Assembly (NCBI GenBank): GCA_002721275.1
Contig: PBJZ01000012.1
Location: 129,711-167,179, forward strand
Length of the DNA: 37,469 bases
From: Flavobacteriaceae bacterium
GTDB taxonomy: Bacteria > Bacteroidota > Bacteroidia > Flavobacteriales > Flavobacteriaceae
Direction: 5' to 3'
The position numbers and the translations under genes are program-made. Below the pieces are notes generated by a model. The model ran no database searches. It was not told the origin of the DNA and saw nothing but the letters and a program-made list of their open reading frames with translations. Below are positions 1 to 37,469 of this stretch, piece by piece (the stretch's first letter is position 1; each line of letters starts with the position of its first letter).

Positions 1-180
1 AATTTACCAGAAATAAAAATTATTCGATATGATGAAAGATTTACATCCAAAATCGCAAAAAAAACCATCTTGGAATCGGGTTTAAAAAAACTTAAAAGAC
101 GTAATAAAAAATTGGTAGATAAAATTAGTGCAACAATAATTCTTCAATCATATTTAGAATCTATAAAAAATACACAATGA
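1..180 (+). CDS. ruvX: Holliday junction resolvase-like YqgF/RuvX, 3' end only
   Basis: The window opens inside this gene; only the last 59 codons and the TGA stop are present. The visible C-terminus carries the family's DERFTSK motif, followed by an ESGLKKLKRRNKKLVDKISA-type stretch and ATIILQSYL, the usual end of YqgF proteins. The family has an RNase H fold and is linked to 16S rRNA 5'-end maturation and a Holliday-junction resolvase-like activity. The stop overlaps the start of def by ATGA at 177-180, so the two are translationally coupled and co-transcribed. Confidence 0.9.
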   Translation, partial: NLPEIKIIRYDERFTSKIAKKTILESGLKKLKRRNKKLVDKISATIILQSYLESIKNTQ

Positions 181-764
181 TTTTACCCATATTAGCTTAC
201 GGTCATCCAGTTTTAAAAAGTAAAGCTAAAAACATAACTCACGACTATAAAAATTTGACTCAGATAATTGATAATATGTGGGAAACAATGTATAACGCTA
301 ATGGAGTAGGTCTCGCTGCTCCTCAGGTTGGATTATCAATAAGATTATTTATAATAGATACTAAACCATTTTCCGATGATGAAACCATAGTTAAAGATGA
401 AAGATCTAAACTAAAATCTTTTAAAAAGGTATTTATAAATCCTGAAATTTTAGATCAACATGGTGATGCTTGGGATTTTAATGAGGGATGTTTAAGTATT
501 CCTGATGTTCGAGCTGATATTAAGAGAAGTAAATCAATTTTTATTAAATATTGTGATATTAATTTTAAAGAAGAGATTGCTGAATTTGATGGTTTAATTG
601 CAAGAGTAGTTCAGCACGAGTATGATCATATTGAAGGAATATTATTTACTGATAAATTATCATCTCTTAAACGAAAATTAATGAGAAGAAAACTTCTGGA
701 TATAAGTAGAGGTAAAATATCTACAGACTATATAATGAAGTTTTCAAAAAATAAAATTAAATAA
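177..764 (+). CDS. def: peptide deformylase
   Basis: Removes the formyl group from the N-terminal methionine of nascent proteins; cytoplasmic metalloenzyme. All three family motifs are intact: GVGLAAPQVG at residues 43-52, EGCLSIP around residues 103-109 with the metal-binding Cys105, and QHEYDHIEG with His147, catalytic Glu148 and His151. At 195 residues it matches the normal size. The ATG overlaps the ruvX stop, and mazG follows after 12 bases, giving a ruvX-def-mazG operon, an arrangement familiar from Bacteroidota. Confidence 0.97.
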   Translation: MILPILAYGHPVLKSKAKNITHDYKNLTQIIDNMWETMYNANGVGLAAPQVGLSIRLFIIDTKPFSDDETIVKDERSKLKSFKKVFINPEILDQHGDAWDFNEGCLSIPDVRADIKRSKSIFIKYCDINFKEEIAEFDGLIARVVQHEYDHIEGILFTDKLSSLKRKLMRRKLLDISRGKISTDYIMKFSKNKIK

Positions 765-776
765 TAAATTATTTAA

Positions 777-1553
777 ATGAATAAAAGAAAAAAACAACTG
801 AAATCTATAGATAAGCTTTTAGATGTTATGGATAAACTCCGTGAAAAATGTCCATGGGACAAAAAACAAACTATTCAGAGTCTTAGATCCCTTACAATTG
901 AGGAAACCTATGAGTTATCTGATGCAATTTTGGAGAATGATACCAATTCTATAAAGGATGAGTTAGGAGATATTCTTATACACATTATTTTTTATTCAAA
1001 AATTGCTTCTGAGACAAATAAATTTGATTTGTCAGATGTTACAAATTCAGTAACTGAAAGACTTATTTTCAGACATCCACATGTATTTGGTAATTTAAAA
1101 ATTAAAAATATTGAGGATGTAAAAAGAAATTGGGAAAGTTTGAAAATAATGAATGGAAGTCAAAGTGTTCTTTCAGGTATCCCAAAATGTCTACCATCAA
1201 TAAATAAAGCTGAGAGAATATTAGATAAAGCGGCAGCTGTTGGTTTTGATTGGAAAAATAATGAGGATATTATAAAAAAAATTAAAGAGGAATCAAATGA
1301 GTTTTTATTGGAGTTAAGTTATCAAAATAAAAAAAATATGGAGGAAGAGTTTGGAGATTTATTTTTTTCGTTGATTAATTATGCAAGACGCTTGAAGATT
1401 GATTCAGATAAAGCACTTGAGAAAGCAAATAAAAAATTTATGAAAAGATTTACTTATATGGAGGGAAAATTAAATATTGAGAAAAAGAAAATAAATTCTT
1501 TAAGCTTGACAGAAATGAATAGATTGTGGGATACTGCAAAAAAAAATACGTAA
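777..1553 (+). CDS. mazG: nucleoside triphosphate pyrophosphohydrolase MazG
   Basis: Hydrolyses NTPs and dNTPs to the monophosphate plus pyrophosphate, a house-cleaning activity. The 258-residue protein has the two-domain MazG layout. The N-terminal domain carries LREKCPWDKKQT, then EETYEL and KDELGDILIHI, the metal-binding helices. The C-terminal domain repeats the pattern with KIKEESNEFLLEL and EEEFGDLFFSLINYARR. The extreme C-terminus has the usual NRLWDTAKK. It is the last gene of the ruvX-def operon. Its TAA ends at 1553 and the stop of the opposing DUF349 gene begins at 1554, so no spacer or terminator separates them. Confidence 0.96.
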   Translation: MNKRKKQLKSIDKLLDVMDKLREKCPWDKKQTIQSLRSLTIEETYELSDAILENDTNSIKDELGDILIHIIFYSKIASETNKFDLSDVTNSVTERLIFRHPHVFGNLKIKNIEDVKRNWESLKIMNGSQSVLSGIPKCLPSINKAERILDKAAAVGFDWKNNEDIIKKIKEESNEFLLELSYQNKKNMEEEFGDLFFSLINYARRLKIDSDKALEKANKKFMKRFTYMEGKLNIEKKKINSLSLTEMNRLWDTAKKNT

Positions 1554-3497
1554 TTATTTACTTACAGGCTCTTTCTCACTGGTATCATTCAATTTATTTT
1601 TAGGTAATTTACTTTTTATCAATGAATTGAGTTTGTCGATTTTATACTTAACCAGATATGACTTATTATTTAGATTATTTAATTTATCTGTAACATCTTT
1701 TAATATTGGACTTTGATTACTTGATTTAGTGAAAAAATCTAAATTATTTTCTAATTGATTAATTTCTGCAGTGATTATTTCTCTATCTTTTTTGTAATGA
1801 GTGATTCTATTTTGGAGCTCGCTTAAATCATCTTTTATACAATTGGCTTCGATATCAAAAATTGTATTTTCATTAAGTTGTTTATTCTTGTCAAGGGATA
1901 ATATTTTTTTTATGAATATTTTTGTGAGTTTATTTTTGGAATTGATACTAAGATCATCTTCACTTATAATTTCTGTCCAAATATTAGAAAAAAAGTTAAA
2001 AGGTTCCTCAGTAAACTGATTTTTTTTCAAATTTATTAGATTTATGGAATCAATTTTTTCATTTACTATCGATCTCTCTTTTTGATTTCTTTCTTCGAGT
2101 CCATTTTTTAATCTTTTGAAATAAAAGTTAGTTTTATTTACAAATTCTTTTTTCAAAGATTTTGAGATTTTAATAGGAACAAAACCTATTTTATTGAACT
2201 CGTTTTGAATTGATTTCATTCTATTTAAGTAGTCTTTCCAATCATCTTTCGCATTAATTTTTTCAACTTCATCAATTAATAATTTATATTTTTCAATATT
2301 TTTATTTTGATTAAGTTTCTGATCTTTATAAAAATTATTTTTGAGTCGATTAAATTCTTTTCCAACTTCCCTAAATGAACCCCAACTTTTTTTGCTTTCA
2401 TTTTTATTTATGGACCCAATTTTTTTGAATTCGTCTCTAAGCTCATTAAAATTTTTAATTGACTTTTGCCATTCATAATGATTTGATGGGATATTTTTAT
2501 ATAGGCTCACCATTTTGCTTATAATGCTATCCTTTAATTTTAAATTTTCTAGTTGAATTTCATCAATATTTTTTTGGAAGTTTTGTCTTCTAGAATGAAT
2601 AATCTTCGATGCTTTCTGAAATCTTTTCCATAAAATTTCTCTGTGTTCGCTTGCTACGGGACCTAAATCATTTTTCCAAAGAAGATGAAGAGTATTTAAT
2701 TCTTTACCAGCTTTAAGAACATCAGGAGACTTTGATAAAAACTCCGCTTTCTCAATTATTTTAATTTTTGCATCATAATTATGCTTAAAATCAATATTTC
2801 TGAGTTCTCTATTTATATGAAGAAAATCATAAAATCTCTCTACATGATGTTTGTATGTCTGCCATAAATTGTTATTATCTTTCCTTTGCGCTGGTCCAGT
2901 TTCATGCCAATTGTTTTGAAGATCTTTAAATTTTTTATAAATAGTATTTATTGACTCCTCTGCTCCAATCAATAATTTTATATTATCAATTATATCTTTT
3001 TTTATTTCACCATTTTTTCTTTTATTTTCGTCAATTTCTTTAAAATACTTTCTTTTTTTTCTTCTGTATTCATTTTTTAAATCATAAAAATCTTTTTTTT
3101 CTTTTGAAATTTTATCTAAATCAATTTCATTGGTTTTATTTGATGTTTTAATAGAATTTAAATTTTTAAAGTATTTACTTTCAAGCTTTGAGATTATTTC
3201 TTCTATTACCAATCTATTTGAACGCCAATTTGCATCAATAATTTTTTCACCAAGAATTATTAGCAGTTCTGAGGAACTTTGATCATTTTTCAATTCTTTT
3301 TTGTGAATTTTTTTTTCTTTATCCTTTTTGATAATATTCTTATCTGAAAAGTTATTCGACAATAGATTGATTAACTCTGCTTTTTTTAATTTTGAAAAAT
3401 TAGAAACTTTTAATTTTTTTGCTAATGCTTTAAGATCCACAACTTTCATAGATTCTAATTTATTAGCTTCTTTTTTTATGATTACTTTATTTTTCAA
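1554..3497 (-). CDS. DUF349-repeat protein with Rho_N/SAP-like N-terminus
   Basis: A 647-residue, lysine-rich, mostly helical protein. Residues about 11-48 form a Rho_N/SAP-like helical motif (ESMKVVDLKALAKKLKVSNF followed by a Lys-rich helix ending ELINLLS). After a polar linker come at least four DUF349 repeats, recognisable by NNWHETGP, LLWKNDLGPV, DEFKKIGSI and NEFNKIGFV. The C-terminal third is coiled-coil-like. The molecular role of DUF349 proteins in Bacteroidota is not established; a nucleic-acid-binding role is my inference from the N-terminus. The longest frame begins with TTG at 3497; the first in-frame ATG is at 3449 and would remove 16 residues and clip the Rho_N-like motif. It lies 46 bases downstream of aroE. 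Confidence 0.85.
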   Translation of the reverse strand: MKNKVIIKKEANKLESMKVVDLKALAKKLKVSNFSKLKKAELINLLSNNFSDKNIIKKDKEKKIHKKELKNDQSSSELLIILGEKIIDANWRSNRLVIEEIISKLESKYFKNLNSIKTSNKTNEIDLDKISKEKKDFYDLKNEYRRKKRKYFKEIDENKRKNGEIKKDIIDNIKLLIGAEESINTIYKKFKDLQNNWHETGPAQRKDNNNLWQTYKHHVERFYDFLHINRELRNIDFKHNYDAKIKIIEKAEFLSKSPDVLKAGKELNTLHLLWKNDLGPVASEHREILWKRFQKASKIIHSRRQNFQKNIDEIQLENLKLKDSIISKMVSLYKNIPSNHYEWQKSIKNFNELRDEFKKIGSINKNESKKSWGSFREVGKEFNRLKNNFYKDQKLNQNKNIEKYKLLIDEVEKINAKDDWKDYLNRMKSIQNEFNKIGFVPIKISKSLKKEFVNKTNFYFKRLKNGLEERNQKERSIVNEKIDSINLINLKKNQFTEEPFNFFSNIWTEIISEDDLSINSKNKLTKIFIKKILSLDKNKQLNENTIFDIEANCIKDDLSELQNRITHYKKDREIITAEINQLENNLDFFTKSSNQSPILKDVTDKLNNLNNKSYLVKYKIDKLNSLIKSKLPKNKLNDTSEKEPVSK

Positions 3498-3543
3498 ATT
3501 TTCAGTACTTTAATTTTTTTAAAATTTACAAAAAAAATTATAC

Positions 3544-4284
3544 TTATTTCCAATATTCCCATGATGCCTCTGCCTGTTCTTTGAGCATTTTATATCCATT
3601 TGTTACTTTAGCGCCCTTTTCTATTCCTTTTTTCATAAATAAAGTTACTTCTGGATTGTAAACAAGATCAAATAAATAGTTTTTAGTATTTAACAATTTG
3701 TATGGAATTCTTGGGCATTTATAAATACTTGGATATGTCCCTAAAGGTGTACAATTGATTATTAAGGGGTTACTGATAATCAGATCTTCGTCAATATCAT
3801 CATAGTTTATTTCATCTTTTTTTGGATTCCTAGAAACAACTATTAAATCAATATTATTTTTTTTTAACACAAAATTTACTGCTTTCGATGCACCACCTGT
3901 ACCTAAAATCATTGCTTTAGGCTTTTCACTTTTTATAAAAGATTTTAATGCAATTTCAAAACCAATTATATCAGTGTTGTCTCCTATAATCTTTTGATCT
4001 TTAAAATAAATTGTATTAACTGCTCCTATTAGTTTGGCATTTTTGCTCAGTTCATCTAAATAAGGTATTATTTTTTCTTTGTATGGAATCGTGACATTTA
4101 GACCGACTAAATTCCTTTTTTTTAAAATCAAATTTAAATCTGATAAACTTTTTATATCGAAGTTTTCATATACAAAATTATCGACATGATTATGTATGAA
4201 TTTTTCTTCAAAATATTTTTTTGAAAAAGAGTATTTAATATTCTTCCCAATAAGTCCAATCTTTTTAACTTCTTTCTTTTCCAT
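3544..4284 (-). CDS. aroE: shikimate dehydrogenase
   Basis: Reduces 3-dehydroshikimate to shikimate with NADPH in aromatic amino acid synthesis. The 246 residues are short but typical for this phylum and complete. Visible motifs: YSFS for substrate binding near residue 20, NVTIPYKE with catalytic Lys69, GAVNTI, GDNTD with Asp105, the Rossmann glycine motif GTGGASKA at 128-135, NCTPLGTYP, and a C-terminal GYKMLKEQAEASW. Its start lies 20 bases inside the 3' end of the upstream DUF368 gene, so translation is probably coupled. No functional link between AroE and the DUF368 proteins is obvious. Confidence 0.95.
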   Translation of the reverse strand: MEKKEVKKIGLIGKNIKYSFSKKYFEEKFIHNHVDNFVYENFDIKSLSDLNLILKKRNLVGLNVTIPYKEKIIPYLDELSKNAKLIGAVNTIYFKDQKIIGDNTDIIGFEIALKSFIKSEKPKAMILGTGGASKAVNFVLKKNNIDLIVVSRNPKKDEINYDDIDEDLIISNPLIINCTPLGTYPSIYKCPRIPYKLLNTKNYLFDLVYNPEVTLFMKKGIEKGAKVTNGYKMLKEQAEASWEYWK

Positions 4285-5224
4285 ATTTTTCTAGAACGTA
4301 AACTATAACTATTCCCAAAGTAATACATAATATCATCATAATTGTATGTTGATTTATTTCTCTAGGAAAAAAATAATCTATTTCATTCTTTGATTCAGTT
4401 CGCCATGGCCATACACAAATTAATGACCCAGAGATAAACCCACATATCATTGAAATAGTATAAGAGTAATATTTTTTTAAAACATAATTTAATAAATTAA
4501 CATAAAAAATTAAACCTGATATTGAGCCAGCTGTAAATACAATCAAAATTTGAATTAATCTGATTTTTTCAGCATTTTTAAAGAAATCTAAATCACCATA
4601 AAATAAACTTTTAACACAAGAATATAATGCATTGACCGAGTCGATTAATAATAGTTCGTAATTACCCATCAGCAGAAGTATAAAGGACCCTGATAGACCT
4701 GGTAAAGTCATACCAGAAACACTAATTACTCCGCAAAAAAAAATAAAATAAAAATTTTGATTTCCATCCATTGGATTTAATAGACTTATGCAAAGACCAA
4801 CTAATAGTCCTAGCACGAGAAAAATATATGATTTTAAATTCCAAATTTTAACAAGATGAATCACAAAAAAAATAGATGAAATAACCATTCCAAAAAAAAG
4901 AGACCACAAATAATTTGGATAATTAATTAGTAAATAGTCTAAAATAAAAGCCATACTAAAAAAACTCAATAGGCTTCCACCAAACAAATAAAACAAAAAA
5001 GGAGCATTTGTATACGAAATAAGGCTATCCCATCTCCTAGCCATAAGCAGTTTAAATGCTATTAAATTTAATTTTTGTAATGAATATATCAACTCAACAT
5101 AAAAACCTCCAACCAATGCAATTATACCCCCAGATACACCAGGAACTTTATTTATTGCACCCATAGCATAACCTTGAATAATTAATAATATCTTATCACT
5201 TAATATTCTTTTCCTTTTCATCAT
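4265..5224 (-). CDS. DUF368 family membrane protein, second copy (polyprenyl-phosphate translocase type)
   Basis: A 319-residue polytopic inner-membrane protein. It carries two internally related motifs, PGVSGG at residues 28-33 and PGLSGS at 175-180, and a VWPW motif late in the protein. These define DUF368. Members from Vibrio cholerae and Staphylococcus aureus (PopT) have been reported to recycle undecaprenyl phosphate across the membrane. Assigning that role here rests on family membership. It overlaps the upstream paralogue by 29 bases and aroE by 20. The first motif (NKVPGVSGGIIALVGG) differs from the paralogue's (ADLVPGISGGTIALIF), so this copy may have specialised. Start is a double ATG. 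Confidence 0.9.
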   Translation of the reverse strand: MMKRKRILSDKILLIIQGYAMGAINKVPGVSGGIIALVGGFYVELIYSLQKLNLIAFKLLMARRWDSLISYTNAPFLFYLFGGSLLSFFSMAFILDYLLINYPNYLWSLFFGMVISSIFFVIHLVKIWNLKSYIFLVLGLLVGLCISLLNPMDGNQNFYFIFFCGVISVSGMTLPGLSGSFILLLMGNYELLLIDSVNALYSCVKSLFYGDLDFFKNAEKIRLIQILIVFTAGSISGLIFYVNLLNYVLKKYYSYTISMICGFISGSLICVWPWRTESKNEIDYFFPREINQHTIMMILCITLGIVIVYVLEKYGKERS

Positions 5225-6128
5225 TCAGTTTTTTTTCTAAAAAATTTAATCCAAATATTATTGAACCACCCAAAGTAAAAAAAATCGAAGCTAATAAAAA
5301 ATTACTATTTTCAATATAGTTGAATGGTAGAACAGGCTGACCATTTTGTTGCCATGGCCATATTTCAATAATACCCCCAATCATCAAGCCAATCATAAAC
5401 ATTATTGTTTTGTCATAATAATTATTGAGTAACCACTTTACAATTTTTGAAAAAATTAAGAGTCCAGAAATAATTCCTAAGGCAAAAAATGACAATTTTG
5501 AAAAAATTAATTTCGCGTTTATTACGTTCTGAGAAAGTACAATTTTAATTACTTCTTTTAATAGTGATATTACCTCAGAATAAGTTCCAAATAAAATAAG
5601 TATGTAAGCTCCTGATAAACCGGGAAGAATCATTGCGCTAATTGCAAAAAAACCGGAAACAAAAAGTAATGTGTTAGAATTAAATTTAAGTGCTAAACCA
5701 TAATTAAACGATACAATACTTAGGGATGATATAATTCCCAATATAAAAAAAAACGTAAGATTATAATTTGGTTTTTTAATTCTCTTAAAAATCAAATAAC
5801 TACTGGATAATATTAATCCTGAGAAAAAGGATAATAGAAAGGTTATATAATTATTGATTAGCCAATCTATAACATAGGTGAAAAAGAATATTCCAATTAG
5901 TATACCAGAGAATAATAGCAATAAAAATTTCCCATTGATGTAGACCCAAAACGAAATTAATCCACTTTCTTTAAATTTAGCCAGGGATTTAATTGATAAT
6001 TTTGATAAACTTGAAATTAACTTTTCGTATATGTTAAAAATCAAGGCAATTGTTCCACCTGATATACCTGGAACAAGATCAGCTATACCCATAAAAACGC
6101 CCTTCATTAGGATTTTAAATGATTTCAT
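5196..6128 (-). CDS. DUF368 family membrane protein, first copy (polyprenyl-phosphate translocase type)
   Basis: A 310-residue polytopic membrane protein with the canonical DUF368 duplicated motifs: PGISGGT at residues 20-26 and PGLSGAY at 169-175, plus IWPW near the C-terminus. The first motif is closer to the usual family form (ADLVPGISGGT) than that of the overlapping downstream paralogue, so this is probably the ancestral-type copy. The inferred role is return of undecaprenyl phosphate to the cytoplasmic face for wall and glycan synthesis. It lies 24 bases after the TPR gene and overlaps the next gene by 29 bases. Confidence 0.92.
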   Translation of the reverse strand: MKSFKILMKGVFMGIADLVPGISGGTIALIFNIYEKLISSLSKLSIKSLAKFKESGLISFWVYINGKFLLLLFSGILIGIFFFTYVIDWLINNYITFLLSFFSGLILSSSYLIFKRIKKPNYNLTFFFILGIISSLSIVSFNYGLALKFNSNTLLFVSGFFAISAMILPGLSGAYILILFGTYSEVISLLKEVIKIVLSQNVINAKLIFSKLSFFALGIISGLLIFSKIVKWLLNNYYDKTIMFMIGLMIGGIIEIWPWQQNGQPVLPFNYIENSNFLLASIFFTLGGSIIFGLNFLEKKLNDEKEKNIK

Positions 6129-6152
6129 TATTTAAATATAGCAATAGTTTAA

Positions 6153-7508
6153 TCAGATTATTGAGGCTAGATCTGAATAAAGCTCATTTTTTAATAATTT
6201 ATTTAAAACTTTTTGGTCGATTGAATTCAAATATTTTGTAGCAACAACTGAATTGCCCAGCTTAACTTGAATAACGCCTAATCTAAAAATTATTAATGGT
6301 GAGTTTTTAAAAATAGCTAACGCTTTGTATACAATATTTTTAGCTTGGTTTAATCTATATAACTTGATCAAACAATCTAATAAATCTGTCCAAACTCCAA
6401 TTTCTGAATTACCCAAATCAATAGAATTTTCAAAATAAAAAATTGCAGACGAGTAATTGCCATTTTTCATAATTAACTGACCAGCTTTATATGAAAAAAA
6501 TGGGTTATCACCATTTGACTCTATTGCTTTTTTTGAGTAATGTAGAGCATTTTTGAAATCAGAGTTTTGGTAATAGAAGTCAATTATTTCAATCCATCCC
6601 TTTTCAAAGTTCGGTTCAATTAAAATTGTTTTTTTAAAATAACTTAAAGATAAATCTTTATTTCCTAAAATCTTATGGCAACAAGCTATTCTGTGGTAAA
6701 CATATGCACTTGGATCATTAATTTCAGTAGCTATGTGGTAATTTTCAATAGCAGTATTCAAATTACCAATTTTTTCAAGTATTTTTCCTTTTTCAATATA
6801 TGCTCCAGTAAATGAGTCATCGCTGATGATTGCAAAATCAAATGCTGATATAGCTTCTCTAAAATTCCCTTTTTTGTAATGGATTTTACCCAATTGGTGC
6901 CAGGCAACCTCACAATATGGATTTTTATCTAGTATTGATCCTAAAAAATTGATTGATTCGTTTTCCTGAGATAATTGCTCAAATATATGTAATAAATTGT
7001 ATAATGCTTGATAATCAAAAGGATCTCGTTTCAAGCATAATTTGAAATAATATTTAGCAGCACTAAATTTTTTGATCAGCATAAACTCCATACCAATTAA
7101 ATTTAGTATTTCAGTTGAGTCATTTGAGTAGTTTAGTGCCACTTTAAGAAAATGAATTGCCTCATCGTGTTTTTTTGTTTTAGAGGCAATAGTAGCCTTT
7201 TGAATAAAAATCTCCTCATGTTGTGGATAAAGCTTTTCGGCTAAGTCTAATAACTCTAAAGATTGTTTGAAGTCACCTTCAAATATTAAAATTTCACTTT
7301 TTAATAGAATTAATTCACCATTATTAGGGTGCTGATTCATCCCGATTTCGAGGGCTCTATCAGCTAAATTTAACTTTCCACTGTCAATGTAGTACTGAAT
7401 AATACCCTCAAATTCTTGTGCATCAAAAAATAAAACCTGATTGGTTTTAATCATTTTTTCAAACCTTTTGACAGGTATAGAAATATCTTCTTGTTCGAAA
7501 TTCAACAT
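6153..7508 (-). CDS. tetratricopeptide repeat protein
   Basis: A 451-residue soluble protein with no signal peptide. It is built almost entirely of TPR units of about 34 residues, with repeated W/Y-x-x-L-G/A-x-x-Y, A-x-x-x-F and P signatures, for example AWHQLGKIHYKKGNFREAIS and GWIEIIDFYYQNSDFKNALH. TPR arrays are protein-binding scaffolds; no partner can be named from sequence. An 87-base gap upstream holds a candidate flavobacterial promoter and a hairpin that ends at the start codon, so it may begin a new unit with the two DUF368 genes and aroE. Confidence 0.9.
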   Translation of the reverse strand: MLNFEQEDISIPVKRFEKMIKTNQVLFFDAQEFEGIIQYYIDSGKLNLADRALEIGMNQHPNNGELILLKSEILIFEGDFKQSLELLDLAEKLYPQHEEIFIQKATIASKTKKHDEAIHFLKVALNYSNDSTEILNLIGMEFMLIKKFSAAKYYFKLCLKRDPFDYQALYNLLHIFEQLSQENESINFLGSILDKNPYCEVAWHQLGKIHYKKGNFREAISAFDFAIISDDSFTGAYIEKGKILEKIGNLNTAIENYHIATEINDPSAYVYHRIACCHKILGNKDLSLSYFKKTILIEPNFEKGWIEIIDFYYQNSDFKNALHYSKKAIESNGDNPFFSYKAGQLIMKNGNYSSAIFYFENSIDLGNSEIGVWTDLLDCLIKLYRLNQAKNIVYKALAIFKNSPLIIFRLGVIQVKLGNSVVATKYLNSIDQKVLNKLLKNELYSDLASII

Positions 7509-7542
7509 AGGATCGTTTAACTTTTTTAAAATTAAAGATCCT
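7509..7542 (-). promoter_or_regulatory. inverted repeat abutting the TPR gene start codon
   Basis: AGGATC at 7509-7514 pairs with GATCCT at 7537-7542, and TTTAA pairs with TTAAA inside it, with a single bulged base. The stem is about 11 bp around an A/T loop. On the minus strand the 3' arm ends directly before the ATG of the TPR gene at 7508. There is no following T-run in the gene's direction, so it is not a minus-strand terminator. A hairpin here could hide the translation start or be a protein site. It may also be chance in AT-rich DNA. Confidence 0.35.
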
Positions 7543-7549
7543 CTTTTTA

Positions 7550-7579
7550 CAAAATTTGTGGGTCAATCTTTTTTTTCAA
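7550..7579 (-). promoter_or_regulatory. candidate flavobacterial promoter for the TPR-DUF368-aroE unit
   Basis: On the minus strand a TTG (7579-7577) is followed after 19 bases by AAATTTTG (7557-7550). The Bacteroidota consensus is TTG, 17-23 bases, TANNTTTG; this matches 7 of 8 bases in the -7 box with ideal spacing. It leaves a leader of roughly 35 bases before the ATG at 7508. It sits in one of the few real gaps in the long minus-strand run. Confidence 0.4.
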
Positions 7580-7582
7580 CAA

Positions 7583-7604
7583 AATAATTAACACTTTAAT
7601 TATT
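7583..7604 (-). terminator. possible terminator hairpin at the end of the aminotransferase gene
   Basis: A perfect 9-bp inverted repeat, AATAATTAA and TTAATTATT, surrounds a 4-base loop. It contains the stop codon of the aminotransferase gene at 7596-7598. On the minus strand the 3' arm runs on into TTTTG, which gives a T-rich tail. The stem is all A and T, so as an intrinsic terminator it would be weak. Confidence 0.35.
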
Positions 7605-8777
7605 AATGTCATCCAGAACACTGGTGATTATTGAACATCCTTTTTCAATTTCTTTATTTGATATATTTAGTGGTGGAGAAATTCTAATAGCATTTTTTTC
7701 CCAAAGTAACCAAAATAGGATTAAACCTCTATTCATAGATTCGTAAATTACTTTATTAACAATTTTGTCATCATTTAATATTAAGGCAAGCATTAAACCC
7801 TTACCATTTATTTTTTTTATGAGTGGATGTTCTAATTTTTTTCTAAATAGACTTTCTTTTGATTCTATTTTTTCTATAATCTTGAGTTCATAGAGTAATT
7901 TTATATTTGCTAGTGCTGATGCGGCAATTACTGGATTTCCACCGAAAGTTGTAATATGACCTAATTTTGGATTTGTCTCAAAAAGTTTCATGTAATTTTT
8001 TGATGAGCAAAATGCACCGATTGGAAGTCCACCTCCCATACCCTTACCAATTACTAATATATCTGGGATTACATTATAATGTTCATATCCAAATAATTTT
8101 CCTGTTCTTCCAAATCCAGGTTGAATTTCATCTAATATGAGAAGTGCACCTTCTTTTTTGCATTTATTTTTTACCTTTTTTAAGTAATCATTTTTTGGTG
8201 TAATAAATCCTGCACCTCCTTGAATAGTCTCAAGTATGACAGCAGCTGTTTTTTTTGTAATTTTTGATAGGTCTTCTATTTTATTAAATTCAATAAATTT
8301 AATCTTTGGTAGTAGAGGGCCATAACCAATTTTTTGACTTTCATAACCAGTTACGCTGAGAGACCCATGTGTACTTCCATGATATGATTTTTTTGCACTA
8401 ACTAGCTCATCTCTTCCAGTAACTTTTTTAGCTAATTTTAGTGCTCCTTCAATTGCTTCAGTGCCAGAATTGGTTAAGTATAAAACATCTAAATTATTTG
8501 GTAATTTATCTACTAAAGTTTTACTTAGATCTACAGCTGGTTTTTGAGCAAATTCTCCATAAACCATTACATGCATATAATACTTAAGTTGTTTTTTTAT
8601 AGCATTAATAATCTTTGGATGACAATGTCCTAATAAGTTTGCCGAAATGCCTGCTACAAAATCTAAATATTTTTTTCCAGAAGTATCCCATATGTATGAT
8701 CCTTTCGCTTTCCTAATCTCTAATCCAATTGGATTTGGATTAGTTTTAGCTTGATATTTTAAGAAATCTTCAATCAC
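7596..8777 (-). CDS. class III aminotransferase (acetylornithine/4-aminobutyrate type)
   Basis: A PLP-dependent transaminase of 393 residues, normal for the family. Motifs: NSGTEAIEGALKLA for cofactor phosphate binding near residue 103, DEIQPGFGRTG with Asp216 for the pyridine nitrogen, and the Schiff-base Lys245 in VIGKGMGGGLPIGA, followed by FGGNPVIAASA. Substrate cannot be fixed from sequence: there is no arginine-biosynthesis neighbour, so acetylornithine aminotransferase is only one possibility. The start is GTG at 8777; its GTGA overlap with the OstA-like stop at 8774 implies coupling, and no in-frame ATG occurs before the conserved N-terminal part ends. Confidence 0.9.
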   Translation of the reverse strand: MIEDFLKYQAKTNPNPIGLEIRKAKGSYIWDTSGKKYLDFVAGISANLLGHCHPKIINAIKKQLKYYMHVMVYGEFAQKPAVDLSKTLVDKLPNNLDVLYLTNSGTEAIEGALKLAKKVTGRDELVSAKKSYHGSTHGSLSVTGYESQKIGYGPLLPKIKFIEFNKIEDLSKITKKTAAVILETIQGGAGFITPKNDYLKKVKNKCKKEGALLILDEIQPGFGRTGKLFGYEHYNVIPDILVIGKGMGGGLPIGAFCSSKNYMKLFETNPKLGHITTFGGNPVIAASALANIKLLYELKIIEKIESKESLFRKKLEHPLIKKINGKGLMLALILNDDKIVNKVIYESMNRGLILFWLLWEKNAIRISPPLNISNKEIEKGCSIITSVLDDINN

Positions 8778-10432
8778 TTTTTAAAGTCTAATTCTAAAAA
8801 AAATAATTTAGGTATTTCAACATCATTAATTGATGGTAAAATTATTTTATTGTCATTATCACTAAATAGATCATTTTTGCTCATTGGCTTTTCGCTAACT
8901 CTCCATACAAACCCCTTAAATTTTCTTTCGTTTGGATTAATATCTTCCTCGGGGAAAACTTCACCATCAGGTTTTGTATTAAATGTTATGTCAGAGATTT
9001 CATTATTATCCATTAACATATCTAACGAGCTACATAAAGTTTTATCTATGCCTATTAACTCATTATCATCTGAATAGAGATAATAAATAACCTGTGTGTT
9101 TTTAATTACTTCAATATTTTTTAAACTTCCTTCAACAAAATCCCCATTGAGAATACCACCCTTAATTTGATTATATCCATCACTATTAATAGTATCTTTT
9201 TCTACAATAAATGCATTACCAATAATTTTTAATGAATCTAGTTTTTTAGTTGTTAATTCGGATAAAAGAAAAATCTTATCTCCAGTCATCTGACTATCTC
9301 CGAACCATAAAATTGGATTTCTTTTATTTTTTTCTTCCTCTGTGAACACTTGAATCTCTTTTTTATTTAATGGCTTTTTCATTAATTCAATATTTCCCGT
9401 ACTTTCTTCAAAATATATGGAGTCTGATTTACCTCTAATATTGGATTTAAATATTCTTGCATCATAATAACCCCTTAAGATTCTTTTTTTTTCTTCACCC
9501 GTAATTACGAGAGTGTCTGCATGAATAAATAAAGAATCGTTGTCAATTATATTCATCGATATTGCTCTCTTAGTTATGATGGCAGAGTCTTTTGATTTAA
9601 ATATTTCTCCATAATGACCATAAACTACAGAATTATTGATTGTATCAATTAATTTAACTCTATTTGTTGCGGATGCATAATCTTTACTTTTTTCAAAAAA
9701 AAGACTATCTCCGAAAATTATTTTTCCATCATAATTAATTTTCCCATTTTTTTTAAAGTGGCCTTTTTCAGATTTTAAATCATATACTCCCCTTTCACTA
9801 TATATTTTATAATCTTTACCATATATATTCGATGGTCCATAAAAAAAAGCCTTATCAATATCTGAGAAATAGTCGAGCCTCTCGGATTTTAAAATATAAT
9901 TAGGATTTTCAATGTTAACCTTTGAGGTGAATCTATACTTGTTTTCATCCATGAAAAAAGTACCTTTGATACTGGTTAAAATATTAGTGCTATCAACTAT
10001 TTCTGCATAATTTCTATAAAAACCAATATTTTTTTTTCTATCAAGATATAAAGTATCAGTTTTTAAATTCATATCAGGCTTTTTGAGAACTACATTGCCC
10101 CAGGCTTTTGCTTTTTTTGAATTTCCGTTATATTCGAGTTTTGAGCATGTCAATTTTAGAGTGTCACCTTGTGTAAAAATAACTTTACCTTCAGCTTTAA
10201 AGAAGTTTTTTTTGTTGTAGAAAAAGGCTTTATCAGATATAACCAAAGCTCCCTCGTGGAATAAATGAACTCTTGTTTTTTTATCTTTTAGTAAAATATT
10301 ACCCCCGGGATATAGACTGTCATTTTGAGTTGAACTTCCAGCTTTTTGGATTTCTATGATTTTTTTCTCCTGACTAAAAGAACTTAATGGTATAAAAAAA
10401 ATTATGGAGGTAAGAATAAATAATCTACTCAA
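8774..10432 (-). CDS. OstA-like (LptA/LptD N-terminal type) secreted protein
   Basis: A 552-residue protein with an N-terminal signal peptide (hydrophobic residues 4-16, cleavage near SFSQ, residues 18-21). The rest is a repetitive beta-rich sequence typical of the OstA/LptA jelly-roll fold, with recurring patterns such as GKVIFTQGDTLKLTC, DTLYLDRKKNIGFY and GKIIFGDSLFFEKS. In Bacteroidota such OstA-like proteins are thought to take part in lipopolysaccharide transport; the exact role here is inferred. The start is TTG at 10432: it directly precedes the signal peptide and no usable ATG exists downstream. It lies 12 bases after purA. Confidence 0.85.
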   Translation of the reverse strand: MSRLFILTSIIFFIPLSSFSQEKKIIEIQKAGSSTQNDSLYPGGNILLKDKKTRVHLFHEGALVISDKAFFYNKKNFFKAEGKVIFTQGDTLKLTCSKLEYNGNSKKAKAWGNVVLKKPDMNLKTDTLYLDRKKNIGFYRNYAEIVDSTNILTSIKGTFFMDENKYRFTSKVNIENPNYILKSERLDYFSDIDKAFFYGPSNIYGKDYKIYSERGVYDLKSEKGHFKKNGKINYDGKIIFGDSLFFEKSKDYASATNRVKLIDTINNSVVYGHYGEIFKSKDSAIITKRAISMNIIDNDSLFIHADTLVITGEEKKRILRGYYDARIFKSNIRGKSDSIYFEESTGNIELMKKPLNKKEIQVFTEEEKNKRNPILWFGDSQMTGDKIFLLSELTTKKLDSLKIIGNAFIVEKDTINSDGYNQIKGGILNGDFVEGSLKNIEVIKNTQVIYYLYSDDNELIGIDKTLCSSLDMLMDNNEISDITFNTKPDGEVFPEEDINPNERKFKGFVWRVSEKPMSKNDLFSDNDNKIILPSINDVEIPKLFFLELDFKK

Positions 10433-10444
10433 AATTTGGAATAT

Positions 10445-11719
10445 TTAATTCATAATAATTGTTTGATTTCTATCAGGACCTACAGAAACAATTTTAATGG
10501 GCACGTTGAGATTTTTTTCTAAAAACGTCACATAATTTTTGAAATTTTTTGGAAATTCATTTTTATTTTTAATCAAAGAAATATCCTCATCCCATCCATC
10601 CATTTCAAAATATATTGGTTCTAAGTTTTTATCATTTAAATCATATGGAAAAAAATCAATTTTTTTATTATTTTGAGTGTATCCAGTACATATTTTAATT
10701 TTATCAAATCCGGATAAAACGTCTCCTTTCATCATCATCAACTGTGTTACTCCATTTATCTGAATTGAGTATTTTAATGCCACTAAGTCAATCCATCCAC
10801 ATCTTCTTGCTCTTCCAGTTGTAGATCCAAATTCATTTCCAATTTTAGCCATAATTTTCCCATATTTATCCTCTATTTCGGTTGGAAATGGCCCTCTTCC
10901 AACTCTTGTACAATAGGCTTTGAAGACTCCAAAAACCTCTTTTATTTTATTTGGAGCAACACCAAGACCAACACATGCTCCGGCTGCAGTTGTATTTGAA
11001 GATGTTACATAGGGATATGTTCCAAAGTCAACATCAAGTAAAGACCCTTGAGCTCCTTCTGCAAGAATTTTTTTCCCCTGTCTTTGAGCTTTTGATAAAT
11101 ACTCTTCACTATCAATAAATTTGCACTTTTTGAGTGAAACCAGAGATCTAAAAAATTCATCTTCTAATTTTTTTAAATCAAATTCAATTTTGACATCAAA
11201 AAAGTTTAACATTTTGATGTGCTTTTTAGTTAATTGATTATATTTTTCTTTCCATTCTTTATTTAATAGATCTCCAATACGAATTCCATTTCTACCAGTT
11301 TTGTCCATATATGTTGGACCAATTCCTTTGAGAGTAGATCCGATTTTCAATTTTCCTTTAGATGCTTCTGATGTTGCATCTAGTAGTCTGTGTGTTGGAA
11401 GAATTAAATGCGCTTTTTTTGATATTAATAGCTTATTATTGAAATCAATGTTATATTCTTTTAATTTACTTAATTCATTACTAAAAATAACAGGATCGAT
11501 TACAACACCGTTGCCGATTATGTTTAATGCAGTTGGATGAAATATTCCAGATGGGATAGTATGTAATACGTGTTTTATATTATCAAATTCGAGTGTATGT
11601 CCAGCATTCGGTCCTCCCTGAAATCTTGCAATTATATCATAAGATTTAGTCAGAACATCAACAATTTTTCCTTTCCCTTCATCACCCCATTGGAGACCAA
11701 GTAATAAGTCAATAGCCAT
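10445..11719 (-). CDS. purA: adenylosuccinate synthetase
   Basis: Joins IMP and aspartate using GTP, the first committed step from IMP to AMP. The 424 residues are full length. Catalytic Asp13 lies in WGDEGKGK (11-18) and His41 in GGPNAGHTLEF, matching the numbering of well-studied family members. Also visible are GSTLKGIGPTY, GAQGSLLDVDFGTYPYVTSS, TRVGRGPFPTE, GSTTGRARRCGWID and a C-terminal GPDRNQTI. It lies 14 bases after the Fur-family gene and downstream of rel. ppGpp is a known inhibitor of PurA in other bacteria, so shared transcription with rel is notable. Confidence 0.97.
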   Translation of the reverse strand: MAIDLLLGLQWGDEGKGKIVDVLTKSYDIIARFQGGPNAGHTLEFDNIKHVLHTIPSGIFHPTALNIIGNGVVIDPVIFSNELSKLKEYNIDFNNKLLISKKAHLILPTHRLLDATSEASKGKLKIGSTLKGIGPTYMDKTGRNGIRIGDLLNKEWKEKYNQLTKKHIKMLNFFDVKIEFDLKKLEDEFFRSLVSLKKCKFIDSEEYLSKAQRQGKKILAEGAQGSLLDVDFGTYPYVTSSNTTAAGACVGLGVAPNKIKEVFGVFKAYCTRVGRGPFPTEIEDKYGKIMAKIGNEFGSTTGRARRCGWIDLVALKYSIQINGVTQLMMMKGDVLSGFDKIKICTGYTQNNKKIDFFPYDLNDKNLEPIYFEMDGWDEDISLIKNKNEFPKNFKNYVTFLEKNLNVPIKIVSVGPDRNQTIIMN

Positions 11720-11733
11720 ATTTAATCAGAGTA

Positions 11734-12177
11734 TTAAAACTTTTTTTTTGTTCCATAAAAATACAAAGAATGGTTGTGTATTTCCATGTCAAATATATCT
11801 TCAATTGTTTGTTTAATTTGGTGAATCCGGGGATCGCAAAATTCTTTCACCTCCCCTGTATCGGTGAAGATTACATGATCATGTTGTTTGTCAAAGTAGG
11901 ATTTTTCATATTGAGAGTGAGAGTTTCCAAATTGATGCTTTCTGACGAGACCACATTCAAGCAGCAGCTCAATTGTATTGTACAAAGTAGCCCTGCTTAC
12001 TCTATAATTTTTATTTTTCATTTTAATATATAATGATTCAATATCAAAATGCTCATTACTGTCATAAATTTCAAAAAGAATAGCGAAACGCTCAGGAGTT
12101 TTTCTATGTTCTTTAAGATTCAAGTACTTAACAAATACTTCTTTAACTATTTCTTGTTTTGATTTCGTTTCTTGCAT
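11734..12177 (-). CDS. Fur-family transcriptional regulator lacking structural-zinc cysteines
   Basis: A 147-residue Fur/Zur/PerR-type repressor. The N-terminal winged helix includes [13 protein letters not shown] and the recognition region [20 protein letters not shown] (about 60-79). The dimerisation domain keeps the regulatory metal ligands of the family: HDH at 99-101, Glu112 and His134/His136 in [11 protein letters not shown]. The usual CxxC after HDH is FTDT (104-107), and there is no second CxxC at the C-terminus, so the structural zinc site is absent. The metal sensed cannot be read from sequence. It sits between rel and purA with 17- and 14-base gaps. Confidence 0.9.
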
Positions 12178-12194
12178 ACTAACAAATATATAAC

Positions 12195-14384
12195 TTATTC
12201 TCTAGTTACCTTTTCGATACCTTTAATTTTCTCTATCTTTTTAATTGCTTTGTTTACAATTGTTTTGTTGCTGACCTTTACACCAACATTACCCTCAAAA
12301 ATTCCATCGTTAGCAATAAAATTTATTTTAAAAATGTCAACATTCATAATATTAGATATTACTCGTGTTACTTCATTTACCAGACCTATGTTATCAATAC
12401 CTGTAATTTTTATATTAGAAACAAATGTATCAGAGACTGAAGTAATCCATTTAGCAGCAATGATTCTGTAGGCATATTTAGATTGCATAGACATTGCATT
12501 TGAGCATCCTTTTTTATGAACTTTTACACCCTCACTTACAGTTATAAATCCAAAAACAGGATCACCAGGAATAGGGTTACAACATGAAGATAAATTATAA
12601 ATTAATGATTGCTGTTCATTTCCAAAAACTAACTTATTAGACTCATTATTTGCTTTTTTATTGATTCTTAATGAATCATATTTTAATTTATTTTTAAAAA
12701 AGCTGATAAATTTATTGTTGTAATTTGATGAAAAATCTCTTATTTTTTCATTATCAATTGAACCTATACCTACTAAATAAAATAGATCCAAACTTGTTCT
12801 AAGTTTAAAATGTTTAATCATTAGTTCAGCAACTTTTTCATTTAGCTTAATTTTTAAATGTTTTAGTTTTCGCTTCAATATTTCCTCCCCATAATTAGCT
12901 GTTACTTTTTTTTGCTCATTTAATGATGATTTAATTTTTGATCTTGCTTTAGAGGTTACAACAAAATTTAACCAATTGATATTTGGTTTTGCAGCATCAG
13001 AGGTTATTATTTCAACCTGATCACCACTTGATAATACACTACTAAGTGGTACAAGTTTTTGATTAACTCTTATCCCTCTTGTTTTTACTCCAATTTCGGT
13101 ATGAATATTAAAGGCAAAATCCAGGGCCGTTGATCCTTTTCGCATTGATATCAGATCTCCATTAGGTGTGAAAACAAAAATTTCTTCAGAATACAGACTT
13201 AATTTAAAGTCATCAACAAAATCGATTGCATCTACACTGTTACTTTTTAATAATTCCTGTAAACGATCTAACCAACTTTCAATTCCAATATCCTTTTTAT
13301 TTTTTTGTTTGTATTTGTAATGGGCAGCATAACCTTTCTCGGCAATTTCATTCATTCTTTTTGATCTTATCTGAACCTCAACCCACTGATTTTCGGGACC
13401 ACTTACAGTTATGTGTAGTGCTTCATAGCCAGTTGATTTTGGTGCGGTTATCCAATCGCGTAAACGGGTAGGGTTCGGAGTAAAATGATCAGTCACGATA
13501 GAATAAATTTTCCATGCAATAAATTTTTCATTAGCAATATCAGAATCATATATAATTCTAATTGCAAATTTATCAAATACGGATTCATATGGAATTGATT
13601 GAGTTTCCATTTTGCTGTGAATAGAATATATGGACTTGCTCCTGCCAATAATATCGTATTTAAAATCTTCTTTATTTAATGTTCTCCTTACCATCAAAGA
13701 AAATTTCTTTATATAATGATCTTGTCTTTCTTTACTTTTTTCAATTTTATTTTTTATTTGATTGTATCTTCTGATATCGGTATACTTTAACCCTAGATCC
13801 TCAAGTTCTGATTTAATATTGTAAAGACCAATTCGATGTGCTAGAGGAGCATAAATAAATAATGTTTCAGATGCAATTTTTTCTTTTTTATGTTTCGGTA
13901 GACTATCTAAAGTTTTCATATTATGAAGTCTATCAGCAATTTTTATAATTATCACTCTGACATCATCATTTAAAGTAAGTAACATTTTTCTGAAGTTTTC
14001 AGCTTGTAAGGAATCATACTTATCTTTTTTTAGATTAGAAATTTTTGTTAAACCATGTACAATTTTTGAAACTGAATTTCCAAACTTGATTTTAATATCT
14101 TTAATTGTATATTTTGAATCTTCAATTACATCGTGAAGTAGTGCAGATGCTATGGATGTTGAATCCAGACCTATTTCGTCAGCAACTATTTTAGCAACAC
14201 TGATTGGATGTAAAATATAAGGTTCTCCTGATTTTCTCCTCTGATCTTTGTGTGCGTCAACAGCAACATCAAAAGCTAAACGGATCAACTTTTTATCAGA
14301 ATTTGTTAGTCTCCTGTAACTAATTCTCAATAGTTCTTTATATTGTTGAGCTATTTCTTTATTTTCCGCTACTTCGTTAATCAT
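12195..14384 (-). CDS. rel: bifunctional (p)ppGpp synthetase/hydrolase (RelA/SpoT homologue)
   Basis: Makes and degrades the alarmone (p)ppGpp. The 729 residues show the full long-RSH layout. The HD hydrolase domain is intact, with His59, His84-Asp85, Glu88-Asp89 and Asp151 in IADRLHNMK. The synthetase domain has [11 protein letters not shown] (248-258), KSTGYEALH (316-324) and EVQIRS (336-341). A TGS domain follows from about residue 400 ([20 protein letters not shown]), then a helical and zinc-finger-like region with [10 protein letters not shown], and a C-terminal ACT domain. Both active sites appear intact, so this is a bifunctional enzyme. It lies 43 bases after the methyltransferase gene, one of the larger gaps in the run. 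Confidence 0.96.
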
Positions 14385-14427
14385 AATTACATGAAGTTAC
14401 TTTATTCTTTCCTGAAGACCAAAGTTT

Positions 14428-15210
14428 TTAACTATCTATTGCTTGCTGAGCTAGAATTGCAGCAGCTACAGAAACATTGAGAGAATCAATGTTATTTTTC
14501 ATCGGTATATAAATATTTTGATCTGAGTTATCGCTCCATAACCTTTTTAAGCCTTTTGATTCATTTCCAACAACAATTGCGCACGGTCTTGTATATTTTG
14601 CATTTTTAAATGAAGTTGATTTTTTATTCAATAAAGATGATATAATATTAATTTTTTTAGTTTTAAATATTTTCAATAATGATTCTGAATTACATACAAT
14701 TATTAATTGATTAAAGATCGCACCTAAACTGGATCTAATTGATATTGGATTGTACAAATCAGTCAAAGGATCAACTAATATAAAACCATTTATTCCTAGA
14801 GCTGCACTTGTTCTCATTAATGCACCAATATTACCGGGTTTTTCAATTGATTGAGCTATTAGGTAAACACCATTGCTCTTTATTTGTAAATTTTCTAGGC
14901 TATGATCTTTGCAATGACCAATACCAATATATTTCTCGCTTCCATTTCTGAAAGATACCTTGTTGAAAAGTTTTGATTCTACAATAATGAATTCTGATAC
15001 TTGATCACTGAATTCATTGAATAAGTTATTGCTACCCTCGCAAATATATATCTCTTTGAATCTGTAATTCCCAGACAATGCTCTTTCTATTTCAATTTTT
15101 CCTTCCACAACAAAACAATTTTGTTTTTTTCTCTCTCTTGATTTGTCTCGCAGGTTTAAAAAATTTTTGATTTTTGGATTTTTATGACTAGATATTATTT
15201 TCAAAGTCAA
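14428..15210 (-). CDS. SpoU/TrmH-family RNA 2'-O-methyltransferase
   Basis: A 260-residue SAM-dependent RNA ribose methyltransferase with a knotted SPOUT fold. The N-terminal substrate-binding domain contains NCFVVEGKIEIERAL. The catalytic domain has all three motifs: motif 1 KPGNIGALMRTSAALG, motif 2 CAIVVGNESKGL and motif 3 IYIPMKNNIDSLNVSVAAAI. The target (tRNA G18 or 23S rRNA G2251 types) cannot be decided from sequence. The reading frame opens with TTG at 15210, with another TTG two codons later, and has no in-frame ATG ahead of the conserved domain. It starts 12 bases after the amidohydrolase stop. Confidence 0.9.
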   Translation of the reverse strand: MTLKIISSHKNPKIKNFLNLRDKSRERKKQNCFVVEGKIEIERALSGNYRFKEIYICEGSNNLFNEFSDQVSEFIIVESKLFNKVSFRNGSEKYIGIGHCKDHSLENLQIKSNGVYLIAQSIEKPGNIGALMRTSAALGINGFILVDPLTDLYNPISIRSSLGAIFNQLIIVCNSESLLKIFKTKKINIISSLLNKKSTSFKNAKYTRPCAIVVGNESKGLKRLWSDNSDQNIYIPMKNNIDSLNVSVAAAILAQQAIDS

Positions 15211-15222
15211 TTTTTAATTAGA

Positions 15223-16506
15223 TTATTGCTTTTTGTATTTATTTTGATATCGATTCCAAAGTTTAGTTTGGTGTGTTTCAAGACTTATTTTTCTTCCATC
15301 TATGTAGGCATGAGAGATATTGTTACTTCTCATGTCAAGTGCGTCACCATCAGACAAAATTAATGTAGCACTTTTACCTTTAACTATTGATCCGTAGTTT
15401 TTGTCAATTTTTAATATTTTTGCAGCGTTATACGTTATCAATTTTAGAGCTTCTTCTTTCTCGAGTCCAAAAGCACTGAAAGTACCTGCAAAAAATGGAA
15501 GATTTCTTGTGTGAATTCTTTCCATTGAGCCAGCTAGATCGATACTAACTAATAAACCACCGTCAACAAGAGTTTTTGCCAATTTGTAGGGATAGTTTAG
15601 GTCTTGATCTTCACTTAGCGGGAGTCTATGGGGTTTTGAAATTACAACCGGTATTTCATGTTTCTTCAAGAAATCAATTTGATTTTCAGATTCCTCTCCA
15701 TGAATCAAAACTATATTTTTTATTTTTTTACTTTTCAAAAAACTTACTCCATCAACAATTTGTTTCTCATAATTTGCGTGAAGATAAAGCGTTTGAGAGC
15801 CATCAAAGATTTTTTTCATTGACTCATACGGAATGTTTAAAGGTGATTGTTTTATAGAAACTTTCGATTCCGAAAAAAAATTATCAATCAATTTCACGGA
15901 TTTTAAATAATTTTTATTTTTTGTTAGTTTTCTATTTCTGTAATCAATGGAATATGGTGATGGCCAATTCAGATGAATTCCTTCATCTGACTTAATTACC
16001 GCATCTTCCCAATTCCAGGCATCCATTTGCATTATTGATGATTTTCCAGAAATAACACCCCCCCTTGGCGTAACCTGAGCAATTAAAACTCCGTTAGGCC
16101 TTACGCTTTCGATTATTTTTGATTCTGCATTGTAAGCAACTAGGCTTCTTATGTGTGGTAAAAAGTCTCCAATTTCATCTTGGTCTCTGCTAGCTCTAAC
16201 TGCATCAATTTCGACTAAACCTAATGTTGAATTTACGGCAATGAAACCAGGGTAAAGATGTTTTCCTCTTGCGTTAATCACATTGAACTTTTCGTTTATT
16301 GAGTCATTTGAAATTGATTTACCAACATAAGTTATTTTACCCTCAGAAAAACCAACAGCACCGTCTTCTATGATTTCTCCGTTACCAATATGAACAAAGC
16401 AGTTATTAATAAGTATTTTATTTGTTTGCTCGTCGCCAGGAGTTTGTTGACTAAAGCTCATATTAAATAAGAGTAGGCTTGTAAGCGTAAAAATTTTTTT
16501 TATCAT
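15223..16506 (-). CDS. secreted amidohydrolase-like protein, metal ligands apparently lost
   Basis: A 427-residue protein with a signal peptide (hydrophobic residues 5-16, cleavage near SFSQ). The fold is that of the amidohydrolase superfamily: a beta-sandwich N-terminus (KILINNCFVHIGNGEIIED), the GKHLYPGFI turn and a C-terminal LITYNAAKILKIDKNYGSIV followed by KGKSATLILSD. The first metal motif, normally HxH just after GFID, reads VNS here, so the binuclear site cannot form in the usual way. It is probably non-catalytic or a partner of the large amidohydrolase encoded 2 bases upstream, an inference. A C7 run sits inside it at 16058-16064. Confidence 0.85.
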   Translation of the reverse strand: MIKKIFTLTSLLLFNMSFSQQTPGDEQTNKILINNCFVHIGNGEIIEDGAVGFSEGKITYVGKSISNDSINEKFNVINARGKHLYPGFIAVNSTLGLVEIDAVRASRDQDEIGDFLPHIRSLVAYNAESKIIESVRPNGVLIAQVTPRGGVISGKSSIMQMDAWNWEDAVIKSDEGIHLNWPSPYSIDYRNRKLTKNKNYLKSVKLIDNFFSESKVSIKQSPLNIPYESMKKIFDGSQTLYLHANYEKQIVDGVSFLKSKKIKNIVLIHGEESENQIDFLKKHEIPVVISKPHRLPLSEDQDLNYPYKLAKTLVDGGLLVSIDLAGSMERIHTRNLPFFAGTFSAFGLEKEEALKLITYNAAKILKIDKNYGSIVKGKSATLILSDGDALDMRSNNISHAYIDGRKISLETHQTKLWNRYQNKYKKQ

Positions 16507-16508
16507 GA

Positions 16509-19490
16509 TTAATAATCTAGTGTTTCACAGTGAAATTCTTTTTTTGTAATAATTACCGGTGTTTCTGTTTTGTTTCCTTTAGAGGCAACATCAAGCATTT
16601 GTGAAATTAATAAAGATCTTTCTTTTTTGTTTGTTTCAAGCATTTTATTGATTTTATCTGAAGAATAATAAATAGCACCTTGAATCATTGTTTTTTCAGC
16701 TCTTGAATATATTGACATTGGGTGAGAGGACCAGAGAACTAGATCTGCATTTTTATTAACCTTTATACTACCAACACTGTTTTCTATATGTAAAAGCTTA
16801 GCAGGGTTTAATGTTACAAATTTCCATGCTTCCTCCTCAGAAACACCCCCGTATTTAACAGCCTTTGCTGCCTCTTGGTTTAAACGCCTTGACATTTCAG
16901 GATCATCTGAGTTGAAAGCAACTAGCACTCCTGAGTCGTGCATAATGGAACCATTATGTGGAATAGCATCCTTTACTTCAAATTTATATGACCACCAATC
17001 TGAAAAAGTCGAACCACCAGCTCCATGTTTCTTCATTTTATCAGCAACTTTATAACCTTCTAATATATGAGTAAAAGTGTTGATTTTAAAATCAAACTTT
17101 TCTGCCACCTTCATCATCATATTTATTTCACTTTGAACATAAGAGTGACATGTTACAAATCTTTCTCCTTTTAATATTTCCCATATTGTCTCCATTTCTA
17201 GATCATATCTTGGGGGTTTAGCTTTTAATTTTTTTCTTAAAGGTATTTCGTTATACTTAACCCATTTATCACCATATTCTTTTGCTCTTTGAAAGTAATC
17301 AGTAAAAACTTGCTCTACTCCCATTCTTGTTTGGGGAAATCTACTATAACTCTCCCAATTAGATTGTTTTACATTTTCACCTAATGCAAATTTTATAAAT
17401 GGATCTGCATCTTTAAATTTCATATTTTCAATAGATTCTCCCCATTTTAAATTTATTATTGCAGATTTACCTCCAATTGGATTTGCAGATCCATGAAGTA
17501 TTTGAATTGTTGTAACGCCCCCAGATAAATTTCTAAAAATATTTATATCGTCAGGATCAATTACATCACCTATACTAACTTCAGCAGAAGAGTTTTGTCC
17601 GCCTTCATTAATACTAGATGCAGCAATGTGCGAATGCTCATCAATTATGCCTGATGTTAAGTGTTTATTTGTTGCATCAATAACAAAGGTATTTTTTGGA
17701 TAGGGGATATTTTTTCCTACGGATGCAATTTTACCATTAATAACTAATACATCAGTATTTTCTATAATACCTTCAGACTCGTTTGTCCATACTGTTGCAT
17801 TTTTGAAAATTGTATTTTTTTGTTTAGGTATAGATAAATTTCCATAGGCTTTATTGGGATAAGTTACTGGAACAGGATTGTAATAATTTTCATTATCTAT
17901 TTTTCTTTTTTTAGGGTTATCTTTTAATTTTTTGGTAGACCAATACACTATTTTACCTTCAAAATCTATACCTTTTCCTTGAAGTCTGTTGGAATCAATT
18001 TTACATGATAATTGAGAATATTTATTATTTTTTTTATCCAAAATTGTTAAGTTTAACCATTCATTTTCATAGTTTGATTTAACAGGGTATGTAGTTGAGT
18101 CTTTTTTAATTTCAGCTGTTATTTTTTTCTTAGAATTTTTAATTTGAAGTTTGTACTTAAAGTCATTTATAATTAGCTCATAATTTCCATCAATATCTTT
18201 GATGTTATCATTAAGTATGATGTGTGGTTGCCCCTGAACCCAGTTTTCGCTTATAATGGTACCATTTTCGAATAATTCTCCGTTAGTAACTAAAAAGTTT
18301 GCAAGAAATTTCTTTTTTAGTTTTCCGATTATGTTTTGTTGACCCAAAATTTCTGCAGGTACAGTAGTTAATGCTTTTAAGGCGATGTCCCTGTCAAGTC
18401 CATAACTAATTACTTTTCTTAAATTTTTAAAAAATTCTTTTGACGAACTAACCATGGATGAAGTAAAAGCGAATGGTATTTTAGATCTTGACACATGATA
18501 AGGGTTTGAAGGAGCCTGACTCCAAAATCGCATATCTTTTAGACTAATTTTTTTTGTAAGTAATGGATCACTGACATCAAAAGCTTTGGGTAAATTTAAT
18601 GGAAGAATCAGTTTAATTTTATCTTTGTTTAATTCATTTATATTTTCAAATTCCTTTCCGCTAGCAACAATTGTAAAATCAATATTTAGCTCATTGATCA
18701 ATTTTACAATTCTTATTGTATTTAATTTATCAAATCCAGAATCAAAGATTTTGGGAATATTTTTATTTTTAATAAATGCTTCAATTGAAAGATCTTTGGT
18801 TTGGTTATCATTATTGGAATACCATTTAGAATCATAATAAAATTGTCTTATTAAAGCCATAGCACCCATAATAGAACTAGGATAACTTTGATTAGATGTA
18901 ACGCTTTTTTTGAAAGAAAAGTGCTCTGTAGAATTATCTGAAATTATTCTTTTGTTATTATTCTGTTTGTCATTAAGTGCTATCAAAACCCCTGATCCTC
19001 TGTGAATTCCATTAAATCTGTGAGAATTTATAATCCCGAAGCCATAACCTCTCATTTTAGATGCTATTTTTTTATCATAACTGTAGTCTGTAATACTCTT
19101 ATACTCGCTTAGAATGTGATCATTCCAATAATAACCACTTCTGTCAGGATTAAATTGTTCACTCCTTCCATATCTATTTTTTTTTGTAGGTTTTTTTATT
19201 GAAAAATCAGAGAATAATTCTATAAAAGATGGGTAAATATGTTTCCCGCTTTTATCATGTACTATTGTATTTTTTGGCAGTTTAATATCTGTTCCTACAT
19301 CAACTATAACCCCGTTTTTTTCCAGGAGAGTTCCATTTTTTATGACGTTACCTGGTTCTAGATGAATAGTTGCATTAGTAAAGGCGTTATAAGTATTTGG
19401 AACTATTTTAACACCTGAATTTTCTGGGAAGTATACCTGTGCTTTCAGAATACCAATACCTAAAAATGTAAAAAATATTAGCTTTCTCAT
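16509..19490 (-). CDS. large secreted two-domain amidohydrolase
   Basis: A 993-residue protein with a signal peptide (MRKLIFFTFLGIGILKAQ) and two amidohydrolase-type halves. The N-terminal half has the superfamily turn GKHIYPSFIELFSDF but no HxH, so it looks inactive. The C-terminal half, from about residue 560, is intact: GIIDEHSHI with HSH at 619-621, TCHSY, FTHILEGYK and a VAFNSDDPE acid motif, followed by FVTLNPAKLLHIENSVGSIK. These are the ligands of imidazolonepropionase- and prolidase-like amidohydrolases. The substrate is unknown; a periplasmic cyclic amide or peptide is possible. Gaps of 2 and 29 bases to its neighbours indicate an operon with the smaller homologue and the DUF3810 gene. 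Confidence 0.9.
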   Translation of the reverse strand: MRKLIFFTFLGIGILKAQVYFPENSGVKIVPNTYNAFTNATIHLEPGNVIKNGTLLEKNGVIVDVGTDIKLPKNTIVHDKSGKHIYPSFIELFSDFSIKKPTKKNRYGRSEQFNPDRSGYYWNDHILSEYKSITDYSYDKKIASKMRGYGFGIINSHRFNGIHRGSGVLIALNDKQNNNKRIISDNSTEHFSFKKSVTSNQSYPSSIMGAMALIRQFYYDSKWYSNNDNQTKDLSIEAFIKNKNIPKIFDSGFDKLNTIRIVKLINELNIDFTIVASGKEFENINELNKDKIKLILPLNLPKAFDVSDPLLTKKISLKDMRFWSQAPSNPYHVSRSKIPFAFTSSMVSSSKEFFKNLRKVISYGLDRDIALKALTTVPAEILGQQNIIGKLKKKFLANFLVTNGELFENGTIISENWVQGQPHIILNDNIKDIDGNYELIINDFKYKLQIKNSKKKITAEIKKDSTTYPVKSNYENEWLNLTILDKKNNKYSQLSCKIDSNRLQGKGIDFEGKIVYWSTKKLKDNPKKRKIDNENYYNPVPVTYPNKAYGNLSIPKQKNTIFKNATVWTNESEGIIENTDVLVINGKIASVGKNIPYPKNTFVIDATNKHLTSGIIDEHSHIAASSINEGGQNSSAEVSIGDVIDPDDINIFRNLSGGVTTIQILHGSANPIGGKSAIINLKWGESIENMKFKDADPFIKFALGENVKQSNWESYSRFPQTRMGVEQVFTDYFQRAKEYGDKWVKYNEIPLRKKLKAKPPRYDLEMETIWEILKGERFVTCHSYVQSEINMMMKVAEKFDFKINTFTHILEGYKVADKMKKHGAGGSTFSDWWSYKFEVKDAIPHNGSIMHDSGVLVAFNSDDPEMSRRLNQEAAKAVKYGGVSEEEAWKFVTLNPAKLLHIENSVGSIKVNKNADLVLWSSHPMSIYSRAEKTMIQGAIYYSSDKINKMLETNKKERSLLISQMLDVASKGNKTETPVIITKKEFHCETLDY

Positions 19491-19519
19491 GTTTTTAGTA
19501 AAAATTTTCGGAAAGATAA

Positions 19520-20572
19520 TTATTTTAATTTATTCATTTGATTATTGATATCAAAGATTATAAGGGCTACTACTTCATTATAGCTTGAAACACCACTTTT
19601 TTGACCATTTAATTTTAAAAATTTATCATATGAATAAGTGAATAAAAATTCAAAAGGATTATTATATTTTTTCCAAAACTGATTTAATTCCGCAATGTTT
19701 TTTTTAATTCCAGTATTTATTTTGTTAGAAAAATCTTTACCCTTTAAACTATCACTTAAAAGTAGTGTATTTAAACAGTGTCTTAAAGCAAATACATATC
19801 CAGCATATTGAATATAATCATTCTTATGAGTTGTTGTTCTTTTATAGGCAAAATAGCTGGCTTCATTTTCAGCAGCAATACCTTTTTGATGTGATTGCTC
19901 ATGAGCAATGGTAACGATATAACTAAGCATAGGAATATTCTCATTAACATGTGCCTCCAGAGTAAAAGGATTTATATATCCCGAGAACCCCATATATGAT
20001 AGAAGCTCAGTAAAAAAAGAACTCTTTACACAAAAATAAACTCCTGAATTGTTAAAATATAATTTAGCTTGCTTCTTGTTAAAGGGAAAGTTAACTTTTA
20101 AAGAATCATTATTTGTTAGCTTAAAGTTCAATTCATTTGATTTATTAATTAAATAGTTTACAGTTTTTTCAAGTTCGATTTGATCATAGTTATTTTTTAT
20201 TTTCGCAGAGAGCCCCTCCTTTTTATAATTTAACCCCCAACTGATTTGAAAGAAAAAAAACGCAATACTTGCAAATGATAAAAACTCAAACAAAAAAACT
20301 TTTTTATGAGTCAAATAAAAAATACTTTTTATCCATAACTGATAAATAATTAAAAAAATAATAATAGCGTAAATAATATCACCAATTGAAAAATTTATGT
20401 ACGATAATAGAAATAATCTGGTATTAGCTATTTTATCAAAGTTGTCAATGTAATAATTAAAAAAATAATCAAAAAATGTTTTGTTTCTGTACCAATAAAT
20501 TTGGGCAGGTAATAAAAAAATAAATATTAATAATATTCGGTTATATTTATATGGACTCCCAGATTTATTCAA
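19520..20572 (-). CDS. DUF3810 membrane protein with zinc-protease motif
   Basis: A 350-residue membrane protein. The N-terminus has two or three hydrophobic segments (about residues 12-30, 45-85 and 92-110). The soluble C-terminal part carries HEQSH at 224-228 followed by a downstream Glu in AAENEASYFAYKR, the layout of HExxH zinc proteases. The family is known only as a domain of unknown function, so protease activity is an inference from the motif. The start is TTG at 20572 with no upstream in-frame ATG before a stop. It is 20 bases downstream of the cyclophilin-FKBP gene. Confidence 0.85.
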   Translation of the reverse strand: MNKSGSPYKYNRILLIFIFLLPAQIYWYRNKTFFDYFFNYYIDNFDKIANTRLFLLSYINFSIGDIIYAIIIFLIIYQLWIKSIFYLTHKKVFLFEFLSFASIAFFFFQISWGLNYKKEGLSAKIKNNYDQIELEKTVNYLINKSNELNFKLTNNDSLKVNFPFNKKQAKLYFNNSGVYFCVKSSFFTELLSYMGFSGYINPFTLEAHVNENIPMLSYIVTIAHEQSHQKGIAAENEASYFAYKRTTTHKNDYIQYAGYVFALRHCLNTLLLSDSLKGKDFSNKINTGIKKNIAELNQFWKKYNNPFEFLFTYSYDKFLKLNGQKSGVSSYNEVVALIIFDINNQMNKLK

Positions 20573-20592
20573 AATATTTTCAAATCACAATC

Positions 20593-21612
20593 TTAATTAA
20601 TCTTAACTAATTCAACTTCAAAAATTAGTATTGAATTTGGAGGAATAACATTCCCTGCGCCTCTTTCACCATATGCTAATTCACTAGGAATAATAAGTTT
20701 TGCAGATTCACCCTCATTAAGAAGTCCGATTCCTTCGTCCCAACCAGGTATAACTTGTCCTACCCCATATGTAAAATCTAATGGTTGATTACGATTGTAT
20801 GATGAGTCAAAAATGGTTCCATCCAACAGCATCCCTTTATAATGAACTGATACTAAATCTCCTTTTTTTACTTTTTTACCAGCTACTTTTTTTAGTATAG
20901 AATATTTTAATCCTGAATTTGTTTTAATCATTCCACTTGATAGACTGTCTAGAATTTTTTTTTGATTTTTTATCTTATTTTGTCTTTTGATTTTTTGTTC
21001 CAGCTCTAATTTTTCTAATTGATTAATAAAAACTTTAGGTGCATCAAAAGATTTAGCTTTTGATCCATTTCTTAAAATTTTTAAAGATAATATGGTGTCA
21101 TTTTGTCTAATGCTATCAACTACATTTTGGCCTTCTATAACATTACCAAAAACTGTATGTTTTCCGTCTAACCAAGAAGTTTCCTTATGAGTTATAAAGA
21201 ATTGACTACCATTTGTATTTGGACCTCTATTTGCCATAGATAAAACTCCAGGTCCTGAGTGTTTTAATTCAGTGATTTCATCAGGAAAGTTAAAACCTGG
21301 ACCACCTGAACCAATACCAGTAGGATCACCAGCCTGAATCATAAAATCATTAATAACTCTATGAAAGATTATCCCGTCATAGTATTTTTTCCCAGTGAAC
21401 TCTTCATTTAAATCAGTACTTGGATGATTTCCTTCTGCTAGTGAAACAAAATTCGCTACTGTTAATGGTGTTTTTTTATATTCTAAGTTTATTAAAATAT
21501 CACCTTTATTAGTTTTTAATTTGGCATAAAGACCAGATTGGTGATCTTTTAAATCATCACTGCATTTAAAAAAGAAGATTGAGATTGTGAGGTAAAAAAG
21601 AGATTTTTTCAT
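20593..21612 (-). CDS. cyclophilin-FKBP fusion peptidyl-prolyl isomerase, lipoprotein
   Basis: A 339-residue foldase with two unrelated proline-isomerase domains. After a lipoprotein-type signal (Cys17), residues about 28-195 are a cyclophilin, with GEHFTGK-region variants, [31 protein letters not shown] and [12 protein letters not shown] charged linker (about 196-240) leads to an FKBP domain (about 245-339) with [28 protein letters not shown] and LAYGERGAG plus [13 protein letters not shown]. Dual-family immunophilins of this order are known in some Bacteroidota. It probably helps fold exported proteins at the periplasmic face. Its start overlaps the gldI stop by ATGA, so the two are tightly coupled. 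Confidence 0.93.
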
Positions 21613-22139
21613 TTTTTAATTTTTGATAATGTTAATAAATTTATTTTTATTCTCAAAGGTTGATTAGATCCGATTTTTTCAAAGTCTCCCTGATATCCAA
21701 AACATAAGTAAGATGGAAATATAAAAACTCCTGAATCTCCTTCGGATAAATATTTGACACCTTCACGAAGTGCAGGCATCACATCTTCTTGATCAACTAA
21801 AAAACTAACATTCCCTATCTCATTTGCACTGTAAAGTATATTATTATTTAAGTCCTCAATAGCATAAATAATTTTAACAAAATCACCTTTTTTTGCCAGT
21901 CTTTCATTTTTATTTCCATTTTGTATTGAATACAAAAAACCCTTTGGGGATGATTTATAGATGTTTAATGAATCATTTTTGGCTGAAATATTCATTAAAA
22001 ACTGCTCCCTTGACGCCCTCAATTTATTTTTAGTCGCTGACTTTTTAATAAATGACATAGGATTTTTGTTAATCGGAGAACGAGTTTGTACCTCATCACA
22101 TGAGATCAAAATAATTATTAAGCTGAGAAATCTATTCAT
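21609..22139 (-). CDS. gldI: gliding motility-associated FKBP-type isomerase lipoprotein GldI
   Basis: A 176-residue lipoprotein with a lipobox LISC at residues 11-14. The C-terminal domain is FKBP-like: [39 protein letters not shown] and [12 protein letters not shown]. In Flavobacterium johnsoniae GldI is an isomerase-like lipoprotein required for gliding motility. Here the assignment rests on domain type, lipoprotein form and the coupled isomerase gene; no other gld or sprA-type gene lies in the window, so motility itself is not shown. It overlaps the nrnA stop by 8 bases. Confidence 0.82.
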
Positions 22140-23139
22140 AAATAAATGATTTTAAACTTACAATAAGTTTATCTTTTGTTTTATTCAATTTATCATAACA
22201 AATTCCACCGGCTGCGTTATGATGGCCACCTCCATTAAAGTACTTTTCAGCGAACAGATTTACTGGAAAATAACTTTTCGAGCGAAAAGATATCTTAATA
22301 TTACCTTCATCAATATTATCTATTAGGATTATTGATAATTCGATACCATCAATTGCTAATCCATAGTTGACAAATCCTTCTGTGTCTCCTTTTTTGTATG
22401 AACATTCCTGCAACTCATTTTTACTTAATGTAATTATTATGTATGGTCCAAAGTCTAATTTTGAAATATTGTTTAAAGCGATTCCAAGAAGTTTGACTCT
22501 ATTAATTGAAAACGTATCATAAATATTTTGATGTATCAGAGAATTATTTGCACCGGATTCAATTAATTTTCCGATGGTATAATGAGTCTTTGAAGTTGTT
22601 GATGAAAATTTAAAGGAACCAGTATCAGTCATTATTCCTGTATACAAACAAGTGGAAATTTTTTTATCCATTAAGCTTAAATCTATGAATTGAATTAAAT
22701 CATAAACCATTTCTGATGTTGAACTATATTTAGGTTGAGAAAATTTCACTGAACAAAAATCTTTGGGATTTTCGTGGTGATCTATCATTACTATTTTATC
22801 GTATGAATTATTTATAAAATCTGACATCTCACCAGATCTTTTAGGGTCATTAAAATCGATTACAAATATTAAGTCACTTTCTTCAAGATATTTCTTTGCT
22901 TTACTTTCACTCATTTGATAGTTAATAATATCCTCAGCTCCTGGCATCCATTTTAAAAAATCCGGAAAATCATTCGGTGATATGATAACTGAATCAATAC
23001 CACTTTTTTTTAAAAAAAAATTCAAGGCTAGGGAGGAGCCTAGTGCATCTCCATCAGGATTTTTGTGTGGAATTATAACACACTTGCTCTTTTTTTTTAT
23101 GAGTGCATTAATTTTAGATTGTGATTTGTAATTTGTCAT
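22132..23139 (-). CDS. nrnA: DHH-family phosphoesterase, NrnA-like oligoribonuclease/pAp phosphatase
   Basis: Degrades very short RNA and/or 3'-phosphoadenosine 5'-phosphate in the cytoplasm. The 335 residues include all family motifs: HKNPDGDALGSS with His25, Asp29 and Asp31; VIDFNDP with Asp95; IDHHENP with Asp120, His121 and His122; and DHHA1 domain GGGHHNAAGG from about 303. The start is ATG at 23139, with a TATCTTTG box just upstream. It is the first gene of the long minus-strand run and overlaps gldI by 8 bases. Confidence 0.93.
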   Translation of the reverse strand: MTNYKSQSKINALIKKKSKCVIIPHKNPDGDALGSSLALNFFLKKSGIDSVIISPNDFPDFLKWMPGAEDIINYQMSESKAKKYLEESDLIFVIDFNDPKRSGEMSDFINNSYDKIVMIDHHENPKDFCSVKFSQPKYSSTSEMVYDLIQFIDLSLMDKKISTCLYTGIMTDTGSFKFSSTTSKTHYTIGKLIESGANNSLIHQNIYDTFSINRVKLLGIALNNISKLDFGPYIIITLSKNELQECSYKKGDTEGFVNYGLAIDGIELSIILIDNIDEGNIKISFRSKSYFPVNLFAEKYFNGGGHHNAAGGICYDKLNKTKDKLIVSLKSFIYE

Positions 23140-23149
23140 AAAATATATC

Positions 23150-23157
23150 CAAAGATA
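23150..23157 (-). promoter_or_regulatory. candidate -7 promoter element for nrnA-gldI
   Basis: On the minus strand this reads TATCTTTG, a perfect match to the Bacteroidota -7 consensus TANNTTTG. It lies 10 bases before the nrnA ATG, in the 84-base divergent gap shared with ndk. I see no TTG at the expected -33 spacing, which lowers confidence. The implied leader would be only a few bases long. Confidence 0.35.
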
Positions 23158-23223
23158 AATATACTTTTTAAACCACTGTGAAATTAACTTAGTTCAAATG
23201 TTTATATTTACTAAAAAAAAATC

Positions 23224-23652
23224 ATGAATATTAATACTACATTCTCCATGATTAAACCTGACGGTGTTGAAAATGGTCATGTTGGATCAATAATTAATAA
23301 AATTGTTGGTGCTGGATTCAATATAATTGCTTTAAAAATGACCCAATTTTCAAAAAAAGAAGCGAAATCTTTTTACCATATTCACAAACAGATGCCTTTT
23401 TTTGATGATCTAATAAGCTTTATAACTAGAGGACCAATAGTAGCAATGGTTTTAGAAAAAGAAAATGCTGTGAACGATTTTAGAACTTTGATTGGATCTA
23501 CTGATCCTAACGAAGCCGCGGAAGGAACAATAAGAAAGCTTTATGCCACATCAAAAGGGGAAAATGCTATTCATGGTTCAGACTCTGATCAAAATGCATC
23601 GATAGAAGCTTCCTTTATTTTCTCTGATAGAGAATTGTTTAATGGAATATAA
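23224..23652 (+). CDS. ndk: nucleoside diphosphate kinase
   Basis: Transfers phosphate between nucleoside tri- and diphosphates through a phosphohistidine. The 142 residues are full length: [16 protein letters not shown] at the N-terminus, [13 protein letters not shown], then [17 protein letters not shown] and the active-site His117 in NAIHGSDS, followed by the [14 protein letters not shown] end. It is a single plus-strand gene between two minus-strand operons. Its last 14 bases overlap the end of the convergent DUF721 gene. A 9-A run precedes the ATG, which is likely simple AT-rich leader. Confidence 0.97.
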
Positions 23653-23938
23653 TTTTATCAATACTTTTTTGTTTTAATTTTTTATTTAAAATATCAATAA
23701 TTTTTTTTTCTCCATATCTCAATTCCTCCTTTAAGGTTGAGCTTTTTATTTTAATAAATAATTTTTTACCCGATATGTTAATACTTTGAGTGTAAGCAGA
23801 TATATTTTTGCCCATTTCCTCATGCCAAAACTCTTCAATTTTAGCATTTTTAAGACCCTTAATCAGAGGTTTCTGATCGGAAAAATCTTTTAAAACTTTT
23901 GAAATTTTTTTAGGCTCGAAACTTCTGCTTTTGTTCAT
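23639..23938 (-). CDS. DUF721 (DciA-like) small protein
   Basis: A 99-residue protein of the DUF721 family: [20 protein letters not shown], then [35 protein letters not shown] and a C-terminal lysine-rich strand. DciA, the best-known member of this family, loads the replicative helicase in bacteria without DnaC; whether this short form does so is inference. Its place two genes downstream of recF fits a replication or repair role. It overlaps the ndk 3' end by 14 bases and sits 6 bases from the lipocalin-like gene. Confidence 0.85.
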
Positions 23939-23944
23939 TATTAT

Positions 23945-24337
23945 CTATCTAATTTTGATGTATCGAAAAATTTTATCCTCGATTTTTAAAATTAAGGAAA
24001 TACTGTCTAATTTTAATAATTCTTCTTCCCAATTATCCCATGGGGTTTTAATAGCTAAAGATATTTTTTCTTCATTTTTAATAATTTTAATAAAAACTTT
24101 GTTATTTGATGTTCGAAAAGAATTATCAATTAATGGTTTAACTTTTGTCCTCCAGCCAGAATAATCTTTGATTTTATAGAAATCAACTAATGTGGTATTA
24201 TCTAATCTAAATACCTCGTTTTCTCTTGATACATTTTCAATCATCCAATATCCATTCAATAGATTAGTATCAATTTTTTTTGAATCATTACAACTCAATA
24301 AAATAACTAGTATTGAAAAAAAATATTTAATATTCAA
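23945..24337 (-). CDS. small lipocalin-like lipoprotein
   Basis: A 130-residue predicted lipoprotein: signal MNIKYFFSILVILLSC with Cys16. The mature part opens NGYWMIENVSRE, the Gly-x-Trp start seen in lipocalin-like domains, and continues as alternating beta strands (TLVDFYKI, GWRTKVKPLID, KVFIKIIK, KISLAIKTPWD). The lipocalin-like label rests on this strand pattern and start only. It starts with TTG at 24337, 3 bases after the recF stop, and no ATG exists ahead of the signal peptide. The role is unknown. Confidence 0.75.
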   Translation of the reverse strand: MNIKYFFSILVILLSCNDSKKIDTNLLNGYWMIENVSRENEVFRLDNTTLVDFYKIKDYSGWRTKVKPLIDNSFRTSNNKVFIKIIKNEEKISLAIKTPWDNWEEELLKLDSISLILKIEDKIFRYIKIR

Positions 24338-24340
24338 CTT

Positions 24341-25420
24341 TTATACTTTAAAAATTTCAAAGTCAGAATTTACAGATTTTAAGGTCTTTAGTGTTCTTTT
24401 TTCGTGGGTATCAGTCAAAAATATTTGACCAAAATTTTCATCAATAATTAGTTTCAACAGATTAGTTACTCTGTCCTGATCCAGTTTATCGAAAATATCG
24501 TCTAATAAGACTATCGGTGATACCCCTTTCTTATCCTTTAAATAATCAAATTGAGCTATTTTCAATGAGATTAAATATGTTTTTTTTTGTCCCTGACTTC
24601 CAAATTTTTTTATTGGCTTTTGGTGTATTAGAAGCTCAATATCGTCTTTATGAATTCCCTCAGTTGTGTATTGAAATAAACGATCTTTATTAATTGAATT
24701 TTTGAGTAAATCACCAAAAGAACTATTATTAAGCGAGCTTTTGTAATTTAACATAACAATTTCATTTCCTTTACTTATTTTTTTATATCTCTTTAAAAAA
24801 AGTGGAGAGAAACTCCTTATAAATTTATTTCTGTATTTATGAATATTTTTTCCTAATTTTTCCAGTTGAAGATCATATATCTCAATTGAATCGTGATCAA
24901 ATGTTTGGTTTGAGGCAAAATATTTTAATAATGAGTTTCGTTGAGATAGTAATTTGTTGTAATCTATTAAATTTTTAAGATATTCGGGGAATATTTGACC
25001 TAAAATCCCATCAATGAATTTTCTTCTTAATGCACTTCCATCATTTATCAAGTCAATGTCATCCGGAGATATAAGTACAAGAGGAATCAAGCCAATGTGT
25101 TCTGAAAACTTTTCATAAATAATATTATTTCTCTTTAAAACCTTTTTTTGCCCTTTTTTATAGCTACATGTGATCTTTTCTTCTCTTGAATTAATTTCAA
25201 ATTTTCCTTCAATCAAAAAAAATTTTTTATTAAACATTATATTTTGGGCTGTAGTTGAATTGAAAAAACTTTTACCAAATGCTAAATGATAAATTGAGTC
25301 AAGAATATTTGACTTTCCCTTACCATTATTACCAACAAAACAATTAATTGATGAGTTAAAAGTATATGACCTAGAGGATAGATTTTTATAATTAGTTAAA
25401 TTGATTTTTTTTACCAACAT
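24341..25420 (-). CDS. recF: DNA replication and repair protein RecF
   Basis: An SMC-like ATPase that helps load RecA at gapped DNA. The 359 residues show the Walker A loop GNNGKGKS (30-37), the signature motif FGSQGQKKTYLISLK and Walker B PIVLLDDIFDKLD, with the conserved LVLISPDDIDLINDG between. It heads a three-gene minus operon with gaps of 3 and 6 bases. Neither dnaA nor dnaN is nearby, as is common in this phylum. A TATATTTG box lies 5 bases before the ATG. Confidence 0.96.
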   Translation of the reverse strand: MLVKKINLTNYKNLSSRSYTFNSSINCFVGNNGKGKSNILDSIYHLAFGKSFFNSTTAQNIMFNKKFFLIEGKFEINSREEKITCSYKKGQKKVLKRNNIIYEKFSEHIGLIPLVLISPDDIDLINDGSALRRKFIDGILGQIFPEYLKNLIDYNKLLSQRNSLLKYFASNQTFDHDSIEIYDLQLEKLGKNIHKYRNKFIRSFSPLFLKRYKKISKGNEIVMLNYKSSLNNSSFGDLLKNSINKDRLFQYTTEGIHKDDIELLIHQKPIKKFGSQGQKKTYLISLKIAQFDYLKDKKGVSPIVLLDDIFDKLDQDRVTNLLKLIIDENFGQIFLTDTHEKRTLKTLKSVNSDFEIFKV

Positions 25421-25425
25421 ATTGG

Positions 25426-25433
25426 CAAATATA
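25426..25433 (-). promoter_or_regulatory. candidate -7 promoter element for the recF operon
   Basis: The minus strand reads TATATTTG, a perfect TANNTTTG match, 5 bases ahead of the recF ATG. If active, transcription would begin at or next to the start codon, giving a leaderless mRNA. No TTG is seen at the -33 spacing upstream. The 139-base gap from 25421 to 25559 separates divergent recF and the TPR gene and holds no other feature that I can support. Confidence 0.35.
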
Positions 25434-25559
25434 GTAGTCTATTTTGATATTATTTGATTGTATCTAGTTTAAATATTATCACTTTTATTTGAGCAAAATT
25501 TATTTAAAAGCTAGTCGAAATGATTAAAAATAACTATTTTTATCAGCTAAATTTCTTTC

Positions 25560-26327
25560 ATGGCAACTTATAAAAAAAGAGGAAACAAAAAATCAATCAA
25601 ATCTAAATCAGCTCAAAATATTAAAAATAACAGTTCAACTGCTGAAGTATTCGAAACTTTGGATGTAACTGCCAGCAAGACAGAAACAATAGTTGCACGA
25701 TACCAGAATCATATTCTATTTTTTATGGGTCTTGTCGTTTTGATATCACTCACATATTTAGCCTATGAAAAGTTTGTCGGTGAACCAAAATCAGTAGAAG
25801 CAGCGAGCGAATTAAATAGGGCGCAATATTATTTTGACATTGCCCTAAATACTGATAACTCTGATTCTTTATATTTGAGAGCTCTGAATGGTGGTGATGG
25901 TAGATATGGCTTTTTGGATATAATTGATAATTACGATGGCACACCAGCAGCTAAACTTGCTACCTACAGTGCCGGAATGTCTTATTTAAATATGAAAGAT
26001 TACAAAAATGCAATAAAATATTTAGATGAATTTGATTCAAATGATGTAATGCTCGGTGCGCTATCTAAAGGTGCAATTGGTGATGCTTTTGCTAATTTAG
26101 GACAAAATGAAGAGGCTTATGATTATTATGTCAAGGCTTTTAAAATGAGTAACAATAATTATACCACACCTAAATATTTATACAAAGCAAGTATCATCGG
26201 CTCAGAGATTGGCTATATTTCCTCGTCAATTGAGTTTTTAAATAGAATTAAAAGTGAATATCCCGACTCATATGAAGCTGAAATGGTTGATTTACAAATA
26301 GGGCGTATTGAAAACATAAATAAATAG
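25560..26327 (+). CDS. membrane-anchored tetratricopeptide repeat protein (YfgM-like layout)
   Basis: A 255-residue protein: a basic, Lys/Ser/Asn-rich N-terminus, one transmembrane helix (about residues 50-66, HILFFMGLVVLISLTYLAY) and a TPR domain to the end (ATYSAGMSYLNMKDYKNAIK, then IGDAFANLGQNEEAYDYYVK). This layout resembles YfgM, an ancillary protein of the SecYEG translocon in Escherichia coli, but homology is not proven here. It heads a six-gene plus-strand operon and is separated from ribH by 5 bases. Confidence 0.88.
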   Translation: MATYKKRGNKKSIKSKSAQNIKNNSSTAEVFETLDVTASKTETIVARYQNHILFFMGLVVLISLTYLAYEKFVGEPKSVEAASELNRAQYYFDIALNTDNSDSLYLRALNGGDGRYGFLDIIDNYDGTPAAKLATYSAGMSYLNMKDYKNAIKYLDEFDSNDVMLGALSKGAIGDAFANLGQNEEAYDYYVKAFKMSNNNYTTPKYLYKASIIGSEIGYISSSIEFLNRIKSEYPDSYEAEMVDLQIGRIENINK

Positions 26328-26332
26328 AGAGC

Positions 26333-26803
26333 TTGAAAAAAAACTTGTCTGAATACGATCTCGATAAAGTGAAAAGTGGAAAAGGATTAAGAATTGCACT
26401 TATAGTCTCTGAGTGGAACAAAAATATTACTGATAGACTTTACAATGGTGCCATTAAAACACTTTTAAAACATGAGGTTAATGTATCTGACATAAAAAAA
26501 ATTAATGTTCCTGGTAGTTTCGAATTAGTTTATGGTGCAAGGTTGGCTCAAAAACAAAAATTTAATGTAATAATTGTCATTGGATCAATAATTAAAGGTG
26601 AGACTGATCATTTTGATTTTATTTCTCAGAGTATTTCAAATTCAATTGCAATGCTCAACACAAATGACTTTCCACCAGTTATTTTTTGTGTATTAACTGA
26701 TAATAATATTAATCAGTCTATCAACAGGAGTGGGGGTGAGTATGGAAACAAAGGAGTAGAAGCTGCAATTACTGCTTTGAGAATGGCAGAACTGGACTCC
26801 TAG
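26333..26803 (+). CDS. ribH: 6,7-dimethyl-8-ribityllumazine synthase
   Basis: Condenses the pyrimidine intermediate with dihydroxybutanone phosphate, the penultimate step of riboflavin synthesis. The 156 residues contain IVSEWNKNITDRLYNGA (substrate Trp28), INVPGSFELVYGA, and catalytic His93 in KGETDHFDFIS, followed by VLTDNNINQSINRSGGEYGN and KGVEAA. The start is TTG at 26333: upstream in frame there are only three codons before a stop and no ATG before mid-protein. No FMN riboswitch is possible in the 5-base gap. No other riboflavin gene is adjacent. Confidence 0.96.
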   Translation: MKKNLSEYDLDKVKSGKGLRIALIVSEWNKNITDRLYNGAIKTLLKHEVNVSDIKKINVPGSFELVYGARLAQKQKFNVIIVIGSIIKGETDHFDFISQSISNSIAMLNTNDFPPVIFCVLTDNNINQSINRSGGEYGNKGVEAAITALRMAELDS

Positions 26804-26845
26804 ATAATTAAGTTTGTATTATATTTAATTAGTAAAAAAAATATT

Positions 26846-27139
26846 TTGAAACATAATTTTTTTAAACTTCGAAAAAACAACCGTTTTAATTATACCCCGC
26901 GATTTTATCAGGGAAAAGAAATCGAAAATGACTATTCATTCGATTCAAAGTTTTCTAAATATAAACAATTACATAATAAAAATGATTTCAGAAGCGCATG
27001 GGCTCAGGATAGAATAATTATGAGAAGAAAAAATAATAGATCTTTTTCTCCTCTACTTCTTGTTATTATTTTGTTATTATGTTTTGTTTTTTTATTTGTA
27101 TTAGATTTTGATTTGACAATCTTTAGTCCGGTTTTTTGA
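26846..27139 (+). CDS. small single-pass membrane protein between ribH and mutL
   Basis: A 97-residue protein with a basic N-terminal part, FKLRKNNRFNYTPRFYQGKE, and one C-terminal transmembrane helix (about residues 68-89). Similar short proteins in flavobacterial genomes carry the label 'riboflavin synthase subunit beta' because of the neighbour ribH, but nothing in the sequence resembles lumazine or riboflavin synthase. The start appears to be TTG at 26846. The function is unknown; position between ribH and mutL, 10 bases before mutL, suggests only co-transcription. Confidence 0.75.
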   Translation: MKHNFFKLRKNNRFNYTPRFYQGKEIENDYSFDSKFSKYKQLHNKNDFRSAWAQDRIIMRRKNNRSFSPLLLVIILLLCFVFLFVLDFDLTIFSPVF

Positions 27140-27149
27140 AATAATAGTT

Positions 27150-28925
27150 ATGATAAATAAAATACAATTACTTCCTGAGAACGTTGCTAATCAAATCGCA
27201 GCTGGCGAGGTAGTATTGAGACCATCATCTATTGTTAAGGAGCTTATAGAAAATTCAGTTGATTCTGGTGCTACAAATATTAGTTTAGTAGTTAAAAATG
27301 CTGGAAAAACACTTGTGAGAGTAATTGACAATGGTTCTGGCATCGCTCATGATGAGTTGGAACTCGCTTTTGAGAGACATGCAACATCAAAAATAAAAAT
27401 TGTACAGGACCTATTTCAGATAAAATCAAATGGTTTTAGAGGTGAAGCCCTTTCCTCTATTGCTGCAATCTCACATGTAACCGCGGTAACAAGAAAAAAG
27501 AATAACAAACTTGCTAAATCAATAAAAATATCCGGTAATAAAATTCAAAAAACTGAATTCAAAGTTTCGTCATTTGGAACTGTAATTTCAGTCAGAAATT
27601 TATTTTATAATGTTCCAGCGAGAAGAAATTTTTTAAAATCAGATTCAGTTGAATTAAAACATATAATTGATGAGTTTTCTCGATTATCTCTAGCAAATCA
27701 AAATGTTAATTTTTCATTTTACAGAGATAATTCCGAAATATTTGATTTGAAACCAACAAACTTAAGAAAGCGCATCCTAACAATTTGCGGAAATAGGTTA
27801 GAAAATGAATTAGTTCCAATTCAGGAAGAAACACCATTAGTTAAAATTGAAGGTTTCATTGTAAAACCCTCAGGAGCAAGAAAGTCTCGAGGGCATCAGT
27901 TTTTTTTTGTTAACAATAGATTTATTAAAAGTCCATTTTTAAATCATGCAGTAAAATCATCCTTTCAAGGTTTACTGTCTGATAAACTTCATCCGGGGTA
28001 CTTTATAAGACTAGATATTGATCCAAGTAAAATTGATGTGAATATTCATCCCACAAAAAATGAAATAAAGTTTGAGGATGAACAAAGTATATATGCTATA
28101 TTAAAATCAACTATTAAACATAGTTTAGGTATTTTTCAGGTCACCCCATCGTTAGATTTTGAAATGAATACTGAAATGGATATTCCATATTCATTTAGGA
28201 ATAAAAATCCATTAAAGCCTTTAATATCTGTTGATTCATCTTTTAACCCCTTCATAGAGCAGTCAAAAGACCAGGTTAATTCAAATAGTGAATTAAATCA
28301 AGTTGAATTAGATTCTGAAAATAATCAACAAAAACTCTCTCTTTTAGAAACCAACTTCAATCCTAATCAAATAAAAGTTTTTCAGCTATTTAATAAATAC
28401 TTAGTTACAGCGTTACCATCTGGATTACTTATTATCAATCAAAACAGAGCTCATCAAAGAGTCTTGTATGAGCGGTTTTTAGGTTTATTATCAAATAATA
28501 AATCTTCGAGTCAAAAACTATTATTTCCTCATAAAATTAAACTTTCAAAACTTGACTTAATTAGTTTCCGCGAAAATAAGGCTATTTACGAGGTTCTTGG
28601 CTTTGAATTCAATGAAATAGATTCTGAAATAATATCTATTCTTTCTGTTCCGAATTTATTTTTGAAGGATAATCTCGATGAAAAATTAAAAGATCTATTT
28701 TTAAATAACAATGAAATAGGTTTTGATTCCTTTAGTAACGGTGATTTGGTTTCAAAGCGCTTGTCAAAAAGTATGGCTATACAAAATGGAAAAATTTTAA
28801 ATCTAGAGGAGCAACAAGAACTGTTAGCATCACTATTTGCATGTAAAGAAAATCAAGTTTCACCTTTTAATCTTCCTATTTTAATTAATTTTGATCGTTT
28901 TGATCTAGATAAACAAATTTCTTAA
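27150..28925 (+). CDS. mutL: DNA mismatch repair protein MutL, endonuclease motif degenerate
   Basis: Couples mismatch recognition by MutS to strand incision and removal. The N-terminal GHKL ATPase is intact: NQIAAGEVVLRPSSIVKELI, ENSVDSGA, VIDNGSGI, FERHATSKI and GFRGEALSSI, then the transducer domain with FFVNNRFI and NIHPTKNEIKF. After a variable linker (about 340-400) comes the dimerisation domain. The endonuclease motif DQHA(x)2E(x)4E is NQNRAHQRVLYE at 430-441, losing D, H, A and the first E. The later CPHGRP-type motif is SPFNLP at 571-576. The 591 residues are slightly short. Its stop overlaps the first rhomboid ATG by one base. Confidence 0.95.
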   Translation: MINKIQLLPENVANQIAAGEVVLRPSSIVKELIENSVDSGATNISLVVKNAGKTLVRVIDNGSGIAHDELELAFERHATSKIKIVQDLFQIKSNGFRGEALSSIAAISHVTAVTRKKNNKLAKSIKISGNKIQKTEFKVSSFGTVISVRNLFYNVPARRNFLKSDSVELKHIIDEFSRLSLANQNVNFSFYRDNSEIFDLKPTNLRKRILTICGNRLENELVPIQEETPLVKIEGFIVKPSGARKSRGHQFFFVNNRFIKSPFLNHAVKSSFQGLLSDKLHPGYFIRLDIDPSKIDVNIHPTKNEIKFEDEQSIYAILKSTIKHSLGIFQVTPSLDFEMNTEMDIPYSFRNKNPLKPLISVDSSFNPFIEQSKDQVNSNSELNQVELDSENNQQKLSLLETNFNPNQIKVFQLFNKYLVTALPSGLLIINQNRAHQRVLYERFLGLLSNNKSSSQKLLFPHKIKLSKLDLISFRENKAIYEVLGFEFNEIDSEIISILSVPNLFLKDNLDEKLKDLFLNNNEIGFDSFSNGDLVSKRLSKSMAIQNGKILNLEEQQELLASLFACKENQVSPFNLPILINFDRFDLDKQIS

Positions 28926-29665
28926 TGCAAAGAATTTCCGAAACTGTTAAGCATTTATTAATAATCAACTGTATATTTTTCTTCGCCTCATTAATTTTTG
29001 GTGAAATCACTTATGATTTATTTGCATTACACTTTCCTGAATCCCCAAAATTTCAATATTGGCAGGTTATATCACACATGTTCATGCATGGAGATTTTTC
29101 ACATATATTATTTAATATGATTGGACTCTGGATGTTTGGAACACCAATGGAGCAAATTTGGGGTAAAAATAAATTTATGTTTTATTACTTATCTACTGGT
29201 TTTGGAGCTGCATTTCTTCAAATTATTTTGTACTATTATCAGGTTAATCAGGCAAATGAATACTTTTCGGATTTAAATTTAAGCTCATCAATTATTTCAG
29301 AGTTTTATATTTCATCTAAATTGCCCTCTGATATTATTAATAATGTAGATATTAATATTTTAAAATCAGCTTTTTCCGCATATAATTCGGTATTAGTTGG
29401 TGCCTCAGGAGCTCTTTACGGAGTTTTGGTTGCATTTGCAATGTCCTTTCCAAATACACAACTCATGCTTCTATTTCCTCCTGTACCGATAAAGGCAAAA
29501 TATTTAGTACCGATTCTTATATTTGCCGATTTATTTTTTGGATTGTCATCTTATTCAATAGGACCAATTGCACATTTTGCTCATTTAGGTGGTGCATTAA
29601 CAGGATTTTTGATGTTATACTATTGGAGGAGAACGCAATTTGATAAAAATAGGTGGGATAAATGA
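28925..29665 (+). CDS. rhomboid family intramembrane serine protease, first copy
   Basis: A 246-residue polytopic membrane protein. The catalytic serine is Ser161 in GASGALYG and the catalytic histidine is His220 in AHLGGALTG. HGDFSHILFNMIGLWMFG supplies the conserved His and Asn of the oxyanion region (His60, Asn64). Rhomboids cleave transmembrane helices; the substrate is not predictable. An insert of about 45 residues (106-150) lies between the first helices and the serine. It starts one base inside mutL and overlaps the second rhomboid by ATGA. Confidence 0.93.
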   Translation: MQRISETVKHLLIINCIFFFASLIFGEITYDLFALHFPESPKFQYWQVISHMFMHGDFSHILFNMIGLWMFGTPMEQIWGKNKFMFYYLSTGFGAAFLQIILYYYQVNQANEYFSDLNLSSSIISEFYISSKLPSDIINNVDINILKSAFSAYNSVLVGASGALYGVLVAFAMSFPNTQLMLLFPPVPIKAKYLVPILIFADLFFGLSSYSIGPIAHFAHLGGALTGFLMLYYWRRTQFDKNRWDK

Positions 29666-30519
29666 AAAATTGGAATATTTTATTATCGAAATATAATAAC
29701 CTAGTAATTTCAGAAAAATTAATTCTTGTAAATATTCTATGTTTTTTTATTCCGTTCTTTATAAACACACTCTTTTTTTTATTCAATATTGAATCAGAAA
29801 ACTATATTTCTTTTGTGGAGCTATCTTCTGATATTTCCTCAATTTTTTATAAACCTTGGACATTAATTACCTATTCTTTTTTTCATACTAGATTATCTCA
29901 TTTATTCTGGAATATGTTAATTTTATATTATTCTAGTTCAATTTTTCTAAATCTTTTTAAAAAAGACACCTTTATAAATGTATATTTCATGGGTGTTATA
30001 TTTGGTGGTCTTTTTTTTGAGATATCTTATTTAGTTTTTCCTGTTTTTCAAGGAAGCTTTCCTGTAATGATTGGTGCATCTGCTGGAGTAATGTCCATTT
30101 TGATTTTTGTCTGTACTTATTCTCCTAATAATGAGATTAGATTATTATTTTTTAATATAAAACTAAAGTATATTGGAATTGCGTTAATCGCAGTTGATTT
30201 AGTTATGATACCATATGGAAATTCAGGTGGTAGAATATCACATTTGGGAGGTGCATTTCTGGGATATTTATATGCCAAAAGCATATCTAATGGCAGAGAT
30301 ATAGGAACCAAATTTCAAAACATATGGAAGTATTTTATTAATTTTTTTTCTAATTCAAAATTAAATATTGTTCACGAAAAAAAATCTGATAATGTGGATT
30401 CTAAAGTTGATAATTATAATCAAAATGAAATAGATAAAATCTTAGATAAAATATCTAAATCAGGTTATGACAGTCTAACAAATAAGGAAAAAGAGACATT
30501 ATTTAATGCTGGAAAGTAA
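29662..30519 (+). CDS. rhomboid family intramembrane serine protease, second copy with C-terminal tail
   Basis: A 285-residue membrane protein with HTRLSHLFWNMLIL, catalytic Ser140 in MIGASAGVMS (GASA rather than the usual GASG) and catalytic His194 in ISHLGGAFLG. The C-terminal 30 residues, KILDKISKSGYDSLTNKEKE followed by TLFNAGK, form a conserved helical tail seen in Bacteroidota rhomboids (DUF6576-type). The ATG overlaps the first copy's stop. The stop at 30519 lies 2 bases from the convergent WbqC stop. Tandem copies may have different substrates. Confidence 0.92.
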   Translation: MKNWNILLSKYNNLVISEKLILVNILCFFIPFFINTLFFLFNIESENYISFVELSSDISSIFYKPWTLITYSFFHTRLSHLFWNMLILYYSSSIFLNLFKKDTFINVYFMGVIFGGLFFEISYLVFPVFQGSFPVMIGASAGVMSILIFVCTYSPNNEIRLLFFNIKLKYIGIALIAVDLVMIPYGNSGGRISHLGGAFLGYLYAKSISNGRDIGTKFQNIWKYFINFFSNSKLNIVHEKKSDNVDSKVDNYNQNEIDKILDKISKSGYDSLTNKEKETLFNAGK

Positions 30520-30521
30520 TT

Positions 30522-31106
30522 TTATATTGAATTCAAATATTTGTTTGTCTCAGGTCCCAAATTAAATATTAGATCAATTATACTCAAATCTGTTATAAAT
30601 CCATTTTTGGAATCAAATACTTGATTATATTTTCTGTATTTTTTTCTTTTCTTTTTTGAATCTAATAATCTATTCAATTCCGAGAATGAACCAATTTTAT
30701 CAACGTTTTCTATCTCGATTTCAATTTCAATACATTCTAATATTTTGAGAAGCATTTCATAATTAAAATCAAATAGTAGTTTAAATTTGTTATCGTAAAA
30801 AGGGAAGAAAATATCTGTATAATGCTCAAAAAAGGGAGATGAACTATATGCCGACTCTATTGCTTTCCAATGAGTCTTTTGCCAATTTAATTCATTATAA
30901 ATTTCGGATTTTACATAAGATTTACTCTCATAATTATGTTTGACAGGAATAGTTAGTTTTTGCATCCCATTTGCCGAATATATAAAGCACCTATTCCTAT
31001 AAGTTTGTTTTTGATAATTTGTCAATTTACACAAATACACACTTTTTAAATTAACAATTTCTTTGAAGAAGCTAATTGGGGGAAGATAGGCTGGAACGAT
31101 AAACAT
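30522..31106 (-). CDS. WbqC family protein
   Basis: A 194-residue cytoplasmic protein with the WbqC family features: an N-terminal PAYLPPISFFKEIV, TNYQKQTYRNRCFIYSANG and TIPVKH, then NWQKTHWKAIESAYSSSPFF with EHYTD. The family was named from an O-antigen gene cluster and is thought to act in glycolipid or glycan synthesis, but its reaction is not settled. It is the last gene of the parAB-dapB-lepB operon, 2 bases after lepB. Confidence 0.88.
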   Translation of the reverse strand: MFIVPAYLPPISFFKEIVNLKSVYLCKLTNYQKQTYRNRCFIYSANGMQKLTIPVKHNYESKSYVKSEIYNELNWQKTHWKAIESAYSSSPFFEHYTDIFFPFYDNKFKLLFDFNYEMLLKILECIEIEIEIENVDKIGSFSELNRLLDSKKKRKKYRKYNQVFDSKNGFITDLSIIDLIFNLGPETNKYLNSI

Positions 31107-31108
31107 TT

Positions 31109-32794
31109 TTATTTTTTACGTCTTTTTAAATAAACAATGCCTTGCCACAGAAAAATAGAAATTAAAAAGTGGGGTAAATATGACACTCTTTCTCCTTCTC
31201 CACTTACTTTTGAAAATACCCTATCCCATCTAATTTTCCAATTTTTGAATCCATCATTGAATCCTTCAATACTCATCCAAATGAAAATAGGTTTTCCCAT
31301 CACATGATCTTCAGGGACAAACCCCCAATACCTACTGTCTTCTGATTTATGTCTGTTATCTCCCATCATCCAATAATAATTCTGTTTAAAATTATAATGA
31401 TCAACTTTCTCATCGTTAATTATAAACATATTTGAATCTCTGACAACTTTATTTTTTTCATAATCCTCTATAATTTTTTTATAAAGGGGATAAGTTTTCC
31501 TTTCAAGCTTAACTTTTACTCCCTTTTTTGGAATTATTACCGGGCCATAATTATCTTGATTCCAATTAAATGTAAATCTATTTGGAAAAAAACTCAAATT
31601 AAAGGTTTTTGTTTTATTAGTATTGATTTTTATGCTATCGAAAGCGTCAGATTTTCTTAGTATTTTTATTTCTCTCAGAGTTGCATTAATTGTCTTGGTT
31701 TTGCTTATGAGCTCCTTAACGTCGATTCCTAAATCTCTAATTAATTTATAAGGAAGCCCTTTTGACCCTGTTATAACTGAAAAATTATTTATCGAGTTTC
31801 CTTGGGTCCCAATTATATGAGGAATTAACTTATTTAATGAGTTTTGTGTTATGTTATTTATTTTAAATATTCTTGTAAATTCATTTATTCCTAGTTCTTT
31901 TAGTTTTCTTGATGATACACCTTTTTCTTTGAAAATATTATAGGTGTATTGAACTTTTGCCCAATCTGGCATATTTGACTTTTTGTTATTTATCAATATA
32001 TCACCATTTCTAATTTCTAGTGTATCACCAGGTATACCTACACATCTTTTGACGTAATTCGATTTTTTATCAATTGGTTTTTTTACTCCTTTTTCTTTAA
32101 CAAAAAATTGCCTAACTGTATCAGCTGGCCAATTAAATACTACAATATCATTTCTCTTTATTTTTTGAAATCCAGGGATTCTGAAAAATGGTAATTGAGG
32201 TTTTTTTAAATATGATCTTGTTTTTATAAAAGGTATGGTGTCATGGACCATGGGCATTGCAATGGGTGTAGTGGGTAATCTAGCCCCGTAATGAAATTTA
32301 CTTACAAATAAAAAATCGCCAATTAAAAGAGATTTTTCTAAAGATCCAGTAGGAATTATGAAAGGTTGAATAAAATATGTGTGAACAATTGTTGCTGCAA
32401 TAATAGCGAATGTCATCGAACTAATCCATTCACCATTAGCTGATCTAACATCAACTTTTCCTGTATATTTTGTGGTTTTGGAGTAATTGATAAGCATTAT
32501 GTAAAATCCAAGACTAAGTAATACTAAGAAAACATGGATTTTTGAATTTTTACCAAATGTTTTTAATGTTTCAATCCATAAAATTCCAAACATCAGTATG
32601 TTAATCACAGGGAAAAATAATAAAACTACCCACCAACTTGGCTTTTTTATAATTTTTAATAAAATAAATGCATTATAAATTGGAACCAAAGCCTCCCAAG
32701 GCTTTCTTCCAGCCAATAAATATAATCTCCATGTACCAGTAAAATGTACTATTTGTATTAATAAAAAAAATAAAAACCACTCATTAATATTCAT
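31109..32794 (-). CDS. lepB: signal peptidase I, long Bacteroidota form
   Basis: Cleaves signal peptides at the outer face of the inner membrane. Three hydrophobic segments fill the first 105 residues, and a further one (about 125-145) precedes the catalytic domain. The nucleophile is Ser151 in IPTGSLEKSLLIGD and the general base Lys249 in NYVKRCVGIPGDTLE. Box E is MMGDNRHKSEDSRYWGFVP near the C-terminus. At 561 residues it is much longer than typical enzymes, with about 200 extra residues between the Lys box and box E (about 265-480). A hydrophobic stretch near residue 545 suggests a further membrane anchor. It is 1 base downstream of dapB. Confidence 0.94.
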   Translation of the reverse strand: MNINEWFLFFLLIQIVHFTGTWRLYLLAGRKPWEALVPIYNAFILLKIIKKPSWWVVLLFFPVINILMFGILWIETLKTFGKNSKIHVFLVLLSLGFYIMLINYSKTTKYTGKVDVRSANGEWISSMTFAIIAATIVHTYFIQPFIIPTGSLEKSLLIGDFLFVSKFHYGARLPTTPIAMPMVHDTIPFIKTRSYLKKPQLPFFRIPGFQKIKRNDIVVFNWPADTVRQFFVKEKGVKKPIDKKSNYVKRCVGIPGDTLEIRNGDILINNKKSNMPDWAKVQYTYNIFKEKGVSSRKLKELGINEFTRIFKINNITQNSLNKLIPHIIGTQGNSINNFSVITGSKGLPYKLIRDLGIDVKELISKTKTINATLREIKILRKSDAFDSIKINTNKTKTFNLSFFPNRFTFNWNQDNYGPVIIPKKGVKVKLERKTYPLYKKIIEDYEKNKVVRDSNMFIINDEKVDHYNFKQNYYWMMGDNRHKSEDSRYWGFVPEDHVMGKPIFIWMSIEGFNDGFKNWKIRWDRVFSKVSGEGERVSYLPHFLISIFLWQGIVYLKRRKK

Positions 32795-32795
32795 A

Positions 32796-33503
32796 TCATT
32801 TTTTGTTTATGTTTAATACATCTGACATTGAATATATTCCCTTTTTTCCTATTAACCATTCAGAGGCAATCAGGGCTCCAATAGCGTAATTTGATCTAGA
32901 AAAACTCTCGTGAGAGATTTTGATTTGATCGCCGGATGACTTGTAATTTACCTCATGAATACCAATTATATTTCCTTTTCTGATTGAGTTAATGTGCAAT
33001 GAGTTTTTTTCATTAACATTTAAGCTCCATTTTTCATATCTTGAATTTGAAATTATATCGTTAGCAATGGAGATTGCAGTGCCGCTTGGAGCGTCTATTT
33101 TCTGGTCATGATGAGTCTCATTTAACTCAATCGAATATTCATTATGTTTTTCTAATAATTTTGCTAGGGATCTGTTGAGTTCTAGAAATATATTAACAGC
33201 AATACTAAAGTTTGAGGAGTAAAGGAAACCAACATTATTTTTTTTTGATGCTGATTCAACCATATTAAAATCTTTTAGCCATCCAGTTGTTCCTGATACT
33301 ACAGGAATATTGATATTTAATGCCATTATTATATTTGATAATGCTGCATCTGGACTACTAAAATCTATAGCGATATCAGCTAGATTTAAATCTCCCTCTT
33401 TAAAATTTTTATCAATTTTAGAGACAATAGTATGATTTCTAGAGGATGCAACTAATTCAATCTCCTTTCCCATTTTACCATAACCTAATAGAGCGATTTT
33501 CAT
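32796..33503 (-). CDS. dapB: 4-hydroxy-tetrahydrodipicolinate reductase
   Basis: NAD(P)H-dependent step to lysine and meso-diaminopimelate for peptidoglycan. The 235 residues include the nucleotide loop LLGYGKMG (5-12), DFSSPDAAL, VSGTTGWL, SSNFSIAVN and the catalytic ETHHDQKIDAPSGTA with His131-His132, Lys135 and PSGTA (139-143). The C-terminus has ISHESFSRSNYAIGALIASE. It is 4 bases after the DUF5683 gene and 1 base before lepB, in a parA-parB-DUF5683-dapB-lepB-wbqC order familiar from flavobacteria. Confidence 0.96.
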   Translation of the reverse strand: MKIALLGYGKMGKEIELVASSRNHTIVSKIDKNFKEGDLNLADIAIDFSSPDAALSNIIMALNINIPVVSGTTGWLKDFNMVESASKKNNVGFLYSSNFSIAVNIFLELNRSLAKLLEKHNEYSIELNETHHDQKIDAPSGTAISIANDIISNSRYEKWSLNVNEKNSLHINSIRKGNIIGIHEVNYKSSGDQIKISHESFSRSNYAIGALIASEWLIGKKGIYSMSDVLNINKK

Positions 33504-33507
33504 CTAT

Positions 33508-34056
33508 TTAAATTTTTATTTTAAATACAAAACCAACCGCAGTTGATTGATTTAAAGGTTCATAATCTATTTTTGGTTTTATGCTAAGATCACTATTTAC
33601 ATTGAATTGCATTAAATGTGCACTAACGTTCGCTTCTAAAATATTTAGTAAATATGTACCAATTATAAATATAAAAGACAAATCTCTGTTTCTTTGATGG
33701 AATTCCATTCCTTGTAAGATTTTATCATTTTGTGGAATTAATTCTGTATACTCATCATCGTTATAACCTGAAATTCTTCTTTTATAAATATTTCGATATT
33801 TATAATATTCTTTTTTATTAAATGAATAGCTATAAACTGCTGATCCAATTGCAGCATAGACAAACGGAACTTTCCATGTATTTTTTGTATATATCTGACC
33901 TAAGCCTGGAATAATTGCCGAATAAAAAGCTGCCTTTGATGGAGTTAAAGGATCTTTGATTAATTCCATTTTTCTTTTTTGAATTTTTTGAGAAATACAA
34001 TTACCAGTATTCAAAATAAATATTATTATGAAAAAAATCAAACTATTAATTCTCAT
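33508..34056 (-). CDS. DUF5683 secreted or envelope protein
   Basis: A 182-residue protein with a signal peptide (MRINSLIFFIIIFILNTGNC) and a conserved AAFYSAIIPGLGQIYTKNTW, then VPFVYAAIGSAVYSY, a hydrophobic Gly-rich hairpin typical of DUF5683. The C-terminal half has another hydrophobic segment (FIFIIGTYLLNILEANVSAH) and a basic end. The family has no known function. The start overlaps the parB 3' end by 11 bases, so it is translated with parB. Confidence 0.83.
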   Translation of the reverse strand: MRINSLIFFIIIFILNTGNCISQKIQKRKMELIKDPLTPSKAAFYSAIIPGLGQIYTKNTWKVPFVYAAIGSAVYSYSFNKKEYYKYRNIYKRRISGYNDDEYTELIPQNDKILQGMEFHQRNRDLSFIFIIGTYLLNILEANVSAHLMQFNVNSDLSIKPKIDYEPLNQSTAVGFVFKIKI

Positions 34057-34915
34057 CTATTTTTTTTATAATTTCATCTAATTCCTTCTGTGAATTGAAT
34101 AAAATATTAATTGATCCTTTTCCATCCTTATTAATTTTAATTTTGATTGAAGTACTAAATAATTTTTTTAGTTTGTTTTTTAAAAATGATATATAATTTG
34201 ATGATTTAGTTTTTATTTTAATTGACTTATCAATTCTTTTTCTTCTTATTAGATTTTCAGTTTCTCTTACCGATAACTTATTGCTAACAATTTTTTTATA
34301 TATCTCAATTTGAAACTTGTGATCCTCAATGTTTACTAAAGCTCTACCATGCCCCATTGTTATAAAATTATCTCTAATTCCGGTTTGAATGATAGAGTCA
34401 AGTTTCAATAACCTGATATAATTTGTTATTGTTGATCTTTTTTTACCTACTCTTTCGCTAATTTCACTTTGAGTCAACCCTATGTTGTCAGTAAGTTTTT
34501 TATATGAAATGGCCACCTCTATTGGATCTAAATCTTCTCTTTGAATATTTTCCACGAGTGCCATTTCGAGTGATTCTCCTTTTTTATTTGATTTTATGTA
34601 AGCGGGGATTTTCTTTAAGCCCAAAATTTTTGATGCTCTAAGCCTTCTTTCACCAGATATCAACTCGTAAGATCCATTTTTAGTTTTTTTTACTGTGATG
34701 GGTTGAATTATCCCATATTTGTCAATAGAAGAAGCCAATTCATTTATTTTTTCAATATTAAAATTTGATCTTGGTTGAAAAGGATTGTTAGTAATAAGAT
34801 CAATATTTAAAGTATCAACTTTTTTTTCAAATATATTTTCTTTTTTTTCAGAATCTTGATTTTTGTCATTAAGAAGTTCAGATAAACCCCTACCTAAAGC
34901 ACGTTTTTTTGACAT
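34046..34915 (-). CDS. parB: chromosome partitioning protein ParB
   Basis: A CTP-dependent DNA clamp that binds parS sites. The 289 residues contain NPFQPRSNF (44-52), the CTPase motif GERRLRAS (88-95), ENIQREDLDPIEVA (122-135) and a helix-turn-helix LTQSEISERVGKKRSTITNY. The C-terminal dimerisation domain is Lys-rich. Its start is 1 base after the parA stop. I found no good parS site in the window. Confidence 0.96.
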   Translation of the reverse strand: MSKKRALGRGLSELLNDKNQDSEKKENIFEKKVDTLNIDLITNNPFQPRSNFNIEKINELASSIDKYGIIQPITVKKTKNGSYELISGERRLRASKILGLKKIPAYIKSNKKGESLEMALVENIQREDLDPIEVAISYKKLTDNIGLTQSEISERVGKKRSTITNYIRLLKLDSIIQTGIRDNFITMGHGRALVNIEDHKFQIEIYKKIVSNKLSVRETENLIRRKRIDKSIKIKTKSSNYISFLKNKLKKLFSTSIKIKINKDGKGSINILFNSQKELDEIIKKIDEN

Positions 34916-34916
34916 T

Positions 34917-35681
34917 TTACAATTTATTTTTTTTTATGATTTCATTTGCCAAAGACAAATAATTCTTAGCTCCTCTACTGGTGGCATCATAGGAAATTAT
35001 GTCTTCTCCATAACTAGGTGCTTCACCCAACTTAACGTTTCTTTGAATAATTGTTTTAAGAACCATTTTGCCAAAATGCTTTTGAACTTCCTCAACAACT
35101 TGATTTGATAATCTTAGTCTGGTGTCATACATAGTCAGAAGAAGACCCTCAATTTCTAGATCATTATTGTGTATTTTTTGAACACTTTTTATTGTGTTTA
35201 GTAATTTACCGAGCCCTTCTAAAGCAAAATATTCGCATTGAATTGGAATGATTACTGAATCGGATGAGGCTAGGGCATTTAGGGTAATTAAACCTAGGGA
35301 TGGAGCGCAATCTAGAATAATAAAATCATATTCATTTTTGATAATATTTAATGCTTTTTTTAATATATATTCTCTATCTGAGAGATCAACCATTTCAATT
35401 TCAGACGCAACTAAGTCAATATTTGATGTAATTATATCTAGATTAGGGATATTAGTTTTTATAATTGCTTCCGATATTGATATAGAAGAATCAAAAATTC
35501 GATAGATATTTTTTGATTTATCTAAATCGAAGCCAAGAGCAGAAGAAGCATTAGCTTGAGGGTCTAAATCAATTAGCAGGGTTTTTTTTTCAAGAATAGA
35601 AAGACCCGCAGCCAAGTTCACTGACGTAGTGGTTTTTCCTACTCCCCCCTTCTGATTTGCTATGGCAAGGATTTTTCCCAT
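34917..35681 (-). CDS. parA: chromosome partitioning ATPase ParA/Soj
   Basis: A deviant Walker A ATPase that moves ParB-parS complexes. The 254 residues contain NQKGGVGKTTTSVNLAAGLS with KGGVGKTT at 11-18, LLIDLDPQANAS (Walker A'), FIILDCAPSLGLITLNAL (Walker B) and a C-terminal SYGEDIISYDATSRGAKNYL. It has no long N-terminal extension, so it is the chromosomal Soj type. The 79-base AT-rich gap upstream (35682-35760) probably holds its promoter, but I see no clear match. Confidence 0.96.
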   Translation of the reverse strand: MGKILAIANQKGGVGKTTTSVNLAAGLSILEKKTLLIDLDPQANASSALGFDLDKSKNIYRIFDSSISISEAIIKTNIPNLDIITSNIDLVASEIEMVDLSDREYILKKALNIIKNEYDFIILDCAPSLGLITLNALASSDSVIIPIQCEYFALEGLGKLLNTIKSVQKIHNNDLEIEGLLLTMYDTRLRLSNQVVEEVQKHFGKMVLKTIIQRNVKLGEAPSYGEDIISYDATSRGAKNYLSLANEIIKKNKL

Positions 35682-35760
35682 GGTTATTATTAAAATTTAA
35701 AAATACGATTATTTAAATCTTTATGAAACATTTACTTATTGATCATATTATAAATTAATT

Positions 35761-36111
35761 TTAAATACTATCAGCTATATCAATATGATAGATAGTTTCT
35801 CTAATTTTTTTCAGATTATATTTTTTTCTTCCATAGACTTCCAAGCTGTCTATGTTTTTTAGGTTATTAACCACATTTTTATCCATGTAAATTTTTTTTT
35901 CAAGCTCTTGTTTTTGAGATTCAAGTGCATTTATCTCATCATTTAATTCCATATGTATAAGGAAAGAATTTGTATCAAGGAAAGTCATCCAAATAAAAAA
36001 AAGTACAAGCAAGAGTGTATATCTGAAAACAAATATTTTTTTTACTAAATAATTTATTTTGTTATAAATTTTTTTTGTCTTATTGTGAAGCTCAGTAAGA
36101 ACATTATTCAT
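35761..36111 (-). CDS. septum formation initiator family protein (DivIC/FtsB-like)
   Basis: A 116-residue single-pass membrane protein: a short basic cytoplasmic start, a transmembrane helix (about residues 26-46, ending WMTFLDTNSF) and a periplasmic coiled coil (LNDEINALESQKQELEKKIY), then ENLERYGRKKY-type region NIDSLEVYGRKKYNLKK. These are the features of the FtsB/DivIC component of the divisome. I chose ATG at 36111; a TTG at 36117 would add two residues. The gap 36118-36214 upstream (97 bases) is AT-rich; I see no clear promoter match there. Confidence 0.85.
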   Translation of the reverse strand: MNNVLTELHNKTKKIYNKINYLVKKIFVFRYTLLLVLFFIWMTFLDTNSFLIHMELNDEINALESQKQELEKKIYMDKNVVNNLKNIDSLEVYGRKKYNLKKIRETIYHIDIADSI

Positions 36112-36214
36112 AATCAATATCGTAATGAGGTTTTATTTATTATGTAAAATTAGTAGAATCTTTGTTTTGAAAATACTGAAAATAAAATAGTATTAATCAA
36201 ATTACTAACAACAA

Positions 36215-37339
36215 TTATTTTATTGGATAAATTTTATAAAGTCCTTTGTTTTCAACAGTAAAATATAAAAATCCTTTAGGCCCCATTTTTACACATCGAA
36301 CTCTTCCAACTTTATCAAAAAGTTTTTCCCTGTAAATTACTTTCTCATTATCAATTATTAGTCTCTCTAAATACTGAAATTTTAGTGAACCAACAAACAA
36401 ATTGTTTTTCCACTCAGGATATATTTCAGAATTTAAAAATGTCATTCCGCTCGGAGCAATTGAAGGAGTCCAGTGATAAATTGGTTGCTCTAATCCATCT
36501 TTTTCAGTCTCATCAGTTATTTTTGTACCAATGTAATTTATTCCATATGTGATTTCTGGCCAACCATAGTTTTTTCCTTTTTTTGGAAGATTAATTTCAT
36601 CTCCACCTCTAGGCCCATGTTCATGTTCCCACAAAACACCTGTAATTGGATGTATTGCGAGTCCTTGCGGATTTCTGTGACCATAGGAAAATATTCCTGA
36701 TTTAGCTCCGCTCAGTGTTACAAAAGGGTTGTCAGAGGGAACCGATCCGTCTAAGTTTAATCTGTAAATCTTACCACCATCTCTGTAGATGTTCTGTGGG
36801 TTTTCACTTCTGTTTCCACGATCACCAATTGAAAAAAATAAATGACCAGATTTATCAAAAACTATTCTTGAGCCCCAATGTTTTCCACTCTTACTGTTTG
36901 GCTTTCCTTTGTAAAGTAATTTGATTTCAGATAATTTAAAGCCATTCAATTTAGCTTGATATAGAGCAGTATTACCTCCACGACCAATTTTTTCTTCCAT
37001 ACTCATAGTAAAGTAAATTATTGAATTCTTTTCAAATTCTGGGTGGATTGCAACATCTAATAACCCGCCCTGGTCTCTATAGTATACAGCTGGGACACCA
37101 CTAACAATATTTTTCAAATCATTAACAACTCTATATAATTTTCCTGATTTCTCAGTTATCAATAAATCATTATCATCAATAAAATCGAATCCCCATGGAA
37201 TAGATAAACCATCCACAATTAATTTTGCTTCATAATTGTTGATTTTTGGTAAAGATATTTTTGGTGGATTCTCATCTTGACCAGAGCAAGTATTGAGAAG
37301 AGCAGATACTAAAAATATACTTATAAATTTATTCATCAT
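36215..37339 (-). CDS. PQQ-dependent sugar dehydrogenase-type beta-propeller protein
   Basis: A 374-residue soluble glucose/sorbosone dehydrogenase-like protein, probably a lipoprotein or periplasmic (signal to Cys18). The beta-propeller motifs are clear: LSIPWGFDFIDDNDLLITEK, GGLLDVAIHPEF, GSRIVFDKSGHLFFSIGDRG, EHGPRGGDEINLPKKGKNYG followed by WPE, and WTPSIAPSGMTF. These include the His, Asp and Arg residues that bind PQQ and substrate in the family. The actual substrate and whether PQQ is used are not shown. Translation starts at the first of two ATGs, 16 bases after the tRNA-Pro gene on the same strand. Confidence 0.9.
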   Translation of the reverse strand: MMNKFISIFLVSALLNTCSGQDENPPKISLPKINNYEAKLIVDGLSIPWGFDFIDDNDLLITEKSGKLYRVVNDLKNIVSGVPAVYYRDQGGLLDVAIHPEFEKNSIIYFTMSMEEKIGRGGNTALYQAKLNGFKLSEIKLLYKGKPNSKSGKHWGSRIVFDKSGHLFFSIGDRGNRSENPQNIYRDGGKIYRLNLDGSVPSDNPFVTLSGAKSGIFSYGHRNPQGLAIHPITGVLWEHEHGPRGGDEINLPKKGKNYGWPEITYGINYIGTKITDETEKDGLEQPIYHWTPSIAPSGMTFLNSEIYPEWKNNLFVGSLKFQYLERLIIDNEKVIYREKLFDKVGRVRCVKMGPKGFLYFTVENKGLYKIYPIK

Positions 37340-37355
37340 TTTTTCCGTAGTTTAG

Positions 37356-37429
37356 TCGGGATGACAGGATTTGAACCTGCGACCCCACGCACCCCATGCG
37401 TGTGCGCTACCAGGCTGCGCCACATCCCG
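37356..37429 (-). tRNA. tRNA-Pro (anticodon GGG)
   Basis: A 74-base cloverleaf on the minus strand. The 7-bp acceptor stem pairs CGGGATG (from 37429) with CATCCCG (to 37357), with discriminator A at 37356. The D arm is GCGC/GCGC, the anticodon arm CACGC-ATGGGGT-GCGTG and the T arm GCAGG-TTCAAAT-CCTGT. The loop ATGGGGT places GGG at positions 34-36, reading proline CCC and CCU codons. No CCA is encoded. The next gene on this strand starts 16 bases later. Confidence 0.95.
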
Positions 37430-37469
37430 ATTTTGATCAATATATAACATTATAAATAATAGTAAACAC

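Follow-up and report, generated by a model that had tools for sequence, protein, structure and literature searches.

Two adjacent genes in a 37,469-nucleotide stretch of Flavobacteriaceae DNA (contig PBJZ01000012.1; 'the window') probably encode a single exported metallohydrolase with one active site. The small protein S and the large protein L would assemble into this enzyme, with the carboxy-terminal barrel of L (C) as its only active site. The amino-terminal barrel of L (N), fused to C here, and the separate S are best understood as retained pseudoenzyme subunits, which would share an ancestor with C and would have lost their metals long ago. They may be kept since C depends on them to assemble, remain stable, position its substrate or be regulated. 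The metal ligands are lost from N and S, the live and dead genes co-occur, both kinds are found fused, and the tree fits. As the set is kept together, and sometimes fused, in at least 10 phyla, both dead copies probably contribute to the working of the enzyme. The set is thus a natural case of an enzyme with a pseudoenzyme partner inside one superfamily; it makes the contribution of a dead barrel to its live partner open to testing, and it draws attention to an exported hydrolase that is widespread. In the annotated records consulted, live and dead genes are alike named 'amidohydrolase' or 'amidohydrolase family protein', which conceals that one gene encodes an enzyme and the other probably does not.

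Both genes are on the reverse strand. S (427 residues) occupies positions 15223–16506 and L (993 residues) positions 16509–19490. The genes are separated by 2 bases (16507–16508), in agreement with the preliminary description. The signal peptides which it had assigned to both proteins could likewise be read from the sequences as signal-peptide-like segments, at approximately 16450–16506 for S and 19440–19490 for L. Over the homologues, such segments were assessed by a home-made hydrophobicity rule with guessed start positions, a rough test. The Pfam family Amidohydro_1 exceeds its gathering score of 25 in both proteins (L 55.4, S 31.9). According to the predicted structure of L (single-chain model of L alone, pTM 0.85), this protein would consist of a degenerate barrel N (about residues 24–428; 18207–19421, reverse strand), a beta-rich insert (about residues 430–525; 17916–18203, reverse strand) and an intact barrel C (about residues 556–948; 16647–17825, reverse strand). 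The assignment of L as an N-C fusion rests on the open reading frame, the profile search and this model. The insert, seen in the secondary structure of the model, had not been part of the preliminary description.

The motifs of an intact active site were read directly in the carboxy-terminal half of L: GIIDEHSHIA, FVTCHSYVQ, TFTHILEGYKV and VAFNSDDPEMS. The first contains the HxH metal ligands His-619 and His-621 (HSH 619–621; 17628–17636, reverse strand). His-782 (17145–17147) and His-808 (17067–17069) are presumably the further metal ligands and Asp-862 (16905–16907) the catalytic Asp, roles which we take over from the superfamily; all three lie on the reverse strand. HxH, the two His and the Asp are kept in 175 of 175 collected C domains, as in a catalytic member of the superfamily, so the earlier reading of an intact site in this half is borne out. 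Lys-700 of the IKFALGEN segment (17391–17393, reverse strand) is invariant in the A2 and A3 rows and in every T0, C1, C2 and C3 row, and is on this conservation a candidate for the bridging lysine. C and S both have the fold of a metal-dependent amidohydrolase barrel when compared with the structure 3ooq (C: Z 47.0, 368 residues aligned, rmsd 2.1; S: Z 45.5).

In N, alignments and the model place Phe-93, Ser-94 and Asp-95 where the HxH should be (segment GKHIYPSFIELFSDFS); in S, Asn-92, Ser-93 and Thr-94 occupy the ligand position in the alignments (16225–16233, reverse strand; segment GKHLYPGFIAVNSTLG). Direct reading thus agrees with the original observation that neither domain has an HxH, and the pattern recurs across homologues. 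After deduplication of loci and removal of domains shorter than 300 residues, both His of HxH were present in all 175 C domains, in none of 170 S and in one of 143 N, which leaves S and N without this mark of a catalytic member; the assignment to S, N or C used profiles built from those very families, so that an S with HxH might, if close to C, have been classed among the C domains. The single N with HxH (L081) lacks the other ligands. Recurring over all of these collected domains (C, 175; S, 170; N, 143), the pattern of one live and two dead domains is confirmed as real and beyond chance. Without HxH, S is still predicted confidently as an amidohydrolase barrel (pLDDT 92.9); N is modelled mostly at pLDDT above 80, and the fold comparisons cover C and S.

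Phylogenetic profiling had been suggested as a way to see whether the small protein always travels with the large one, and in the genomes surveyed it does. Among 296 genomes of the window's phylum, surveyed with one query per gene and with S profile-confirmed in part of the genomes, a C-type gene is present in 170 and an S-type gene in 169, and presence or absence is concordant in 295. No genome with just one of the two genes was found; G007, a candidate for the large gene alone, was rejected because masked bases (N) lie where its gene continues. In the family to which the window belongs, both genes are present in 21 genomes and absent from nine. The genes also occur together in the 20 genomes where they lie far apart or on different contigs. 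Separation is certain in six of these (G043, G059, G086, G101, G204 and G279), where both genes are more than 15 kb from the contig ends; in the other cases, separate contigs are no proof of distance.

In addition, we considered 80 named C loci from 10 named phyla, the best-ranking 80 among 587 stretches that were confirmed. All 80 have S in the locus or in the genome: it is absent from three of the 80 stretches, yet found elsewhere in those genomes, in one case as a fragment. In 15 further genomes of Pseudomonadota (16 regions), every region pairs a C that has HxH with an S that lacks it, and none of 13 type-3 S has HxH. This is the genetic co-occurrence expected of a heteromeric enzyme with a pseudoenzyme subunit, and its recurrence across named phyla rejects a peculiarity of one genome.

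The genes are also fused in nature, again as expected of such a heteromeric enzyme. Among the same best 80 of 587 loci, the arrangement is separate in 58, N-C in 10, C-S in seven and N-C-S in five, and the loci with C-S and N-C-S fusions are labelled with three phyla. Singulisphaera acidiphila has a natural N-C-S protein, Idiomarina baltica has N-C and S, and Algoriphagus has N, C and S as separate proteins. A second protein of Singulisphaera joins one live and one dead barrel.

Co-occurrence and fusion could also stem from a shared pathway, in which S and N would be independent exported binding proteins, for example for substrate capture or sensing, that serve C without a stable complex. The 20 genomes with S far from N-C or on another contig are in line with this, as are residues that S conserves on its own account, such as Asp-108 and a GG.ISG loop. 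The C-S and N-C-S fusions in loci of three phyla (best 80 of 587), however, favour physical association, and we regard independent binders as unlikely, though a serious alternative to the single heteromeric enzyme.

Conserved residues also bear on the improbable idea that S, N or both are enzymes themselves, with a different metal site or a metal-free chemistry. The intact fold of S would allow this, and S has conserved acids: Asp-108 is invariant, and Glu-99 and Glu-111 are kept in at least 90%, the latter aligning with a Glu conserved in most C. Some S retain up to two of the original His, and the N of L081 has HxH. Against it, the 11 invariant columns in an alignment of 76 S include no ligand position, no His and no Cys. 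The search for alternative metal ligands in the small protein, which would have refuted the preliminary reading, thus revealed no conserved replacement His or Cys in the S family. The old ligands are rare as well: in 65 sampled S and N rows, excluding the S of the window, the beta-6 His is kept in none, the lysine in one, the beta-5 His in seven and the Asp in eight, and the N of L081 has none of these remaining ligands. The claim that only one of the three domains has metal ligands holds for HxH but not for every ligand, as the S of the window retains His-243 and His-269. This retention of two ligand His outside HxH is unusual; at the position of His-269, His is absent from the 44 other S rows sampled, and Gly occurs almost without exception.

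That S and N are decaying remnants held by linkage would account for the lost ligands but is largely refuted, and S was rejected as a pseudogene: the frames are open, the sequences are conserved over loci of 10 named phyla (best 80 of 587), and S is retained when apart from C and missing jointly with it.

Phylogenetic analysis separates C from S and N (support 100/99). With solo enzymes included, support is 100/99 for C and 99/96 for S and N, counted by splits; with distant outgroups, the clades are weaker (C 92, S and N 74, outgroup 54). The solo enzymes of Bacillota and Actinomycetota branch between the C clade and the S and N clade, which looks as if a solo enzyme had been duplicated once and one copy had then lost its metal. 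The grouping of S with N may be false, because degenerate sequences evolve fast. The heteromeric enzyme may accordingly have begun as a solo enzyme like those in some Bacillota and Actinomycetota; after a single duplication one copy would have died and become an obligate partner, and in the L/S type the dead copy would have been duplicated once more to give N. A more far-reaching version may just as well be wrong as right: one ancient duplication of a solo hydrolase would have given live and dead chains that form an obligate heteromer in at least 10 phyla, a second dead domain and repeated fusions would have followed, and the dead barrels would be dedicated substrate-binding or allosteric subunits of the exported enzyme. 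For comparison, a single superfamily offers solo relatives as well as separate pairs and complete fusions. The set may also have passed between phyla by horizontal transfer. The nearest named loci are from Chitinophagaceae for the N and C of the window; for its S it is, by a narrow margin, Idiomarina, which is about as close as its own likely phylum.

The closest solved structure for both C and S is 3ooq from Thermotoga maritima (next matches at Z of about 25), a single chain that shows the metal-ligand residues when aligned and for which we found no function. Imidazolonepropionase (HutI), the comparator chosen in the preliminary description, shares superfamily and fold, but is rejected as the closest relative: its fold match to C is lower (2g3f, Z 22.7), and both proteins miss the NCBIfam hutI cut-off of 298.15 (L 48.7, S 28.5). 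The next fold matches of C, at Z of about 23–25, are 2qs8, 3feq and 3mtw, which we take to be COG1228-type dipeptidases or prolidases, and the isoaspartyl dipeptidase 1onw. Scores for the NCBIfam Xaa-Pro dipeptidase NF051886 (L 63.1, S 30.5) are also below the cut-off (500).

Mostly narrow searches of open-access papers, by titles and the openings of abstracts, found no published description of the live/dead set. A related case is the aspartate transcarbamoylase of Pseudomonas aeruginosa, which is reported to need an inactive dihydroorotase-like chain for activity and to form with it a complex more stable than its parts (PMC7053772). As described there, the inactive chain is also of the amidohydrolase type, but it supports an unrelated transcarbamoylase, whereas S and N accompany a live relative of themselves; L and S, unlike that complex, both appear to be exported.

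The substrate of the enzyme may be small and peptide-like. As neighbours are not shared across phyla (none beyond common families among the 106 of 121 chosen neighbours that were scanned), this is a guess, and the gene context of a few lineages gives a hint towards peptides. A transporter lies upstream in three of 13 type-3 loci of Pseudomonadota; the single one scanned is of the POT family. One Qipengyuania plasmid has a gene annotated as a peptide transporter. In 10 loci of Cyclobacteriaceae, an NlpC/P60-SH3-like gene, defined as a BLAST cluster with Pfam checked in L177, L178 and L160, lies downstream (a shorter NlpC/P60 protein in L160). A gene for a protein of about 700 residues is downstream in nine loci of Cyclobacteriaceae and as a cut-off piece in a tenth (L175); the two scanned contain a Peptidase_M28 domain.

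The two amidohydrolase genes are open reading frames on the minus strand of the window, the first (16509–19490) encoding a large protein of 993 residues and the second (15223–16506), downstream of it, the 427-residue protein S; the gap of 2 bases noted in the preliminary description is confirmed by these ends. A DUF3810 gene (19520–20572; Pfam, E = 3.8e-73) lies 29 bases upstream of the large gene on the same strand, and the downstream neighbour of the pair, also on this strand, encodes an SpoU-type RNA methylase. Slightly upstream of this run, cyclophilin and FKBP domains are combined in one chain (20593–21612), whose gene is overlapped by a second FKBP-like gene (21609–22139).

Pfam matched Amidohydro_1 in both proteins. 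Among the best 25 NCBIfam matches per protein, no model came near its own cut-off for either. The structural model of the large protein (pLDDT 88.2, pTM 0.85) has two barrels, N and C, and a beta-rich insert at residues ~430–525. For the C half (residues ~556–948), 3ooq from Thermotoga maritima is by far the best solved structure (phmmer E = 2.6e-49, fold Z 47.0), and the same structure is the best for S (E = 9.3e-25, Z 45.5; model with mean pLDDT 92.9 and pTM 0.91).

Only one of the three domains carries the metal ligands, as had been proposed. C of the window has the two histidines of the HxH motif (619 and 621), K700, H782, H808 and D862; the HxH position reads F93-S94-D95 in N and N92-S93-T94 in S. 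In the whole deduplicated collection of domains 300 residues or longer, both HxH histidines are present in 175/175 C, 0/170 S and 1/143 N domains. The four histidines and the aspartate are kept in all 175 C domains, and the lysine corresponding to K700 is invariant in C alignments. A lone histidine occupies the first HxH position in eight S and three N domains and the third in four S and 12 N domains, the N counts including locus L081. The N domain of L081 is the only one with both histidines, and the other ligands are absent there. In a joint alignment of 65 sampled dead domains, sorted by set type (21 S1, 10 S2, 13 S3, 21 N1), the lysine is kept in one row, the beta-5 histidine in seven, the beta-6 histidine in none and the aspartate in eight (4/13 S3 and 4/21 N, the groups aligned with least certainty). 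All four residues are present in every one of the 44 C rows and four rows of solo enzymes, live relatives with no dead partner gene nearby. S of the window is atypical in retaining histidines at two positions (243 and 269). Conserved acids in S are E99, D108 and E111, the last aligning with a glutamate of most C domains.

The expectation that the small protein always travels with the large one was upheld across the window's phylum, presumably Bacteroidota: of 296 genomes, 170 contained a match to the large protein or C (E ≤ 1e-20) and 169 one to S (E ≤ 1e-10), with no genome having S alone. The sets differ only by G007, whose locus enters masked bases at the point where the gene continues. Among genomes of the window's family, both genes occur in 21 and neither in nine. 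The 16 genomes whose matches were weak or odd underwent a second search, and regions from 14 were examined. In 13, the live gene is adjacent to a separate partner lacking HxH (a fragment at the stretch edge in L151), the remaining one being G007. The two genes lie far from each other or on separate contigs in 20 genomes. Six cases (G043, G059, G086, G101, G204, G279) are certain, since over 15 kb separates both genes from the contig ends; the others are G023, G027, G105, G113, G136, G144, G168, G192, G212, G220, G232, G247, G275 and G283. As the genes are retained jointly even when apart, linkage alone does not explain their co-retention.

Beyond this survey, a scan of genome contigs with C gave at least 587 confirmed stretches, of which the best 80 were kept. 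These span 10 named phyla: Bacteroidota (37), Acidobacteriota (23), Planctomycetota (8), Gemmatimonadota (3), Armatimonadota (2) and five others with one locus each, two loci having no phylum name; the labels rest on record titles because many loci are metagenome bins. The genes are separate in 58 of these loci. N–C fusions occur in 10, C–S fusions in seven (labelled Acidobacteriota, Planctomycetota and Actinomycetota), and a single N–C–S protein of 1390–1538 residues in five, all from Planctomycetota including Singulisphaera acidiphila. Four loci miss a part within the stretch: L167, at a contig start, has no N; L164, L220 and L225 have no S, which is found elsewhere in the genome (E = 2.8e-143 for L220 and 4.9e-145 for L225; a 137-residue fragment for L164). 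In Pseudomonadota, C was matched at E ≤ 1e-60 in 16/200 genomes. All 16 regions taken from 15 of these have C with HxH and S without it (13 belong to an additional type whose stretch contains no N, one is of type 2 and in two N and C are fused); the sixteenth genome is Idiomarina (L232). S. acidiphila also has a second, more distant live and dead pair (type 2), fused in an 889-residue minus-strand frame (L245); elsewhere (L142–L150) this pair forms two adjacent genes. On a Hymenobacter volaticus plasmid (L284, 3419–6467), S follows an N–C gene copy that is split among several open frames.

Four solo enzymes from Bacillota and Actinomycetota (Acetoanaerobium, Nonomuraea, Cytobacillus, Monoglobus) have the full ligand set. 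No partner gene was found within 3.5 kb, no obvious signal peptide was seen on reading their N-termini, and searching three of the four records in full gave no second strong S-type match, although two of these three are plasmids. In the tree without outgroup, all C domains separate from all S and N domains (100/99), and the solo enzymes, when included, attach between C (100/99) and S+N (99/96), with C1+C3 at 100/99 and S1+S3+N1 at 99/99. Live and dead halves show the same branching, with type 2 splitting off before a joint clade of types 1 and 3, a pattern that joint inheritance would predict. N falls within the dead clade, where S1+N1 (61/45, tree with solo enzymes) competes with S1+S3 (56/26, tree without outgroup). 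Distant outgroups lower the supports to 92 for C, 74 for S+N and 54 for the outgroup. Long-branch effects may lie behind the grouping, and horizontal transfer of the set is likewise conceivable.

Signal-peptide-like starts were found in most members by a crude test with guessed starts, so that misses are no evidence of absence. Such starts were seen for S in 67/82, 52/64 and 11/12, for unfused C in 17/19, 57/58 and 12/13, and for unfused N in 2/4, 54/60 and 1/2. Among fusions the figures are 56/63 for N–C, but just 4/10 in the GTDB set, 5/8 for C–S and 4/4 for N–C–S.

Each set has one intact metal site, and its dead domains are conserved, co-retained genetically and in some loci fused to the live one. 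N, C and S probably form one exported complex in which the dead barrels would be needed by C. According to PMC7053772, an inactive dihydroorotase-like chain is necessary for the activity of Pseudomonas aeruginosa transcarbamoylase, and the complex melts ~30°C above its parts. The likeness lies in a dead amidohydrolase-type chain as the putative needed partner; in the N/C/S set, however, dead and live partners belong to the same superfamily, unlike transcarbamoylase and its dihydroorotase-like chain as described there. Enzyme–pseudoenzyme heteromers are already known, and the set stands out by its unusual breadth; mostly narrow queries of the open-access literature found no published description of it. 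A peptide-like substrate is a tentative, rather doubtful suggestion, with weak hints from the next fold neighbours of C (prolidases and isoaspartyl dipeptidase), from peptidase genes downstream in Cyclobacteriaceae and, in a few Pseudomonadota, from a peptide transporter gene located upstream. At most of the Cyclobacteriaceae loci (L176–L192), S is followed on its own strand by NlpC/P60-SH3 and M28 peptidase genes, a gene order which suggests a peptide-degrading operon in that family.
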